Assembly (NCBI RefSeq): GCF_013393945.1 | Contig: NZ_CP040297.1 | Span: 1,504,804-1,568,803 of the forward strand | Direction of reading: 5' to 3' | Length of the DNA stretch: 64,000 nt | From: Nostoc sp. TCL26-01 | GTDB taxonomy: Bacteria > Cyanobacteriota > Cyanobacteriia > Cyanobacteriales > Nostocaceae | In this document: one piece after another, positions 1-64,000 of the stretch | Position numbering within the stretch: position 1 is the stretch's first letter | How the letters are laid out: each line of letters starts with the position of its first letter | Notes under the pieces: generated by a model | The model's database searches: none | The model's input: only the letters and a program-made list of their open reading frames with translations | Told to the model about the DNA's origin: nothing | Translations under genes and position numbers: made by a program

Positions 1-1149
1 GGCAACTACTCTTTGTCCAGGTCTAGCTTGCAGACGAGCTGCGGCTAGGGTGGCGCGAATCTCACTGGGGTGATGAGCATAATCATCAATGAAGGTAATC
101 CCATCGACTTCGCCCCGAAACTCAAAGCGCCGTCTTGCACCTTCAAAGCTAGCAATACCTTTGGCAATGTCCCCAAATTCTAAGCCCAACAAACGCCCAA
201 CCGCTACGGCTGATAAAGCATTACTCAGGTTATGGCGACTCAGGAGTTTTAATTTCAACACGCCTAAAGCCTTACCTTTTTCCCAGACTAGGGCTGTAGT
301 CCCTTCAGCACGGTAGTCGATATTACTAACTGTGTAGTCAGCGTTGGTGTCTTGATGGAGACTGTAAGTAATTGTGGATTTTAGGCGATCGGCAGAGCTG
401 TTGTGTAGTAAATCGCGCACGGTGGCACAATCAATACTGCCAATTAAAGTTTTGCAACCCTTGGCAAATGTTTGAAATGTTTCAATTACTTCTTCTAGGG
501 TTTCGTAGTGGTCGGGATGATCTAGTTCAATATTGGTGATGATGCCAATTTCCGGGGCGTGCTTCACTAGAGAACCATCTGATTCGTCTGCTTCAGCAAC
601 TAAATAGCGACTTTCTCCCAGTCTAGCGTTACCTTCCCAAGCATTTACTTCTCCACCCACCAGAATTGTCGGATCTAAACCAGCTGCTAGTAACATATAA
701 CCAATCATGCAACTAGTGGTAGTTTTGCCATGAGTGCCGGCAACAGCTATGCTATGGTAGTCAGCAATTAAAGCTGCTAATACATCTGAACGATGAAAAA
801 TCGGACAGCCTAATTCCAAAGCTGCTTTGTATTCTAAATTATTGGTATTAATTGCTGTCGAACAAACAACTTGGGGTAGTTTTGCCGCAGGGATTTTTTG
901 TTGAGTATTTGATTCTACTCCATTAGCATCGACATTAATATCAAAAAATTCAAAATTACTAGCTTCTTGTTTAGCAAAAATATGTGCGCCGATAGATTCT
1001 AATTGTCTAGTAATGTGGTTGGGACGAATGTCCGAACCGGAGACCGGCAGATGGCGCTTGACTAGTAAATATGCCAGGGCAGACATCCCTATACCGCCGA
1101 TTCCGATAAAATGAAATGGTCTGCCGCCAAAATCTACGCTATTACTCAT
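1..1149 (-). CDS. murC: UDP-N-acetylmuramate--L-alanine ligase (partial)
   Basis: Cytoplasmic peptidoglycan precursor enzyme that adds L-Ala to UDP-MurNAc using ATP. Reading the minus strand from the ATG at 1149 gives 383 codons without a stop, running off the window edge; roughly the last 100 residues of a normal MurC are missing. The N-terminus has the Mur Rossmann motif (HFIGIGGIGMSALA), the ATP-binding loop AGTHGKTTT, the LDHPDHY segment and the late DDYAHHPSEI motif, in the usual order. An AGGAG-like ribosome site lies just before the ATG. It is divergent from nadD across a 350 bp spacer. Identification is secure; only completeness is limited by the window. Confidence 0.95.
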   Translation of the reverse strand, partial: MSNSVDFGGRPFHFIGIGGIGMSALAYLLVKRHLPVSGSDIRPNHITRQLESIGAHIFAKQEASNFEFFDINVDANGVESNTQQKIPAAKLPQVVCSTAINTNNLEYKAALELGCPIFHRSDVLAALIADYHSIAVAGTHGKTTTSCMIGYMLLAAGLDPTILVGGEVNAWEGNARLGESRYLVAEADESDGSLVKHAPEIGIITNIELDHPDHYETLEEVIETFQTFAKGCKTLIGSIDCATVRDLLHNSSADRLKSTITYSLHQDTNADYTVSNIDYRAEGTTALVWEKGKALGVLKLKLLSRHNLSNALSAVAVGRLLGLEFGDIAKGIASFEGARRRFEFRGEVDGITFIDDYAHHPSEIRATLAAARLQARPGQRVVA

Positions 1150-1499
1150 TGATTGCTCCTCTTAACACCACACCACACCATTAATCACAAATAACACGGG
1201 TATCATAACAGGATTTTGATTTTTACTGTAACTACTCCTATATCAATTTCCAGCTTGATGTTCTCTTAAATTTTTACTGTAGTTTTGTTTGTTGAGAATG
1301 ATTTTACCTTGGTTGGAGGTTTTTGCTATTTTCAAAGTGTTTTTAAGATTATTCAGCGAATTTTCATCACATCGGGAAATAAATTCTTGTAATGTGAAAT
1401 ACATATTTTCAATTCCTTACTGGTGTTGAGTATATGAGTTTATTGGTAGCGGAACCACTTTTAATATTTCATCAAGCCAAGGCATGAATTAATTAAAAT
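1150..1499. other. Intergenic region between divergent murC and nadD
   Basis: 350 bp AT-rich spacer that must hold the promoters of both divergent genes. I see no open frame of useful length, no RNA gene and no clear repeat, and no -35/-10 pair good enough to call. Confidence 0.5.
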
Positions 1500-2180
1500 A
1501 TGACGTTGGCAATGAAAATGATTTTCAATTGCATAGAGCCAAGGCATCATCAGATACAGCACATAGCAATTTTCGGCGGTACATTTGACCCCATCCATTA
1601 TGGGCATTTACTGATAGCCGAGACGGCTTTAGAGCAAATACCCATTGAAAAAGTCATTTGGGTTCCATCCCGCAATCCACCCCACAAAAAAGCGGCCGCA
1701 TTTGAGCATCGTTTATCAATGCTGCAATTAGCTACAAGAGATCACCCAGCGTTTACTGTTTCCTCGGTGGAAATGAATCACGCTGGAACTTCCTATGCGA
1801 TTGATACATTGATCAACTTATCTGCTGGCTATCCAAATACTTATTGGTACTGGATAGTGGGTTTGGATACCTTCCAAACCTTACCTCGTTGGTATCGTGG
1901 ACACGAACTAGCACAAATGTGTAATTGGTTAGTAGCACCCAGATTGCTAGGTGGTGAGACTATAGCTCAAAGCGAGCTGATCTGCAAGCAAGTGAAGCAA
2001 CAACTAGAAAATCAGTCAGATGCTATACACTGGCACTTATTGCATATACCCTTAATGGGAGTTTCGTCAAGTCTAGTTCGTAAACTTTATCGAGCAGGCA
2101 AGTCAATTCGCTATTTAGTACCAGAAGATGTCAAACATTACATTGCTGATCACGACCTCTACTCAGATAAATCTGAATAA
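1500..2180 (+). CDS. nadD: Nicotinate-nucleotide adenylyltransferase
   Basis: Converts nicotinate mononucleotide and ATP to deamido-NAD in NAD synthesis. The nucleotidyltransferase signature GGTFDPIHYGH appears near residue 27 and the second motif SSSLVRKL near residue 190, both expected for the family. The 226-residue frame is slightly long: family members usually begin about five to ten residues before GGTFDP, so one of the later Met codons (1512 or 1518) may be the true start; no strong Shine-Dalgarno decides it. It lies 116 bp before gap2 on the same strand, and both genes concern NAD, but co-transcription is only a guess. Confidence 0.92.
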   Translation: MTLAMKMIFNCIEPRHHQIQHIAIFGGTFDPIHYGHLLIAETALEQIPIEKVIWVPSRNPPHKKAAAFEHRLSMLQLATRDHPAFTVSSVEMNHAGTSYAIDTLINLSAGYPNTYWYWIVGLDTFQTLPRWYRGHELAQMCNWLVAPRLLGGETIAQSELICKQVKQQLENQSDAIHWHLLHIPLMGVSSSLVRKLYRAGKSIRYLVPEDVKHYIADHDLYSDKSE

Positions 2181-2296
2181 ATTATGTGTTTTTTTTTGGA
2201 TATAACACTTTATGGTTATTAATACTCTCCCCCTTTGCGATATGATTGGGGTCAAAGATATCAACTTATAGGCATATATACAGAGGGCAAGACACT

Positions 2297-3310
2297 GTGA
2301 TTAGAGTCGCAATCAATGGTTTCGGGCGCATCGGGCGTAATTTTGCACGTTGCTGGCTAGGCCGACAAAATAGCAATATAGAACTTGTAGCTGTTAATGA
2401 CACATCCGATCCGAGAACTAATGCTCACCTCCTAAAGTATGACTCAATGCTTGGGAAGTTAAAGGATGTTGACATTACGGCTGATGATAACTCTATCACC
2501 GTTAACGGTAAGACCATCAAGTGCGTATCTGATCGCAACCCAGAAAACTTGCCCTGGAAAGAGTGGGAAATTGATTTAATCATCGAAGCTACTGGTGTAT
2601 TTACCAGCAAAGAAGGAGCATTAAAGCACGTCAATGCTGGAGCTAAAAAGGTACTGATCACAGCCCCCGGTAAAAACGAGGATGGCACTTTTGTGATGGG
2701 TGTAAATCATCACGATTATGACCACAATGTACACCACGTTATCAGTAACGCTAGCTGTACAACCAATTGTCTAGCTCCCATTGCCAAGGTGTTGAACGAT
2801 AAGTTTGGGATTATCAAAGGCACAATGACCACTACCCACAGCTACACTGGTGACCAGCGCTTGTTAGACGCTTCTCACCGTGATGTCCGTCGGGCAAGAG
2901 CAGCAGCTATCAACATCGTTCCTACTTCTACTGGTGCGGCTAAAGCAGTGGCACTGGTAATTCCACAACTCAAAGGCAAGCTGAATGGTGTTGCGTTGCG
3001 TGTACCTACCCCGAACGTCTCAATGGTAGATTTCGTCGTTCAGGTTGAGAAGCGTACTATTACGGAAGAAGTTAACCAAGCTCTGAAAGATGCAGCTGAA
3101 GGTCAACTCAAAGGCATTTTGGACTATAGCGAACTGCAATTAGTATCCTCGGATTACCAAGGAACTGATGCTTCTTCCATTATTGATGCTAGCTTGACTT
3201 TGGTTATGGGCAATGACCTAGTAAAAGTTATGGCATGGTATGACAACGAGTGGGGTTATAGCCAGCGCGTTCTCGATTTGGCTGAGTTAGTCGCCGAGAA
3301 GTGGGTTTAA
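2297..3310 (+). CDS. gap2: NAD(P)-dependent glyceraldehyde-3-phosphate dehydrogenase (Gap2 type)
   Basis: Calvin-cycle/gluconeogenic GAPDH interconverting 1,3-bisphosphoglycerate and glyceraldehyde-3-phosphate. The GTG at 2297 is chosen because it gives the standard N-terminus (V/M)[14 protein letters not shown] and follows a GAGGG ribosome site at 2283-2287; a longer in-frame TTG at 2246 adds 17 unrelated residues. The catalytic motif [12 protein letters not shown], the [11 protein letters not shown] segment and the C-terminal WYDNEWGYS are all present. At 337 residues it has the family's normal length. The Gap2 assignment, as opposed to the glycolytic Gap1, rests on overall resemblance to cyanobacterial Gap2 and is less certain than the enzyme class. 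Confidence 0.94.
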
Positions 3311-3315
3311 TAACT

Positions 3316-3348
3316 TAGTCATTGGTCATTAGTCATTAGTCATTGGTT
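3316..3348. repeat. STRR heptad array (GTCATTR)
   Basis: About four and a half tandem copies of a GTCATTG/GTCATTA heptamer between the 3' ends of convergent gap2 and thiL. This belongs to the short tandemly repeated repetitive sequences known from heterocystous cyanobacteria. Confidence 0.85.
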
Positions 3349-3390
3349 AATCACCTTGAGTATAACTAATTACTGACAACTGGCAACTAA

Positions 3391-4395
3391 CTACTGGCCA
3401 AAATGTTGAAATCCCTGGCTGAGTTTGAGTACTTGGTCAGGGATTTTTTCGTTTTGATGGTGTAATAGGACTGTTGAACCGGGTGTGATAGTGCCGACAA
3501 TGGCGGCATTTTGCTCTAAGTGTTCTAATAAAATATTGGCTGAATCTGGGGGTAAACATAAGACTAGCTCGAAGTCTTCACCACCGTAGAGAGCGTATTT
3601 GATGGCTTGTTCTGGTGAGAGCCAGTGATTAAATACTTTTGGTAAAGGGATGTTTGCGCTTTCGATGACAGCACCGACTCCACTGGTGCGACAGATTTGT
3701 AAGATAGCGTCGGCTAAACCATCACTGCTATCCATGCCGGTGATGGGAGTAAGGAGTGGGGATTCGAGGATTTTCCAGAGGAGGGGTAGAACATCTAATC
3801 GTGGCTGGGGACGCTGGTGTGCTGTGATTAGAGCCGTCTTTTCTGTGGTGGTAAGGTCTTTGCCTATTTCGGGGTGTAAGAGCAATTGTAAGCCTGCGTG
3901 AGAGGCTCCATGAATACCTGTGACAACGATCGCATCTCCAACTTTAGCAGTAGAACGGCGGATAATTTTCTGGGGGTGGACTTGACCAAAAGCGGTAATG
4001 GAAACTGTGGTGATGGGCGATCGCACTATATCTCCACCAACAATTGGAGTATTGTATTGTTGCAGGCATTCTGTCATGCCCTGGTATAAGCTTTCTACCC
4101 AACTAACCTCTAAATCTCCTGGAAGTCCCAAAGCTACAGTCATCCCCAAGGGTGAAGCACCCATCGCCGCCAAATCAGACAAATTAGCAGCCGCAGCCCG
4201 CCAACCTGCATCTTCTGGGGATGTAGTAATCTGACTAAAATGCACACCGTCAACGAGCATATCTGTGGTGACAACTAAAGATTGTTCTGGTGCTGTCACC
4301 AATACCGCCGCATCATCACCAACAATTTCTGGTGGGCAGAAACACTGTAATCTTTCTAAAAGGCCTTGTTCGCCAATATCTTTAACTTTAGTCAT
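3391..4395 (-). CDS. thiL: Thiamine-monophosphate kinase
   Basis: ATP-dependent phosphorylation of thiamine monophosphate to the cofactor thiamine diphosphate. The 334-residue product has the PurM/ThiL-fold signatures: VGDDAAVL near residue 24, TTDMLVDGVHF, WRAAAANLSDLAAMGA, the GGDIVRS loop and GMDSSDGLAD; length is typical. The ATG at 4393-4395 is supplied by the last unit of an STRR array (TAATGAC on the minus strand) and has no Shine-Dalgarno, which is unusual. No TPP riboswitch was recognised upstream. It converges on gap2. Confidence 0.95.
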   Translation of the reverse strand: MTKVKDIGEQGLLERLQCFCPPEIVGDDAAVLVTAPEQSLVVTTDMLVDGVHFSQITTSPEDAGWRAAAANLSDLAAMGASPLGMTVALGLPGDLEVSWVESLYQGMTECLQQYNTPIVGGDIVRSPITTVSITAFGQVHPQKIIRRSTAKVGDAIVVTGIHGASHAGLQLLLHPEIGKDLTTTEKTALITAHQRPQPRLDVLPLLWKILESPLLTPITGMDSSDGLADAILQICRTSGVGAVIESANIPLPKVFNHWLSPEQAIKYALYGGEDFELVLCLPPDSANILLEHLEQNAAIVGTITPGSTVLLHHQNEKIPDQVLKLSQGFQHFGQ

Positions 4396-4418
4396 TAGTC
4401 ATTAGTCATTAGTCATTC
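4391..4418. repeat. STRR heptad array overlapping the thiL start
   Basis: Four tandem GTCATTA/GTCATTC units directly upstream of and including the thiL start codon. On the thiL strand the unit reads TAATGAC, so each unit carries an ATG, in successive frames. Confidence 0.85.
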
Positions 4419-4491
4419 TCCCCTACACCCTACATCCCTATTCCCCACTCCCTCAAGTTAGGATAGGAATATCGCCTAGAGGGATGTTGAA

Positions 4492-5061
4492 ATGGTCGCT
4501 ACGCCTGTAAAAAAGCTTACATTTGAAGAATACTTAGCTTATGATGACGGTAGTGGTTTTCACCATGAATTAGTTGATGGCAGACTGGAATTAATGAACC
4601 CTCCAACTTTTGAACATTGCTTTATTGCTAAATTTCTAGAACAATTGCTGGATGAAGAAATCAAGCGGTTAGGTTTACCTTGGTTGACTTGTCGAGAAGT
4701 TGGGGTGAGGACAGGGAAAAATAAATCTCGGTTAACTGATTTGTGTGTGGCGATGCAGGAACAAGTACGCGATTTGCTGAAGGCTTCGGCTGTATTTGAG
4801 TCAGCACCATTGTTAATTGTAGAGGTGGTTAGCCCGGATTCTATTAAGCGCGACTATCGTTATAAGCGGTCTGAGTATGCGGCGGTGGAAGTCCCAGAAT
4901 ATTGGATTGTAGACCCGTTAGAGAGAAAGATTTCGGTGCTACTGTTGGAAGATGGATTGTATGAAGAAACAGTATTTACTGGTGATGAAAAAATTATATC
5001 GCGGATGTTTCCAGAAATAGCGATCGCAGTGGCACAGGTTTTAAAAGCAGGTAATATTTAA
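4492..5061 (+). CDS. Uma2 family (DUF820) PD-(D/E)XK-like protein
   Basis: A 189-residue protein of the Uma2 family, abundant in cyanobacteria and of unknown physiological role; the fold is restriction-endonuclease-like. Diagnostic stretches are the N-terminal LTFEEYLAYDDGSGFHHELVDGRLELMNPP, where E(L)VDG is the conserved core start, then LTDLCVA, LLIVEVVSPDSIKRDY and the YAAVEVPEYWIVDP motif. Putative active-site acids are in LTD and in IVEVVSP. A second, diverged Uma2 gene is at 20811-21386. No partner gene is evident beside it. Confidence 0.85.
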   Translation: MVATPVKKLTFEEYLAYDDGSGFHHELVDGRLELMNPPTFEHCFIAKFLEQLLDEEIKRLGLPWLTCREVGVRTGKNKSRLTDLCVAMQEQVRDLLKASAVFESAPLLIVEVVSPDSIKRDYRYKRSEYAAVEVPEYWIVDPLERKISVLLLEDGLYEETVFTGDEKIISRMFPEIAIAVAQVLKAGNI

Positions 5062-5075
5062 CACTCAGAAATTAC

Positions 5076-5984
5076 TCATACATCTTCAATCCCTTGCAAA
5101 AAATTTTGCAAAACAACAGATTCATTATCTTTACGCCAAACAGCAACGATTTCTAATATTGGTGATTGTTCTTGAATATCACGATAGACTACTCCATTTC
5201 GTCCCAAATTTTCCACATTAGCTGGTAGTAATGAAATCCCCATTTCCCCAGCAACTAAACTCAAAATTGTTGACATCCAAGCTGCTTCTTGTCTAACTTT
5301 AGGCGGAAAACCCGCCTCTTGACAAAGACTATTAATCTGCTTGCGTAAGCTATTTAATAGATGTTCTGGTGGCAAAATAAATTGTTCATTTGCCAATGTC
5401 TTTAATGAAATGCTGGTTTGTTTAGCAAAACGATGGTTTTCTGGTAAAACGATGACTAGTTTTTCTTTGAGAATACTCTTGCAATCAAATATATCATTAT
5501 TTCTTTGGGTATTTTCTAAGTTATGTCGATGAAAGAAGCCTAAATCTATTTCTTGGTGTCGCAATTTCTCAATTTGTTCGTAGGACGGCATTTCATATAA
5601 CATTATTTTTCCTGCTGGAAACTGTTGGTTGAATTTCCTGATGATTCTGGGTAATAAACTGTTAGACATAGATATATTAATTCCTATATTGATTCGCTCT
5701 TTTTCAGCCCGATCTAATTGTTGACATAATTCAAATTGTTGCTCAAATTGATTGATGATGTGACGAGCTACAGTTAAAAACTCATTACCCGCATCTGTTA
5801 ATTTCACTGGACTTGTTCTGGTTTTAAATACTTGGAACTCTAAGCGTTTTTCTAGAGATGTGATTTCTCTACTCAAAAAGCCTCTATCGATGTTCAAATA
5901 TTCAGCAGTTCTCGTAATTCCCTGTTGATCATATAAAGCGATCGCATACTTAAATTGTTGCAAGTCTATTTCATATATGCTCAT
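5076..5984 (-). CDS. LysR-family transcriptional regulator
   Basis: 302 residues, the usual LysR length. The winged helix-turn-helix occupies roughly residues 5-63 (LQQFKYAIALYDQQGITRTAEYLNIDRGFLSREITSLEKRL), followed by a periplasmic-binding-protein-like effector domain. It is divergent from the aspartoacylase-like gene, the classic LysR/target arrangement, so it probably controls that gene and itself from the shared spacer. The effector is unknown. The first 34 codons plus the spacer exist in a second copy at 7081-7333. Confidence 0.9.
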   Translation of the reverse strand: MSIYEIDLQQFKYAIALYDQQGITRTAEYLNIDRGFLSREITSLEKRLEFQVFKTRTSPVKLTDAGNEFLTVARHIINQFEQQFELCQQLDRAEKERINIGINISMSNSLLPRIIRKFNQQFPAGKIMLYEMPSYEQIEKLRHQEIDLGFFHRHNLENTQRNNDIFDCKSILKEKLVIVLPENHRFAKQTSISLKTLANEQFILPPEHLLNSLRKQINSLCQEAGFPPKVRQEAAWMSTILSLVAGEMGISLLPANVENLGRNGVVYRDIQEQSPILEIVAVWRKDNESVVLQNFLQGIEDV

Positions 5985-6123
5985 CTATCAGTGACTCAAA
6001 ATATTTGTTTGTTGAGCATTATATAGCAATCTAAATCGTTTTTGAGGAATTACCTCAACGAAATAGTCATCAACTGTTGTCTAAAACAGGTGATCTGATG
6101 AAGGTTTTTTCAGATATGTTGAT
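5871..6123. repeat. Promoter duplication, copy 1 (LysR 5' end and divergent spacer)
   Basis: About 253 bp comprising the 5' end of the LysR gene, the divergent intergenic region and the first bases after the ATG at 6098. It aligns over its whole length, with scattered substitutions and a one-base indel, to 7081-7333. Confidence 0.92.
6042..6058. promoter_or_regulatory. Candidate LysR operator, TTGAGG-N5-CCTCAA
   Basis: A perfect 6-bp inverted repeat with 5-bp spacing in the spacer between the LysR gene and its divergent neighbour. Its size and position fit a LysR-type binding site. The duplicated copy at 7253-7269 keeps it with one arm mutated (ACTCAA). Binding itself is inferred. Confidence 0.5.
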
Positions 6124-6157
6124 GACAACAAAACAACTCGTCAAAGAAAAAATAGTA

Positions 6158-7051
6158 ATGGAACTTAATAATCATTCTATCAATAGTGTTTTGATTGTAG
6201 GCGGAACTCATGGAAATGAGTTGACTGGAGTATGTTTCGTTAAACGGGTTCAACAACATCCTGAACTAATTCATAGAGCTACTTTTGAAAGCCTAACTTT
6301 GTTAGCCAACCCTCAAGCCATTAAAGCCGGAAGAAGATACATCGATAAAGATTTGAATCGCTCCTTTTCAGAGGAAAGTTTAGAGGATGCAAGTCTAGTT
6401 AATTATGAAGATTTGTTAGCTAAAAAACTTAATTATTTGTATGGACAGAATGGTAAATATCCTGTGGATTTCATAGTAGATTTGCATAGTACCACTTCGC
6501 AAATGGGCGTGACTATTCTTTTAGATGATGATAAGCAATTTAATTTGCAATTAGCTGCTTATTTAAGTTCTTTAGATCCTGAAATAAAAATTTATAGTTC
6601 TGGAAGCTCTGGACGTGGTAAACATGGGCTGCGATCGCTTGCTAAATTCGCTATTGGTATTGAAGTAGGTGCAATACCTCAAGGTGTTGTAAACGCAGAT
6701 TTATTTCTCAAAACTCAAACAATAGTTTACGAAGTTTTAGACTATCTGGAACTTTACAACCAGAATAAATTACCCACATTTACTAATAGTTTTACTTTGT
6801 ATAAATATCTAGAAAAAATTGATTATCCGCGTAATGAACAAGGAGAGATTACAGCCATGATTCATCCTCAGATTCAGTTTAAGGATTATCAAGCTTTAAA
6901 TCCTAATGATCCTATGTTTTTAACATTTGATGGTCAAACAATAACCTATGCAGGTGAATCTCCAGCATACCCTATATTCATAAATGAAGCCGCCTATTAT
7001 GAACAAAGTACAGCGATGTGTTTAACTCAAAAACACCAAATAACAATTTAG
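6158..7051 (+). CDS. Aspartoacylase-like zinc deacylase
   Basis: Member of the succinylglutamate desuccinylase/aspartoacylase family, which hydrolyses N-acetylaspartate-like amides in the cytoplasm. Zinc-site motif GGTHGNELTG, the NPQAIKAGRRYIDKDLNRSF segment, the DLHSTTSQMG motif and the acidic GIEVGAIPQGV motif occur in the family order. The ATG at 6158 gives 297 residues with the usual short lead before GGTHGNE. An upstream in-frame ATG at 6098 has a better AGGTG ribosome site and would add 20 residues. The divergent LysR gene is the likely regulator. The real substrate is not shown by the sequence. Confidence 0.8.
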   Translation: MELNNHSINSVLIVGGTHGNELTGVCFVKRVQQHPELIHRATFESLTLLANPQAIKAGRRYIDKDLNRSFSEESLEDASLVNYEDLLAKKLNYLYGQNGKYPVDFIVDLHSTTSQMGVTILLDDDKQFNLQLAAYLSSLDPEIKIYSSGSSGRGKHGLRSLAKFAIGIEVGAIPQGVVNADLFLKTQTIVYEVLDYLELYNQNKLPTFTNSFTLYKYLEKIDYPRNEQGEITAMIHPQIQFKDYQALNPNDPMFLTFDGQTITYAGESPAYPIFINEAAYYEQSTAMCLTQKHQITI

Positions 7052-7077
7052 AAAAGATTGAAATCTGACGCACCCTA

Positions 7078-7194
7078 TCAACTTAAAAAGCCTTTGCCAA
7101 TGTTCAAATATTCAGCAGTTCTATTAAGCCCCTGTTGCTCATATAAAGCGATCGCATACTTCAATTGTTGCAAGTCTATTTCATATATGCTCAT
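7078..7194 (-). pseudogene. Truncated LysR helix-turn-helix remnant
   Basis: Reading the minus strand from the ATG at 7194 gives 38 residues nearly identical to the start of the LysR protein (MSIYEIDLQQ, then YAIALYEQQG, then RTAEYLNI), ending at a TGA at 7078-7080. It is the LysR end of the duplicated segment: the frame is intact up to the break and then stops. It holds most of one HTH but no effector domain, so it is taken as a remnant. A short HTH-only peptide being made cannot be excluded. Confidence 0.8.
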
Positions 7195-7333
7195 CTATAC
7201 AGTGACTCAAGATGTTTGTTTGTTGAGCATTATAGAGCAATCTAAATCGTTTTTGAGGAATTAACTCAACAAAATAGTCATCAACTGTTGTCTAAAACAG
7301 GTGATCTGATGACGGTTTTTTCAGATATATTGA
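7081..7333. repeat. Promoter duplication, copy 2
   Basis: Second copy of 5871-6123, in the same orientation. It includes the LysR HTH end, the spacer with a mutated operator (7253-7269) and an ATG at 7309-7311 that opens only a 13-codon frame. It now lies 40 bp upstream of the gene at 7373. Its left edge abuts a TCTGACGCACCCTA sequence (7064-7077) matching the end of the 65-bp MITEs at 9009 and 32420. Confidence 0.92.
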
Positions 7334-7372
7334 GTTTACTTTATAAATAGTCTCTGAAAGAGTTAACAACAT

Positions 7373-7912
7373 ATGTCTAAAACATCATCTAAATCTTATG
7401 GGTGTTTTGGGTTAATTGGTGGAATATTTATTGTTCTATGGTTATGCTACTTATGCTATATATTCACTTCTTATATATGGTTAGTAAGCAGGTCTGCTAC
7501 TATTGATTGTAAAAAAATCAAACAGGAATATGTTAGCTGTCAATTAACCCGGAATTATTTGCTGGGATTGTGGACTGATAAAATATCTGAATTACAACTA
7601 TTAGGAAATGATGTTGAAATCATTGATACTGATGGTGGTGAATTTAGAACACTGTACTTAAAAACAAATAAAGGACGTATCAAGTTTCATCAATACGGTT
7701 TAAACGAAGACCCTGATGCTAAAGAACTAGATATTTTATTGCACGATACTAGCAAATCATCTGTGCAAATTAGTCGAGCATGGAATCCACTTTTAGATCC
7801 TTTGTGTATTATTCTAAGTCCATTATTGTTTGTAGGGTTTTTAATCGCTTTATACTCAGCTTGTAACTCGTTTATAAAATATCTCGCAAACCAGATAATA
7901 CGTTTAAGGTGA
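7373..7912 (+). CDS. Small membrane protein of unknown function
   Basis: 179 residues; not recognised. It has a hydrophobic helix at about residues 12-35 (GLIGGIFIVLWLCYLCYIF), a soluble central region of about 100 residues and a second hydrophobic helix at about 143-165 (PLCIILSPLLFVGFLIALYS). The middle looks like a small beta-rich domain between two membrane anchors. It sits immediately downstream of the duplicated LysR-type promoter and may be expressed from it. Cysteine-rich N-terminal helix; no catalytic motif seen. Confidence 0.65.
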   Translation: MSKTSSKSYGCFGLIGGIFIVLWLCYLCYIFTSYIWLVSRSATIDCKKIKQEYVSCQLTRNYLLGLWTDKISELQLLGNDVEIIDTDGGEFRTLYLKTNKGRIKFHQYGLNEDPDAKELDILLHDTSKSSVQISRAWNPLLDPLCIILSPLLFVGFLIALYSACNSFIKYLANQIIRLR

Positions 7913-8106
7913 CTTGTGAATCTTAACATAGTAAATGAAAGTAACTTTCTCTACTCTTTGTGAGAAAATAATTCATATTTTCATTCAATAAAGGCTTTAT
8001 TTTTCATGATTAATCAATCAAATGTTATTGAGTCAATGCCATTTGATTCAGTATATCTCTAGCCTTGGCACACATTTATTTTTTACCAATTCAGTAGGTG
8101 TAAAAT

Positions 8107-8634
8107 ATGAAAAGACATCAATCCTTATGTGTTAGCTTATTATCTTTAGCATCGTTTCTAGGGTTAGGTGCTAAGGTACAGGCACAGTATGTAGATCCTT
8201 GGATCAATCCAGTACCTATATATGGTGGAGATAGAAATCCAATCATACCTGTAGTACCAGACTCTCGCAGTTCTTCGCCTCAAACTTTTCCAAAGATATT
8301 GACCATCTGTAATAAAAGCAAACAACGGCAAGTTAATGTGGCTTATGCTTACCATAATGGTCAAAAATGGGTAAAAGAAGGTTGGCGTAACATTCTGCGA
8401 GGGCAATGTTCAACGCTCAGTTCTAATGTAATGTCCCAGTATGTTTATTACTATGCTGAGGGAAGTCAGGGAGGAAGATGGACTGGGGATAAAGCATTAT
8501 GTATACATCCAACACAGACCTTTTCTATTGGTGAGCGTCCCATGAAAGATTGTACTACTCCCTATATACTACGACCATTTGTAGTTGTAGATACTGGAAC
8601 TTCTCCTCAATACAGAATTACTCTAACAGATTGA
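8107..8634 (+). CDS. Exported DUF1036-domain protein
   Basis: 175 residues with a signal peptide (MKRHQSLCVSLLSLASFLGL, cleavage probably after the AQA near residue 27). The mature part, from about residue 58, has the DUF1036 pattern: ICNKSKQRQVNVAYAYHNG, VKEGWRNILRGQC and YYYAEGSQGGRW. Members are small secreted or membrane-attached proteins of unknown role. An AGGTG ribosome site precedes the ATG. It stands alone; no operon is evident. Confidence 0.75.
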   Translation: MKRHQSLCVSLLSLASFLGLGAKVQAQYVDPWINPVPIYGGDRNPIIPVVPDSRSSSPQTFPKILTICNKSKQRQVNVAYAYHNGQKWVKEGWRNILRGQCSTLSSNVMSQYVYYYAEGSQGGRWTGDKALCIHPTQTFSIGERPMKDCTTPYILRPFVVVDTGTSPQYRITLTD

Positions 8635-9008
8635 TTGCAAATAACTGATCTTTTTTAGATCGGGTGGAGAGATATAAATTAGCATTTTCAAGTTCAATAT
8701 TACCACCCATTTGGACAAAAATGGCTTTATACAAATTAGCAGACAGAGACAATGCCTATTTAGATGCGAGAAGGGCAGCTTATTGGTCTCACCAACAAAA
8801 CAATTCAAAAATCCATAATGCAGCAGAAAACTTCAAGCCCGCAATCTATCGATAAGAATTGAATAAGCGATCGCGTTTACTGCAAATGCGATCGCTAATC
8901 ATGTGCCAAAATTCTGGTGAAAGTTGCAAATTCCATTGTTCTGGAGCAAAATTTTCTAATTCTATCAAAAGCACGATCAGTTTGCCATTTTGAGTAATCA
9001 GCAGAAAT
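8635..9008. other. Intergenic region, no gene recognised
   Basis: A 63-codon plus-strand frame (8664-8855) has no recognisable features, no good ribosome site and no family resemblance, so it is not called. Two HIP1 octamers lie close together at about 8868-8896. The MITE at 9009-9073 follows. Confidence 0.4.
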
Positions 9009-9073
9009 GTAGGGTGCGTCAGTATAAATAATTTATTCATGTAGTTAAATTTTATTACACTGACACACCCTAC
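9009..9073. mobile_element. 65-bp MITE-like inverted-repeat element
   Basis: Termini GTAGGGTGCGTCAGT and ACTGACACACCCTAC form an imperfect inverted repeat around a short AT-rich centre. A second element of the same 65 bp length and termini is at 32420-32484, and a solo end lies at 7064-7077. Confidence 0.75.
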
Positions 9074-9117
9074 CAAACTCAAAAAATATTAGAGATTTAT
9101 CAACTCATATTTAGGGA

Positions 9118-10224
9118 TTAAGCTGTTTGGGGTTGGACTAAGTTTTCTATGCCTTGAGTGACGGTAGCTGATTCAATTTTGTCACCAGCTTTGAGGGTAT
9201 CGAGAATATCTTTACCTTCCGTTAGATAGCCAAAAACTGAGTAACGACCATCTAAGAGGTTACGTCCGGCTGGGGTGAGTTCTGGTTCAAACAAGAAGAA
9301 GAAGACTTGAGAAGAACCACCATCAACTTGGCTTTCTGGACGAGCCATTGCTAATGCCCCAAAGGAAGAGAATGGTAGAACTGGCATATCGAGATAACGA
9401 CCAGCATCTTCGAGAGTAATGCCGTATGTTGGCTTTTTATCACCTTCGACGAGAATTTCTAAGGGAATAGCCCGATATTTACCTGTCGTGGGGTCGATAA
9501 AACCTTGTTCTTTACCTGGGGGATCTCCTGTTTGTAGGACGTAGGATTCTTCGGAACGAGTAAATTCTAACCCGTTATAAAAACCTCGTTGCACCAAATC
9601 CACAAAGTTACCAGCAGTTACAGGAGCGCTGTAACCGTCTACCACTACAGTCAAATCACCTTTGTTGGTTTTGATGGCTATGGTGGCGCGTCCTTTGAGT
9701 TGAGGCAGATTACTGTACTCGTCAGGAACTTCAAAGGGAAATTCCTTCACCATTGATTCTTCGATTAAAGAGACTAAATTAAGTAATTTGGCCCTTTCTT
9801 GCAGAATCTTTTCTTTATCTTTGGCTTGCGTCAGTTCTTCCACTTTCGCTACGCCAGATTTTAATTCATTAATCCAACTCTCGGCTTGAGATTGGCGTTC
9901 TTCCGGAACGCTTGCTAGGATTTGTGAAGGTTTATCAAGAATGCGGGATGCTTTACTCAGGTCTTTAGAGACTGCACCCCATCTTTTATTCGCCCGCAGT
10001 TGGTTAGAAATATCTTCTAAACTGGCTTGCAGTTCACGGACTGGCTTATTATTTATCGGGAGTGCATAACGTAATAGAGCTTTGCCGTCAGTAATTGCAT
10101 TTCCAGATGGCAAGGCGGCTCTACTGGAGGGAGTCCAGCCAGCTGTATTTATGCCTAAAAATATTGTTACCAACAGTATTGCCACGAGGCTGTTCTTCAG
10201 CCAGGATTTTAATAACTTAAGCAT
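9118..10224 (-). CDS. Lumenal cyclophilin-type peptidyl-prolyl isomerase (CYP38/TLP40-like)
   Basis: 368 residues: a hydrophobic N-terminal export signal (SLVAILLVTIFLGINTAGW), an alpha-helical region at about 45-170 and a C-terminal cyclophilin domain from about 185 (IAIKTNKGDLTVVVDGYSAPVTAGNFVDLVQRGFYNGLEFTR). The helical-plus-cyclophilin layout matches plant CYP38/TLP40, which acts in the thylakoid lumen in photosystem II assembly and repair. As in those proteins the isomerase motif is degenerate (QVFFFLFEPELTP), so catalytic activity is uncertain. It is divergent from efp. Confidence 0.85.
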   Translation of the reverse strand: MLKLLKSWLKNSLVAILLVTIFLGINTAGWTPSSRAALPSGNAITDGKALLRYALPINNKPVRELQASLEDISNQLRANKRWGAVSKDLSKASRILDKPSQILASVPEERQSQAESWINELKSGVAKVEELTQAKDKEKILQERAKLLNLVSLIEESMVKEFPFEVPDEYSNLPQLKGRATIAIKTNKGDLTVVVDGYSAPVTAGNFVDLVQRGFYNGLEFTRSEESYVLQTGDPPGKEQGFIDPTTGKYRAIPLEILVEGDKKPTYGITLEDAGRYLDMPVLPFSSFGALAMARPESQVDGGSSQVFFFLFEPELTPAGRNLLDGRYSVFGYLTEGKDILDTLKAGDKIESATVTQGIENLVQPQTA

Positions 10225-10562
10225 GGAATTGGCTCAATGCAGCATTAAATGGTTGACCAGGCGTAACCCATCAATCATCTTCCCACAGTACGAGCATGAG
10301 GAGTCAGGGGAGTGGAGACAAGGGGATAAGGGGACAAGGGGACAAGGAGACAGGGAGCAGGGGAGCAGGAGAGCAGGGGAGCAGGGGAGCAGGGGAGCAG
10401 GGGAGAAGAAGAAATGCTAATGACCAATGACCAATGACTATTGACTATTGACCATTGACCATTGACTAATGACCAATGACCAATGACCAATGACTAATTA
10501 CCTAATTACCACCCTTGAAGGGTACAATAAATGCCGATTGTCTTCCAAATTTTGAAAGCTTC
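10225..10562. repeat. Low-complexity G-rich tract and STRR array between cyp38-like gene and efp
   Basis: After about 70 bp of unique sequence comes a purine-rich run of GGGGACAA and GAGCAGGG-type tandem units (about 10305-10410). It is followed by GACCAAT/GACTATT heptads (about 10420-10500). The repeats occupy the space where the efp promoter must lie. No gene is seen here; a long frame through the repeats is a composition artefact. Confidence 0.75.
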
Positions 10563-11120
10563 ATGATTTCTAGTAACGATTTTCGACCCGGTGTATCAAT
10601 TGTCTTAGATGGGTCTGTATGGCGAGTGATAGATTTTCTTCACGTTAAGCCTGGTAAGGGTTCTGCCTTTGTACGGACGACCATCAAGAATGTCCAAAGT
10701 GGGAAAGTTTTAGAAAGAACTTTCCGGGCTGGGGAGACTGTACCGCAGGCTACTTTGGAAAAACTGACAATGCAGCATACCTATAAAGAGGGCGATGAGT
10801 TCGTCTTTATGGATATGGAAACTTATGAAGAGGGTAGACTTAGCGCTACACAAATTGGCGATCGCGTAAAATATCTCAAGGAAGGTATGGAAGTGAACGT
10901 CATTCGTTGGGGTGAGCAAGTACTGGAAGTGGAATTACCTAACTCTGTGGTTTTGGAAGTAATTCAGACAGACCCAGGTGTTAAAGGTGACACTGCTACA
11001 GGTGGCACTAAACCGGCAACGGTAGAAACTGGTGCAATTGTGATGGTTCCTTTGTTTATCTCTCAAGGGGAACGAATCAAAATTGATACTCGTGAAGATA
11101 AATACTTAGGCAGGGAATAG
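10563..11120 (+). CDS. efp: Elongation factor P
   Basis: Translation factor that relieves ribosome stalling at polyproline stretches by binding between P and E sites. The ATG at 10563 gives the standard start [10 protein letters not shown] and 185 residues; a longer frame from 10515 adds non-family sequence. The KOW-like N-terminal domain carries the [14 protein letters not shown] loop, whose tip Lys is where post-translational modification occurs in other bacteria. It lies 195 bp before accB on the same strand, an efp-accB pairing common in bacteria. Confidence 0.96.
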
Positions 11121-11153
11121 ATTTTATCTCTTTTGAGAACAAATCCCGATTTC

Positions 11154-11171
11154 AATCCCTCACTAGGGATT
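11154..11171. terminator. Possible weak hairpin between efp and accB
   Basis: AATCCCT-CACT-AGGGATT forms a 7-bp stem with a 4-nt loop 34 bp after the efp stop. There is no U tract, so it is at most a partial terminator or an RNA-processing hairpin. Confidence 0.35.
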
Positions 11172-11315
11172 AAATCCCTGCCAGATATTAATTCAAAATT
11201 CAAAATTCAACATTAAGAAAGTCAGATTTTACTTGAGTTTCTGGGTTTGTTGCTTGATTTTGAAGAAGTAGTCTTAGATATTCTTATTTACGGACAGGTT
11301 GAGGTAATAAAAACT

Positions 11316-11855
11316 GTGCCATTGGACTTTAATGAAATCCGTCAACTGCTGGCAACGATCGCACAAACAGATATTGCAGAAGTAACGCTCAAAAGTGATG
11401 ACTTTGAACTCACAGTCCGTAAAGCTGTCAGTGCAAGCAATTATATTGTGCCAAATAGTCAAGCACCATTGAGCAGTGTGGTTGCTTCGGGATTGCCATC
11501 AGTTACTCAGGCTACCCCAACTCCACCAGTATCGGAGGTGGGGACAAGCCGTATTTCTGAGCAGGTGGTGGCTAGTTCTGGTACACAGTCTGGAGCTAAA
11601 ATAATCGACCAGAAATGGGTGGAAGTACCTTCACCGATGGTAGGGACATTTTATCGCGCTCCGGCTCCGGGTGAAGCGCCATTTGTGGAAGTAGGCGATC
11701 GCGTCCGTCAAGGTCAAACTGTCTGTATCATCGAAGCTATGAAGCTGATGAATGAAATTGAGGTTGAGGTATCGGGAAAAGTTATGGAACTTCTCGTCCA
11801 AAATGGCGAACCAGTGGAATATGGTCAACCGTTGATGCGAATTAACCCTGATTAA
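11316..11855 (+). CDS. accB: Biotin carboxyl carrier protein of acetyl-CoA carboxylase
   Basis: Carries the biotin that shuttles CO2 between the biotin carboxylase and carboxyltransferase of acetyl-CoA carboxylase. The GTG at 11316 is chosen because it starts the family N-terminus (V/M)[11 protein letters not shown] and is preceded by GAGGT; this gives 179 residues. A flexible Pro/Ser/Thr-rich linker spans about residues 55-100. The biotinyl domain follows with the EAMKLMNE motif holding the biotinylated lysine. Confidence 0.95.
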
Positions 11856-11933
11856 GTATTAATCTATATAACAAGTGAGTCATTACCATCAATGAGTCAT
11901 TGGTAAAACAGTCAGTTGTGCGGGTTAATCCTG

Positions 11934-12278
11934 ATGAAACAAGCGTTGCCTGTACCTCAAGAAGTGGTGCAACAAGTAGCCGAATACTTCAGCCTGTTAA
12001 GTGAACCGATGCGCTTGCGCCTGTTGCACTTACTTAGGGATGAAGAGAAATGCGTACAAGAGTTGGTAGAGGCAACCCAGACTTCACAGGCAAATGTGTC
12101 TAAACACCTGAAAGTAATGTGGCAAGCCGGAATCCTTAGCCGCCGCAGTGAAGGGACTTGTGCTTATTATAGGGTGGAAGACGAAATGATTTTTGAATTA
12201 TGTAATCGGGTTTGCGATCGCTTGGCGACAAGGTTAGAACAGCAAGCCCGTAATTTTCGGGTGCTAAGTAAGAATTGA
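11934..12278 (+). CDS. ArsR/SmtB-family transcriptional regulator
   Basis: About 114 residues from the ATG at 11934 (an upstream TTG at 11916 is also in frame). The winged HTH reads SEPMRLRLLHLLRDEEKCVQELVEATQTSQANVSKHLKVMWQAGILSRRSEGTCAYYRV. One Cys lies in the alpha-3 position where SmtB/ArsR proteins often bind metal, and two more lie in the last helix (FELCNRVCDRL). A metal, arsenic or thiol sensor is therefore possible, but no metal-handling gene is adjacent. It starts 78 bp after accB. Confidence 0.85.
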   Translation: MKQALPVPQEVVQQVAEYFSLLSEPMRLRLLHLLRDEEKCVQELVEATQTSQANVSKHLKVMWQAGILSRRSEGTCAYYRVEDEMIFELCNRVCDRLATRLEQQARNFRVLSKN

Positions 12279-12289
12279 GGGAAGAGTCA

Positions 12290-12456
12290 AAAAGTCAATA
12301 GTCAATAGTCAATAGTCAACAGTTCAAAAAACTTGATTTTGGTCGCTAGTCCGCACAACGGAGGAAAATACGCAAGCGGCTGGCTCCCTTTGACTATGGA
12401 CTATGGACTATTGACGACCCTCATTTATGGTTTATTGGTTGAGTGCGTAAGTCCTA
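12290..12456. mobile_element. Truncated or degenerate MITE, inverted relative to 13236-13379
   Basis: Ends on the right with TGCGTAAGTCCTA (12444-12456), preceded by TTTATTGGTTGAG, and contains GTCAACAGTTC and CTTGATTTTGG blocks. All of these recur inverted in 13236-13379. The left terminal repeat is not recognisable and the centre carries about 40 bp of extra sequence. Confidence 0.7.
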
Positions 12457-12466
12457 CTAATGACTC

Positions 12467-13084
12467 TTAAAGTGGATAATCTTTCTTGAAACTGTCACGA
12501 GTTAGGGGCTGTTCTAGTACCACACCTTCACCGCCTAGAACATCTAAAGTTTTACCGTTGATGTCAATGTATACTTTGGCGTTGGGGTTTAAGGATGAGG
12601 CGGTGTAGACTACTTGCCCGACACGACCCATCATTGAGGTACTACCGCCACCTTTGATAAAATCTTCAGATAAGTTAACGTGAACTTCGTTATTATTTTC
12701 TACTCTCAGCCCTAGTAACTTGGTTCCTTTGGGAATCGTGGTAGAATTGGTTCCTTCTGTTGGGCCTGCTAATAAATTTTCAAAAGCTGTTTCTAAGGCT
12801 TGGTTGGGACGTACAGTCGCTACTCTGACTGGTTGAGGAACTAAAGCTACATTTTTATCTGTAGGTTTGAGCCAATAAACGTTAGCTGTTTGCTCTTTTC
12901 CCGGTTGTTTGGTTGTAGGTTGTTCTGGTTTTTGGACATTTTGGGATGGATTTGGCTGTGTGGGAGGATTGTTGGTGGGTTGGGAAGTCAACCAAGCTAC
13001 TCCACCACCTACAGCAATCACGGCGGCTGAGACGGCTGCAATTACACCTGAAGATATACGATTTGATCCTTGTTGGTTATTCAT
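12467..13084 (-). CDS. GerMN-domain exported protein
   Basis: 205 residues from the ATG at 13084 (MNNQQGSNRISSG); a longer frame adds 30 residues without support. An N-terminal hydrophobic segment (GVIAAVSAAVIAVGGGVAWL) anchors or exports it, followed by a Pro/Gln/Thr-rich linker at about 37-68. The GerMN domain spans about 70-190 (TANVYWLKP, ALETAFENLLAGPTEG, VHVNLSEDFIKGGG, VVYTASSLNPNAKVYIDINGK). GerMN occurs in spore germination protein GerM and in many non-spore-forming envelope proteins, so a cell-envelope role is likely but undefined. MITEs lie on both sides. Confidence 0.85.
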   Translation of the reverse strand: MNNQQGSNRISSGVIAAVSAAVIAVGGGVAWLTSQPTNNPPTQPNPSQNVQKPEQPTTKQPGKEQTANVYWLKPTDKNVALVPQPVRVATVRPNQALETAFENLLAGPTEGTNSTTIPKGTKLLGLRVENNNEVHVNLSEDFIKGGGSTSMMGRVGQVVYTASSLNPNAKVYIDINGKTLDVLGGEGVVLEQPLTRDSFKKDYPL

Positions 13085-13235
13085 GTTTAAAACCTTCCTG
13101 ACTGAGGGCTGAGATAGTCTTGTTGTGAAGAGCAGCCTGGTTAAAGACGATACTGACAAATGGAGAGTTTCCAAAAACCTAAAGGATAGCTCTGTAAGTT
13201 CAAATGCTGCGCTTTCTCGTTACTAGAGACTTTAT

Positions 13236-13379
13236 TAGGACTTACGCACTCAACCAATAAACCCTTCTGAGGGTGGTCAATAGTCAATAGTCAATGGTCA
13301 AAATCAAGTTTTTTTGGACTGTTGACTATGGACTATTGACAAAAAAGCCAGAAAATTTAGTGACACTGCGTAAGTCCTA
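13236..13379. mobile_element. 144-bp MITE with 13-bp TIRs and TTTAT target duplication
   Basis: Perfect terminal inverted repeats TAGGACTTACGCA (13236-13248) and TGCGTAAGTCCTA (13367-13379) are flanked on both sides by TTTAT (13231-13235 and 13380-13384). The inside holds GTCAATAGTCAATAG heptads and no coding frame. Related pieces are at 12290-12456 and 63140-63186. Confidence 0.85.
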
Positions 13380-13519
13380 TTTATTTCTAATTCTAGAATT
13401 GGCTTGAGGAATTCGTCACCTGTCAGATTATATAACTGTTATTTTTCTGGAAATTCTTAATAATTGAATGGAAAACGCAGAGGAGGGCAGAGAGTTTAGA
13501 AGCCTCCGCCCTGAATGGG

Positions 13520-15334
13520 TTATTTTTTATTGGCTATTGCTGTTGTAATCCATTGTTTGAGTGTAGTAATAACTTCATCAATCGGGATTTCTTGGGAGTT
13601 GCGGGTTGCTCTTTCTACAACTTCAACTTTGCCATTACTAATGGCTCGTCCGGTAACAATACGATAGGGAATGCCAATTAAATCAGCATCTTTAAATTTA
13701 ACGCCAGCTCGTTCATCGCGGTCATCTAGTAAGGTTTCAATTCCCGCTTGATTGAGTTCTGTGTAAAGTTTTTGGGCAATTTCGATTTGTTGAGCATCTT
13801 TTATGTTGGGAATGGTGACGATCGCATGATATGGTGCGATCGCTACTGGCCAAATGATGCCGTCTTTGTCATAAGATTGCTCTACGGCTGACTGTGCTAA
13901 CCGGGATACGCCTACGCCATAGCAGCCCATGACGAGGGGTTTTTCTTCTCCTTGTTCGTTGGTATAGGTTGCACCTAATACTTGGGAATATTTAGTTCCT
14001 AGTTGGAAGATGTGACCGACTTCTATGCCTCTGGCGCTTTTTAATGTTTGTTCGGGGTGATGAATGGCGCGATCGCCTGGTCTAGCTTTTCGCACATCTA
14101 CTATACTTTCTGGTAGAGGAAATTGTTCACCCCAATTTGCCCCAACGACGTGATAATTAGCTTCATTTGCACCTGTAATGAAGTTTTTCAACTCAACGGC
14201 TGTTTGATCAACTAAGCGCACAAATTGAGGATGAATTTGTTTATTTTTAGTAATGTAGTCATCAGCAATATCTGGGGCAATGTAGCCGAGAGGTAAAGTT
14301 TTTGCTGCCCAAGTTTGTTGTGTTTCTGCACTCGGTACAGTTAAGCTAATAATTGTGTTTGCACCGTAATTAGTGGCTAATCTAGTTAACTCGTTCTGTA
14401 ATTTTACTTCATTAACTTCTTGATCACCTCGAATACTGACTAATACCAAAACAGTTAAACCATTATCGTAAACTGTTTGATAAAGAACATTTTTGACTAT
14501 TTGTGTGGGTGAAGCTTTGAGGAACTGAGTTACTTTTTCTATGGTTTCTGTTCCCGGTGTTTCTCGTTTTGCAAAACTAGTAAACTGTGATATTTCCGCA
14601 TCAGCAGGTAAGGAAACAGCCTTTTCCACGTTAGCGGCGTATTTCCCATCATCTGTGTAGAGAACTTCGTCTTCTCCTGCTTCCGCTAACACCATAAACT
14701 CTGTGGAACCAGAACCACCAATTGCACCAGAATCAGCTTCTACGGGACGAAACGCTAAACCCGCACGCCGCAGCATATTGCTGTAGGCTTGGTACATATC
14801 TTGGTAGGTTTTTTTCAGACTTTCTTCATCAGTGTGGAAGGAGTAACCATCCTTCATGATAAATTCCCGTCCGCGCATCAACCCAAACCGGGGACGAATC
14901 TCATCACGGAATTTGGTTTGCAGTTGATACAAATGTAGGGGTAGCTGACGGTAAGAGCGAATCATATCACGAGCGATCGCTGTAATTACTTCCTCGTGCG
15001 TCGGCCCTAAGCCTAATTGTTGCTCACGTCGGTCAATTAGGGAAAACATAATCCCTTCAGCTTTGGTGTAAGTATCCCAGCGTCCCGATTCTTTCCACAA
15101 CTCAGAGGGTTGTAGTTGGGGAAGTAAACACTCTTGTGCGCCTGTAGCGTTCATTTCTTCCCGCACAATTTGAGAAACCTTTTGCAGCACACGCCACATC
15201 AAAGGGAGATAAGCATATATACCACTACCGATGCGACGAATATAACCTGCACGCAGCAATAACTTATGGCTAGGAATCTCCGCATCAGCCGGATCATCCC
15301 TCAGTGTGACGAATAACATTTGTGACAGTCGCAT
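13520..15334 (-). CDS. proS: Prolyl-tRNA synthetase
   Basis: Charges tRNA-Pro. The 604-residue product has the bacterial-type ProRS architecture: class II motif 1 region near residues 50-80, motif 2 ([26 protein letters not shown]) near 140-165, the inserted editing domain at about 220-400 ([19 protein letters not shown] and onwards) and motif 3 ([10 protein letters not shown]) near 445. The anticodon-binding domain follows ([14 protein letters not shown]). It reads away from the IS element; a perfect palindrome lies just upstream. Confidence 0.96.
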
Positions 15335-15370
15335 CGTTTATTTCTTTACTCCTGATTTTTAACTTTTTCA

Positions 15371-15412
15371 GCATTCATCCTACACTCCTAAGAGTGAGTG
15401 TAGGATGAATGC
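15371..15412. promoter_or_regulatory. Perfect 17-bp palindrome upstream of proS
   Basis: Arms 15371-15387 and 15396-15412 are fully complementary, around an 8-base loop (CTAAGAGT). It lies 36 bp before the proS start and at the edge of the IS200/IS605 element. It could be a transcription stop protecting the gene, a structure at the IS left end, or a proS leader hairpin. No U tract is present on either strand. Confidence 0.5.
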
Positions 15413-15484
15413 GCGTGAGTTGACGACAGTCCTCTGACCAATGCCGAAGGCGAGGGAAGAGGACGTGGAGGAAACGAACAATTT

Positions 15485-15904
15485 CTAAGTTTTTTCTTCT
15501 GGTGTCTCTTGCGCTTCAATATATTTTCTAAGAGTAGAGACAGTAACGCCGCCACAACTGGCAACAAAATACGAGCCACTCCAAAATACATCTTTCCAGT
15601 AAAACTGTTCCAAGTGTTCTGAAAATTCCTGGCGTAGCTTTCTAGAAGATACAGATTTGAGATTATTTACCAACTTACTAAGTTCAACGTCTGGATGATA
15701 TTGAAAAAGTGCGTGTACGTGGTCTTCCTCACCATTAAACTCAATCAACTTACAATCCCATTTTTCTAGTAACTCTTCAACTATAGTATTCAGTCTTTTT
15801 AGCATATCTGCCGTAAAAGCTTTGCGTCGATACTTAGTCACTAAAACCAAGTGAACTTTCAAGTCACTTACTGACCTTCCTTTAGAAACAAAATCATTTT
15901 TCAT
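15485..15904 (-). CDS. tnpA: IS200/IS605 transposase TnpA (Y1 HUH)
   Basis: 139 residues, normal for TnpA, the single-strand DNA transposase that cuts and joins element ends through a 5'-phosphotyrosine. The metal-binding HUH motif is H62-V-H64 within EEDHVHALF, and the catalytic tyrosine is Y128 in STLRKYIEAQ. The sequence LVLVTKYRRKAF near the N-terminus is typical of the family. All catalytic residues are intact, so the element could be active. Confidence 0.93.
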   Translation of the reverse strand: MKNDFVSKGRSVSDLKVHLVLVTKYRRKAFTADMLKRLNTIVEELLEKWDCKLIEFNGEEDHVHALFQYHPDVELSKLVNNLKSVSSRKLRQEFSEHLEQFYWKDVFWSGSYFVASCGGVTVSTLRKYIEAQETPEEKT

Positions 15905-15926
15905 TTTTTTTGGAATTCATCTGAAT

Positions 15927-15956
15927 ATCAGTGTATGCTAAAATAGCAACACTGAT
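15927..15956. promoter_or_regulatory. Near-perfect inverted repeat between divergent tnpA and tnpB
   Basis: ATCAGTGTATGCTA and TAGCAACACTGAT are complementary apart from a one-base bulge, around an AA centre. It sits exactly in the 64-bp spacer that must drive both genes, so it may be an operator or a structure limiting expression. Confidence 0.55.
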
Positions 15957-15968
15957 TAGGTCGAGTAA

Positions 15969-17144
15969 GTGAGAATATCCTACCAGTACCGCTTAAAGCC
16001 CACAAAACAACAAGCTGAAATAATCGACAACACACTAGATATGTTGCGCTGTCAGTACAATTATCAGATTGGACAAAGGTTTGAGTGGTTGGAGCAAAAT
16101 CGTTGCTCTATTGATAGATGTTCTCTAATTGTTTGTCATTTACCAGAGTTAAAAAACAAGCCCAATCGCTTTAGCCAACAAGCCTCATTAACCCAACTAA
16201 AAAAGGATAGACCTTGGTACAAAGGTATTCACTCTCAAGTACTGCAAGAAGTACCTAAAAAAGTAGAGATAGCTTTTGACCGATGGCTTAAAGGTGATGC
16301 TAACGGTAAACGTAGTGGTAAACCAAGATTCAAAGCTAAAGGTCAATATAAAACTTTTATTTATCCGCAATTCAAAAGGGAGCATTTCCAGAACGACAAA
16401 ATAACACTTTCAAAGATTGGGGTAGTCAAAGTAATTGTTCATCGTCAAATACCAGTTGGTTTTGATATTAAAACTGTTGCTGTTACTAAAAAAGCTGATG
16501 GTTATTATGTAACATTGAGCTTAGAGGACAGAACAGTTCCAGCAATTAAGCCTGATTTTGATGGCTTAAATATTGTCGGCATTGATGTAGGATTGATAGA
16601 CTTCCTTGTTACATCAGACGACGAAAGGATAGTATCGCCTAAATTTTTACGCAAAGCTGAACGTAAATTAAAGTCAGCACAACGCAAAGTGTCAAGACGT
16701 AAGAAAGGTTCTAACCGTCGTAAAAAAGCTATTAACAAACTGAGTAAACAACACAAAAAATTAGCTGATACTAGAAAGGATTTTCATTTCAAAACAGCTA
16801 AAGCATTACTTGATAAATACGATGTAGTAGCTGTTGAAAAATTGAATATTAAGGGACTTGTTAAAACAAAACTGGCTAAAAGTATTAATGATGCCGGATG
16901 GGGACAGTTTATAACCATACTTTCAAACAAAGCCGAAAATGCTGGTTTGAAGGTAATAGCTGTTAATCCCAACGGTACTAGTCAAGAATGTTCTAACTGT
17001 AGTCACAAAGTCAAAAAGCCGCTATCTCAAAGAATGCACGATTGTCCTAATTGTAAAGTTAGTTTGTGTAGAGATTTGAACGCCGCTATCAACATCAAGA
17101 ATCGTGGGACGCACGATCTAAAAGCTCAGATAATGTCCTCATAA
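15969..17144 (+). CDS. tnpB: RNA-guided nuclease TnpB of IS200/IS605
   Basis: 391 residues from a GTG start. TnpB proteins use an omega RNA from the element's right end to cut DNA at the donor site, favouring element retention. The RuvC-like triad is visible: D206 in NIVGIDVGL, E290 in VVAVEKLNIKG and D369 in CRDLNAAINI. The zinc finger is C341-X2-C344 and C359-X2-C362. The N-terminus (YQYRLKPTKQQ) is typical. Catalytic residues are complete, so an active nuclease is plausible. Confidence 0.93.
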   Translation: MRISYQYRLKPTKQQAEIIDNTLDMLRCQYNYQIGQRFEWLEQNRCSIDRCSLIVCHLPELKNKPNRFSQQASLTQLKKDRPWYKGIHSQVLQEVPKKVEIAFDRWLKGDANGKRSGKPRFKAKGQYKTFIYPQFKREHFQNDKITLSKIGVVKVIVHRQIPVGFDIKTVAVTKKADGYYVTLSLEDRTVPAIKPDFDGLNIVGIDVGLIDFLVTSDDERIVSPKFLRKAERKLKSAQRKVSRRKKGSNRRKKAINKLSKQHKKLADTRKDFHFKTAKALLDKYDVVAVEKLNIKGLVKTKLAKSINDAGWGQFITILSNKAENAGLKVIAVNPNGTSQECSNCSHKVKKPLSQRMHDCPNCKVSLCRDLNAAINIKNRGTHDLKAQIMSS

Positions 17145-17160
17145 AGGAGTCTCTGAGAAG

Positions 17161-17188
17161 CCATCGCCTCCCTTCGGGTAGGCGATGG
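17161..17188 (+). ncRNA. Right-end hairpin, putative 3' part of omega RNA
   Basis: CCATCGCCTCCC and GGGTAGGCGATGG form a 12-bp stem with one bulge and a TTC loop, 17 bp after the tnpB stop. In characterised elements the omega RNA scaffold spans the tnpB 3' end and right end, with the guide taken from the sequence just beyond. That role is inferred here by position. Confidence 0.5.
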
Positions 17189-17261
17189 GTACGTCACATC
17201 ACTAATTTCTGTATCAACTACATTACGAAATATCGAGCATGAAGTATGAATTTATTTAGTC

Positions 17262-17378
17262 AATGGTCATTAGTCATTAGTCAATGGTCATTAGTCATTA
17301 GTCATTGCTAAAACTCTTACCCAATCCCCAATCCCCAATCCCCAATCCCCATTACCCAATCCCCAATCCCCAATCCCC
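17262..17378. repeat. Composite heptad array: STRR, connector, CCCCAAT units up to the plsC-like start
   Basis: GTCATTA/GTCAATG heptads (17262-17307), then a connector TAAAACTCTTAC (17309-17320), then about eight CCCCAAT-type heptads that run directly into the ATG at 17379. The same module order occurs at 39991-40345 and, inverted, at 46341-46401. Confidence 0.85.
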
Positions 17379-18752
17379 ATGATTTACCAAGCACAACCAC
17401 CTCTGGAATTTATTCCGCCGGCGTTTAACCCGCTAGTTTTGCGCTGTGTGCATTTGTTGCTACCGACTTGGTTACGTACTCAATCAGGCATTACCCAAAT
17501 TGAAGCAGACAATGTGGAGAGTTTGGTAAATCTGTATCGCCAGTTTCAAGATCAGAAAGTCCGGTTTTTGCTGGCTTTTCGTCATCCTAGTACCGCAGAT
17601 CCATTTTGTTTGGTTTATTTGCTGTCTCGACTCGTGCCAAGGGTAGCACGAGAGCAGGGGATAGGACTACAATCTCCAGTTCATGCTCATTTTATCTACG
17701 ATCGCGGGATTCCACTATGGGCTGGTGCTTATGTGGGTTGGCTTGCGTCACAATTAGGTGGTACTCCTATTCAGAGGGGTAAGGCTGATTGGACTGGGTT
17801 ACGTTCGGCGCGTGATTTGTTCGCTAATGGAAAGTTCCCGATGGCGGCTGCGCCGGAAGGTGCTACTAATGGACTATCGGAAATCATCAACGCTTTGGAA
17901 CCAGGAATAGCCCAAATGGGTTTTTGGTGTGCTGAAGACTTGCAAAAGGCAGGACGCTCGGAACAGGTTTTAATTGTACCAGTTGGGATTAAATATAGTT
18001 ATGTGGATGAGCCTTGGAATGCGATCGCTCAACTTTTAGATGAGTTGGCAAGTACTAGCGGTTTACCTGTAGATACCAGTTTGCGAAGTAAAAATCCTGA
18101 TTTAGAGTCACTTTATCCACGTTTGTTGACATTGGCAGAACATTTACTGTCTTTGATGGAAGTGTTCTACACGCGGTTTTATCATCAAAAGCTGGTGACG
18201 GTGACGGAAGAAGTAAGCGATCGCAATGAAGTGTTAAAATTACGCTTACAAGCTTTGTTGAATGCAGCTTTACAAATAGCAGAGCAATATTTTAATTTAC
18301 AACCAAAGGGTGAGTTGAGCGATCGCTGTCGGCGGGTAGAACAGGCTGGATGGAATTATATCTTTAGAGAAGAGTATAAGGATATTAAAGGATTATCGGC
18401 TGTAGAGAGAGCATTAGGCGATCGGGTGGCAGAAGAAGCCAATGCGAGAATGTGGCACATGAGATTAGTGGAAAGTTTTGTGGCTGTTTCTGGTAATTAT
18501 ATCCGCGAAAAACCAACGGTAGAAAGGTTTGCCGAGACAGTTTTACTTGTGTGGCAAATGTTAGCAAAACTCAAAGGTGAAAAGTCTTTTCAGCGTCCCC
18601 AATTAGGTGAGCAAAAAGTCAAGATTACTATTGGTGAACCTCTATCTGTCTCGGAACGTTATTCGGTTTATAAAGAAAGTCGTTTAGGTGCAAGGCAAGC
18701 TGTTGCAGATTTAACGAAGGATTTACAACAGGCGATGGAAAGTTTGCTTTAA
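17379..18752 (+). CDS. PlsC-like 1-acyl-glycerol-3-phosphate acyltransferase family protein
   Basis: 457 residues. The acyltransferase HX4D motif is HPSTAD near residue 68, and a GTPIQRGKADWTG block and the AAPEGATNG segment (PEG motif) follow in the order seen in PlsC-type enzymes. It is longer than a simple PlsC (about 240 residues), with an extra C-terminal half of unknown role. The precise acceptor is unknown; membrane phospholipid or glycolipid synthesis is the likely setting. No Shine-Dalgarno is possible because CCCCAAT repeats abut the start codon. Confidence 0.75.
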   Translation: MIYQAQPPLEFIPPAFNPLVLRCVHLLLPTWLRTQSGITQIEADNVESLVNLYRQFQDQKVRFLLAFRHPSTADPFCLVYLLSRLVPRVAREQGIGLQSPVHAHFIYDRGIPLWAGAYVGWLASQLGGTPIQRGKADWTGLRSARDLFANGKFPMAAAPEGATNGLSEIINALEPGIAQMGFWCAEDLQKAGRSEQVLIVPVGIKYSYVDEPWNAIAQLLDELASTSGLPVDTSLRSKNPDLESLYPRLLTLAEHLLSLMEVFYTRFYHQKLVTVTEEVSDRNEVLKLRLQALLNAALQIAEQYFNLQPKGELSDRCRRVEQAGWNYIFREEYKDIKGLSAVERALGDRVAEEANARMWHMRLVESFVAVSGNYIREKPTVERFAETVLLVWQMLAKLKGEKSFQRPQLGEQKVKITIGEPLSVSERYSVYKESRLGARQAVADLTKDLQQAMESLL

Positions 18753-18861
18753 GAGATTGAGCAATAAATATCTCACTAACTGATATCTAACCCGCGTATA
18801 ATAAGTGACATAAATAGGTGTTGTAACTGAAAATTATAACTCCTATAAGTTTACCTAAAGT

Positions 18862-19025
18862 AACGTGAGTTCGACGACTGGAAAAACCCCTCTCCAAACC
18901 TCTCCCCTGCAAGGAGAGAGGCGTTAAAACCATCATTTTTAGTTGATATTTCTGCTCTTTACTCCCCTTTCCGCGTCGGAGAGGGGTTGGGGGAGAGGTC
19001 AAAAAAGACTTGTCGAATTCACGTT
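18862..19025. mobile_element. 164-bp MITE with AAAGT target duplication
   Basis: Ends AACGTGAGTTCGAC and GTCGAATTCACGTT are inverted repeats with one mismatch, flanked by AAAGT at 18857-18861 and 19026-19030. The inside has CCCCTCTCCAAACCTCTCCCC and its approximate complement GGAGAGGGGTTGGGGGAGAGG, giving a long stem. A related core is at about 49734-49825. Confidence 0.8.
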
Positions 19026-19098
19026 AAAGTAAACATATTAAGCTATTACCTAACATATTTAACCAACGTAATTTTGTTCAAACAAGAACTTATTCTCT

Positions 19099-20739
19099 AT
19101 GCAAATTAAACTAACTATTCAAAATTATCGATGTTTTCCTGAATCTAAACCAGCTCGGTTAATTATCCGAAAAGGCTTCACGGCATTTATAGGAGTCAAC
19201 AATTCAGGAAAGTCTTCTCTACTAAAATTTTTCTATGAGTTTCGTCTTCTGTTTAAATCACTCTCTGATTTTAATAATTTCACAAACGCCCAAAGAGGAA
19301 ATTTGCAAATTTTAAATTTTCCTAAAGAAGTTTTAGATCCTCAAGAAGTCTTTTGTAATGCCAATAACCGACCATTAGAAATAAACTTTGAGTTTTTACC
19401 AGATGATGGAGAGATGGAACAAGTAATTCCCTTAGAAATAAATATATCACTTTTCAGAAATAATATATACAGTCTGTCAATGAATATTTGTGAAAATTTA
19501 AATAATATTAATAAAGAAGATAATCAAATTTATAATAACATAAAAAATTTTATTCAAAATAACGATTATGGAATATCTTTAAATGATATTTCATACATAA
19601 TAGAAACATTTAGTCATTTAAGTAAAACTTTATATATTGGGCCTTTCAGAAATGCTATTAGTGTACTACCAGTTTTAGACCCTGGTTTGATGAACAGTAT
19701 AGATAGCAGTCACTTAAGTTACTTTGATATCAAGGTTGGAAGGAGTTTTATTCGTCAATGGAGGCAATTTAAAACAGGTTACAATAGAACAATGAATATA
19801 GCTACTCTCGAACTTACTGATGATATTAAACGTATTTTTAACTTTGATAGTTTAGAAATTAATGCGTCAGAAGATGATCAATCTATCAAATTATTTATTA
19901 ATAGAAAAGTTTATAATCTTTCAGAGCTTGGTTCTGGAATTGCTCAATTTATCTTAGTTATTGTGAATGCAGCTATACAGCAACCTTCGTATATTCTAAT
20001 TGATGAGCCAGAACTCAATCTCAATCCTGTCCTCCAACTCGACTTTTTGACTACATTAGGTAAATATGCTAGTCAAGGCGTTTTCTTTGCAACTCACAGC
20101 ATTGGTCTAGCAAGAGCAAGTGCAGAATATATTTATACAGTACGCCAAACATCTCAAGGTAGCGAAGTGAGTGATTATGAAAAAAATCCTAGTCTACCAG
20201 AATTACTTGGAGAGTTAAGTTTTTCTACATATAGAGAGTTTGGCTTTAATAAAATTTTACTTGTTGAAGGCCCTAGTGAGATAAAGACTATTCAACAATT
20301 TCTCCGAAAGTATAAACAAGACCACCACTTCTTACTTTTACCATTAGGCGGCTCTTCTTTAATTAATGGTTCATTTCAATTAGAACTGGAAGAAATAAAA
20401 AGAATCTGTGAAAATATTTTTGCCCTAATTGATAGTGAGCGTTTATCTGTCGATGCAGAACTTAGTAGTGAGAGACAAGCATTTATTAGAATTTGCAAAC
20501 AAATAGGAATAGATTACCATGTTTTGAAGTATAGAGCTACTGAAAACTATTTTACAGATAGAGCCGTTAAATTAGTAAAAGGAGAAAAATATTCAGCACT
20601 TCAACCGTATCAATTACTCAAAAATACTACATACGGATGGGGAAAATCGGAAAATTGGCAAATAGCTAAAGAGATGAATATCCAAGAATTAGAACAGACT
20701 GATTTAGGTCAATTTCTTAAAAGATTATGTAATCAGTAG
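19099..20739 (+). CDS. OLD-family ATPase/TOPRIM nuclease
   Basis: 546 residues. The N-terminal ABC-type ATPase has Walker A GVNNSGKSS at 32-40, an ELGSGIAQF signature, Walker B YILIDEPELNLNP near 300-312 and a switch His in FFATHSIGLARAS. A C-terminal TOPRIM domain starts near 385 with KILLVEGPSEIK, and the acidic ALIDSE follows. Stand-alone OLD proteins are linked to phage defence and nucleic-acid degradation. No UvrD-like partner (Gabija) is adjacent, so it looks like a single-gene system. It is more AT-rich than its neighbours and sits next to a MITE, consistent with acquisition. Confidence 0.85.
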   Translation: MQIKLTIQNYRCFPESKPARLIIRKGFTAFIGVNNSGKSSLLKFFYEFRLLFKSLSDFNNFTNAQRGNLQILNFPKEVLDPQEVFCNANNRPLEINFEFLPDDGEMEQVIPLEINISLFRNNIYSLSMNICENLNNINKEDNQIYNNIKNFIQNNDYGISLNDISYIIETFSHLSKTLYIGPFRNAISVLPVLDPGLMNSIDSSHLSYFDIKVGRSFIRQWRQFKTGYNRTMNIATLELTDDIKRIFNFDSLEINASEDDQSIKLFINRKVYNLSELGSGIAQFILVIVNAAIQQPSYILIDEPELNLNPVLQLDFLTTLGKYASQGVFFATHSIGLARASAEYIYTVRQTSQGSEVSDYEKNPSLPELLGELSFSTYREFGFNKILLVEGPSEIKTIQQFLRKYKQDHHFLLLPLGGSSLINGSFQLELEEIKRICENIFALIDSERLSVDAELSSERQAFIRICKQIGIDYHVLKYRATENYFTDRAVKLVKGEKYSALQPYQLLKNTTYGWGKSENWQIAKEMNIQELEQTDLGQFLKRLCNQ

Positions 20740-20810
20740 TCTGTTCTTGGTTCAAAATATCTGTTTATTCAAATTTCTGTCTAACTTGATTTAAACTAAG
20801 CTTTTTTGCC

Positions 20811-21386
20811 TTAACCAGGAAATACTTTTGATAAGTCTAAAACTAAATTAGAAAAATATGGCAAAATAACTGACTCATTTGGGAGAAAAATTTGCTTGCG
20901 TCGATAACCGAACTTACCTTGTAAATCTTGATAAGGTTCACTATATGTTTCTAAATAGTTATCGACTAAATTAAATATCCAATAATCAGCAATACCTGCT
21001 TCTGCATAAACAGATAATTTTGTCTCTTGGTCATATTTCAATGAAGAATCGGATATTTCAACTAACAGTAATATATCGGCAGCAGTGGGATGAGAACTGA
21101 GATAATCATCATCTCGATTTTTTACAATTACTCTATCTGGTTCAGGCTCACTATAATATGGGATAGTAATTGGCTGTTGTCCTCGCAGTGTTGCAAGTTC
21201 TCCGACTAACTTGTATAGTTCTCGCTCTAAACGAGTTTCGCACACTGCATGAGGTTTACCCTTTGCTGCCATTTGCAATATTTCTCCTTTAATTAGCTCA
21301 ACTCTGTCATCTTCAGCAAAAAAGCCGAGTTCAATTAAACGATGATATTCATTGATGGTAAAACGTTTAATAGTAGCGAGGCTCAT
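20811..21386 (-). CDS. Uma2 family (DUF820) protein
   Basis: 191 residues with the family core: RFTINEYHRLIELGFFAEDDRVELIKGEILQMAAKGKPH at the N-terminus, then TAADILLLVEISDSSLKYDQETKLSVYAEAGIADYWIFNLVDN. The E(L)IKGE, ADILLLVEI and YWIFNL segments correspond to the PD-(D/E)XK-like core. It is only distantly similar to the Uma2 protein at 4492. Function is unknown. It converges on the OLD gene. Confidence 0.87.
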   Translation of the reverse strand: MSLATIKRFTINEYHRLIELGFFAEDDRVELIKGEILQMAAKGKPHAVCETRLERELYKLVGELATLRGQQPITIPYYSEPEPDRVIVKNRDDDYLSSHPTAADILLLVEISDSSLKYDQETKLSVYAEAGIADYWIFNLVDNYLETYSEPYQDLQGKFGYRRKQIFLPNESVILPYFSNLVLDLSKVFPG

Positions 21387-21428
21387 AATTATGATGGGAA
21401 CTTATGGTTATCTTGATTTTAATCTAGG

Positions 21429-21457
21429 GTAGAGACGTAGCAATGCTACGTCTCTAC
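21429..21457. terminator. Palindrome GTAGAGACGTAGCA-A-TGCTACGTCTCTAC
   Basis: Perfect 14-bp arms with a single central base, between the dnaX stop and the Uma2 gene, both on the minus strand. A variant (AGAGACGTTGCA arms) is at 36596-36620. It probably ends the dnaX transcript, although no U tract follows, and it belongs to a dispersed palindrome family. Confidence 0.6.
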
Positions 21458-21469
21458 GTTGGTATGTTT

Positions 21470-22121
21470 CTATTCATCTTCCAAATCGGCATCATCTGTC
21501 CATTCAGATGTACCCATTTCTGATAATCCTTCGCCATCATCACCAAAGCGGATAATTTGCCCATCAAAAAATTGTGCCAGACGTTGAGCAGCGATCGCCA
21601 CTTCATCGGTTTCCCATTCTGGTAGGGGTGGTTTGTTGGGTGTTGGGGGTGGAGTTCTTGTCCCTCCGGTATTGGGTGATACTGATTCAGTTTTTGATGA
21701 TGCTGGTGGTGGTGTGGTTGGCTGTGGTGCTGGGGGTTTGTGGTTGTTGTAATTGGCTGGAGGTGGTTGCTTGACAGTTGAGGAACCATTGCCGTTACCG
21801 TTATTACCGTAACTGTTGGCTGGGGGTTCTCTCCTCGTGGTAGGGGAATTTGCTCCGGTGCTTTTTTCTAAGGTTACTTGGACTTCATGATGACAAGTTT
21901 GCTGGAAAGCTGCGGCAATCATTGGTAAATCTGATTTAACTTTGTCATGCCACGCAGGTTTGACACCAACACGAGCGATAACACCGTTAAACTCGATCAG
22001 ATGACACATCTGTCCAAGTAAGGCTTGTCTGGATACCTGTTTAATATTGCTGAGTACCTGCTGCCAAATTTGAGCTAGATCAAATTCGGGAGGGAGATTG
22101 GGGGACTCGGTGATTGGGGGG
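21470..22121 (-). CDS. dnaX: DnaX, tau-specific C-terminal part (shifted frame)
   Basis: Continues DnaX in the +1 frame relative to 22080-23462. If one C is skipped in the C6 tract (22116-22121 as G6 on the plus strand), the proline-rich linker reads on through ITESPNLPPEF, DLAQIWQQVL and SNIKQVSRQALL to MCHLIEFNGVIARVGVKPAWHDK. It ends with an acidic tail (DDADLEDE). This tail is the region that binds polymerase and helicase in tau proteins. Whether it is joined by slippage, by a real mutation or by a sequencing error is undecided. Confidence 0.75.
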
Positions 22122-23462
22122 ACTGGGAAATGGGGAGACGGGTGGCTGGAGGGAATTTTCTGGGGTGGGGGTGGTTTGTTGTGGGGGGTTTTGTGGGGCT
22201 GGTTGCTGTTGTGGGGTGGGGGAATGGTGGTTGGATGTGGGGGTGAGTTGTTGTGGGGGGTTTTGTGGTGCTGGTTGCTGTTGTGGGGTGGGGGTGAGGT
22301 TTTGTGGGGCTGGTTTTGGGGATGATGGGCGATAATCGCTGGGGGTGAAGTTTGTCGCAGTTAACTGAATATTGGCGCTGGGTAATAAACCTAGTAATGT
22401 TACCTCTAGCCATAAACGTGGTTGAGTGGTGTTTTTTATTTGCAGTTCTGCGGCTTGTAGGTGTTTCTGCCCAAGTAAAATTGTGTTGATGGGCATTGAT
22501 TGGGCGTTCTCAACTAGTGCTTGCCAGGTTTCTGGGGTGCAAGCAACTAAATCATGGCGATTTGGTGCTGTTTTGGCGATGAGTAAATCGCGGTAGAAGG
22601 CGGCTAAATTTTGCAGAATTATTAGCGGTTCTCGGCCACGTTCAAGAATTTGCCGGGTACATTCTAAAACTACTTCTGGAATATCTTGAGCGATCGCCTT
22701 TAATAATCCTAATAAATCCCGTTCACTGACGGAACCGACTAAATTCCAGACTTGATCTGGGGTAACTTCACCGGGTAATAATGCTAACTGATCCAGTAAA
22801 CTTTCGGCATCTCGCAGTCCCCCTTGTGATAACTGGGCGACTAAGGTAACTGCGGTTGAGGAAATGTGAATGTTTTCTTGAAAAGCGATCGCATTTAAAT
22901 GCTTGACCATCGCCTCTAGTTGAATGCGTCTAAAATCAAACCTCTGACAACGGGAAATAATTGTCGGTAACACCCGTTGGGGGTCGGTTGTGGCTAAAAC
23001 AAAAACTACGTGTTTAGGTGGTTCCTCTAGGGTTTTGAGTAACGCATTGAATGCCTGATTACTGAGCATATGACATTCATCGATCACATAAACCTTATAG
23101 CGACACTGTACAGGGGCAAACTGGGCTTTTTCAATCAATTCGCGGATATTATCTACACCAGTATTACTGGCGGCATCAATTTCGATTACGTCGAGAGTGT
23201 AACCCTTGGTGATGCCTTGACAAACATCACAAATACCACAGGGTTTAGCTGTGGGCTTGTCATCTTGGAGACAATTGAGAGATTTAGCGAGAATCCGGGC
23301 GCTAGAAGTTTTCCCTGTACCTCTGGGGCCAGTGAACAAGTAAGCAGGCGCAATTTTTGCTGTCTGAATGGCATTGGTGAGCGTAATAGCGATCGCCTCT
23401 TGCCCCACCAGTTCAGCAAAACTCTTTGGACGATACTTGTGGTGCAGGGGTTCGTAAGACAT
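22080..23462 (-). CDS. dnaX: DNA polymerase III gamma/tau subunit, clamp-loader ATPase part
   Basis: 460 residues. AAA+ ATPase of the replication clamp loader: Walker A GPRGTGKTSS at 45-54, four zinc-ligand cysteines (C64, C75, C78, C81), Walker B VYVIDECHMLS near 125 and an SRC motif at about 167. Domains II and III follow to about 370, then a Pro/Gln/Thr-rich linker. This frame stops at 22080 after SRI, giving a gamma-like product; the tau tail continues in another frame. No intein is present, unlike some cyanobacterial dnaX genes. Confidence 0.93.
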   Translation of the reverse strand: MSYEPLHHKYRPKSFAELVGQEAIAITLTNAIQTAKIAPAYLFTGPRGTGKTSSARILAKSLNCLQDDKPTAKPCGICDVCQGITKGYTLDVIEIDAASNTGVDNIRELIEKAQFAPVQCRYKVYVIDECHMLSNQAFNALLKTLEEPPKHVVFVLATTDPQRVLPTIISRCQRFDFRRIQLEAMVKHLNAIAFQENIHISSTAVTLVAQLSQGGLRDAESLLDQLALLPGEVTPDQVWNLVGSVSERDLLGLLKAIAQDIPEVVLECTRQILERGREPLIILQNLAAFYRDLLIAKTAPNRHDLVACTPETWQALVENAQSMPINTILLGQKHLQAAELQIKNTTQPRLWLEVTLLGLLPSANIQLTATNFTPSDYRPSSPKPAPQNLTPTPQQQPAPQNPPQQLTPTSNHHSPTPQQQPAPQNPPQQTTPTPENSLQPPVSPFPSPPNHRVPQSPSRI

Positions 23463-23793
23463 GAGTGCAAAAAGTCAATACCTTCTAGGGTTGATTTGTT
23501 AAGTTGTCTTGTCTTTTAATTTGCCTACAACCAATCATCAGAATTTTCACCACCAAAGAGTCTTACCATTGGAATTTCTAATCGCCTATGCACTCAGTCA
23601 AGTTTAAGGTTAAACCATTTTAAACTTTGCCACCTATATTGTGGACTGTGACATACCCTAGAAGAGACTGTGAAATTCACTGATATAGATTTTATTGACT
23701 TGGCTAAGGCGATAGTACAGTGGAATGGCAGTTTGCTGCCACTGTAGGCGATCGCTACAATCTGCGGGGAAACAATAGTAAATGGTACAGCAA
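23463..23793. other. Intergenic region upstream of the small CHAT-associated gene
   Basis: About 330 bp between divergent dnaX and the next gene. The last 45 bp (GCGATCGCTACAATCT followed by GGGGAAA and ATGCTC) closely match the leader just before the TPR-CHAT gene at 25042, so the duplication of those genes included their leader. No other feature was recognised. Confidence 0.5.
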
Positions 23794-24462
23794 ATGCTCA
23801 GGCGGTTAGTGCAGTTGTGGAAAAGGTTCTTTCAGCGCTTGTTTGGCGGAGGTAGACAAAAGACAACTTCCCCCAAAACCAGTGTGAATGTTCCCAAGGA
23901 ACCAGCAGCCCCACTCACCGACACAGATTTAGAATTTCTCTTCACCGAACTTCTCGAAGGAGTTCATCAAGCACGAGGCCAAGCTTGGGCTGTCAAATGG
24001 CTGAAAAATATTGAACATCGTGTGACAACGGCACAGTGGATAGACTGGTTAAGCCGCTTTGGCGAAAGACTCGTAGCAGCACCTACACCCAATAATGAAT
24101 TAGCATCTCGACTAGTACAACTAGGCGAATTAGGCATCGAGGAACTCAGTGATGTTGCCTATGACATAGGGATGCAAGTGTTAACCCGCAACCAAGGCGA
24201 ACCAATTTGGGAATATGACGGCCCCGATGCCGATAGTACAAATATATCATATTTTGGGGAGAACATTTCTACATCAGAAGCAGCCCCAGAAGGAGACTAC
24301 CAAACCGTCACCCTGGATCAGTTGTTTGTGATGTTGCAGCAAGATGAAAATCTCCGCCAACAAATAGCCGAACAACTAGCCATTGAGACAGATGATCCTC
24401 AAGTCATCGTTGAGACACTGATGAATCAATATTATGCAGCTAGTCAATCGGGGAATGAGTAG
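23794..24462 (+). CDS. Small paralogue of the N-terminal region of the TPR-CHAT protein
   Basis: 222 residues from the ATG at 23794; an in-frame ATG at 23782 is also possible, but the paralogue at 25042 aligns from ATGCTC. Residues about 45-135 (LTDTDLEFLFTELLEGVHQARGQAWAVKWL, WIDWLSRFGERLVAAPTPNNELASRLVQLGELG) match residues 39-130 of the CHAT protein. The C-terminus (TVTLDQLFVMLQQDENLRQQIAEQLAIETDDPQVI) matches its residues 314-350. TPR and CHAT domains are absent. Unknown function; an adaptor or competitor of the large protein is an inference. Predicted soluble and largely helical. Confidence 0.75.
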   Translation: MLRRLVQLWKRFFQRLFGGGRQKTTSPKTSVNVPKEPAAPLTDTDLEFLFTELLEGVHQARGQAWAVKWLKNIEHRVTTAQWIDWLSRFGERLVAAPTPNNELASRLVQLGELGIEELSDVAYDIGMQVLTRNQGEPIWEYDGPDADSTNISYFGENISTSEAAPEGDYQTVTLDQLFVMLQQDENLRQQIAEQLAIETDDPQVIVETLMNQYYAASQSGNE

Positions 24463-24531
24463 AAGGATTGGGAGATAGGGGAAAAGACCAAGGATTAACA
24501 ATCACAACCCCTGTCTCAGCAAAATCATTGG

Positions 24532-24753
24532 TCATGGGTTGAAGTCGTCGAGGGGAAAGCTGCGATCGCGGCTAAAGTCGAGTTCTTCGGCGATTCCAAC
24601 CAAGGGGGATTGACGGAAAAACTCTATAAGTGTGGTGGGTTCTTCTGGGTGGGTGTTCTGTATAGTCAGGCTTTGGGCCAGAAGTTGGATAATATACAGT
24701 TTATCGTTGGGGGAAAGTTGAAGCAGTTGTTTTTCAAGTTCTGGGATAACCAT
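24532..24753 (-). CDS. Small antitoxin-like protein, apparently without toxin partner
   Basis: 73 residues. The pattern LEKQLLQLSPNDKLYIIQLLAQSL followed by IEFFRQSPLVGIAEELDFSRDRS resembles a family of small cyanobacterial antitoxins whose C-termini bind a toxin. Immediately downstream there is no toxin gene. Upstream on the same strand lies only the degraded toxin-like frame at 24780-24962. Assignment by pattern only. Confidence 0.5.
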   Translation of the reverse strand: MVIPELEKQLLQLSPNDKLYIIQLLAQSLTIQNTHPEEPTTLIEFFRQSPLVGIAEELDFSRDRSFPLDDFNP

Positions 24754-24779
24754 GATGGAAGGGTTAAGTGAGGATAATT

Positions 24780-24962
24780 TTATTTTACTTTCTGAATTAG
24801 GATGTAATTTTTAATGATGGCATGAGCTAAAATCACTACGTTTTGACCATGAAAAAAATATAGTTTTCTCTCTTTGTCCCCTTCCACTCCTTGAATTGAT
24901 GAGTTTTGTATATTTTTTCGGACTCTAATGCGGAAAACTCTGTTAATTCCAGTGGATTTCAC
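24780..24962 (-). pseudogene. Remnant of a HigB/Gp49-like toxin
   Basis: A 60-residue frame whose second half (RKLYFFHGQNVVILAHAIIK) closely resembles the C-terminal core of RelE/HigB-type phage-derived Gp49-like toxins. The preceding FRIRVRKN also fits that family's central strand, with foreign-looking residues between them. It lacks the N-terminal half and the normal C-terminal end, and no XRE antitoxin (HigA) is present. Taken as a decayed gene. Confidence 0.5.
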
Positions 24963-25041
24963 GTAAATGATGATTTATCATGGGGTTTTTAACACAGCGA
25001 TCGCTACAATCTAGGGAAAATAACATCCAAGAGTATGGCAA

Positions 25042-28000
25042 ATGCTCACTCGGTTATTACATTGGCTTAAAACGTTTGATAAACACCCAGTTGATTATCA
25101 GCAGGCTGGTTCTTTCAAGGGTGTGAAGGAAGAGGTGGCAGAAGAACCACCTGCGCTAACTAATGGGGATTTAGAACTGTTGTTTACGCAACTGCTGGCA
25201 GGTGTACATCAGGGACGGGGGCAACAGTGGGCAATTAAGTATTTACAACGAATGGAAGACCGTATTGGTCTGGATCGTTGGATAGATTGGCTACTAGTTT
25301 TTGGGGAAAAATTACTGTTGTCACCTGCGCCAAATCATCAGCTAGCAACTCAGATGGTGCAGCTAGGTGAACTGGGGATTGGCAAAGTCGGAGAACTATC
25401 TTATGACATTGGTATCCAGTTGTTAAATAGAGAGTTTGAAGATTTATATGAGGTTGATGAGGAGTCAGAAACGTCAATTACAGAAGAGGAAACTAGCGCG
25501 ACTTTCAGCGATTCCCCAGGACAAGAGTTAATCCGCAGTTTGGGTGAACTATTATGGGAATCACAAGAACCAGAAGTGATTCCGACAACAATAGAATCAA
25601 TAGCACCAAACACTGATGATACTCTTGAGGAAAATACCATCAAAAGTTTACAAGAGTTAAATTGGGGATATCAACCAGAGTTTGTTGTCACCGCAACTGA
25701 TGATGCTGTCATCGAAAATTTACAAGAATTAAGTTGGGGATATTTAGAAGATTTTGTCGCTACAGCAGATGCAAGTCCAACGGAAAATTTACAAGAATTA
25801 AGTTGGGAATCTCCAGAAGAATTGACTACACCAACACCAGCTTTACTGATGCCAGCCCAGGAAGATGTCATCAGTAACTTAAGCGAATTGGTATTGGAAC
25901 ATAGAGGGCAAAACTCAGTTTCTTCAGCTATAGTATCAGTCCCAGGCAATTGGGATCAATCTTTAGTAAATATAGATCCTCATGTCGCTTATACCTTAGA
26001 TGAATTATTGGTAAGATTGGATCAAAGTGCTAATTTAGTTCAGCAATTGGCGGCTAATTTAGTTGTACAAGCAAACCAAGTGCCAGTTATTACTACTGAA
26101 AAATCAACTGCTTTTATTCAAGCACAAGCACTATTTTATCAAGGATTACAACAAGCAAAAAGTGGCAATTTGTCAGGGGCGATCGCCTTATATGAACAAG
26201 CGATTCAATTACACCCCAACTCTTATGAATACTGGTTTAATCGGGGTTTAACTCTGTTTCATTTAGAACGATTCTCCGAAGCGATCGCCTCTTATGATCA
26301 AGCCATAGAACTGAAACCTGATTATTACAAAGCTTGGTATAATCGGGGTGGAACTTTGGGTCAATTGGGACTATTTGATGAAGCGATCGCCTCTTTTAAA
26401 CAAGCGATCGCTATTCAAAGTGATATGCCGGAGGCTTGGTCGAGTAAGGCTTGGGCTGAGTTAAAGTTGGGACACATTGCTGAAGCCATCGCCAGTTACG
26501 AACAAGCTTTAAATTTGCAACCAGAAGACCAAGAGAACTGGTATTATCGAGGAATTGCCCTGGGTATAGATGAACAATACGAACAAGCGATCGCTTCCTA
26601 TGACAAAGCTTTAGAAATTCAACCAGACTTCCATGAGGTGTGGATTGATCGGGGTGTAGTTTTATTTAATTTAAAACAATGGTCAAATGCGATCGCATCC
26701 TGGGATCAAGCCCTTTCTATTCAACCAGACTTTTACCTAGCTTGGTACAATCGGGGCATAGCTTTAGATAATTTAGGTCATCGTGAAGAAGCAATTGCTT
26801 CCTATAAACAAGCGATCGCCATTAAACCAGATTTTCACCTAGCTTGGTATAATCAAGCCGTCGCCCTGTTTTATTTAGAAAGATATTTAGAAGCGATCGT
26901 TGGTTATGACAACGTATTACAAATTAAACCCGACTATTGGGAAGCATGGATTGGTCGGGGTACAGCTATTGGTAGTTTAGATCATCCAGAAACACCATTA
27001 AATTTAATCACCACCGTCGCCACAAATAACCCTGATTTACAGCAGGCTGGCTATGAAGGTAAATTGGCTAGTTATCAAGAAGGGTTAAAACATATTCGTC
27101 CCGACACTCACCCAGAAGGTTGGGGGAGATTGCATTTGGCGATCGGTAATACTTACTATGAACAAGGTAAGCAAAATTCCACATCTCGTAACTACTGGCG
27201 TAAAGCTGTCAGCGAATATAATCAAGCCTTACTCACTCTCACCAGTACAGATTTTTCTCAACTCCATATAGAAGTTTTACAATCACTCGTCAAAGCCCTT
27301 CTAGGACTGGGACAAACAACACAAGCCCAAGAATTACACCAACGAGGCTGTAACTTATTACAACAATTATTGAGTGAAGCAAATCGTTCAGAAGAAAGCA
27401 AAAAACAACTAGCACTCAAATTTGCTGGACTCGGACAATTAGCCGTTGATATTGCTGTCGAATATGGTGATTTAGTAGAAGCTTGGGAAATAGCAGAACA
27501 AGGTAAAAATTCTTGTTTAACTTGGTTATTATTAGAGTGGAATACAGATATTCCATCACTCAATTATCGCTCAGTTCAAAAACTACTAAACCCTCATACA
27601 GCAATTATTTACTGGCATCTTAGCCCAGTTGCCCTACACACATTTATCATCAAAGACCAAGCCCCATCACCCATTCTCGTATTTACACCAATACAAGATT
27701 TAGGTACAAACAACGCTACACCTCTGCAAGATTTACCTCTACCAGAAGCCACCAGACGCTTAATTGCATTTGAAAATTGGTTAGAAAATTGGCAACAAAC
27801 CTACCAAGAATATCGTAGCCAAATTCAAGACCAACAAAGCAAAAGCCATCATCCTTGGCGTGTCCAGATGGAATCTCAGTTATTACATCTGAAAAATATT
27901 TTAGAAATTGAGACAATTCAGCAGGAACTTGAAGGGATCACGCAATTAATTTTAGTTCCCCACCGCGATTTATTTAGATTGCCTCTCCATGTATTATGGC

Positions 28001-28839
28001 AAAACTCTGCTTTTGCACCAGCCTCAACACCCAACATAGAAACAAATTTCCATATTACTTATCTACCCAGTATCCAAGTTGGTTTATCAACACGCAATGT
28101 AGATAGTTGGCAGTTAGCTAATCAGACATTATTGAGTGTGGAATATCCAGATAACATCGCATATCCCACATTCAGATTTGCTAATTTAGAAGCCACAATC
28201 ATCAGCCAGATGTTTAGTCATACCCAACGTATTCAGGGTAAAGACGCTGATCATAATAATGTTAAAGATGCTTTATTTAGTAATCATGATATATTTCATT
28301 TTACTGGGCAAGTAATTAATCATCTAACTGAGCCTAAAGCATCAGCATTAATCTTAGCAAATGAAGATAGACTGACCTTACCAGAAATCAGTCAAGGCAG
28401 GTTAGATAGTTACAATTTGGTGACTCTCTCTGCTTGTGAATCTGTCACTAATTCTCAGCCAACCATTACTCCTGAATATGTAGATTTGGTCAGTGGTTTG
28501 CTAATTAATAGTGTACCTTATGTAGTCAGTACCTTATGGACTGTCGAATCATCCGCCAGTGCTTCAGTCATGATTGAGTTTTATCGCCGCCTACAATTAG
28601 TATCATCACCCACCATTGCTTTAGCTGAAGCGACAACATGGTTAAAAGAATTAACAGCAGTAGAACTAACTAAATGGTATGAAGATTTACTCACTAATTT
28701 AAACCCAGAAGAATTAAAACTCAAAGCTTACTTAGCTACACATCTTTATCGCATCAGTAAAATGCCAGCCGATAAACAACCATACTCTCATCCTTACTAT
28801 TGGGCAGCTTTTATCATCACAGGTAAGCATAGTCAATAA
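25042..28839 (+). CDS. Large TPR protein with C-terminal CHAT (caspase-like) domain
   Basis: 1265 residues. The N-terminal helical domain (38-130) is shared with the small gene upstream. A linker at about 160-290 holds five [SN]L(x)EL repeats, mostly followed by W. Eight to nine TPRs span about 355-655 (e.g. AWYNRGIALDNLGHREEAIASYKQAIAIKPDF). A further helical region is followed by CHAT from about 845 (ILVPHRDLFRLPLHVLW; TLSACES; YWAAFIITGKH). Cys1132 in LSACES is the expected nucleophile. The His of the usual HFxGH motif is replaced by Gln1090 (HFTGQ), so peptidase activity is doubtful. CHAT-TPR proteins such as HetF act in regulated proteolysis; the role here is unknown. Confidence 0.88.
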   Translation: MLTRLLHWLKTFDKHPVDYQQAGSFKGVKEEVAEEPPALTNGDLELLFTQLLAGVHQGRGQQWAIKYLQRMEDRIGLDRWIDWLLVFGEKLLLSPAPNHQLATQMVQLGELGIGKVGELSYDIGIQLLNREFEDLYEVDEESETSITEEETSATFSDSPGQELIRSLGELLWESQEPEVIPTTIESIAPNTDDTLEENTIKSLQELNWGYQPEFVVTATDDAVIENLQELSWGYLEDFVATADASPTENLQELSWESPEELTTPTPALLMPAQEDVISNLSELVLEHRGQNSVSSAIVSVPGNWDQSLVNIDPHVAYTLDELLVRLDQSANLVQQLAANLVVQANQVPVITTEKSTAFIQAQALFYQGLQQAKSGNLSGAIALYEQAIQLHPNSYEYWFNRGLTLFHLERFSEAIASYDQAIELKPDYYKAWYNRGGTLGQLGLFDEAIASFKQAIAIQSDMPEAWSSKAWAELKLGHIAEAIASYEQALNLQPEDQENWYYRGIALGIDEQYEQAIASYDKALEIQPDFHEVWIDRGVVLFNLKQWSNAIASWDQALSIQPDFYLAWYNRGIALDNLGHREEAIASYKQAIAIKPDFHLAWYNQAVALFYLERYLEAIVGYDNVLQIKPDYWEAWIGRGTAIGSLDHPETPLNLITTVATNNPDLQQAGYEGKLASYQEGLKHIRPDTHPEGWGRLHLAIGNTYYEQGKQNSTSRNYWRKAVSEYNQALLTLTSTDFSQLHIEVLQSLVKALLGLGQTTQAQELHQRGCNLLQQLLSEANRSEESKKQLALKFAGLGQLAVDIAVEYGDLVEAWEIAEQGKNSCLTWLLLEWNTDIPSLNYRSVQKLLNPHTAIIYWHLSPVALHTFIIKDQAPSPILVFTPIQDLGTNNATPLQDLPLPEATRRLIAFENWLENWQQTYQEYRSQIQDQQSKSHHPWRVQMESQLLHLKNILEIETIQQELEGITQLILVPHRDLFRLPLHVLWQNSAFAPASTPNIETNFHITYLPSIQVGLSTRNVDSWQLANQTLLSVEYPDNIAYPTFRFANLEATIISQMFSHTQRIQGKDADHNNVKDALFSNHDIFHFTGQVINHLTEPKASALILANEDRLTLPEISQGRLDSYNLVTLSACESVTNSQPTITPEYVDLVSGLLINSVPYVVSTLWTVESSASASVMIEFYRRLQLVSSPTIALAEATTWLKELTAVELTKWYEDLLTNLNPEELKLKAYLATHLYRISKMPADKQPYSHPYYWAAFIITGKHSQ

Positions 28840-28853
28840 CCCCATCGGTAATA

Positions 28854-29058
28854 CCATTTCACTTTAATAATGATACAAATACGTGAGTCCGTCAGTCCGT
28901 CAGGGATTGTAAATCCCTGTCTCATAGCTAAAGTCCTCTCAAAAGGACTGAATATCAGAGTCCATTTTAATGGACTTAAGCTATGAGACCACCGTTTTAA
29001 CGGTGGGCGGACAATACCCAACGAGTAAGCTACATGTATCAGGATTTTTGTGAATTGG
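28854..29058. mobile_element. 205-bp MITE with IS630-type termini
   Basis: Ends ATACCATTTCAC (28851-28862) and GTGAATTGGTAT (29050-29061) match those of the IS630 element at 31046-32179, with TA at both borders. The inside is a series of hairpins (GTCC-TCTCAAAA-GGAC, GTCCATTTTAATGGAC, CCACCGTTTTAACGGTGG) enclosed by CTCATAGCT/AGCTATGAG arms. No coding frame. Confidence 0.8.
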
Positions 29059-29080
29059 TATAAGATATAGTCCATCAAAA

Positions 29081-30766
29081 TTAGTTAGTACCATTTCTTC
29101 TTTCTAGCTGCCACAATTTTATAACGCTAAAGAACGTCGGGTCATGATATCTTCTCCATGTATATTCTTTGGCAATACGAAGATTAGAGCTAACTTTGAT
29201 GACATAATCTAAGAGAGATGAACTATCGACACTATGACTAAAAACAAATATATTTTTATAACTATCTAAAATTTGATTTTCAAACTCATATTCAGTAAAG
29301 TTATTTTGTTTTTTAGAGTTTGGATATAAGAAATAAATATTGCTCTTCAAACTATGATTGAGGTCAAAGGGAATAACACCTTGACATATAACTAATGAAT
29401 TTTTAGTCTGATTAAGTATTGCCGCAACTTTAGGAATATCAAAACTACTAAGTTTATTCCACCAAGCATCAGTCTGAGATAAAGTTAAACAAGAGATAAT
29501 AGATAAAGAAACTAAAGAACCAGCAACTACTCTCCAGAAAGTTTGGTAAGACTTTTTAATATGCAAATTAAATATTAATCTAGCAATTAAATATGCCACA
29601 GCAAGCTGAATACCTAAGTAAGCAATTATTAAATATCTAGCAATAGCAGAACGTTTACCGCCAAAAATTAAATCTGGAAGCAATAAGGGTAAGACATTAA
29701 TAGCAATGATAATGATGACAAAAGACCAAGTTTGTTTCTGAGTAGAGCGAATAATAAAATATATAGAGTAACCAACCAGTAAAGTGGTAAGTGTAATACT
29801 CAAGTATGATAATAAATCAGCATATACAAAAGCATAGTTAAAATCTATGAAAAGACGATTAATGTTTAACAGCCAAGCTTTAACAAGAGATTTAATAGAA
29901 ACATCATCACTCAACCATGAAGTCATTTTTTGAGCAGATGATAAGTTAATATATAAAGCTATCAGCCAAGGCACAAATAGAATTAGGCTGACCAATGAAG
30001 CCCCAAAATAGCTGAATAATATTTTTTTATGCCAGAATTTTTTGTTAAATAAAATATAAATACAGTGTCCCGCAGCTAATATTATAATATTAAGATGTGT
30101 ATAATAGCCTAGTGACAGAGTAACAGCATAGATAGCCCAATTTAGTTTTTTACCTGACTGAACTGCTTTAAGAAATGTCGCACTTGATAATAGAACAAAT
30201 AGTGTTAACCAACTAGATGGACGTGCTTCTTGAGCATACAAAACATGGAAGGGAGAAACAGCTATTAATGCGACAGCAGACCAACTAACTCCAGGAGAAT
30301 TAAATAATAATTGGGACAACCAATAAATTGCAGGTAAAGTTAATAAACTGGCGAATGCAGAGACGCTGCGAGTGACTGATATTGAATCACCTAATAATCT
30401 CACCCATGATTGTACAGCCATAAAATAAAGTGGTGAGAGTTGAGCTTCTTCTTTTATCAAACCATTCAACAGTCCTTTTAAACCATTTTCTGGTTGAAAT
30501 GTCTGGTATTGTTGTAAATCTTCTACCGTAATCACATCGTTAGCAGCAGTTTTCTGCTTTAGTTTTGCTTCTGCCTCTACATAAGTGTAGCCTGATACTC
30601 TCAAAGAAGTAAAAGTCTCGTCATACCAGAATACTTTTTTATCGAGATGAACAAACCTAAAAAATATTCCTAGAGCTAAAATACTAATTATTAAAAACTT
30701 AAAGACTTTATTTGAATTGATATTACTCAGATAATTCCCAATTGAGATGATTTTCATTTTTATCAT
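29081..30766 (-). CDS. Membrane glycosyltransferase of GT39/ArnT-like (PMT_2) type
   Basis: 561 residues with about 11-12 hydrophobic segments. The first extracytoplasmic loop has WYDETFTSLR near residue 52, matching the acidic motif of GT-C enzymes that use polyprenyl-phosphate sugars. The PLYFMAVQSWVRLLGDS segment after it is typical of the family. A soluble C-terminal portion of about 130 residues follows. It probably transfers a sugar to a lipid or protein in the envelope; donor and acceptor are unknown. Confidence 0.78.
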   Translation of the reverse strand: MIKMKIISIGNYLSNINSNKVFKFLIISILALGIFFRFVHLDKKVFWYDETFTSLRVSGYTYVEAEAKLKQKTAANDVITVEDLQQYQTFQPENGLKGLLNGLIKEEAQLSPLYFMAVQSWVRLLGDSISVTRSVSAFASLLTLPAIYWLSQLLFNSPGVSWSAVALIAVSPFHVLYAQEARPSSWLTLFVLLSSATFLKAVQSGKKLNWAIYAVTLSLGYYTHLNIIILAAGHCIYILFNKKFWHKKILFSYFGASLVSLILFVPWLIALYINLSSAQKMTSWLSDDVSIKSLVKAWLLNINRLFIDFNYAFVYADLLSYLSITLTTLLVGYSIYFIIRSTQKQTWSFVIIIIAINVLPLLLPDLIFGGKRSAIARYLIIAYLGIQLAVAYLIARLIFNLHIKKSYQTFWRVVAGSLVSLSIISCLTLSQTDAWWNKLSSFDIPKVAAILNQTKNSLVICQGVIPFDLNHSLKSNIYFLYPNSKKQNNFTEYEFENQILDSYKNIFVFSHSVDSSSLLDYVIKVSSNLRIAKEYTWRRYHDPTFFSVIKLWQLERRNGTN

Positions 30767-31045
30767 TTACAATCAAAGTTATTTCGCGCTATTTCGCACA
30801 GACTCTTATTTTAAGAGTTCCCATAATCAATATTCATCTAACAGATTCTCGCATAAAAGCTCTGAGAAAAGTATTAAAAACTTTGTCAGGAGAAAGAGCT
30901 TATACCAATTCACGAAAAATCTGATGTAGATGTAGGTTTAGGCGTAGGTTGGGTGTACTCCTGTGGAGTTCTCATAGGGTAGCGTAGCGCAACCCAACAG
31001 AGATCAGAATGTTAGGTTACGCAAAGCCTACAGAGCCACGTCATA
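30767..31045. other. Intergenic region with a solo IS630-type terminus
   Basis: No gene recognised. ATACCAATTCACGAAAAAT at 30902-30920 matches the inverted right end of the IS630 element that starts 140 bp further on. Between them is a degenerate inverted repeat, GTAGGTTGGGTG against GCGCAACCCAAC (about 30941-31000), of a kind scattered in such genomes. This may be a MITE interrupted by the insertion. Confidence 0.5.
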
Positions 31046-32179
31046 CCATTTCACTAAAAAAATGATAAAAATAGTTAAATCAGAAATATGAGTAGAAGTT
31101 CATGGCTGGAGTCACAAAAGTAAAAATACAAGAGTCAGCAGAAGAATTACGTGAACTGCTGAAAAAACAAAAAACTGTATTAGGGAAAGAACGTATTCAA
31201 GCATTGTATTTACTGAAAATACAGCAGGTAAAGACAATCCAAGATTTGGCAGTAGTGAAGGGATAAGGAAGTGCCACAGTGCAAAGGTGGTTAAAGGCTT
31301 ATGCAGAATCGGGAATTGACACTCTGGTATCAAGAAAAAAAGGTTCAGGGCGACCACCAATTATTAACACAGATGTTCAAGAGCAACTTTCAAAGGAACT
31401 AGAAGACCCCCAGGGATTTAAAAGTTATGAAGAAATCCGAACATGGTTAAAAGCGGTAGAGGGAGTAGAAGCTTCATACAAAGTAGTACACGATACAGTG
31501 CGTTATCGAATGAAAGCGAAGCTAAAAGTACCGCGTGCAGTAGGTATAAAACACCAACCAGAAGCGGAAGAGGAGTTTAAAAAAAACTTCCACAATACAT
31601 AGAAGTAATTCAGAAATATGTCATACCACCAATAGATAAGCAAAGAAGAATTAGATACTGGTGCGAGGATGAAAGCCGTGTGGGGTTGAAGACTGAAGCG
31701 GGTAGATTAATTACCAACTTTGGGACTAAACCTATCGGTATCATGCAATGGAAACGGGAGAATTTTTATTTATACGGATTAGTAGAACCGTTAACGGGCG
31801 AATATTTTATTTGGGAGTTTTCTCATTTAAATGCGGCTTGTTTTCAGATTTTTTTAGAAAAATTCTCTGCTACTTATTCCCAAGATATACATATTATTCA
31901 ATTAGACAACGGTGCTTTTCATTTTAGCCAACATCTTCAGATACCAGAAAATATAATTTTGTTATTTCAACCCCCACACACACCGCAAGTTAATCCAATT
32001 GAGCGGTTATGGGAAGAAGTTAAAAGACATTTGGCTTGGGAAAGTTTTGCCACGTTAGATGAATTAAGACACTTTATCTGGAAACGTTTGGAGAAACTAA
32101 ACACATTAACCGTTGCTTCTATAACAGGGTGGGATTTTATTCTTGATGCTTTATTTGAATCAAATTTTTCGTGAATTGG
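31046..32179 (+). mobile_element. IS630-family insertion sequence (disrupted)
   Basis: Terminal repeats CCATTTCACTAAAAA and its counterpart TTTTTCGTGAATTGG are imperfect inverted repeats, with the TA target dinucleotide at each border (31044-31045 and 32180-32181). Length 1.13 kb is normal for the family. It encodes the DDE transposase described at 31102-32174. Confidence 0.82.
31102..32174 (+). pseudogene. IS630-type DDE transposase with nonsense codon and frameshift
   Basis: The frame starts at the ATG at 31102 (MAGVTKVKIQESAEELRELL), stops at a TAA at 31264-31266 inside the HTH, and resumes in the same frame as VQRWLKAYAESGIDTLVSRKKGSGRPP. After HQPEAEEEFKK at an A8 run (about 31579-31586) the sequence continues in the -1 frame. 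The catalytic part is intact there: D in YWCEDESR, D in IIQLDNGAFH and E in NPIERLWEEVK. A8 slippage is common in IS630 elements and may be functional, but the TAA should inactivate this copy. Confidence 0.88.
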
Positions 32180-32182
32180 TAT

Positions 32183-32419
32183 CACTGTCGAGCCAGCCGC
32201 TTGCGGGGGTTCCCCCCATTGGGCGGACCAGCGTGGGAAACCCGCCCATGTGAGTGGCTTCCCAACCTACAACTTTATTGCCACATTTTAGCCTTGTCAC
32301 GTCACTACTATTGCACTATTTTAGCCTAGACACGCCACTAGAACCCTATTACCTATTGCCTGACTACGCAAATCAGTTTAGTAATCAAAGCCGATTCCTA
32401 TAAAAAAAATATCCAAAAT
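32183..32419. other. Intergenic region with C/G-rich degenerate repeat
   Basis: No gene recognised. GCCAGCCGCTTGCGGGGGTT and TTGGGCGGACC...GGAAACCCGCCCA (about 32195-32250) make imperfect inverted repeats. The rest is unremarkable up to the MITE at 32420. Confidence 0.4.
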
Positions 32420-32484
32420 GTAGGGTGTGTCAGTGTGAGAAAACCTAGCTACACCAAGAAATTTTTCCTACTAACGCACCCTAC
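32420..32484. mobile_element. 65-bp MITE-like inverted-repeat element
   Basis: Termini GTAGGGTGTGTCAGT and CTAACGCACCCTAC; same length and ends as 9009-9073, with a different centre. Confidence 0.75.
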
Positions 32485-32527
32485 CAACCGTCAATTTGGG
32501 ATAATTTATTTTTTGGTGTTCTCTTAA

Positions 32528-33352
32528 CTAAAATATTAACTGTGGATGAATTAATTTGTACCCAGCTTCTTTGATTTTCTGATTAGAAACTTTAGTATTA
32601 TAAGGGCGATTACTTTTGAGTGTATTATCCCAAGTTACTGGAGTGAGATTGTGTTTTGCCAATAAAGTATCTAGTAATTCTTTGCTGGATAAATGTGCAT
32701 CATCTACCAAGTTATAAATTCCCTGTAATTGATGCTGACGAACAAACTCTATTGACCCTACAATATCATCTAAATGAATCCAGTTTGTGATATCACTGCC
32801 ATCACCAGGACGAGTTGTGCCAGGAACTCTAGCAAATATTTTCATCAGTTCTCGACCAATACCATAGATACCTCCCAATCGCAGAATACAAACACGGAGA
32901 TGGGGACTAGAGGCTGCAAGTAAAATATCTTCTGTAGCTTTGAGAATTTCCCCATTAGGAGTTGTCGGTATGGCTGGTGTGGTTTCATCTACCCACTCAC
33001 CATTTCTATCACCATAAACTGAATAACTGCTTGTGTAGATTAGTTGTTGAACAGAAGAATTTTGTTGTAATGCAGCAACTAAAGCTTTAGCTGTTTCTAT
33101 ATAAGTTGCTTGATAGACATCTGCACCTTTCGCGCCAACGCTCAGTAGTACAGTATCTTGATTGTTGATGACAGTTATGAGTTTATCGAGATCATTTCCT
33201 GGAGTTAAAATAACCTTCTGTGCTACTTTTTCTAATGTGGGTATACGTTCAGGTGTAGTGGTAGTAGCGGTGATTGTAAAATTAGAATTTTGCTGCCAAT
33301 ATTGAGCGATCGCACAACCAACATAACCACAACCGATAACTGCAATATTCAT
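32528..33352 (-). CDS. NAD-dependent epimerase/dehydratase-like SDR
   Basis: 274 residues from the second of two adjacent ATGs (33352); a longer frame from 33391 overlaps the gene upstream. Rossmann motif IAVIGCGYVGCAIA is at the N-terminus, then LIYTSSYSVYGDRNG (the S and YxxxK-like region of extended SDRs) and CILRLGGIYGIGRE. Resembles the YeeZ-like group of SDR proteins. Substrate unknown. It starts 35 bp after the J-domain gene on the same strand, so the two may be co-transcribed. Confidence 0.82.
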   Translation of the reverse strand: MNIAVIGCGYVGCAIAQYWQQNSNFTITATTTTPERIPTLEKVAQKVILTPGNDLDKLITVINNQDTVLLSVGAKGADVYQATYIETAKALVAALQQNSSVQQLIYTSSYSVYGDRNGEWVDETTPAIPTTPNGEILKATEDILLAASSPHLRVCILRLGGIYGIGRELMKIFARVPGTTRPGDGSDITNWIHLDDIVGSIEFVRQHQLQGIYNLVDDAHLSSKELLDTLLAKHNLTPVTWDNTLKSNRPYNTKVSNQKIKEAGYKLIHPQLIF

Positions 33353-33387
33353 CATAAATTTTATGGAGTGGTCAAAACAGACCAAAA

Positions 33388-34035
33388 TCAACGGTGTACA
33401 AGCCCATCAGGCATAATTGCACCGCTTAAATTTGCCCCTATTAATTTTACCAGCAGGCGATCGCCTGAGCGAATCCTCGCCCCCGTCAAATCTGCTCCTC
33501 GTAAGTCAGCACCACTGAGATCAGCACCAATTAAGTTTGCAGAACGTAAATTTGCTTCTCTCAAGTCAGCCAACAGTAAATTAGCTCTAAATAAATTAGC
33601 TTCCGATAAATCAGCACCGCGCAAAATTACCTTGTGCATAAAAGTATCGCTGAGATTAGCACCGCTAAGGTTAGCGTAACTGAGGTTTCTGCCAGATAAA
33701 TCTTTGTTACTTAAATTGGCTTTGCTAAAATCCTTACCACTTAAATCGGAACTTTGCTTTGGTGGTGGATAGGTATTAGCCGATGATTTTGGCGGGTGAT
33801 ATGGTGAAGAGGGATAGATTGTTTGCTGTTTGCCGTTGAAAGAGCGTAACTTTTCCCTCGCTTCATTAATTGCTTTGAGCTTATCCTGTGCTTTTTGTTG
33901 CAAGCGAAGATTGTCTTTGGGAAGGCGATCCGGATGCCACACAAAAACCAAATCTTTATAAGCCTGGTTAACTTCCTCAAGGGTGGCTCCAGGTTCCAAT
34001 TCCAAAACCCGATAATATCGCTCCAACTCGCTCAT
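33388..34035 (-). CDS. J-domain protein fused to pentapeptide repeats
   Basis: 215 residues. Residues 5-66 are a DnaJ J-domain ([33 protein letters not shown]) with the HPD motif that stimulates Hsp70 ATPase. After a Ser/Pro/Tyr-rich linker (about 70-95), residues about 97-210 are pentapeptide repeats A(D/N)Lxx (for example [20 protein letters not shown]), forming a right-handed quadrilateral beta-helix. It would direct DnaK to a target bound by the repeat helix; the target is unknown. Confidence 0.88.
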
Positions 34036-34442
34036 AAGATATTTTAGTGGAGAATCAACTTAATAAAGAAAGATTTAGCCCTCCCTATTTGTAGATTAGG
34101 ACTGGGCAGTAGTAGTTCTGCGGGGAAAATTCAGTCCTTAGACATTATATAAGCCTATCGCAGCGTACTCAGTCTATCAACAATTTTTTATCAAGAAAAC
34201 CTTCAGGAGTCAGAATTGAGTGGGGATTATGTACACCTGACACCTTGATTATTTCTAAATAAAATTTGCCCTTCATCAGCAAACCAATGAAACTTCTTAC
34301 CATTGCCAGATTTTATCTAACAAAATACAGGAGTCAGGAGTCAGAAGTCAGCATGAATTGGAGTCCGACTGGCGGATGAATCTTGGTTTAAAATCTCGCC
34401 CCTAGTGCTGTATTCTGACTCCTGTATTCTGACTCCTTTTTA
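34036..34442. other. Intergenic region with GGAGTCAGAAT repeats
   Basis: No gene. CAGGAGTCAGGAGTCAGAAG (about 34328-34347) and its inverted counterpart TATTCTGACTCCTGTATTC with a following TTTTTATT (about 34411-34443) form an inverted pair. The right arm could serve as a terminator region of the gene ending at 34443. Confidence 0.5.
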
Positions 34443-34943
34443 TTATCTTTCCATTTGCCGATTTCTCCATCTATTCATAGCTCGTAAATATGCAGCCACA
34501 GGAATCTGATAGACTTCTATAAAAATCCAAATAATAATTGATAAATGCGACAAAAAAGTTAATATTGTCCAAATGTATGGGAACCAGGTAAAAATATCCC
34601 CAGGCGTGGGGGGAAAATAATAAGCTACTATGCCAATTAAAGTTGTCGGCAGCAAGATAAAAGATGCCGCAGCTAAACCATACCCCCAACCTAACTCCAC
34701 ACCTTCTAATTGCGCTTCTGCCCAATTAAAACCATTCCATCGCCAAATCAACGGGGGTTGTCGAGAAGGCATCTTGATTTGCTGTTGTTCTACATTGACA
34801 GTAAAAATCTCATGGCAAAAATCACAACCCATTGCTTCCATCAAGGGTATATGAGAAATTTTACCTACTCGACAAACTGGGCAAGGATAAACACCATGAG
34901 GATCAAAAGATTTAGTGAAGAGTTTAGACCTGGGCATAATCAA
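34443..34943 (-). CDS. Membrane protein with N-terminal zinc-ribbon-like motif
   Basis: 166 residues; not recognised. CPVCRVGKI (about residues 21-29) and CDFCHEIF (about 40-47) make a four-Cys zinc ribbon. A short soluble linker follows, then two transmembrane helices (GLAAASFILLPTTLIGIVAYYF and TILTFLSHLSIIIWIFIEV) and a basic C-terminus. Such small zinc-ribbon membrane proteins occur in cyanobacteria without known function. It is divergent from the DAHP synthase leader. Confidence 0.68.
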   Translation of the reverse strand: MIMPRSKLFTKSFDPHGVYPCPVCRVGKISHIPLMEAMGCDFCHEIFTVNVEQQQIKMPSRQPPLIWRWNGFNWAEAQLEGVELGWGYGLAAASFILLPTTLIGIVAYYFPPTPGDIFTWFPYIWTILTFLSHLSIIIWIFIEVYQIPVAAYLRAMNRWRNRQMER

Positions 34944-35187
34944 GTTAGGTTGTGATTCAAGATTGTTGTGGAAATGTCAAATTCTCAAAGAATTACCAAA
35001 ATAGATTAATTTTACAGCCTATTTCACTGATAATTCTTCTCATTTATTACCACTACCTAAAAAATAAAATCTATATCCATATGCTGATGTCTACTAACAA
35101 GAAACTTATTGTCTATCTCTATCAGTAACAGGTTTTTAGTCCTAGATTTGTACTGAGTTTATCGTTTTTTGAGAGGTTTTATTGGTC

Positions 35188-35216
35188 TTGACACTAGCAA
35201 ATTCTTCTGATATATT
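35188..35216 (+). promoter_or_regulatory. Sigma70-type promoter of the DAHP synthase leader
   Basis: TTGACA (35188-35193), a 17-bp spacer and TATATT (35211-35216): a consensus -35 and near-consensus -10 at ideal spacing. Transcription would begin near 35223, about 42 bases before the first leader peptide. Confidence 0.75.
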
Positions 35217-35264
35217 CGTTTTACAATAGCGCACATATATATCTTTTACCCTACATTTATACAA

Positions 35265-35321
35265 ATGTTCAGCAAAACCTACTATTTTTATTTTTGGTGC
35301 AAGGCGGTTCACTGGGAGTGA
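35265..35321 (+). CDS. Aromatic-rich leader peptide 1
   Basis: An 18-codon frame, MFSKTYYFYFWCKAVHWE, with eight aromatic residues (3 Phe, 3 Tyr, 2 Trp), six of them consecutive at codons 6-11. It has no strong Shine-Dalgarno. Its last codons (35304-35316) form the left arm of an antiterminator stem. Consecutive codons for Phe, Tyr and Trp, directly before a DAHP synthase gene, are what a ribosome-stalling attenuator would need. Translation is not proven. Confidence 0.72.
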   Translation: MFSKTYYFYFWCKAVHWE

Positions 35322-35357
35322 GTCGAGTTTTCCGTTGGAAACCGCCCAGTGAACCGC
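35304..35357 (+). promoter_or_regulatory. Antiterminator stem of attenuator 1
   Basis: GCGGTTCACTGGG (35304-35316) pairs perfectly over 13 bp with CCCAGTGAACCGC (35345-35357). The right arm shares ACCGC with the left arm of terminator 1, so the two structures exclude each other. A ribosome stalled on the aromatic codons would leave the left arm mostly free; one reaching the stop at 35319 would cover it. Confidence 0.7.
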
Positions 35358-35385
35358 AGAGCAGACTCTGCGGTTTTTGTTTTTT
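35353..35385 (+). terminator. Intrinsic terminator of attenuator 1
   Basis: ACCGCAGAG (35353-35361), loop CAGA and CTCTGCGGT (35366-35374) form a perfect 9-bp stem followed by TTTTTGTTTTTT. Confidence 0.82.
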
Positions 35386-35402
35386 AGGAGCAAAATCTCA
35401 TC

Positions 35403-35468
35403 ATGACGACCTATTTCAGTAATTGGTTTTATAGCTTTTACTTTTGGCCCAGAGCAAATTCCGGGTAA
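35403..35468 (+). CDS. Aromatic-rich leader peptide 2
   Basis: A 21-codon frame whose codons 4-15 read YFSNWFYSFYFW: nine aromatic residues (4 Phe, 3 Tyr, 2 Trp). An AGGAG ribosome site (35386-35390) sits directly after the U tract of terminator 1, so it would be made only after read-through. It shares FYFW with leader 1, suggesting tandem duplication. Its final codons (AAT TCC GGG) form the left arm of antiterminator 2. Confidence 0.75.
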   Translation: MTTYFSNWFYSFYFWPRANSG

Positions 35469-35503
35469 ATAGCGTCATGCTGATAAATCATACGCGCCCG
35501 GAA
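35459..35503 (+). promoter_or_regulatory. Antiterminator pairing of attenuator 2
   Basis: TTCCGGG (35459-35465) can pair with CCCGGAA (35497-35503), which is the left arm of terminator 2; a GCGT/ACGC pair (35472-35475 with 35492-35495) extends it. The left arm lies in the last codons of leader 2, giving the same stall-or-finish logic as attenuator 1. Confidence 0.65.
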
Positions 35504-35528
35504 CACGAGAGGTTCTGGGCTTTTTTTT
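35496..35528 (+). terminator. Intrinsic terminator of attenuator 2
   Basis: GCCCGGAAC (35496-35504), a 7-base loop and GTTCTGGGC (35512-35520) form a 9-bp stem with one G-U pair, followed by eight T. Confidence 0.88.
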
Positions 35529-35690
35529 AGTGAGTGAGTGAGGAGTGAGGAGTGCTGAGTGCTGAGTGCTGAGTAAAGAGTGAGGGAGTGAGAGAGCGAG
35601 TGAGGGAGTAAGAATTGCTAATGACTATTGACTAATGACTAATGACTATTGACTATTGACTATTGACTATTGACCAATGACCAACCTATT
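35529..35690. repeat. Heptad repeats between attenuator 2 and the DAHP synthase gene
   Basis: GTGAGTGAG and GAGTGCT-type units (35529-35610) are followed by GACTATT/GACTAAT STRR heptads (35621-35684). They end just before the AGGAG ribosome site at 35691. Confidence 0.8.
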
Positions 35691-35704
35691 AGGAGAATTA
35701 AATC

Positions 35705-36577
35705 ATGATTAATGCCAAACTTGTTGCCCAATCTCACCCTGGTCATCAAACAATTGTTCGACTCTCAGACACCGTTGCTTTCGGTGGAGAGGAATTGGTG
35801 ATTATCGGTGGCCCTTGTGCGGTAGAGAGTTTAGAGCAAATGCAGACAGTAGCTCAAAAACTAGGCGGAGAAACTGTCCATGCTTTACGTGGTGGTGTTT
35901 ACAAACCGCGTACTTCTCCCTATGCTTTTCAGGGAATGGGAGAAGTTGGATTAGAAGTTTTAGCGCGAGTGCGATCGCACTATAATATTCCAGTCATCAC
36001 CGAAGTTATGGCAATTTCGCAAATTGAAGTAATTGCAACTCATGCGGATATGTTGCAGGTGGGTAGCCGGAATATGCAGAACTTCGACTTGCTCAAAGCT
36101 TTAGGGCAAGCTGGTAAACCCATACTCCTCAAGCGTGGTTTAGCAGCCACAATCGAAGAATTCGTGATGGCGGCTGAATATGTTGTCAGTCATGGTAATC
36201 CTGATGTGGTGCTGTGCGAACGAGGTATTCGCAGCTTCGATAATTACACCCGCAACGTTTTAGATTTAGGTGCAGTCGCCGCACTCAAGCAAATTACCCA
36301 CTTACCTGTGATTGTTGATCCTTCCCACGCCGTTGGTAAACGGGAACTAGTTGCACCAGTAGCCAAGGCGGCTGTAGCTTGTGGTGCTGATGGGTTAATT
36401 ATTGAGTGTCACCCAGAACCAGAAAAATCTGTATCTGATGCTCGTCAAGCTTTATCTCTGGAGGATATGGTGAGTTTAGTTGATAGTTTAAAGCCTGTCG
36501 CCTTAGCCGTTGGACGGAGAATATCAAAAAACAGAGGGGTGGGTTTCAAACCTACCCCTATTTGTTGTGTAATTTAA
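35705..36577 (+). CDS. aroF: 3-deoxy-7-phosphoheptulonate (DAHP) synthase, type I-beta
   Basis: First enzyme of aromatic amino-acid synthesis, condensing phosphoenolpyruvate and erythrose-4-phosphate. The 290-residue protein has the family signatures: VIIGGPCAVESLEQM, GGVYKPRTSPYAFQGMG, LQVGSRNMQNFDLL, LKRGLAATIEEF, CERGIRSFDNYTRNVLDLGAV, VDPSHAVGKRE and IECHPEPEKSVSDA. It begins only about 30 residues before the barrel, so the N-terminal ferredoxin-like (ACT-like) regulatory domain and any chorismate mutase domain are absent. The short C-terminal tail after VGRRIS is unusual. AGGAG at 35691 sets the ATG. Expression is probably controlled by the two attenuators upstream. Confidence 0.93.
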   Translation: MINAKLVAQSHPGHQTIVRLSDTVAFGGEELVIIGGPCAVESLEQMQTVAQKLGGETVHALRGGVYKPRTSPYAFQGMGEVGLEVLARVRSHYNIPVITEVMAISQIEVIATHADMLQVGSRNMQNFDLLKALGQAGKPILLKRGLAATIEEFVMAAEYVVSHGNPDVVLCERGIRSFDNYTRNVLDLGAVAALKQITHLPVIVDPSHAVGKRELVAPVAKAAVACGADGLIIECHPEPEKSVSDARQALSLEDMVSLVDSLKPVALAVGRRISKNRGVGFKPTPICCVI

Positions 36578-36595
36578 GTTGCCCGAAATCCTTAT

Positions 36596-36620
36596 AGAGA
36601 CGTTGCAGTGCAACGTCTCT
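36596..36620. terminator. Palindrome AGAGACGTTGCA-G-TGCAACGTCTCT
   Basis: Perfect 12-bp arms with one central base, between the convergent 3' ends of the DAHP synthase and caspase genes; likely a bidirectional terminator or RNA-stabilising structure. Same family as 21429-21457. An IS630-type terminus GTGAAATGGTAT lies at 36653-36664. Confidence 0.6.
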
Positions 36621-36663
36621 ACATAATTTAATTTATGTGTATCGTGATTAACGTGAAATGGTA

Positions 36664-38604
36664 TTACTTATTGCGCTTTTGAAGTTCTTTAATTCTGTCC
36701 TGTGCTTTTTGGGCATTGAATATCTCGCCCCTTTTCTGAAACAGAGAAATGGCATCTTGGTAATTTTTAATAGCTTCTGGTATGTTGCCTAGTTCAGAGT
36801 TGATATCTCCCAAGCTAAAGACAGCAGAGGCTTTACCAAAATAGTTAGCTGCCGGATTGATAGCTCCCCAGTTTTTGTTGATAGTAATTCCCTGCATTAA
36901 ATCTCTGAGCGCTCCTTGGCGATCTTTATCTGAGAAGTAGCGAGCAAGTCCCCGATAGTAATAGGCAATAGCTAGATCAGACTTAAAATTAACTGCCTGC
37001 TGAAAATTGTCAAAAGCAGGGCGAAATTCGCTCAATGAATAGTGAACAAAACCTCTATTGAAATAGGCAGAGGCAATACCATAGTAGTTAGTATCAGGAT
37101 TATCTGTTCCCCAGTTTTGATTAATTTTAATTGCTTGAGTGTAATCTGCGATCGCACCTTGGTTATTGCCTTGCTTTTGTTTGTCAAATGCCTGATTATA
37201 GAGGTCTAATGAACTATTCTTGGTTGCATCAGCAGAAGTAGGACTGGCGATCGATGTTGGTGATTTAATTGGTTGCTCGCGGGATAATGTCACCAGTAAA
37301 TAAGCGACTAAAGCTAAAGCAGCAGCAATGCTTACTCCCATCAGGAGTTTAGGGTTTCGCACAAATGTCTCAGAAATAGCCTGTGGAGGTCTAATTCTCG
37401 GTGGCAAAGGAAGTTCATCTGGGCTTGTAGCTAAAAGAACTGTGTTTGACGGGTTGACAAGTGTCACATCTTCAGATCCGTCGGAAGTTTGCACCGACAT
37501 CTCTTTCTCCGCTTCACCTGAAGGTTGAATTGCTTTTTTGTGAGAAGTAATTTGTGCTTCAATTAAAGCAATGTCTTCATCTCTGAGTTGTAAAACCCGT
37601 TGTAAATGTTTTAACTCGTATTGAGTGTGGCGACTGAGAGAATGCTCACGCCCAATCGCCTCAACTAAAACTTGCTGATAACGGTGCAATCTTTTCTGGT
37701 ACTCTCGGTAAGGTTTGAGTACCTCATCTTCAATTGTTGCCGCAACTTCTGGTAGCAGTCCTAACCCATCTCGTAAGGCATCTAAGGTATTACGCCCTAC
37801 GACAGAAATCACGCCACGAATGGCAAAATGCTCAACTTCTTTGCGATACCTTAGTTTTGGATCTTCGATGGGTGCTTGAAAAAGACGGATTTTGTAGCCT
37901 TCTTTCACGGCATAAATTTCTGGTTTCATTGCTGGCGCAGCTTCTTGAACTTTCCCTTTGGCATACTCATGCAGTTCATCAATGGAAACTACACCATCGC
38001 TATCAATATCTGCTGCTCCAGTCGCAATTCCCTCGACTAGATAACGAGTGTAAGTCGAAAGGTCTGATCCTTCCTGCTCAAAGGAATACTGGGTGGAAGT
38101 CGAAGACGTAAGCACAGCTCGTCCTTCTCCTCCCAATTGGCTTTTAACATCTACAGAACTATCATCTTTTGCTAACCAACCCTCCGCAAATGCTCCACTA
38201 AAGCAACAATCCAGAATAACAACTTGTCGCTTAGAACGGCTATTACTCATAATGTCTTGGACAAAACTGGCTGAAACTGCTGTGGCGCGAATTAGTTCTC
38301 CCTGTGGGGTTTTACGAGTGATGCGAGTAGCTAAATGCAGCTTACCATTGTTGTCTTTGACACCATGACCAGAGAAAAACAGCAGTACTAAATCGTCTTT
38401 CTTGCGACCGGAAAACAACGTTTCAATTGCTTCCTGCATCTGTTGAGGTGTAGGATTTAACAATGTATTGACTTCATTAAAAGCACCCACATCGGGCTGC
38501 TGTAATACTTGCCGCATTGCCTCTATATCTCTAGCAGCTCCAGGCAAGGGTGTCAAACCAGGTTCGTAATCGCTGACCCCAATCACTAGTGCCATCTTAG
38601 CCAT
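36664..38604 (-). CDS. Caspase-family (C14, orthocaspase-like) protein with EF-hand and TPRs
   Basis: 646 residues. The N-terminal caspase domain (about 1-235) has the catalytic dyad His80 in FFSGHGVKD and Cys134 in LDCCFSGAF. A canonical EF-hand loop (D199-I-D201-S-D203-G, E210) lies inside its C-terminal part, suggesting calcium control. A conserved helical region follows (DPKLRYRKEVEHFAI, then LKPYREYQKRLHRY), a transmembrane helix near 428-448 (LLMGVSIAAALALVAYLLVTL) and three to four TPRs to the end. Topology suggests a membrane-anchored protease with TPR partner binding. It converges on the DAHP synthase gene. Confidence 0.87.
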   Translation of the reverse strand: MAKMALVIGVSDYEPGLTPLPGAARDIEAMRQVLQQPDVGAFNEVNTLLNPTPQQMQEAIETLFSGRKKDDLVLLFFSGHGVKDNNGKLHLATRITRKTPQGELIRATAVSASFVQDIMSNSRSKRQVVILDCCFSGAFAEGWLAKDDSSVDVKSQLGGEGRAVLTSSTSTQYSFEQEGSDLSTYTRYLVEGIATGAADIDSDGVVSIDELHEYAKGKVQEAAPAMKPEIYAVKEGYKIRLFQAPIEDPKLRYRKEVEHFAIRGVISVVGRNTLDALRDGLGLLPEVAATIEDEVLKPYREYQKRLHRYQQVLVEAIGREHSLSRHTQYELKHLQRVLQLRDEDIALIEAQITSHKKAIQPSGEAEKEMSVQTSDGSEDVTLVNPSNTVLLATSPDELPLPPRIRPPQAISETFVRNPKLLMGVSIAAALALVAYLLVTLSREQPIKSPTSIASPTSADATKNSSLDLYNQAFDKQKQGNNQGAIADYTQAIKINQNWGTDNPDTNYYGIASAYFNRGFVHYSLSEFRPAFDNFQQAVNFKSDLAIAYYYRGLARYFSDKDRQGALRDLMQGITINKNWGAINPAANYFGKASAVFSLGDINSELGNIPEAIKNYQDAISLFQKRGEIFNAQKAQDRIKELQKRNK

Positions 38605-38912
38605 CTTGACCTCCTATATCGAAATAACCAAAAGCTGTGAAGCAGTTGCTGTTACTATCGAATGTATTTGCAGTCACTTAAAATTGCATTTGCCAAAATA
38701 ATTTTCAATGTGGGAGAAATAATACTTGCCACCACAGCCTTGATCGGGATAGTCTTTGAGACTTTATAATGTTAGCGTCGCAGACAACAGTATTTTTGAG
38801 AAAAAATTTAAACTGATATTTTTAATGACAATTTACCATTAAAAAATCCAGCCGTAAATTAAAAGACGTAGCTAGGCCACGTCTTTTATAGAGCATATAT
38901 GCAAATTACCAG
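38605..38912. other. Intergenic region between ilvC stop and caspase start
   Basis: About 310 bp. It holds the caspase gene promoter on the minus strand; an ATTGTC-type region and AT-rich stretches are present but no confident promoter. AAAGACGTAGCTAGGCCACGTCTTTT (38862-38887) is an imperfect inverted repeat that could end the ilvC transcript. Confidence 0.5.
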
Positions 38913-38917
38913 AATTT

Positions 38918-39937
<1,020 letters not shown>

Positions 39938-39990
39938 TCATTTATTGGCAGGCTTTCGATCTTACCCCAAATTGAGGAACTGCGGGTAGT

Positions 39991-40345
39991 TATTGGTCAA
40001 TGGTCAATGGTCAATGGTCAATGGTCAATGGTTAATGGTCAATGGTCAATGGTTAATGGTTAATGGTCAATGGTTAATGGTTAATGGTCAATGGTTAATG
40101 GTTAATGGTCAATGGTTAATGGTTAATGGTCAATGGTTAATGGTTAATGGTCAATGGTTAATGGTTAATGGTCAATGGTCAATGGTTAATGGTCAATGGT
40201 CAATGGTTAATGGTCAATGGTCAATGGTCAATGGTCAATGGTCAATGGTCAATGGTTAATGGTCAATGGTTAATGGTTAATGGTCATTAGTAAAACTCTT
40301 AGCCAATACCCAGTACCCAATACCCAATACCCAATACCCATTACC
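39991..40345. repeat. Long STRR array with higher-order pattern, connector and CCCAATA units
   Basis: About 42 tandem heptads GGTCAAT or GGTTAAT (39994-40287). In the middle they are arranged as a 21-bp unit (C-T-T variant order) repeated about seven times. A connector TAAAACTCTTAG (40291-40302) follows, then five to six CCCAATA-type heptads. A plus-strand frame through the array is a by-product of the repeat and is not a gene. Confidence 0.93.
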
Positions 40346-41207
40346 TAACTACACTAATTTTTTGTACTTCTGCTTCAGATAGTTTGACTCCAATAGCTTG
40401 GACTGTGTCTTCGATGCTGGAAACTTTGCTTGCGCCGGGGATAGGTAAAATGGATGGGGACTTGGCACGCAACCACGCTAGTACAATACAGTATACAGAT
40501 ACGCCTTTGTCTTTAGCTAATTGAGCGATCGCCGGAATATCTTGTAGGTCTTGATAGCGACGACGACCACCAAAAGGACTCCAAGGTAAAAATGTCAATC
40601 CTTCTTGCTCACAATATTCCAATACACCATCGGTTTCTGGTTGTCGTTCCCAAGGACTGTATTGATTTTGGACGGAGATAATATCTACTACATCTTGTGC
40701 TTGTTTAATTTGTGCTACGGAAAAATTAGAAACTCCCACAAATCGAATTAAACCTTCCTCTACAGCTGCTTTTACTGGTGCTAGGGATTGGGCAATGGTA
40801 TATTGCGGGTCTGGAGAGTGGTATTGCCAAAGGTCGATGGGTTTTTCACCACCCAAGGCTGCAAAGCTGGCACGAATTGTTTGTCGCAGATGTTCGGGAT
40901 TGCCGTTGCGTGTCCAGTTTTGATGAGGACGCATTAAACCGCCTTTGGTGGCGACAATTACTTGGCTGACATCACCAGGGTAACTAGCAAGTGCTTTGTG
41001 AATCAGTCTTTCATTGTGGTGCTTATCGGACTCATCTTTGCAATAAGAGTCGGCAGTATCAATAAATGTAATACCCAAATCCAAAGCGCGGTGAATCACT
41101 GGGATGGACTGCGATTCTGGAGGGCGGTCATATACTGACATTGGCATCCCACCTAAACCAATGGCACTCACAAAGACATCGGTTTTTCCTAGCTGTTTAG
41201 TTTCCAT
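40341..41207 (-). CDS. Aldo/keto reductase
   Basis: 288 residues, NADPH-dependent carbonyl reductase family. The barrel motifs are present: GLGGMPMSVYDRPP at the start, DTADSYC with catalytic Asp and Tyr, KGGLMR with the catalytic Lys, HSPDPQYTI with the His, and the cofactor-binding ILPIPGASKVSSIEDT near the end. Substrate not predictable. It ends within the CCCAATA repeats. Confidence 0.9.
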   Translation of the reverse strand: METKQLGKTDVFVSAIGLGGMPMSVYDRPPESQSIPVIHRALDLGITFIDTADSYCKDESDKHHNERLIHKALASYPGDVSQVIVATKGGLMRPHQNWTRNGNPEHLRQTIRASFAALGGEKPIDLWQYHSPDPQYTIAQSLAPVKAAVEEGLIRFVGVSNFSVAQIKQAQDVVDIISVQNQYSPWERQPETDGVLEYCEQEGLTFLPWSPFGGRRRYQDLQDIPAIAQLAKDKGVSVYCIVLAWLRAKSPSILPIPGASKVSSIEDTVQAIGVKLSEAEVQKISVVR

Positions 41208-41357
41208 GCTTCTTGCTTAAGTTTTTTGCACCGTTACTAATCTAGTAACGGGTTAGAGATATTTTGACAATGCCTCTACAGATAGGATTGACATCTTTTT
41301 TCCCTACAACCCTACCCCTCTACACCCGCCCCAACGGGGTTTGGTAAAAATGATATA

Positions 41358-42698
41358 CTAGCGATCGCTTCGTTTAGCTCCACGACGGGATGAGCTGGGA
41401 CGAGCATCAAACTTTTTACTACCTGTCACCCTTCTTGGTGTTGATTTTTTCGCTGATTTTTGGGGCAAGGATTTAGTATTGGATCGGGGTGGACGCGGGC
41501 TATCTTTGGGTGTATGCTTGCGTTCATCGGCAATTGGTTCTGGTTTGGTGTGGGAAGTGACACCAAAATTAGTAACTACTTCCACAGGCAATCGTTTTTC
41601 AATCAGTTTTTCGATATCTGCTAACAGATGGTATTCATCAACAGATACCAGGGATATGGCTTCACCCGACGCGCCAGCGCGGCCAGTACGACCTATACGA
41701 TGAACATAATCTTCTGGGACATTGGGCAGATCGAAATTGACGACATGAGGTAATTCACTGATGTCAAGACCTCGTGCAGCAATGTCGGTTGCTACTAACA
41801 CTTGTAAACTGCCATTCTTGAACTTTGCTAGAGCGTGGGTACGCGCCGACTGGCTTTTATTCCCGTGGATAGCTAGTGCTTGAATACGCTCATCAGCCAA
41901 TTGCTTGACTAAACGATCAGCACCATACTTTGTGCGAGTGAAGACTAGTACTTGATACCAATTATCCTTCCGAATCAAGTGAGCAAGTAATTGGCGCTTT
42001 CTGTCGCGTTCTACTTTGTAGATTTTCTGTGCCACTGTTTCGGCGGTAACGTTGCGGCGTGCTACCTCGATCATCTTCGGACGATCTAATAGTCCGGTGG
42101 CTAGTTCCTTAATTTTGTCTGAGAAGGTGGCGAAAAATAGCAAATTTTGGCGTTGCTTGGGCAACAGGGAAAGAATGCGCCGGATATCACGAATAAAACC
42201 CATGTCTAACATTCGATCTGCTTCATCCAGAACTAAAATTTCCACCTGTGACAGGTTGACTGTACCCTGATGTACATGGTCTAGCAATCGTCCTGGGGTT
42301 GCGACTAGAATATCCACGCGACCCTGTAAAAGCCGTTTTTGCGGATTAATGCTGACTCCACCAAACATCACCATCGGGTTTAATTTCAGGTACTTGCCGT
42401 AGTCACGCACGCTTTCTTCCACTTGTGCGGCTAGTTCACGAGTCGGGGTGAGAATCAGCGCTCGAATTGCCGAGCTTTTATTCGATGTACTTTTAACACT
42501 GTTTTCTGACAACCGATGCAAGAGTGGCAAGGTGAAGCTGGCTGTTTTGCCAGTACCAGTTTGTGCGCCGGCTAAAAGATCGCTACCTGACAAGACAGCA
42601 GGAATCGCTTGCATCTGAATTGGCGTGGGTTTAGTGTACCCCCGCTCGGTGACTGCACGAATAATTTCTGGGGACAAGCCGAGATGAGAAAAAGACAT
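41358..42698 (-). CDS. DEAD-box RNA helicase (RhlE-like)
   Basis: 446 residues from the ATG at 42698 ([16 protein letters not shown]); the longer frame adds 21 unsupported residues. Q-motif TPIQMQAIP, motif [21 protein letters not shown] in [16 protein letters not shown]-equivalent FFATFS and [10 protein letters not shown] are present. The C-terminal 75 residues are basic and Ser/Pro/Arg-rich (RNA-binding tail). One variation is ATF in place of the usual SAT in motif III. Role likely in RNA remodelling, possibly in cold; not proven. Confidence 0.92.
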
Positions 42699-42835
42699 AG
42701 AACTCCATAAATAACATCGGCCTGTCGCCACTGGCGGCATCAGTCTAAGGCAGATAAACAAAATTTCTAAAGCTGGATGGGCAATAGCGCTAAGACTGAG
42801 AGCGAATGCCGCAGCTCTGCATTCTAACAGAAGTC

Positions 42836-42925
42836 ATTAGTTATTGGTCAATGGTCAATGGTCAATGGTCAATGGTCAATAGTCAATGGTCAATAGTCAA
42901 GGGTCAATAGTCAATAGGCAATAGT
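42836..42925. repeat. STRR heptad array (GGTCAAT/AGTCAAT)
   Basis: About ten units between the DEAD-box gene and pgeF, followed by a pyrimidine-rich CCCCTGCCTCCCCTG tract. Confidence 0.88.
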
Positions 42926-42967
42926 CGGTTGTATTTTCTCCCCTGCCTCCCCTGCCCCCCTGCACCC

Positions 42968-43753
42968 CTATTCCCCTATTCTCCCACTAACAATTCCTGA
43001 CCACTGGACTTTTTTCTCTTGTTCACGGCGATAGGAAAAGAAATGTTCTGGGGTTTGATATGTGCAGTAAGGTGCGATCGCTATTTGCTCGACACTGATA
43101 CCTAAGTTTTGTAGTTGCAAAGTATTGACTTGACGGACATCAACTCGGACTCTACCCGGTTCGGGATCAGCTAGTAAGGGAGAATGGGGTAATGCGTGTA
43201 ATGCTTGGACAATTTTGTGAGGATCATCACCAGAGATGATGCTAGCACCAATTTCTGCTGCTACCTCCACCGAGACTTGGTAAACTTCACCAGCAATGGC
43301 TGGCCCCATAGCAATTCGTAAATCATCTAATTTACTGCCTTGGGCTTGCAGACGAGCGATCGCTTGGGGAACAATTTGTTTAGCTGTACCCCGCCAACCT
43401 GCATGGAGTGCTGCCACTTGTCCAGTTTGGACATCGCCAATTAAAACTGGTGTACAATCGGCGCTGGCTACCCAGATTGCTTGTAGGGGTTGTTCGCTAA
43501 CTAAACCATCTGCCAAGGCTAAATCATCTTCAATCAGACAAAGTTGCTGATCTATTTCTTGGGGTGTCAGAACTGTATTTCCATGTACTTGTTTCAAGCG
43601 ATATGCTGATGCTTCTGGGTGCAGCAGCTTTGTCAATTCTGGAGGCAACATCGGCCAAAACTGGTGAGTAAAAAAGCCGTGTTGCCAATCTTTTAAAAGG
43701 CTACAACTTAAATAAGATAGTCCTTCCCAATTGTGCCAGTGCCAAGTGTGCAT
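42968..43753 (-). CDS. pgeF: Peptidoglycan editing factor PgeF (YfiH/laccase-domain family)
   Basis: 261 residues. The family's metal and active-site motifs are ASADCTPVLIGD, VAALHAGWRGT and IGPAIAGEVYQVS (usually GPCIG...YEV). These proteins, once called polyphenol oxidases, remove misincorporated L-Ser from peptidoglycan precursors or have purine-nucleosidase-like activity. A Cys-to-Ala change is seen at GPAIA. It is divergent from the PLP decarboxylase. Confidence 0.88.
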   Translation of the reverse strand: MHTWHWHNWEGLSYLSCSLLKDWQHGFFTHQFWPMLPPELTKLLHPEASAYRLKQVHGNTVLTPQEIDQQLCLIEDDLALADGLVSEQPLQAIWVASADCTPVLIGDVQTGQVAALHAGWRGTAKQIVPQAIARLQAQGSKLDDLRIAMGPAIAGEVYQVSVEVAAEIGASIISGDDPHKIVQALHALPHSPLLADPEPGRVRVDVRQVNTLQLQNLGISVEQIAIAPYCTYQTPEHFFSYRREQEKKVQWSGIVSGRIGE

Positions 43754-43838
43754 TTTTAACCCAACCTAAACAGAAAATCACTCATCAGCCAATTAATGCT
43801 AACTTGTAAACAAGCAAATTATCAGTATTTAAAAATAG

Positions 43839-45194
43839 ATGCTAGAAAAAGAGAGTTTGCAATTACTATTCGAGGCTCTTGATAAATTGGAATTGGGTTT
43901 TCAAGGGATGCCAGAATTCAACTCTCCATACCAATTAGAGAGTCTGCGGACTGTTTTATTGGAAGTGGCAACCCGAATGCAGGATAACTTTCCTTATCCT
44001 CATCCCCTGTATGTAGGACAAATGCTCAAACCGCCTCATCCGATCGCACGTTTGGCTTATATGCTCTCCATGTGGATTAATCCGAATAATCATGCTTTGG
44101 ATGGAGGACGAGCTAGTACCTTCATGGAAAAAGAAGCAGTCAAGGAAATAGCCCAGATGTTTGGCTGGGAAACTTTTCTTGGTCATCTGTGCGGTGGTGG
44201 GACGATCGCTAACTTAGAAGCTTTGTGGGTAGCAGGAAAAGTCAAGCCTGGCTTAAAGATTGTCGCTTCTGAGCAATCACATTATACACACGAACGGATT
44301 TGTGGTGTGCTGGGTTTGCCTTTTGCCCCAGTCAAAAGCGACTGCTTTGGCCGAATGGATCTAGAGGCGCTAGAAACTCTCCTCAAAGCTGGTGATATTG
44401 GCACTGTTGTTGTCACAATGGGAACTACGGCGACTGGTTCTGTAGATCCTCTACCAGCAATTTTGGAGTTGCGATCGCAATACCATTTCCGTATTCATGC
44501 TGATGCTGCCTATGGTGGTTATTTTACTTTGGCAAATAATTTAACCGAGACTACTAGAGCTGCGTATGATAGTTTGTCAGCTGTTGACTCTATTGTCATC
44601 GACCCTCATAAACACGGTCTTCAGCCCTATGGTTGTGGTTGTGTCATTTTTGCAGATCCGACGGTAGGCACATTTTATCAACATGAGTGTGCTTTTACTT
44701 ACTTCACCTCATCAGAACTACATCTCGGTGAAATTAGCTTAGAATGTTCTCGACCTGGAGCCTCGGCTGTGGCACTCTGGGCAACACAGCGTTTGCTACC
44801 TTACACTCGTGAGGGAGAATTTGCGACTGAAATCAGCCATTGTCGCACGGCGGCGGTGGCTTTGGCACAAAAAATTCAAGCTGATGGCAGATTTGTCATA
44901 CCCTTTTCTCCAGAACTCGATATTTTAGTTTGGACTCCCCGCGCCAAGAGTGCTAGTATTGCTTCCCAATTGGCAAAAGATATTTTTACTGCCGCAGCTC
45001 AAAAAAATCTCCATTTAGCGATCGCCCATCTCAATGTAGAATTATTCACTGATGTCCATCCAGAAATGGAGCCTGATCAAGACAAAGTAACTTGTCTACG
45101 CTCATGCTTAATGAAACCAGAGCATCTGGAATGGGTGGAGGATATTTGGCAATTACTAGAACAGGTAACAGATCAAGTTCTAGCTGATAAATAA
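43839..45194 (+). CDS. Pyridoxal-phosphate-dependent (group II) decarboxylase family protein
   Basis: 451 residues. The fold type I decarboxylase pattern is clear: a GGxxANLEAL-type segment (LCGGGTIANLEALWVA), HADAAYGGYF containing the cofactor-binding Asp, and IDPHKHGLQPYGCG with the Schiff-base Lys. Resembles aromatic-amino-acid or glutamate decarboxylases, but the substrate cannot be fixed from sequence. Stand-alone; repeats follow it. Confidence 0.88.
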   Translation: MLEKESLQLLFEALDKLELGFQGMPEFNSPYQLESLRTVLLEVATRMQDNFPYPHPLYVGQMLKPPHPIARLAYMLSMWINPNNHALDGGRASTFMEKEAVKEIAQMFGWETFLGHLCGGGTIANLEALWVAGKVKPGLKIVASEQSHYTHERICGVLGLPFAPVKSDCFGRMDLEALETLLKAGDIGTVVVTMGTTATGSVDPLPAILELRSQYHFRIHADAAYGGYFTLANNLTETTRAAYDSLSAVDSIVIDPHKHGLQPYGCGCVIFADPTVGTFYQHECAFTYFTSSELHLGEISLECSRPGASAVALWATQRLLPYTREGEFATEISHCRTAAVALAQKIQADGRFVIPFSPELDILVWTPRAKSASIASQLAKDIFTAAAQKNLHLAIAHLNVELFTDVHPEMEPDQDKVTCLRSCLMKPEHLEWVEDIWQLLEQVTDQVLADK

Positions 45195-45202
45195 TAGGTT
45201 AT

Positions 45203-45420
45203 ACCAATTCAAAATTCGTCTTGAAAAGTTTTGGGCGAATATAATTCGCTATTACACAAGCTAAGTCCGCCTACGCGGACTAACATAAAATTAGGTTTTT
45301 TAACCCACGAAGGTGGGTTTTGTCTGTGTAGCCGCGATTTCTAATCGCCAAGGCTAGTATTAATTTAGACTTTTCAAACAACCTCTAAGAGCGAACGAGC
45401 GTCATTACGAATTACGAATT
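45203..45420. repeat. Hairpin-rich dispersed repeat between decarboxylase and rbsK
   Basis: Starts with ATACCAATTCAAAATTCG (IS630-like terminus), then AGTCCGCCTACGCGGACT, AACCCACGAAGGTGGGTT and GCGATTTCTAATCGC hairpins. Ends in TTACGAATTACGAATTAATT just before rbsK. No coding frame. Confidence 0.7.
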
Positions 45421-45424
45421 AATT

Positions 45425-46357
45425 ATGGGTATTATTGTTTTTGGCAGCATCAATATAGATTTAGTAGCAATAGTACCTCGATTACCTATGGCTGGGGAAA
45501 CTTTGTTAGGACAAGAGTTTTTTAAAATTCCTGGAGGTAAAGGTGCAAATCAAGCAGTAGCATTAGCGCGATTGGGTGTTCCTACCCACATGGTAGGGCG
45601 TGTTGGCAAACAGAATTTTAGTGCAGAACTGATGCAAAATTTGCAAGAAGCAGGTGTACAAACTGAGGAAATTTTGATAGATGAAAGTGTGAGTTCTGGA
45701 GTCGCAATTATTAATGTGGATAGTGATGGGGAAAATCAAATTGTGGTGATTCCTGGTGCAAATGGGCGTGTCGATCAAGAAGATGTAGAGCGATTATCAT
45801 CTTTATTACCAACAGCTATAACATTACTTTTACAATTAGAAATTCCCATCAATGCCGTTATAGCAGCTGCCCAAGCAGCAAAAAATGCCGGGATTACAGT
45901 TATTTTAGATCCTGCACCTGCTCACACTAATTTACCAGCAGAACTTTATCCATTGGTCGATATCATCACACCCAATGCAGTAGAAGCAAGTCAATTAGTA
46001 GGTTTTACCGTGGATGAAGAAGATACAGCAGTGAAAGCAACTGAGGTTTTATTGCAACGGGGGGTAAAGTGTGCGATCGCTAAATTAGGTGCAAAAGGTG
46101 TTGTCTGTGCAACTGCTGAGGAAACATTTTTTGTTCCAGCTTTCTCGGTTAATGCTATTGATACCGTTGCTGCTGGTGATGCTTTCAATGCTGGTTTAGC
46201 AGCCGCACTTTACAACGGACTTTCCCTACATCAAGCAGTTGTGTGGGGTACAGCCGCAGGTGCATTAGCCACAACAAAAATAGGCGCACAAACTTCTTTG
46301 CCTGATAGGGTGAGGTTTGATGCTTTTCTCAAGGAAAGGGGAATGGGTAATGGGTAA
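45425..46357 (+). CDS. rbsK: Ribokinase
   Basis: 310 residues, PfkB family. GSINIDLV at the N-terminus, the substrate motif PGGKGANQAVALARLG (about 35-50), DPAPAH and the catalytic DTVAAGDAFNAGLAAAL (about 250-266) agree with ribokinase (DAPA and GAGD-type motifs). It phosphorylates D-ribose. No ribose transporter is adjacent. The ATG lacks a clear Shine-Dalgarno. Confidence 0.9.
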   Translation: MGIIVFGSINIDLVAIVPRLPMAGETLLGQEFFKIPGGKGANQAVALARLGVPTHMVGRVGKQNFSAELMQNLQEAGVQTEEILIDESVSSGVAIINVDSDGENQIVVIPGANGRVDQEDVERLSSLLPTAITLLLQLEIPINAVIAAAQAAKNAGITVILDPAPAHTNLPAELYPLVDIITPNAVEASQLVGFTVDEEDTAVKATEVLLQRGVKCAIAKLGAKGVVCATAEETFFVPAFSVNAIDTVAAGDAFNAGLAAALYNGLSLHQAVVWGTAAGALATTKIGAQTSLPDRVRFDAFLKERGMGNG

Positions 46358-46401
46358 TGGGTGAGAGTTTTACCAATGACCAATGACCAATGACCAATGA
46401 C
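46341..46401. repeat. Composite heptad array, inverted orientation
   Basis: GGGTAAT units, then GAGAGTTTTA (the inverted connector, 46363-46372), then CCAATGA heptads. On the minus strand this has the order STRR, TAAAACTCT connector, ACCCATT units, as at 17262 and 39991. The left part overlaps the rbsK 3' end. Confidence 0.82.
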
Positions 46402-46832
46402 TATTTGCCAATATCTTCATTCCACAACTCTGAATTACTAGCGATAAATTCACTCATCATTTGTTCGCATTCATCTAGATTTAAATCAATCACTTCTACC
46501 CCGTGAGACACCATAAAATCTTTAGCGCCGGGAAAAGTTTTTGATTCACCAACGATGACTTTTTTGATCCCAAACTGGACTACAGCGCCAGCGCACAAAT
46601 AACACGGCATAAGTGTTGAGTATAAAGTTGTGCCTCTGTAGCTGCCAATTCTCCCTGCGTTACGGAGACAATCGATTTCGGCATGGGTAACAGGATCACT
46701 GTCTTGTACACGTTTATTGTGTCCTTTGCCTACCAGTTTGCCATCTTTGACAAGCACAGAACCGATGGGAATTCCCCCTTCTTGTCTACCTTGCTGTGCT
46801 TCTTGAATGGCAGCTTGCATAAATTCATCCAT
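46401..46832 (-). CDS. Nucleoside/cytosine deaminase (zinc-dependent)
   Basis: 143 residues from the ATG at 46832, which follows a GAGG ribosome site; a longer frame adds ten residues. The zinc ligands are in THAEIDCLRNAG (His with catalytic Glu) and PCYLCAGA (two Cys). Resembles fungal-type cytosine deaminase and related base deaminases; tRNA adenosine deaminase is less likely because the C-terminal features differ. Exact base unknown. Confidence 0.85.
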   Translation of the reverse strand: MDEFMQAAIQEAQQGRQEGGIPIGSVLVKDGKLVGKGHNKRVQDSDPVTHAEIDCLRNAGRIGSYRGTTLYSTLMPCYLCAGAVVQFGIKKVIVGESKTFPGAKDFMVSHGVEVIDLNLDECEQMMSEFIASNSELWNEDIGK

Positions 46833-46948
46833 ACTCTTAACCTCCTCATCATGAATCAACAACGGGAACTACAAACGCTCTTTCCCTATTCTCCCAAGAA
46901 CAGCGCAATATCGTTACTATGAGATAGGGTATTTCTTAGTACAAATGT

Positions 46949-48946
46949 ATGAGAGAATTTGGTCTGCAAGCTCCCTTTAGTCCAACGGGTGATCAACCAT
47001 TAGCGATCGCTCAGTTAGTTGCTAGCATTCAATCTGGTAATCGTTACCAAACCTTATTAGGTGCAACAGGAACAGGTAAGACATTCTCAGTAGCAGCAGT
47101 AATTGAGAAAATAGGTAAGCCGACTCTAGTTCTAGCTCATAATAAAACCCTAGCGGCACAGCTGTGTAATGAATTGCGAGAATTCTTTCCACACAATGCT
47201 GTTGAATATTTCGTCAGCTACTACGATTATTATCAGCCGGAGGCGTATATTCCCGTCACTGATACATATATTGAGAAAACTGCGGCAATTAACGATGAGA
47301 TAGATATGTTACGACATTCTGCTACGCGATCGCTATTTGAGCGTCGGGATGTGATTGTCGTTGCTTCTATTAGCTGTATCTACGGTTTGGGAATTCCCGC
47401 AGAATACCTGAAAGCGGCTATTCCTCTAAAAATTGGCATGGAAGTGAACCAGCGTGAAGTGCTGCGAGATTTAGCCTCTGTGCAGTACAGTCGTAACGAT
47501 ATTGAAATGGGACGAGGACGGTTTCGTGTCCGGGGTGATGTTTTAGAAATCGGCCCCGCTTATGAAGATCGAATTATTCGGGTAGAATTTTTTGGTGATG
47601 AAATTGACGCAATTCGCTACATTGACCCAGTAACGGGGGAAATTATCAACAGTTTGGAAGCTATTAATATCTACCCTGCACGACACTTTGTCACCCCAGA
47701 GGAACGTTTAGAAATAGCTTGTGATGATATTGCGGCTGAATTAAAACAGCAAAAAGCTGATTTAGAAGTAGCCAGTAAACTATTAGAAGCGCAACGTATA
47801 GATCAGAGGACACGCTACGATTTAGAAATGTTGCGTGAAGTTGGTTATTGTAACGGTGTAGAAAACTATTCTCGTCATTTAGCTGGGAGAAAAGCTGGGG
47901 AACCACCAGAATGTTTAATTGATTATTTTCCTAAAGATTGGCTTTTAGTGATTGATGAATCACACGTCACCGTTCCCCAAATTCGGGGAATGTATAATGG
48001 CGACCAAGCCAGAAAGAAAGTCTTAATTGAACATGGATTTAGACTTCCTAGTGCGGCTGATAACCGTCCTTTGAAAGCAGAGGAATTTTGGCAAAAGGTC
48101 AGTCAATGTATTTTTGTTTCTGCCACACCAGGAGATTGGGAATTAGAAGTTTCGCAAAATCAGATAGTTGAACAAGTTATTCGTCCTACGGGTGTAATTG
48201 ATCCAGATATTTCCGTGCGTCCTACAGAGGGACAAATTGATGATTTATTAGGAGAAATTAAAGACAGAGTAGACCTGAATGAAAGGGTTTTGATTACCAC
48301 TCTGACTAAACGCATGGCAGAAGACTTAACAGAATACTTGCAAGAACATAGTATTCGTGTACGCTATTTGCATTCAGAAATTAATTCTATTCAGCGCATT
48401 GAAATTTTGCAAGACTTGCGTCAAGGTAGCTTCGATGTATTAGTTGGAGTCAACTTATTAAGGGAAGGTTTAGACTTACCGGAAGTTTCCTTAGTGGCAA
48501 TTATGGATGCTGATAAGGAAGGTTTTTTACGGGCGGAACGTTCTTTAATTCAAACTATTGGTAGAGCCGCGCGTCACATCCGAGGACAAGCAATTTTATA
48601 TGCTGATAATTTAACAGACAGCATGATTAAAGCTATTGAAGAAACAGAAAGACGACGTAATATTCAAATCGCTTATAATCGTCTGCATGGGATTACACCA
48701 CAACCAATTGTGAAAAAATCGAGTAATGCAATCTTGTCTTTCTTAGAAGTGTCTCGACGTTTAAATGCCACAGACTTAAAAGTTGTGGAAGAACATCTAG
48801 ATGAACTACCCTTAGAAGAGATTCCTAACTTGATTGAAAAACTCGAAGTCCAGATGAAAGCAGCAGCAAAAAACTTAGAGTTTGAAGAGGCAGCAAAATT
48901 ACGCGATCGCATCAAACAATTGCGAGATAAATTATTAGGACACTAA
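46949..48946 (+). CDS. uvrB: Excinuclease ABC subunit B
   Basis: Damage-verification helicase of nucleotide-excision repair. 665 residues, normal length. Walker A GATGTGKT near 38-45, the beta-hairpin region [12 protein letters not shown] near 91-102, DEXD-type VIDESHVT, motifs V and VI ([23 protein letters not shown]) and the C-terminal UVR domain ([23 protein letters not shown]) that binds UvrA and UvrC. Confidence 0.97.
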
Positions 48947-48971
48947 CCCGAATTATTCATTAAACTTAAAG

Positions 48972-49018
48972 GCGCACAGATATCTGTGCGCTCTTATTTA
49001 TTTATTTATTTATTTATT
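48972..49018. terminator. uvrB terminator and TTTA microsatellite
   Basis: GCGCACAGATATCTGTGCGC is a perfect 20-bp palindrome 25 bp after uvrB. It is followed by TCTTATTTATTT and about six TTTA units that run into the stop codon of the convergent gene at 49010. Probably a bidirectional terminator. Confidence 0.75.
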
Positions 49019-49687
49019 TAAAAATACAAATGAGTTGACAATCTGTTGATACGCTCGACGATAAATAGCATCGTTATTGCCATAACCAGTTTTTGATAAT
49101 GTCACGACAATAATCCGCGAGTCTCTAGGGTTGACAAAAACTACGTGTTCATTTTCATACAAGCCGCTAGATTGAAATTTTATTCCAGTTTGTCTAGCAA
49201 TTTTGGCAGGTTTAAAATCACGGGTAATAGAGAATTGGTTACTCTGTTTCACCCACTGTTGTAAAGTCAATTTTCGCGGATTATTATATACATTTATATG
49301 TACATTAGCAGGGTATTCTGTACCACCTGCATAGTCTCCAGCGCGAATTTTTTGCGCGTGATTTTTAGTCCAAATATCTATAGCAAGTAAGGGTGAGTTA
49401 ACATTATTTCCAGAACTAAACGTTTTGTCCTCGACTACAAAATCTGGCAGAGAATAATTAAACTGTAACCGCAAGCGATCGCTCCGGTAAATCGCCTGGT
49501 TTTGTGACACAGGTTTAAATGTAGACTTGTCTAAGGTAAGCACGTCTTGAGTAGTTGCGGCAAAACTAACAGTAGGTTTGTCAGCGATCGCTCCTACTAT
49601 TAGCAAAACCATGAATACTGAATTTACTATCCGCTTACCATCTACTCTCAAGCATTTTGATTTAACTAAATCGCTAGAAAACACCAT
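49010..49687 (-). CDS. Exported protein of unknown function
   Basis: 225 residues. An N-terminal hydrophobic segment (VFMVLLIVGAIADKPTVSFAA) predicts export with cleavage after about residue 43. The mature part (YRSDRLRLQFNYSLPDFVVED, LTLQQWVKQSNQF, then VFVNPRDSRIIVVTLSKTG and YRRAYQQIVNSF) looks like a beta-rich PsbP/DUF1795-like fold, but I do not recognise a named family. Convergent with uvrB. Confidence 0.7.
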   Translation of the reverse strand: MVFSSDLVKSKCLRVDGKRIVNSVFMVLLIVGAIADKPTVSFAATTQDVLTLDKSTFKPVSQNQAIYRSDRLRLQFNYSLPDFVVEDKTFSSGNNVNSPLLAIDIWTKNHAQKIRAGDYAGGTEYPANVHINVYNNPRKLTLQQWVKQSNQFSITRDFKPAKIARQTGIKFQSSGLYENEHVVFVNPRDSRIIVVTLSKTGYGNNDAIYRRAYQQIVNSFVFLNK

Positions 49688-49733
49688 ACTTTTATCTTTT
49701 CAATACTTTACGCGATGTGCGACTTATTCTGAA

Positions 49734-49825
49734 AACCCCTCTCCAAACCTCTCCCCGAAACGGAGAGAGGCTTTGAATCTTGCTCCCCTTCCCTACAAGG
49801 GAAGGGGTTGGGGGTTAGGTTTGAG
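49734..49825. repeat. C/T-rich dispersed repeat related to the 18862 MITE
   Basis: CCCCTCTCCAAACCTCTCCCC, then CGGAGAGAGGC and GGAAGGGGTTGGGGG share the core of the element at 18862-19025. Terminal repeats here are unclear. Confidence 0.65.
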
Positions 49826-49952
49826 AGAAATTTGCACACCGCGTTACTTTACCTTTAAATAAGTACTACAAGCACTTCCCCAGCGATTTCTCATCAATTG
49901 ACTTGAATCTAGTAAGATAGTATCCTTTCTCTTCAAACTGAGAGATAAGAAC

Positions 49953-50726
49953 ATGGAAAAGCAGCCTCAGTGGTGGCAAAAGCTGCTATTGAATTTTGTC
50001 GCAAGTATTGTTTTTTATACTAGTATTCCTCTGCCTTATGTGAATGGGTTAGATTTTCAAGCAGTGTCACGCCTTGTTCCATTGGTAGGTTTATTGATCG
50101 GAGGAATTTTAGGACTGCTTGATTTAGGTATAAACTACTTCGGTATTTCAGTATTAACTCGTAGTGCTTTAATCGTAGGACTGTGGATAGCTATCACCGG
50201 AGGATTACATTTAGATGGGGCAATGGATACGGCTGATGGTTTAGCCGTGGGTAATCCAGAACGGCGGTTGGAGGTAATGGCAGATAGTGCTACAGGTGCA
50301 TTTGGGGCTATGGCAGCGATCGCTATTATTGTACTCAAAACATCTGCCTTAACGGATATTGGGCAACATCGATGGCTGATATTAATGGCAACTTGTGGCT
50401 GGGGAAGATGGGGACAACAACTAGCGATCGCCTGCTATCCTTATTTAAAACCCACCGGTAAAGGGGCATTTCACAAACAAGCAATTAAGTCATACACAGA
50501 TTTACTACCAGGATTGCTGTTAATGCTCGCTGTCAGTGGTTTATTCTGGCTAATAAATGGTCGGCGTTTGCTCACCTCAATTATTATGGTTGCGGCTGGG
50601 AGTGCGATCGCTACTTTAACTGGTGCATGGTTCAATCACAAATTAGGTGGACATACTGGTGACACCTACGGCGCAGTAGTGGAATGGACTGAAGCCTTAT
50701 TTCTTTGTATCATGACTACGCTTTAG
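49953..50726 (+). CDS. cobS: Adenosylcobinamide-GDP ribazoletransferase (cobalamin synthase)
   Basis: Membrane enzyme joining adenosylcobinamide-GDP and alpha-ribazole in cobalamin synthesis. 257 residues with several hydrophobic helices. The signature [36 protein letters not shown] (about 82-118) contains the acidic metal-binding residues of the family. No cobalamin riboswitch was recognised upstream, and no other cob gene is adjacent. Confidence 0.95.
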
Positions 50727-51097
50727 TGCGGTTTTAAAATATCTTTGCTACTGACTATTGAATACTGACAAGGCTTCATCCTGCAAATGGTGTGAAGTTA
50801 GTTTTCATTGCGTGGTGTGACCTTAATATCTCCCGTCAGTTCATTAGTAAAGAACTATAGTTAACATTTGAAGTTTTGCTGAATCTGGCAATTAAGCTTT
50901 ATCAGTAGGGAAATATAAAATAACACTTCTTGATCATGTGTAACAAGATGAGGGTAAATATTAGCTTAACTTACGGAAGCAATGATCAATTTCGACCAAC
51001 TTCAAAATGCGATCGCTTACAGGCCGTTTAGCTATTAAGGGAGGCTTTTCCCCATTTTTTAACCATCAAAACGCTGATTTTCTATGGAACGCAACTC
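50727..51097. other. Intergenic region upstream of the GGDEF regulator
   Basis: About 370 bp without a gene. GGGAGGCTTTTCCCC followed by ATTTTTT (about 51039-51060) could form a short terminator-like hairpin 40 bp before the next start. One HIP1 octamer. Nothing else recognised. Confidence 0.5.
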
Positions 51098-52132
51098 ATG
51101 TCAGGCATAAGCCCATATTCTCTTTCTAAACAACCTCCGGTAATTTTGGTGGCTGATGATGACAAAACCATCCGAGTATTGTTGCGTGAAGCTATGGAGC
51201 AAGAAGGTTATCGAGTCATAGAAGTGACAGATGGTAAGCAATGTTTAGATGCCTACGAGACTGTTCAACCAGATATAGTTTTGCTGGATGCGATGATGCC
51301 TGTCATGGATGGTTTTACTTGTTGTCGCCAATTACTCCAAGTCGCCCGGAATAAATTAATTTCTGCTTTAGCAAATTTAGATACTGATTCTGGCTTGGGT
51401 AATACTGTGATTTCTAAATTATGGGAACGTACTCCTATATTGATGATTACTAGTTTGAATGATCCAGAATCTGTAGATCGTGCTTTTGAAGCAGGCGCAA
51501 CTGATTACATTACTAAGCCTATTCATTGGGCAGTTTTACGTCAGCGATTACGTAGATTGCTACAACAAGCACAAGTTTATAAACAGTTAGAAGCAGCAAA
51601 TTTAGCTTTACAAGAGTTAGCTAATGTAGATGGACTGACTGGTCTAGCTAATCGCCGACGCTTTGATAATTACCTCAATGCACAATGGATTAATTTAGCG
51701 CAAGAAGGTGCGGCTTTATCTCTAATTTTGTGTGATATCGACTTTTTTAAATTTTATAATGATGAGTATGGACATCCGGCGGGAGATGTTTGCTTACAAA
51801 AAGTAGGTGTAGTTTTAGACCACAAGGCACAAAAACATAGAGATTTGGTAGCCCGTTACGGTGGTGAAGAATTTGCTGTGATCATGCCATATACCCATGC
51901 AGATGGTGCAATGTATGTCGCTAATGTCATGCAAGCTAGTGTGAGAAATTTACGCATTCCTCATCATCAATCTGCTGTGAGTTCACACATTACTCTGAGT
52001 ATGGGCGTAGCTACGATAACTCCTACGTGGGATTCTTCACCGGCTGACCTAATTGCTGTGGCTGATAAAGCGCTTTATCAAGCAAAGGCCACAGGACGGA
52101 ATCGGATTTGTCAATGGGGAAATAATTTGTAA
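51098..52132 (+). CDS. Response regulator with GGDEF diguanylate cyclase domain
   Basis: 344 residues, PleD-like. The receiver domain (about 14-155) has acidic DDD near 21-23, phospho-acceptor Asp in VLLDAMMPVMDG and Lys in YITKPIH; an unusual insertion of about 25 residues (NKLISALANLDTDSGLGNTV) lies after the phosphorylation loop. The GGDEF domain (about 180-340) has ARYGGEEFAVIMP, an active-site variant expected to be catalytic. The upstream inhibitory RxxD site is not intact (KHRD). Likely makes c-di-GMP when phosphorylated; no partner kinase is adjacent. Confidence 0.9.
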   Translation: MSGISPYSLSKQPPVILVADDDKTIRVLLREAMEQEGYRVIEVTDGKQCLDAYETVQPDIVLLDAMMPVMDGFTCCRQLLQVARNKLISALANLDTDSGLGNTVISKLWERTPILMITSLNDPESVDRAFEAGATDYITKPIHWAVLRQRLRRLLQQAQVYKQLEAANLALQELANVDGLTGLANRRRFDNYLNAQWINLAQEGAALSLILCDIDFFKFYNDEYGHPAGDVCLQKVGVVLDHKAQKHRDLVARYGGEEFAVIMPYTHADGAMYVANVMQASVRNLRIPHHQSAVSSHITLSMGVATITPTWDSSPADLIAVADKALYQAKATGRNRICQWGNNL

Positions 52133-52310
52133 TTCGTAATTCGTAATACCCTACGGGTTCGCCGTAAGGCGTTCTCGAAGAGTAGGCTTGCGCCTACGTA
52201 ATTCGTAATACCGCTATGCGGAAGCAAGCTACGTAATACCTACGGGTTCGCCGTGTTCGCGTAGCGTCTGCGTCAGGAGAAGAGTAGGCTTGCGCTTACA
52301 TAATTTGTGA
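52133..52310. repeat. Dispersed repeat (AATTCGTAAT and GAGTAGGCTTGCGC blocks)
   Basis: AATTCGTAAT units, then two copies of TACGGGTTCGCCGT and two of AGAGTAGGCTTGCGC, interleaved. No frame; fills the gap between the convergent GGDEF gene and sasA. Confidence 0.75.
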
Positions 52311-52331
52311 TTCACCCTGATTGTGAATTGT

Positions 52332-53519
52332 TTAAGCAGGATAGACGGGGAGTGTAAAATGGAACCATGCACCGCCATGAGGGTTGGAGTCTACCCAAAT
52401 TTGTCCATAGTGCGCCCTGATAATACGTTGGCAAAGACAAAGACCAATCCCATAACCTTCGGTTCCGGCATCTCGTTCTAGGCGATAATGATTTTCAAAT
52501 ATTAGCTCTCGATTTTCTACAGGAATACCGGGGCCAGTATCACCTATGCTAAATTGCACTTTTTGCGTGGTACGGTGTAATCCAGCAATGCTAATTTTGC
52601 CGCCTTGGGGTGTGTATTTAATAGCATTGTCCAAGAGATTTATCAGTACTTGGCGGATGCGTTCAGGGTCGGCATAAACAGATGGTAAGTCTTTGGGGAT
52701 GTCTGTTTCGATTTTTTGCGCTTTGGTGGTGTAGCGATCGCGCAACTCTTCTAATATATCTAAACACAGTCTACCCAATTCGGTTTTTTGGGGTATAATG
52801 GTGAACTCAGTATCTTTACCTCTACCCACCTGCAACAAATCCGCAATCATTTTATCAATTGTCTTAGTTTGAGTGCGGGCTTGTTTTAATAAATGGGCGG
52901 TTAAGGCTGGTTTTAAGCGGGTAAATTCTCCTGTATCTGGGTTGTAGTTGGATTGTAGTGTTTCGATAGCGATCGCCGCCGCCGTCAAAGGATTGCGGAG
53001 ATCGTGAGCAAGCATAGCAATGACTCTATCTTTAAATTGCAACTGCTCTAGAAGTTTTTCTTTTTCTTGTTTGAGATGAAAAATTTCGTCTGAAAGTCGC
53101 ATCAGTTCGGCAGAAACGGCAACAGACCGGATTGTCGATTTCGATGGGGATGCCCGACCATTGTCATCTGCACGTTCTTGTAACTCTTCTTGCAACTTTA
53201 AGTAGGATTCGACGGCTGTTTGCCAGCGAGGCCACCAATTTTTCAGTTGAGTTATGATGTTGCTTCCAGCCAGGACTTGTCTGGGTTCTGGGTGAATTTT
53301 GATTAAAGCTGGCGTTGCCACTAGTTTAAAGTGTTCTGCCAGATAAGGTTGTTGTCCAACGTCAATGATTTGGAGTTCAAAATTATACTCAGCCTCTAAT
53401 TCTTTTAAGTAAGCACGGATACGCTGCACCTGTTGTTTGGACTTAGGTCGTCCATCAATAAATAGCAACAGCTGGAGTGGAGCCTCAGAATAAATAGGCT
53501 GATCCTGGGAAACTTGCAT
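52332..53519 (-). CDS. sasA: Circadian clock output histidine kinase SasA
   Basis: 395 residues from the ATG at 53519 ([12 protein letters not shown]); a TTG nine codons upstream is the longer alternative. The N-terminal KaiB-like domain (about 15-105, [28 protein letters not shown]) binds KaiC. The HisKA domain has His in [14 protein letters not shown] and the HATPase domain has [21 protein letters not shown] and YGIGLCLC. This is the kinase that reads the KaiC clock state and phosphorylates RpaA. No kai genes are in the window. Confidence 0.93.
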
Positions 53520-53663
53520 GTAATCGTGTTTCGGCACTGGTAACAACCCGGCGACGCTTTGCAGAAATTAGAATAGACTGACGGTTGTCGGTGGTCGTTC
53601 GTTTTTCTCAATTTAATATCTATTTTAGATTTTTCTTACACCTATCTATACAAGGTTTTTGAC

Positions 53664-55190
53664 ATGAGGTACATATTTTTTAGCTGGTTACTTCCTTTTG
53701 CTGTCACTTGTTTTGCGAGAAACGCCTTAGCCGTGCAATATCAGTCTTCATCTTCTCTTAATCATACTCTGGCTGTAGTGTCAACAGATGAAAATTTTTA
53801 TACCCAGGCAAATCAGTTACTCCAACAACAACTGGATTTGATTACACGTATTGAACAGGCTTTGATTTCCCCAGATGCCAATCGAATGAGGGCTGTCAGG
53901 GGACAATTAACTGTCCAAACGAAAATTGTGGAAGGTTTTCTCAAGCGTCAAAATCGGAGTAGTCCAGTTTTATGTAACCCCACGGATGCTTCCCCTCTAC
54001 CTGGACAGTTAGATAATTCACAAACAAAAATTTATTGTTCTTTGTCTGCTGCTAGCCAGGAATTACTTAAACTAGCTCCAGTGCTAGATCAACTTTTATC
54101 TCGACGGGGTGAATTAGCTTTAGTCAGAAAGTTACCTCTGATTAATGGTGAACGTCAATCAGATCCAGTAATGGCGATGAAACCCATACAGCGTCCCTAT
54201 CTGAACCAGCCAGCAACACCTTTTTCGACAACAGAACCAAATTTAGAATTGACAAACCAACCAACACCCAGACAGTCTACGGAAATTACCTCCCCATCTA
54301 CACTACCAATAATTGGTAGAATTACCAAAACCGCCATAGCTAACTATGTACCACCAATTCAACCTGCGATCGCTGCACCAGAAACAGTGCTAACTATTTT
54401 GGCAACGGCGAAGCAGATGTTAACAGCAGTACAAACGGAATTTCCCGCCGGAACCAAGTTTAGAGATTCCCAGGAAACAACCACAGCCCTTGACCGTTTT
54501 GCTTACGGACTTGACCCCCAAGAACCGCAAACCTATGCCAAGTTTTTGCGATTACCACATACGGGGATTTTCCGAGCTTTACCCACATTGGCTTACCAGC
54601 GTCCATTAAATACGCTGTGGAACCGATTACAGCCTAGTGTGAGTGAACGCTATCCTTTTCCGGCTTTGGGTAATACTCAGGGAGGATTTAATCCTAGTCT
54701 AGCACTTCAGGTTGTAGGCGATCGCTTTAAATTACAGGATCAAGGAGTAGATTACAGTTTTATGGTGGATGTGGGCGATATTCCTTTGGAAAAACTGGAT
54801 CACCAGTTAAAATCAGTAGCTTTGCCCACAAGAGAATTTTTTCTCAACTATCAACCACCAAAAGAGTTAGCAGCTTTACCAGTGGAAAGACGGCGGTTTA
54901 TTACTGGCAAAGACCAAAACTGGAATCAAAGCCAGGTGATTTTAGCCAGTGCCACAGCTAAATTGCATCATACTTATATAGTGCGATCGCTGCAATTCCA
55001 ACTACCAGAAATTCTCCTCAATCGTCAACTAACAAATTTAGAACAAAGCCGCTACATAGACCAATTAAAACAAATCCGCAGTAGCGACATCATTTTAGCT
55101 TTCCGACCAGTCCGCAGCCGTACTGATGGCAGTTATACAATTCTATGGCGAGTTTTAAACGAACTACCTGCGCCGCAAATTAGTTATTAG
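53664..55190 (+). CDS. Exported protein of unknown function
   Basis: 508 residues; not recognised. Signal peptide at 1-23 (YIFFSWLLPFAVTCFARNALA). The region at about 35-150 is helical with QANQLLQQQLDLITRIEQAL and is followed by a Pro/Thr-rich linker (about 165-220). The C-terminal half (about 235-505) looks globular, with RFAYGLDPQEPQTYAKFLRLPHTGIFRALP and LKQIRSSDIILAFRPVRSR. Its position upstream of an SLH lipoprotein suggests an envelope role, by inference only. Confidence 0.68.
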   Translation: MRYIFFSWLLPFAVTCFARNALAVQYQSSSSLNHTLAVVSTDENFYTQANQLLQQQLDLITRIEQALISPDANRMRAVRGQLTVQTKIVEGFLKRQNRSSPVLCNPTDASPLPGQLDNSQTKIYCSLSAASQELLKLAPVLDQLLSRRGELALVRKLPLINGERQSDPVMAMKPIQRPYLNQPATPFSTTEPNLELTNQPTPRQSTEITSPSTLPIIGRITKTAIANYVPPIQPAIAAPETVLTILATAKQMLTAVQTEFPAGTKFRDSQETTTALDRFAYGLDPQEPQTYAKFLRLPHTGIFRALPTLAYQRPLNTLWNRLQPSVSERYPFPALGNTQGGFNPSLALQVVGDRFKLQDQGVDYSFMVDVGDIPLEKLDHQLKSVALPTREFFLNYQPPKELAALPVERRRFITGKDQNWNQSQVILASATAKLHHTYIVRSLQFQLPEILLNRQLTNLEQSRYIDQLKQIRSSDIILAFRPVRSRTDGSYTILWRVLNELPAPQISY

Positions 55191-55240
55191 TCAATAGTCA
55201 TTGGTCAATAGTCAATAGTCATTGGTCATTGGTCATTGGC
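55191..55240. repeat. STRR heptad array
   Basis: About seven GTCATTG/GTCAATA units directly after the stop of the gene at 53664, followed by an ATTACGTAGC repeat fragment. Confidence 0.8.
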
Positions 55241-55372
55241 TACTCTCTCTATTCTGTGTTTGACTCTGTCTGTTGACTCAATTACGTAGCTTGCTTCTCG
55301 CCTTTGGCGAGTATTACGAATTATCATCACTTTGCGCTAGGGTAGGAATTGACACGTGATTTGTGATTTTGT

Positions 55373-56791
55373 GTGTTTGCTTGTAAACGACCAACTGTAT
55401 TTTTGAGTTTGGCTGTCTTGATGACTGCTCTAACAGCCTGTTCTAGCTCTCCTAGTGCTAAAAATTGGGAGCAGTCTTTGGCAGCTGATCCGCAGTTGCA
55501 GGATAATTCTGTGGTTTTTGGTGGTAGGAAAGAGGGTGCAGGTCAAGTAGGGCAAAATCAGCCTTCTGTGCAATTACCAGCCGACTTTCCCAAAGAGATT
55601 CCCATATATACAAATGCTCAATTACAGGAAGTCACACCTGCTACGGGTTCAGACAATCGAGTTTCAGCTCGTTGGCTGAGTTCTGAACCGAGCAATTTTA
55701 TCATTGGCTTTTATCGTAACCAGTTGCAGACGAACAACTGGCAAATTTTGCAACAGCCGACTGATGATGCGGAAGGTACATTTGAGGCACGGCGTAATGA
55801 TTTGTTGGTGAAAGTTGCGATTCAACCTAAATCTGTGACTAACGCCGCACCAAACCAACCACAAACATCTACGTTGTTGAAAATTGAGTATACACCTAAT
55901 AGTACAGCTAGTACAGCTACAGCCCAACCTGACTCAGCTAACAGTCCCACGGCAACAGGCAATAATATTCCCCAACCTGGTGAACCACAGTTTATTGGCC
56001 CAGTACCACCAGCCAATTGGGCAACACAACCAACAAACACAGCCGTGAATCCTGCCCCCACGACATCGACATTTAGCGATTTAAATAAAGCACCGCAACA
56101 ACTACGGCAATACATCCAAGATTTAGCTGCGTTGGATATATTTGATTTAAATTCTGCATCAACTAAAAATAATTCCAGTCCTACAACTAATCAATTTGAA
56201 CCCAATAAAATTATTACCCGGAGAGAATATGCTCGCTGGTTAGTCGCTGCTAATAATGCTATGTATGCTAACAATCTGAGCAAACAGATTCGTTTGGCGG
56301 CAGAAACTTCACAACCAGCTTTTAGTGATGTACCTGCCAAAGATCCAGATTTCCCAATTATTCAGGGTTTAGCTGAAGCAGGGTTAATTCCCAGTCCTTT
56401 ATCAGGAGATGCGACGACAGTTTTGTTTCGTCCTGATGCACCGTTGATTCGGGAACAGTTGATTTTGTGGAAATTACCTTTGGATACTCGGCAAGGTTTA
56501 CCCACCGCTAACTTGGAAGCAGTTAAGGAAACTTGGGGTTTCCAAGATGCAGGCAAGATAGATCCCAAGGCTTTAAGAGCAGTGTTAGCTGATTTTCAAA
56601 ATGGTGAACAAGCGAATATTCGTCGGGTGTTTGGCTACACCACTTTATTTCAGCCCAAGAAACCTGTAACTCGTGCAGAAGCGGCGGCGACTTTGTGGTA
56701 TTTTGGAACTCAAGGTGAGGGTATATCAGCCGTTGATGCGCTCAAGTTGCAGCAAACACCAACCGTGAGTGGAGTGCGATCGCCAAATTAA
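55373..56791 (+). CDS. Lipoprotein with S-layer homology (SLH) domain
   Basis: 472 residues from a GTG start. The lipobox LTALTAC puts the lipidated Cys at residue 23. A domain at about 75-165 (FPKEIPIYTNAQLQEV, WLSSEPSNFIIGFYRNQLQTNNW) resembles small envelope domains; a Pro/Thr/Asn-rich linker spans about 170-230. One clear SLH module, ITRREYARWLVAANNAMY and FSDVPAKDPDFPIIQGLAEAGLI (about 275-345), is followed by a weaker one (FRPDAPLIREQLILWKL and PVTRAEAAATLWYF). SLH modules bind cell-wall polymers, so it probably links outer membrane or periplasm to peptidoglycan. Confidence 0.85.
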   Translation: MFACKRPTVFLSLAVLMTALTACSSSPSAKNWEQSLAADPQLQDNSVVFGGRKEGAGQVGQNQPSVQLPADFPKEIPIYTNAQLQEVTPATGSDNRVSARWLSSEPSNFIIGFYRNQLQTNNWQILQQPTDDAEGTFEARRNDLLVKVAIQPKSVTNAAPNQPQTSTLLKIEYTPNSTASTATAQPDSANSPTATGNNIPQPGEPQFIGPVPPANWATQPTNTAVNPAPTTSTFSDLNKAPQQLRQYIQDLAALDIFDLNSASTKNNSSPTTNQFEPNKIITRREYARWLVAANNAMYANNLSKQIRLAAETSQPAFSDVPAKDPDFPIIQGLAEAGLIPSPLSGDATTVLFRPDAPLIREQLILWKLPLDTRQGLPTANLEAVKETWGFQDAGKIDPKALRAVLADFQNGEQANIRRVFGYTTLFQPKKPVTRAEAAATLWYFGTQGEGISAVDALKLQQTPTVSGVRSPN

Positions 56792-56802
56792 TCTAGTCAA
56801 AA

Positions 56803-57138
56803 TCAAGCAACAGAAAAATCTGTAACCTGACGATATTCAGGACGAATAAAACCTAGAACAATATCATCTTTCATTATCCCTAAATCAAGTAAAGCGTCAG
56901 TTATTCCTGTTTCTGTGCCATCGGATTCAATGTATACTTTACCTGCAAAAATTCGTACATGAATTACTACTGCATGAACTCTACCTGTTTGATCCCAGCC
57001 AGTATCTATCAATAAATAATTATCAGATTTTTCATCACAAATAGATAGGCTGTCAATCTGACCATGACTAGGTTTATATTTGGCGTGCTTTTCCACAACA
57101 CTTGCTACGACTTGTCTATATTTCTCTAACTTATCCAT
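56803..57138 (-). CDS. xisI: XisI-family protein (fdxN element excision controlling factor)
   Basis: 111 residues, full length. The family pattern is present: MDKLEKYRQVVASVVEKHAKYKPSHG, YLLIDTGWDQTGRVHAVVIHVRIFAGKVYIESDGTE and ITDALLDLGIMKDDIVLGFIRPEYR. XisI with XisH controls excision of the fdxN element during heterocyst differentiation in Anabaena; most genomic copies have other or unknown roles. The start overlaps the 3' end of the truncated xisH, the normal operon arrangement. Confidence 0.9.
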   Translation of the reverse strand: MDKLEKYRQVVASVVEKHAKYKPSHGQIDSLSICDEKSDNYLLIDTGWDQTGRVHAVVIHVRIFAGKVYIESDGTETGITDALLDLGIMKDDIVLGFIRPEYRQVTDFSVA

Positions 57139-57284
57139 TGCACAATTACCTCCTGGTTTGGATCAAAAATCAGATAGTTAATTTGCTGGTCACTCAAAAT
57201 ATCTTGAATTGCTGGTTTAAGAAAAAAGTCTTGATAAGCAGCTTCAGGAATAGTTATGTATCTGGGGATTTTAATTGTCCCCAG
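57126..57284 (-). pseudogene. xisH: XisH C-terminal remnant
   Basis: The minus-strand frame after a TAA at 57285-57287 reads IPRYITIPEAAYQDFFLKPAI, then ILSDQQINYLIFDPNQEVIVQWIS, which is the C-terminal end of XisH. It stops at 57126-57128, overlapping the xisI start in the usual way. The N-terminal two-thirds, including the nuclease-like part, are missing and no start precedes it. Confidence 0.8.
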
Positions 57285-57314
57285 TTAGACAAAAAGTAAA
57301 TTTTAGTTAATTAT

Positions 57315-58511
57315 TTAGCTCACAGAAATTACCTGTGATGGGGAGGCGAGATTTTTAGTCATGGTTAAAACTGTTTGTCTTGCCCATTGATCTGCTGCCA
57401 AAATGTCATCTAAAGAAGGATTTGCACAGTTATCATTTTGATGGCGATCGCACACTAATTCAATACACCGAGGAATATCTAAAAATTTGATTTTCTCTTC
57501 TAGAAATAATGCCACTAGTTGTTCATTGGCAGCATTTAATACTGCTGGCATGGAACCACCTGCTTTCCCCGCAGCATAGGCTAACTGCATACAAGGATAC
57601 TTTTGGTGGTCTGGTTCACGGAAGGTGAGGTTGCCAGCTTTGACTAAATCTAGGCGTTCCCAATCAGTGTGGATGCGTTCTGGCCAAGATAGGGCATACA
57701 ACAAGGGTAAACGCATATCTGGCCAGCCCAGTTGCGCTAGTACAGAAGTATCTTGTAGCTCAATCAGGGAGTGAATAATGCTTTGGGGATGAATGACAAT
57801 TTCAATGTCTGAGTAGTCTAACTCAAACAAGAAGTGTGCTTCAATCACTTCTAGACCTTTATTCATCAAGGTGGCTGAGTCTACTGTAATCTTTCGCCCC
57901 ATTGACCAGTTAGGATGCTTGAGGGCATCAGCTACGGTCACTTCTGCTAACTTAGCCACATCCCAATCTCGGAATGCACCACCAGAAGCCGTCAGTAGAA
58001 TCTTGCGTAAGCCGCCTTTGGGAACGCCTTGGAGGCATTGAAAAATCGCTGAATGTTCAGAATCGGCAGGTAGTAGTTTAACACCGTGTTTGGCAACTAA
58101 GGGTAAAACTACAGGGCCGCCAGCGATGAGAGTTTCTTTATTTGCTAAAGCAATATCTTTACCAGCTTCAATGGCGGCGATGGTTGGCAGTAACCCAGCA
58201 CAACCGACAATTCCGGTGACAACTGTTTGAGCATCGCCATAGCGAGCTACTTCAATCACGCCTGCTTCCCCACCCAGTAAAATGGGTTGGGGATCAAGGT
58301 CTTTGATAGCTGCTTGCAGGTCTGGCAATTTTTCCGCAGCCGAAATGGCAGCTATTTGTGGTCGAAATTGCCGAATTTGCTCTGCCAACATTGCTACATT
58401 GCTCCCAGCTGCTAACCCCACGATCCGAAACTGATCTGGGTACTGAGTCACAATATCTAAAGTCTGAGTACCGATTGAGCCGGTGGAACCAACAAGAGTA
58501 ATAGCTTTCAC
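57315..58511 (-). CDS. dxr: 1-deoxy-D-xylulose 5-phosphate reductoisomerase
   Basis: Second step of the MEP isoprenoid pathway, making 2-C-methyl-D-erythritol 4-phosphate with NADPH. 398 residues, normal. N-terminal cofactor motif [39 protein letters not shown] with the metal ligands, and [11 protein letters not shown] plus [28 protein letters not shown] for substrate binding are all intact. Confidence 0.97.
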
Positions 58512-58756
58512 AATTGCTTCAGGATCTACAGATAACTCTCACTATAAATTGCTGGGGACTCATTACGAACAGCGATCGCCACATTAGGGACTTTCAACTA
58601 AAAAAATATACAATCGCTTTGGTGAGTCGGGGAAGCAGGTTAAGTAGGGGAAGTAGGGGAGGCAGGGGAGGAAAAATCCATTTTCGCCATGTAGGTGCAA
58701 AATATTACTGTTAAATTACAGAATTATCAACATCAATCAGAAAATGCCGAGGGGAA

Positions 58757-60082
58757 TTGCAGGAAATATTCAAGTCTATGATTAAATTGCCAATATTGAT
58801 GAAAAAATTCTTATGGAAAAATGATTTTCTCTTCCCGATATTGATGTGGTTTTTTAGTCGCATCTTTATCGGGATTACTATGTTACTGGTAGCGCCAAAT
58901 TTGCCATCGGCTGAGAATAATTCATCTGGTTGGGGTTGGGAAGTTTTTGATGCTTGGGATAGTGTACATTATCGGGCGATCGCTACTACTGGATATGAAT
59001 TTGTTAATGATGGCAAACAACACAATCTAGCTTTCTTCCCCTTATTTCCCCTGTGCATTCGATTCTTGATGAACTTGGGTTGCTCTTTTGAAGCTGCTGG
59101 TCTTTTGATTAATAACTTAGCTTTTTTAGCAGCACTTTACTGGCTCTATTTTTGGCTGAAAGATTTCTATGGTATTAGTGTTGCCAGGTGGGCAACGGCT
59201 GTGGTGTCTTGGTATCCTTCTTCGATGTTTACCGGAGTAGTGTATACAGAGGGATTGTATTTATTTTTGAGTACAGCCGCCTTAAGGGCTTTTGATCAAA
59301 AGCAGTATGGATGGATGGCTATTTGGGGGGCAATGGCGACAGCCACCCGTCCTACAGGTATGGCCATGATACCCGCATTTGCGATCGCTGCTTGGCAAGA
59401 ACGCCGACCCCCCATTGCCTACATTGCAGGTTTAGCAACTGCTACAGGTGTCTTGCTATTTAGTCTATATTGTGCTATGGAATTTCACGATCCGTTAGCT
59501 TTTATCGCTGCCCAACGCGGCTGGCGGCCTTCTTTGGGATTTGATTGGCAGGGTTGGTTGAATATGCTGATGCTGATTGCTGTTGGTTCCCAAAACTGGC
59601 AAGGTGGCTGGCTACCGGCTGCTTCTGGGCTGATCAATGATCCTTGGCATCCTTTGCTGTTTACTATAGTTGTGGGCGGTGGATATTGTTTATATCGCTT
59701 CCGTCAACACTGGAATTCTGCCAAGATTATCTACGGTTTTTATACTTTAGTTTTATTGTTGTTGCTATTGGCACAAGAAAATCTAATTAATCGCTTGCTC
59801 AATGCTGTGATGATTTTGGGTGGTGGTTATATCTTGTGGCGTTTCCGGCAGCAAATGACTTTAGTAACTACAGTGTATGGATTTTGCGGTATTGGGTTGC
59901 TGCTAGCTTCTGGCGGGACAATATCCTTGAGCCGATTGGCCTATGGCATAGTACCTTTAAGTATAGCGATCGGGATGCTGCTATCTCGCTATCCCCGACA
60001 AGGCTATTTTGTCTTAGGTTTATTCATTACATTACTGGCGAAGTTAGCTGTAGGATTTGCACAAGAACAATGGGTGGGTTAA
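58757..60082 (+). CDS. PIG-V-like mannosyltransferase family membrane protein
   Basis: 441 residues, about ten transmembrane segments. The loop after the first helix has WEVFDAWDSVHYRAIATTGYEF and then NLAFFPLFPLCIRFL, the pattern of PIG-V (GT76-like) GT-C glycosyltransferases, with the acidic WD pair expected to be catalytic. WLYF..VSWYPSSMFTGVVYTEGLYLF and ATRPTGMAM also fit. The start may be one of the later Met codons. It overlaps the next gene by 13 bp, so the two are probably co-translated. Confidence 0.8.
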   Translation: MQEIFKSMIKLPILMKKFLWKNDFLFPILMWFFSRIFIGITMLLVAPNLPSAENNSSGWGWEVFDAWDSVHYRAIATTGYEFVNDGKQHNLAFFPLFPLCIRFLMNLGCSFEAAGLLINNLAFLAALYWLYFWLKDFYGISVARWATAVVSWYPSSMFTGVVYTEGLYLFLSTAALRAFDQKQYGWMAIWGAMATATRPTGMAMIPAFAIAAWQERRPPIAYIAGLATATGVLLFSLYCAMEFHDPLAFIAAQRGWRPSLGFDWQGWLNMLMLIAVGSQNWQGGWLPAASGLINDPWHPLLFTIVVGGGYCLYRFRQHWNSAKIIYGFYTLVLLLLLLAQENLINRLLNAVMILGGGYILWRFRQQMTLVTTVYGFCGIGLLLASGGTISLSRLAYGIVPLSIAIGMLLSRYPRQGYFVLGLFITLLAKLAVGFAQEQWVG

Positions 60083-61497
60083 AAGACCAAATCAAAAAAC
60101 CAAATCACTCTATATCTATAGTGCTGATGATTGGCGTAAGTGCGTTAATTTTATTTGCTGCTAGCAGTCTGAGACACGCTTTATTTCAATCAACAGCTCT
60201 TGATTTAGCTGTCTTTGATCAATGGGTATATTTAACTAGTCAAGGACTACCACCCATTTCATCATTCTTGGGATTTCACATATTAGGAGATCATGCTGCT
60301 TTTATTTTGTATGCGATCGCATTACTATATAAAATTCACCCTAATGTACACTGGCTATTTGCAGTACAGGCTATTGCTCTAGCTGTAGGAGTAGTTCCCA
60401 TATATGCCTTAAGTTTGCAAGCTGGCTTATCCATTGCTTATGCTCAAGCAACTGCTCTTACATATTTACTTTATCCGGCATTGTTCAATATCAACTTTTT
60501 TACAGACTTCCGCCCTGAAGCGATCGCCATTCCCGCTTTATTATGGGCAATGTGGGCTGGAATTGGTAAACACACTTGGCAAATAATTTTAGCTGTTGCT
60601 CTAGTCTTAAGTTGCAAAGATATCTTGAGTTTAACTGTAATTGCTTTAGGTTTTTGGTTGTGGTTAATTCAACGTCGGCGTTGGTATGGCATTGGATGTA
60701 TCTTCACGGGTGTAATTTGGTATTTCATCACAATTGGTCATCTTGTTCCTATGCTGCGAGGTAGTGAAGCAGGTGGAGTTGTGTTTTATCGTTCTCTTGG
60801 CAACACTCCCGTGCAAATTCTCTGGAATATTATTACCCAACCAGAATTAATTTTCGGAAAATTCTTTTTACCTGACACAATATTTTACTATTTGTTGCTA
60901 ATCTTACCAGTAATTATTGGGTTACACTGGCAAAAAATCATGGCAATTCTGCCAGCTTCACCAATGTTATTACTCAATATTCTTTCTGATTATTGGGCGC
61001 AGCGAGACTTAATTCATCATTATTCTTTGGCAATTTTTCCATTTATTATTGTCTGGCTGATACAATCGATACCCCAATACCAGCAAGAACAAAAAAGACG
61101 TTGGCTGAAGCCACGTTTTTTAGTTATTTGGTCTATGATTGCATTTTTGCTTTTAGCCAAGTATGAATTTTTCTTTACACGTTATCTTTCAAGTCTACCA
61201 AATTTAAATTCTCTATATACTGCTGTGAGTCTAGTACAAACTAATGAAAGTGTTTTAACAACATCAAGAATAGCCCCTCACTTAAGTCATCGTCAAATTA
61301 TTAAGCTAACTAATCCAAACAGCGAATATTTAAACAATAACTATCAATCTTTTAAATATGTACTGCTGGATTCACTAAATTTAAGTTTAGCTAAAAAAAC
61401 AGAATTTCATCCTAGCTTAATTACGACACTCCAAAATGATTCATCATTTAAATTGTCTTATCAAAAAGATCATGTCTATTTGTTTACTAAAAAGTAG
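60070..61497 (+). CDS. DUF2079 membrane protein (GT-C-like)
   Basis: 475 residues from the ATG at 60070; a longer frame reading back to 59836 lies inside the preceding gene and is rejected. About ten transmembrane helices. The N-terminal loop FDQWVYLTSQGLPPISSFLG followed by HILGDHAAFILYAIALLYKI is the DUF2079 signature, related to GT-C glycosyltransferases. HHYSLAIFPFIIVWL is near residue 315. Forms an overlapping pair with the PIG-V-like gene. Unknown substrate. Confidence 0.8.
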   Translation: MGGLKDQIKKPNHSISIVLMIGVSALILFAASSLRHALFQSTALDLAVFDQWVYLTSQGLPPISSFLGFHILGDHAAFILYAIALLYKIHPNVHWLFAVQAIALAVGVVPIYALSLQAGLSIAYAQATALTYLLYPALFNINFFTDFRPEAIAIPALLWAMWAGIGKHTWQIILAVALVLSCKDILSLTVIALGFWLWLIQRRRWYGIGCIFTGVIWYFITIGHLVPMLRGSEAGGVVFYRSLGNTPVQILWNIITQPELIFGKFFLPDTIFYYLLLILPVIIGLHWQKIMAILPASPMLLLNILSDYWAQRDLIHHYSLAIFPFIIVWLIQSIPQYQQEQKRRWLKPRFLVIWSMIAFLLLAKYEFFFTRYLSSLPNLNSLYTAVSLVQTNESVLTTSRIAPHLSHRQIIKLTNPNSEYLNNNYQSFKYVLLDSLNLSLAKKTEFHPSLITTLQNDSSFKLSYQKDHVYLFTKK

Positions 61498-61504
61498 ATG
61501 AGTC

Positions 61505-63058
61505 TTAGTTTAAGATGTTTGTATGAATCAAGTTAAATTTTTCAGAAGCTCCTAATAGTTGAGCATTTGGTAAATTTAACATCTGGAAAGTGGGATTATC
61601 TAATAATAGGTAAGATTTAGTTCCCGCCATCTTTTTTAGGGTTTCGCTGTTTACTGGGATCACTCGACAATCACAGTAAAAATCTAAACTAGGACGACTA
61701 TAGGCAAAAGAAGTATAAACTTTAGTTCCTGGTGAAACATGAGTGCGAATTAATGTAGCCACTGGTTTGACTGGGAAGGCTTCATTTAATTCCCAAATCC
61801 ATGATTGGGAACTCATTAACAATGCCAAAACCACATACATTCCGACAAATAAAACGGCAATAAACCGGCGATCGCTCATCTTCACCAGCCATGCTACTAT
61901 ACCCATACTGACTGCGAGAACCAGACTCATGACTATCAACATAGGTTGGGGATCTGTAGTCACGAAGTAGACGCAACCAAATAAACCTGCGATCGCTAAC
62001 ACTGCAAATAATAATGTCCCAGCTTTTGTGGAAAAATGACGATGCTGCCAAATATCGCTGAGTTTAGCACCAATTGCCAGAGCCAGAAATGGATATATGG
62101 GTATCACATACCAAGGTAGTTTTGTTCTCATCACAGAAATAGTTAGCAAGTAAATAATTGTGCCAACTAAAACTAAACTTCCCCAAGAAGTATGGCGTTT
62201 TTTCACAGCTAAATAAAAGCCTCCTGGCCAAAATACCAGCCAAGGAAAACTATATTTAATTATTTCGATAAAATAGTAGAAAATATTCCCGCTATTCCCC
62301 TCAACAGGTTGCACAAGACGGTTAAATGTTTGTGCTTGCAAATTTACTTGGACAAAAATGTTTCCATAATGTTGCCATTGAGCAGTATACCAAGCGATCG
62401 CTGGAGCATTGCCTAAAAATAAACCCGTCCATAAATAAGGACTCTTCAATAAAACTAATTGTTTATCTGCTAATAAGAATACACCAGCAATTCCCCCCAA
62501 CAACAAAACTATTAGACCTTTAGTTAAGGCAATTAGTCCCAAACCCAATCCTACACCCAAAGCATATTTTTGGTTCTGACGCGCTTTCAGTAAACAAAAC
62601 AGTACGATGAGAAAAAAAGTCACCAATGTACCATCCAACATTGCCAATCTGCCATGACGCACCACAGGTAACATTGTTAAGTAAACCAAAGCTGTAAATA
62701 ATGCTGGTAAACTTTTGCTAAAAAGCTGCCTACCCACCAAAAAAAGTAAAGGCACACCCAAGGCTGTTAAAACTGCACCAGGAAAGCGTGTTGTCCATTC
62801 ATTCACACCACCCAGGGAATAAGTTAGAGCAATTAAGCTGTGCAGCAAAGGCGGCTTGTTGTAGTAGGGTTCTCCAGCTAAAGTAGGATAAAGCCAACGC
62901 ATTGTACCATCAGGAGCGCGCCAAATATCACGAGCTACTTGAGCGATCGTCCCTTCATCCCAATCTCTTAAGGGAGAATTCCCCAAAAACATTAGCCACA
63001 GTAACAGAGACAGCACCAACAAGCTCAATAGCCATTCTTTGTCTGGGAATGGACGCAT
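61505..63058 (-). CDS. ArnT/PMT-like membrane glycosyltransferase (GT39-type)
   Basis: 517 residues, about 11 transmembrane segments. RDWDEGTIAQVARDIW (about residues 32-47) has the catalytic acidic pair in the first extracytoplasmic loop, and PTLAGEPYYNKPPLLHSLIAL is the conserved lipid-sugar-binding region. The C-terminal soluble part is about 90 residues (ATLIRTHVSPGTKVYTSFAYSRPSLDFYCDCRVIP). Probably transfers a sugar from a polyprenyl phosphate to an envelope acceptor. It converges on the DUF2079 gene with a 7-bp gap. Confidence 0.83.
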   Translation of the reverse strand: MRPFPDKEWLLSLLVLSLLLWLMFLGNSPLRDWDEGTIAQVARDIWRAPDGTMRWLYPTLAGEPYYNKPPLLHSLIALTYSLGGVNEWTTRFPGAVLTALGVPLLFLVGRQLFSKSLPALFTALVYLTMLPVVRHGRLAMLDGTLVTFFLIVLFCLLKARQNQKYALGVGLGLGLIALTKGLIVLLLGGIAGVFLLADKQLVLLKSPYLWTGLFLGNAPAIAWYTAQWQHYGNIFVQVNLQAQTFNRLVQPVEGNSGNIFYYFIEIIKYSFPWLVFWPGGFYLAVKKRHTSWGSLVLVGTIIYLLTISVMRTKLPWYVIPIYPFLALAIGAKLSDIWQHRHFSTKAGTLLFAVLAIAGLFGCVYFVTTDPQPMLIVMSLVLAVSMGIVAWLVKMSDRRFIAVLFVGMYVVLALLMSSQSWIWELNEAFPVKPVATLIRTHVSPGTKVYTSFAYSRPSLDFYCDCRVIPVNSETLKKMAGTKSYLLLDNPTFQMLNLPNAQLLGASEKFNLIHTNILN

Positions 63059-64000
63059 GGTATGAAAATCCTGATAATTTCTAAATCGCTTTTCTTCATC
63101 TTCAATTAATGTATATAATTTTCTTTAAAGAAAATAATTAGGAGCTACGCACTTACCACAAACCTCCCTAAGACTGCGTGAGTCCTATAATTGACTTAGT
63201 TCACAATCTTACGTATATTTTTTATTGATTTTTAGTCGCAAATTTGCTTTAATTCAGTAATTATACTGTGACAACATATATCTAATTTTCATATTAATTA
63301 AGGTGATGACTTCATGCTGGAGAATTCAATACAGCAAATATCAAGCTATCAGAACTGTTAACTAAATTCTGTAATACTTAGTGACTCAAATTTTGGCATC
63401 AATAGCAAAGTTCACTATTTGATGACATAAGTAATAAAACTTTTCAAAGAGTATAGGAATTAACTAATGATCACTTTACAGTAATGGGAAACTATATTTA
63501 AGTGAGTGCAGTCTACCTGCTTGATATGGAACTAGAAATGTTATTCACTAAAAATTTAATTTTTTCTTTCAAAGGGAGTAGTAACAGTCAACAGTAGAAT
63601 AATAGCTAATAAATTTCAGACTTTATTTTAATTAAAATTTGCTATGGATAAACTTTTCTCATTCAATACTGACTTGTTTATCCCTAGGCGAAATCTATGA
63701 AGTTCATCAAACTTATTTATGGATAGAAACAGTATGTGAACAATAAACTATGAGAAGCTAGCAATAAATCCATTCAGCAATCCTCTAAATTTTGACTCTT
63801 AACTGATTGTGCTGTATTCACAACCCACTATCAGTAGTCAGAACTAAAAACTCCACTCCATGTAAATAAATCTATGGAAAATCTATAGTAAATATTATTA
63901 CAGCAGATTGTGGGTAAATAAGTTACAAGATTTAAGAGTAAAGCATAAACCAAAAGGCTGGCAATTCTGTTCTCTGCTAGATACGTACAATCTGCCAGCC
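63059..64000. other. 942-bp AT-rich region without recognised gene
   Basis: No frame of 60 codons or more and no RNA gene recognised. It contains the 47-bp MITE-like element at 63140-63186 and, at its very end, an inverted repeat GGCTGGCA (63957-63964)/TGCCAGCC (63993-64000). It may be a long promoter or leader for a gene beyond the window. Confidence 0.5.
63140..63186. mobile_element. 47-bp MITE-like element with ATAATT flanks
   Basis: Ends AGGAGCTACGCA and TGCGTGAGTCCT are imperfect inverted repeats of the family seen at 13236-13379. ATAATT occurs directly on both sides (63134-63139 and 63187-63192). Confidence 0.65.

What the first reader, a model, noticed from the sequence alone, without database searches (positions are those of the whole stretch)
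35188..35705. Two tandem aromatic leader peptides, each with terminator and antiterminator, before a DAHP synthase gene
Seen directly: TTGACA-N17-TATATT promoter; leader 1 (35265-35321) with codons for YYFYFW; a perfect 13-bp stem (35304-35316/35345-35357) that overlaps the left arm of a terminator (35353-35374 plus T tract). Then come AGGAG, leader 2 (35403-35468) with nine Phe/Tyr/Trp codons, a competing stem (35459-35465/35497-35503) and a second terminator (35496-35528). Established: ribosome stalling at such codons controls trp and phe operons by attenuation, and DAHP synthase is the first step to Phe, Tyr and Trp. Inference: two attenuators in series would multiply the range of control and report all three amino acids. 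I know of no described example in cyanobacteria, but novelty could not be checked.
Basis: partly seen in the sequence, partly recalled or inferred. Interest (0 to 1): 0.95.

Follow-up and report, generated by a model that had tools for sequence, protein, structure and literature searches.

The report
Tandem aromatic attenuators before DAHP synthase
Upstream of a DAHP-synthase-family gene (the entry step to phenylalanine, tyrosine and tryptophan) in a Nostoc relative lie two short reading frames packed with codons for those amino acids, each followed by a predicted transcription terminator and a competing RNA fold; the pair of frames recurs in 134 of 142 sampled cyanobacterial genomes that have this gene, and it likely works as two brakes in series that are released when aromatic amino acids run short.

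Summary
Both leader ORFs, both terminators and both competing stems are at the stated coordinates. Two ORFs with 6 aromatics in 8 codons never occurred together in 2000 shuffles. In an even sample of the class, 134 of 142 genomes with the aroF ortholog have both leaders, in 15 of 17 families; 5 keep leader 1 only and 2 leader 2 only. A terminator with overlapping antiterminator is found for leader 1 in 208 of 213 loci and leader 2 in 210 of 211, against 26 and 16 in shuffles. All four helices show compensatory change, in few pairs for the second unit. Best reading: two ribosome-mediated transcription attenuators in series. Modelling suggests leader 1 reports mostly Phe/Tyr and leader 2 all three, depending on the assumed footprint. 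Function is untested. Ten searches of a partial library listed no cyanobacterial precedent. Single aroF attenuators (Corynebacterium, Acholeplasma) and tandem attenuators with unlike signals (Salmonella mgtCBR) are in print. Verdict: a new variant of a known kind.

The parts
35188..35216 (+). Candidate promoter TTGACA-N17-TATATT
   Evidence: Sequence; 11 of 12 consensus matches, but promoter-like sites are no more frequent than in shuffles and no start site is known.
35265..35321 (+). Leader ORF 1, MFSKTYYFYFWCKAVHWE, stop TGA
   Evidence: leader 1 called in 213 of 216 nonidentical loci with enough upstream DNA; TGA stop in 194 of 213.
35304..35316 (+). Left arm of antiterminator 1 (AT1), inside the end of leader ORF 1
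   Evidence: fold; 87.6% of cells paired, 8 of 13 pairs with changes on both sides, 67 such cells against 25.7 in shuffles; the two outermost pairs are unpaired in 34 and 30 of 64 rows.
35306..35324 (+). Possible local hairpin (GGTTCAC/GTGAGTC) spanning the leader 1 stop codon; candidate pause hairpin
   Evidence: 87.5% of cells paired, but no covariation (251 of 500 shuffles as high); inference only.
35345..35357 (+). Right arm of AT1, overlapping the left arm of terminator 1
35351..35385 (+). Intrinsic terminator 1: stem 35351-35376 plus T-rich tract
   Evidence: 92.3% of cells paired, 8 of 11 pairs with changes on both sides.
35386..35390 (+). AGGAG, possible ribosome binding site of leader 2 (12 nt from the ATG)
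   Evidence: Sequence; GGAG, GAGG or AGGA within 20 nt before 74 of 196 ATG-started second leaders and 6 of 209 ATG-started first leaders.
35403..35468 (+). Leader ORF 2, MTTYFSNWFYSFYFWPRANSG
   Evidence: leader 2 called in 211 of 216 nonidentical loci.
35459..35465 (+). Left arm of antiterminator 2 (AT2), last codons of leader ORF 2
   Evidence: 93.7% of cells paired, 36 cells with change on both sides against 12.7, in 2 of 7 pairs.
35497..35503 (+). Right arm of AT2, within the left arm of terminator 2
35496..35528 (+). Intrinsic terminator 2: stem 35496-35520 plus eight T
   Evidence: 94.0% of cells paired, 57 cells with change on both sides against 18.2, in 3 of 9 pairs.
35705..36577 (+). 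aroF-like gene: type I-beta DAHP synthase, 290 aa, catalytic domain only
   Evidence: TIGR01361 and NF006421 over their cut-offs; PF00793 but no PF18152; best solved relatives 1zco and 1vs1. 'Type I-beta' is a recalled label.

Best explanation
The leader of this aroF gene carries two short aromatic-codon ORFs in series, each followed by a predicted terminator and an overlapping antiterminator, and each unit is predicted to act as a ribosome-mediated transcription attenuator. Inferred steps: when charged tRNAs for Phe, Tyr and Trp are plentiful, a ribosome runs to the stop codon and covers the left antiterminator arm, which is coded by the last codons of the ORF; the terminator then forms. When a ribosome stalls earlier on aromatic codons, the arm is free, pairs with the terminator's left arm before its right arm is made, and RNA polymerase reads on. 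Leader 2 is transcribed only by polymerases that passed terminator 1, so full-length mRNA would need release at both sites. Predicted refinement: leader 1 responds mainly to Phe and Tyr, leader 2 to all three. Shown: ORFs, complementary stems, their overlap, conservation, covariation. Not shown: translation, termination, response.
For: Conserved order and frames: both leaders in 134 of 142 class-sample genomes with the ortholog, 15 of 17 families; over all loci, 208 of 216 by script with hand checks and 209 with one degenerate leader 1 added by eye. Terminator with overlapping antiterminator: 208 of 213 (leader 1) and 210 of 211 (leader 2); one shuffle of each gives 26 of 213 and 16 of 211. 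Compensatory changes in AT1, T1, AT2, T2 above the shuffles. Native arms pair better than the mean of up to 30 arms swapped in from other genomes: AT1 in 168 of 185, AT2 in 139 of 192. Terminator left arm predicted sequestered (P over 0.5) just before the right arm is made, ribosome in mid-core: 206 of 208 and 209 of 210; ribosome at the stop: 15 of 208 and 8 of 210. RNA models of the two units give a single match in each of the 19 and 18 of 25 family genomes that match. Phe codons in the leaders are TTT in 604 of 678 (leader 1) and 704 of 850 (leader 2), against 62% and 56% in two background sets. The gene downstream matches the enzyme that makes the common precursor of all three amino acids.
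Against: No transcript, ribosome-profiling or reporter data. Equilibrium folding of the whole RNA is equivocal: 'terminator under 0.5 with the ribosome at the first aromatic codon and over 0.5 at the stop' was met in only 36 of 210 (leader 1) and 83 of 210 (leader 2), probably because a short upper terminator stem can coexist with the antiterminator. A stricter form of the test (stop below 0.2) was met in 42 of 208 and 91 of 210. In leader 1 a ribosome on the last Phe/Tyr codon (often after the Trp) leaves the arm usable in only 53 of 208, and with a 15-nt footprint even the Phe/Tyr codon before the last Trp does so in only 68 of 207. Slid controls of AT2 reach 20 and 23 cells with change on both sides against 36. 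Seven of 142 genomes have only one leader, so two are not indispensable. Coupling of transcription and translation in these organisms is assumed. The promoter is not supported by consensus counts.
Confidence: 0.88

Rival explanations
1. Two attenuators that are redundant: both answer to the same signal with the same sensitivity, and the second only lowers leak-through. (This shares the core of the best explanation and denies only its refinement.)
For: Both leaders carry Phe, Tyr and Trp codons; seven of 142 genomes do with one.
Against: Asymmetry across loci: with the ribosome on the last Trp codon the arm stays free (P over 0.5) in 209 of 210 second leaders but in 50 of 207 first leaders (12-nt footprint). 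This depends on the footprint: for first leaders 200 of 207 at 9 nt, 28 at 13 nt, 11 at 15 nt. The antiterminator arms of the two units look unrelated in sequence (by eye).
Confidence: 0.35
2. The leader peptides act in trans after release, as reported for peTrpL of Sinorhizobium, and the terminators mainly serve to make small RNAs.
For: A trans-acting trp leader peptide is in print (PMC7298713; title and start of abstract seen in search listings).
Against: Conservation sits on the aromatic codons and on the bases that pair. RNA models find no second copy in 25 family genomes each, with the best 150 candidates of a first look scored per genome.
Confidence: 0.05
3. A known RNA switch (T-box, riboswitch or protein-bound leader) does the sensing and the ORFs are incidental.
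For: A tandem switch with terminators would look alike at the level of terminators.
Against: No Rfam family at gathering score in the window; the six sub-threshold matches in 35150-35720 are far below their cut-offs. Aromatic frames are retained in relatives of 15 families with both.
Confidence: 0.04

Closest known systems
Corynebacterium glutamicum aroR leader peptide before aroF (Neshat et al. 2014, as described in PMC11802643 and PMC4046766; passages seen)
   Same: Leader peptide with Phe-Tyr-Phe before a DAHP synthase gene; ribosome-mediated transcription attenuation.
   Different: The passages seen describe one leader, in an actinobacterium; here two leaders, each with Phe, Tyr and Trp codons and its own terminator.
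uORFC-13-1 motif before aroF in Acholeplasma (PMC8632094; passages seen)
   Same: uORF with Phe codon(s) and a terminator before aroF; computational proposal. The same passage notes an older hypothesis of attenuation at E. coli aroF.
   Different: One uORF, 24 representatives, genus Acholeplasma and environmental sequences only.
Escherichia coli trp, pheA and pheST attenuators (PMC11802643 passages; mechanism details recalled)
   Same: Ribosome stalling at codons of the pathway's product chooses antiterminator or terminator.
   Different: Single units (recalled). In trp the loss of leader translation favours termination (recalled); here the antiterminator is predicted to form by default without a ribosome (sequestration over 0.5 in 207 of 208 and 194 of 210).
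Salmonella mgtCBR tandem attenuators (PMC3641672; start of abstract in a listing, and passages)
   Same: Two leader ORFs in one leader RNA control transcription into the gene.
   Different: They answer to unlike signals (ATP and proline), and the paper contrasts mgtCBR with the metE leader, which has two terminator sites; here both units are aromatic and each has its own predicted terminator.
Tandem riboswitches of Bacillus clausii metE (as cited in PMC3641672, passage)
   Same: Two sensing units in series, with two terminator sites.
   Different: Ligand-binding RNAs, not leader peptides.

Membership tests
Ribosome-mediated (leader peptide) transcription attenuator | Short ORF with clustered codons for the pathway's end product | tested here: met
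   0 of 2000 shuffles had two such ORFs.
Ribosome-mediated (leader peptide) transcription attenuator | Intrinsic terminator between leader ORF and structural gene | tested here: met
   Terminator-like hairpin of -8 kcal/mol or better for 209 of 213 first and 210 of 211 second leaders, against 61 of 213 and 33 of 211 in shuffles; T1 and T2 covary. Predicted, not assayed.
Ribosome-mediated (leader peptide) transcription attenuator | Antiterminator that excludes the terminator and whose free arm a translating ribosome can cover | tested here: met
   Overlap in 208 of 213 and 210 of 211; covariation; masked folding. Equilibrium folding of the full RNA was equivocal.
Ribosome-mediated (leader peptide) transcription attenuator | Structural gene belongs to the pathway of the sensed amino acid | tested here: met
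   DAHP synthase by TIGR01361 and NF006421.
Ribosome-mediated (leader peptide) transcription attenuator | Pause hairpin that synchronises ribosome and polymerase | tested here: inconclusive
   A local hairpin at 35306-35324 pairs in 87.5% of cells but shows no covariation.
Ribosome-mediated (leader peptide) transcription attenuator | Leader is translated and read-through responds to tRNA charging | not testable with these tools
   Needs cells or an in vitro system.
Tandem attenuators of the mgtCBR kind | Two leader ORFs in one leader RNA that respond to different kinds of signal | tested here: inconclusive
   Two ORFs are present, but both are rich in Phe, Tyr and Trp codons, which gives no sign of an unlike second signal; the response itself was not testable.
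T-box or other Rfam leader | Match to the family's covariance model | tested here: not met
   No match at gathering score.

The most novel reading that the evidence does not exclude
An ancient cyanobacterial two-stage gate: attenuator 1 tests Phe and Tyr, attenuator 2 tests Phe, Tyr and Trp, and only transcripts that pass both reach aroF, whose enzyme has no ferredoxin-like regulatory domain, so that RNA-level control in series stands in for allosteric feedback at the entry to the shikimate pathway. To my knowledge it would be the first series of same-pathway leader-peptide attenuators with multiplied, non-identical specificities.
Probability: 0.45. Interest if true: 0.82.

Novelty: new variant of a known kind. 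Interest (0 to 1): 0.72.

Why it matters
Leader-peptide attenuation is known mostly from proteobacteria, actinobacteria and Firmicutes (recalled). Here is a candidate conserved in many families of cyanobacteria and doubled in series at the first step to Phe, Tyr and Trp. If it works as predicted, control of aromatic synthesis in these phototrophs would rest on two codon-reading brakes whose outputs multiply, which RNA 3'-end mapping can test directly. It would also matter in practice: engineering aromatic products in such cyanobacteria would likely need both terminators removed.

Tried and rejected
Outer helix of AT2 (35446-35455 with 35512-35521), which ties up the right arm of terminator 2 in the window: native arms are hardly better than swapped ones (-9.07 against -8.61 kcal/mol; better in 105 of 182; at or below -8 in 108 of 182), so it may be a feature of some clades and is not part of the claim.

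Local hairpin at the leader 1 stop: conserved but without covariation. It could explain why 194 of 213 first leaders end in TGA, but stays inference.

A wider regulon: in the window's genome, 700 bp upstream (210 bp for one) of the paralogous DAHP synthase, four chorismate-binding proteins, one PF00800 and one PF02153 gene show no leader of this kind; two weak GTG-started ORFs with 4 of 8 aromatics appear upstream of two chorismate-binding genes. Models R1 and R2 give one match each in 19 and 18 of 25 family genomes, the best 150 candidates scored per genome, and R1 in 24 of 194 phylum-sample genomes with stricter filters and 22 candidates scored. I did not check why the other genomes lack a match; two matches are orphans or interrupted (G116, G402).

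Division of labour (leader on the domain-poor enzyme, none on the paralog with the ferredoxin-like domain): true in the window's genome, but 42 of 116 class genomes have no PF18152 match, among them genomes with the attenuated aroF such as G002 and G012, and one FXD-type gene (L254) has its own aromatic leader. Hence no general rule.

Equilibrium folding of complete leaders was equivocal; I then asked the kinetic question. Thresholds and leader-finding patterns were set after seeing the data: 193 of 223 entries (222 loci and the window again) were classified by script and 30 were looked at by hand. Of 30 loci of the FY(G/S/R)FYF pattern search that I translated (30 of the 76 places printed), 11 were leader 2 and 19 were not, five of these (L095-L099) sharing one frame. 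Weak Rfam matches, NsiR1 among them, are far below their cut-offs. Passages of PMC1262725, PMC7761380 and PMC7997468 gave nothing on this arrangement.
Full report
WHAT IS THERE. The sequence upstream of the DAHP synthase gene (35705-36577) was read directly. Leader 1 (35265-35321) reads MFSKTYYFYFWCKAVHWE; leader 2 (35403-35468) reads MTTYFSNWFYSFYFWPRANSG. A 13-bp stem joins the end of leader ORF 1 (35304-35316) to 35345-35357, which overlaps the left arm of terminator 1 (35351-35376). A 7-bp stem joins the end of leader ORF 2 (35459-35465) to 35497-35503, within the left arm of terminator 2 (35496-35520). Folds and z-scores are, the terminator scan. In 2000 dinucleotide shuffles of the upstream region no sequence had two ORFs with six aromatics in eight codons, and 10 had one. 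The gene matches TIGR01361 and NF006421 over their cut-offs. Its closest relatives in genome contigs are from Nostoc and Anabaena (90% identity).

CONSERVATION. I collected 80 aroF relatives from named genome contigs (the list was cut at the best 80 of 556). Three fragments without a gene start (G059, G261, G003) were left out, and five fetched stretches belong to matches of only 52-55% identity, taken as paralogs (L254-L258). Of 222 loci with a located start, 217 have at least 321 bp upstream; 216 of these are not identical. Both leaders were called in 208 of 216; one more (L240) has a degenerate leader 1, MFCPAGFYLGWHSLVHRL, seen by eye. Five have leader 1 only (L198, L249-L252) and two leader 2 only (L209, L241). 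The 216 may contain some species twice, because two collections were used. In the class sample alone, 134 of 142 have both (132 plain, one with a short upstream, and L240), 5 leader 1 only, 2 leader 2 only, and 1 (L186) ends too close to tell; 15 of 17 families have at least one genome with both. In all 208 the order is leader 1, then leader 2.

STRUCTURE IN RELATIVES. For each locus I looked for a hairpin with a T-rich tail after the ORF and the best duplex between the ORF's tail and the sequence up to the terminator loop. A terminator of -8 kcal/mol or better with an overlapping antiterminator of -8 or better was found in 208 of 213 first leaders (misses L049, L121, L152, L153, L158) and 210 of 211 second leaders (miss L124). 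One shuffle of each gave 26 of 213 and 16 of 211. On alignments of 64 first units (chosen for diversity from 209) and 86 second units (from 210), cells with a change on both sides of a pair were 67 against 25.7 in shuffles for AT1, 35 against 10.5 for T1, 36 against 12.7 for AT2 and 57 against 18.2 for T2. Sliding the partner by 1-3 columns dropped pairing from 88-94% to at most 64%, though slid AT2 still reached 20 and 23 both-side cells. For AT2 and T2 the number of pairs with a change on both sides (2 and 3) did not exceed the shuffles; the change sits in few pairs. The two outermost AT1 pairs are unpaired in 34 and 30 of 64 rows, and the two innermost T1 pairs in 16 and 35. These shuffles do not correct for relatedness.

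HOW IT LIKELY WORKS. The left antiterminator arm is coded by the last codons of each ORF: A-V-H-W and the first base of E in leader 1, the last base of N and S-G in leader 2. A ribosome that reaches the stop covers it; a ribosome held on the aromatic codons leaves it free. I modelled RNA that ends just before the terminator's right arm and removed what a ribosome would cover (12 nt from the first base of the A-site codon). The terminator's left arm is sequestered with P over 0.5 in 206 of 208 first and 209 of 210 second leaders when the ribosome is in mid-core, and in 15 of 208 and 8 of 210 when it is at the stop. The stricter condition 'stop below 0.2' was met in 42 of 208 and 91 of 210. With the ribosome on the last Phe/Tyr codon of the core, which in many first leaders follows the Trp codon, first leaders keep the arm usable in only 53 of 208, second leaders in 189 of 210. 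Equilibrium folding of the full leader gave a much weaker contrast. Without any ribosome the antiterminator is favoured in this kinetic view (207 of 208; 194 of 210), so failure to start translation should let polymerase through. This is the opposite of what I recall for E. coli trp.

THE TWO UNITS DIFFER. First leaders mostly have one Trp codon (174 of 213), second leaders mostly two (132 of 211). With the ribosome on the last Trp codon the arm remains usable in 50 of 207 first leaders and 209 of 210 second leaders (12 nt); with 9 nt the first figure is 200 of 207, with 13 nt 28, with 15 nt 11. For the Phe/Tyr codon before it, first leaders give 200 of 207 at 12 nt, 196 at 13 nt and 68 at 15 nt. 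The prediction that leader 1 is weak for Trp therefore hangs on the footprint, for which 12-13 nt is recalled, not measured here. If the two brakes act independently, full-length transcription is the product of the two read-through probabilities.

THE ENZYME. The protein has the catalytic domain (PF00793) but no match to the ferredoxin-like domain PF18152, which the paralog in the same genome has. Its best solved relatives are chains of 262 and 276 residues, 1zco and 1vs1. Terminator 2 ends a median of 56 nt before the aroF start, leaving no room for a further 60-residue domain in at least half of the loci. It is tempting to say that RNA control replaces allostery, but insensitivity of AroF is not shown, and PF18152 was absent from 42 of 116 class genomes, some of which have the attenuated gene.

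WHAT IS KNOWN. By titles, abstract beginnings and the passages I opened, none showed a cyanobacterial aromatic leader peptide or attenuator before a DAHP synthase gene. Some listings were cut (20 of 39, 20 of 38, 12 of 429, 12 of 17), and the library lacks most subscription journals, so this is weak evidence of novelty. Passages seen describe a single aroF leader in C. glutamicum, a uORF motif before aroF in Acholeplasma and tandem attenuators with different signals in Salmonella mgtCBR. The surveys PMC2965389 (passages) and PMC8632094 (passages) gave no cyanobacterial case in what I saw. No Rfam family matches at its gathering score.

VERDICT. The finding is real, conserved and well explained as two ribosome-mediated attenuators in series: a new variant of a known kind. 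What remains open is function, and above all whether the two brakes read different amino acids.

Noticed in passing
L254:761-895 (same leader in L294): In one genome of another family (G020) a DAHP synthase with the ferredoxin-like domain has its own aromatic leader, MKNSQFWYSFTFRSATGVRHRSG, and a strong terminator-like hairpin: perhaps a separate origin of the same control.
   Followed up: partly
L285 (G116): Orphan leader 1 whose terminator region runs by deletion into a broken aroF remnant; leader 2 and the gene start are gone.
   Followed up: partly
L286 (G402): After leader 1 and its terminator come two ORFs that look by eye like an IS607-type resolvase and a TnpB-like protein (labels recalled, no family search); no R2 match in this genome.
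   Followed up: partly
window 35474-35480 and alignment A2: GTCATGC just after the leader 2 stop, in the antiterminator 2 loop, is the majority base at each of its columns among second units; no explanation.
   Followed up: no
window 35306-35324: Leader 1 ends in TGA in 194 of 213 loci against 62 of 211 for leader 2; the TGA lies in a local hairpin with the left arm.
   Followed up: partly
window 35530-35690: Low-complexity GAGTGAGTGAG and TGACTATTGACTATTGAC repeats lie between terminator 2 and aroF in the window.
   Followed up: no
window 39993-40259: An ORF made of a repeated MVNGQWL unit, i.e. a DNA tandem repeat, beside a ketol-acid reductoisomerase gene (38918-39934, PF07991 and PF01450).
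   Followed up: no
leaders in all loci: Phe codons in the leaders are TTT far more often than in background genes (604 of 678 and 704 of 850, against 62% and 56%).
   Followed up: partly
G129 and G169 aroF matches: One stop codon each (TGA, TAG) is reported inside the aroF match.
   Followed up: no
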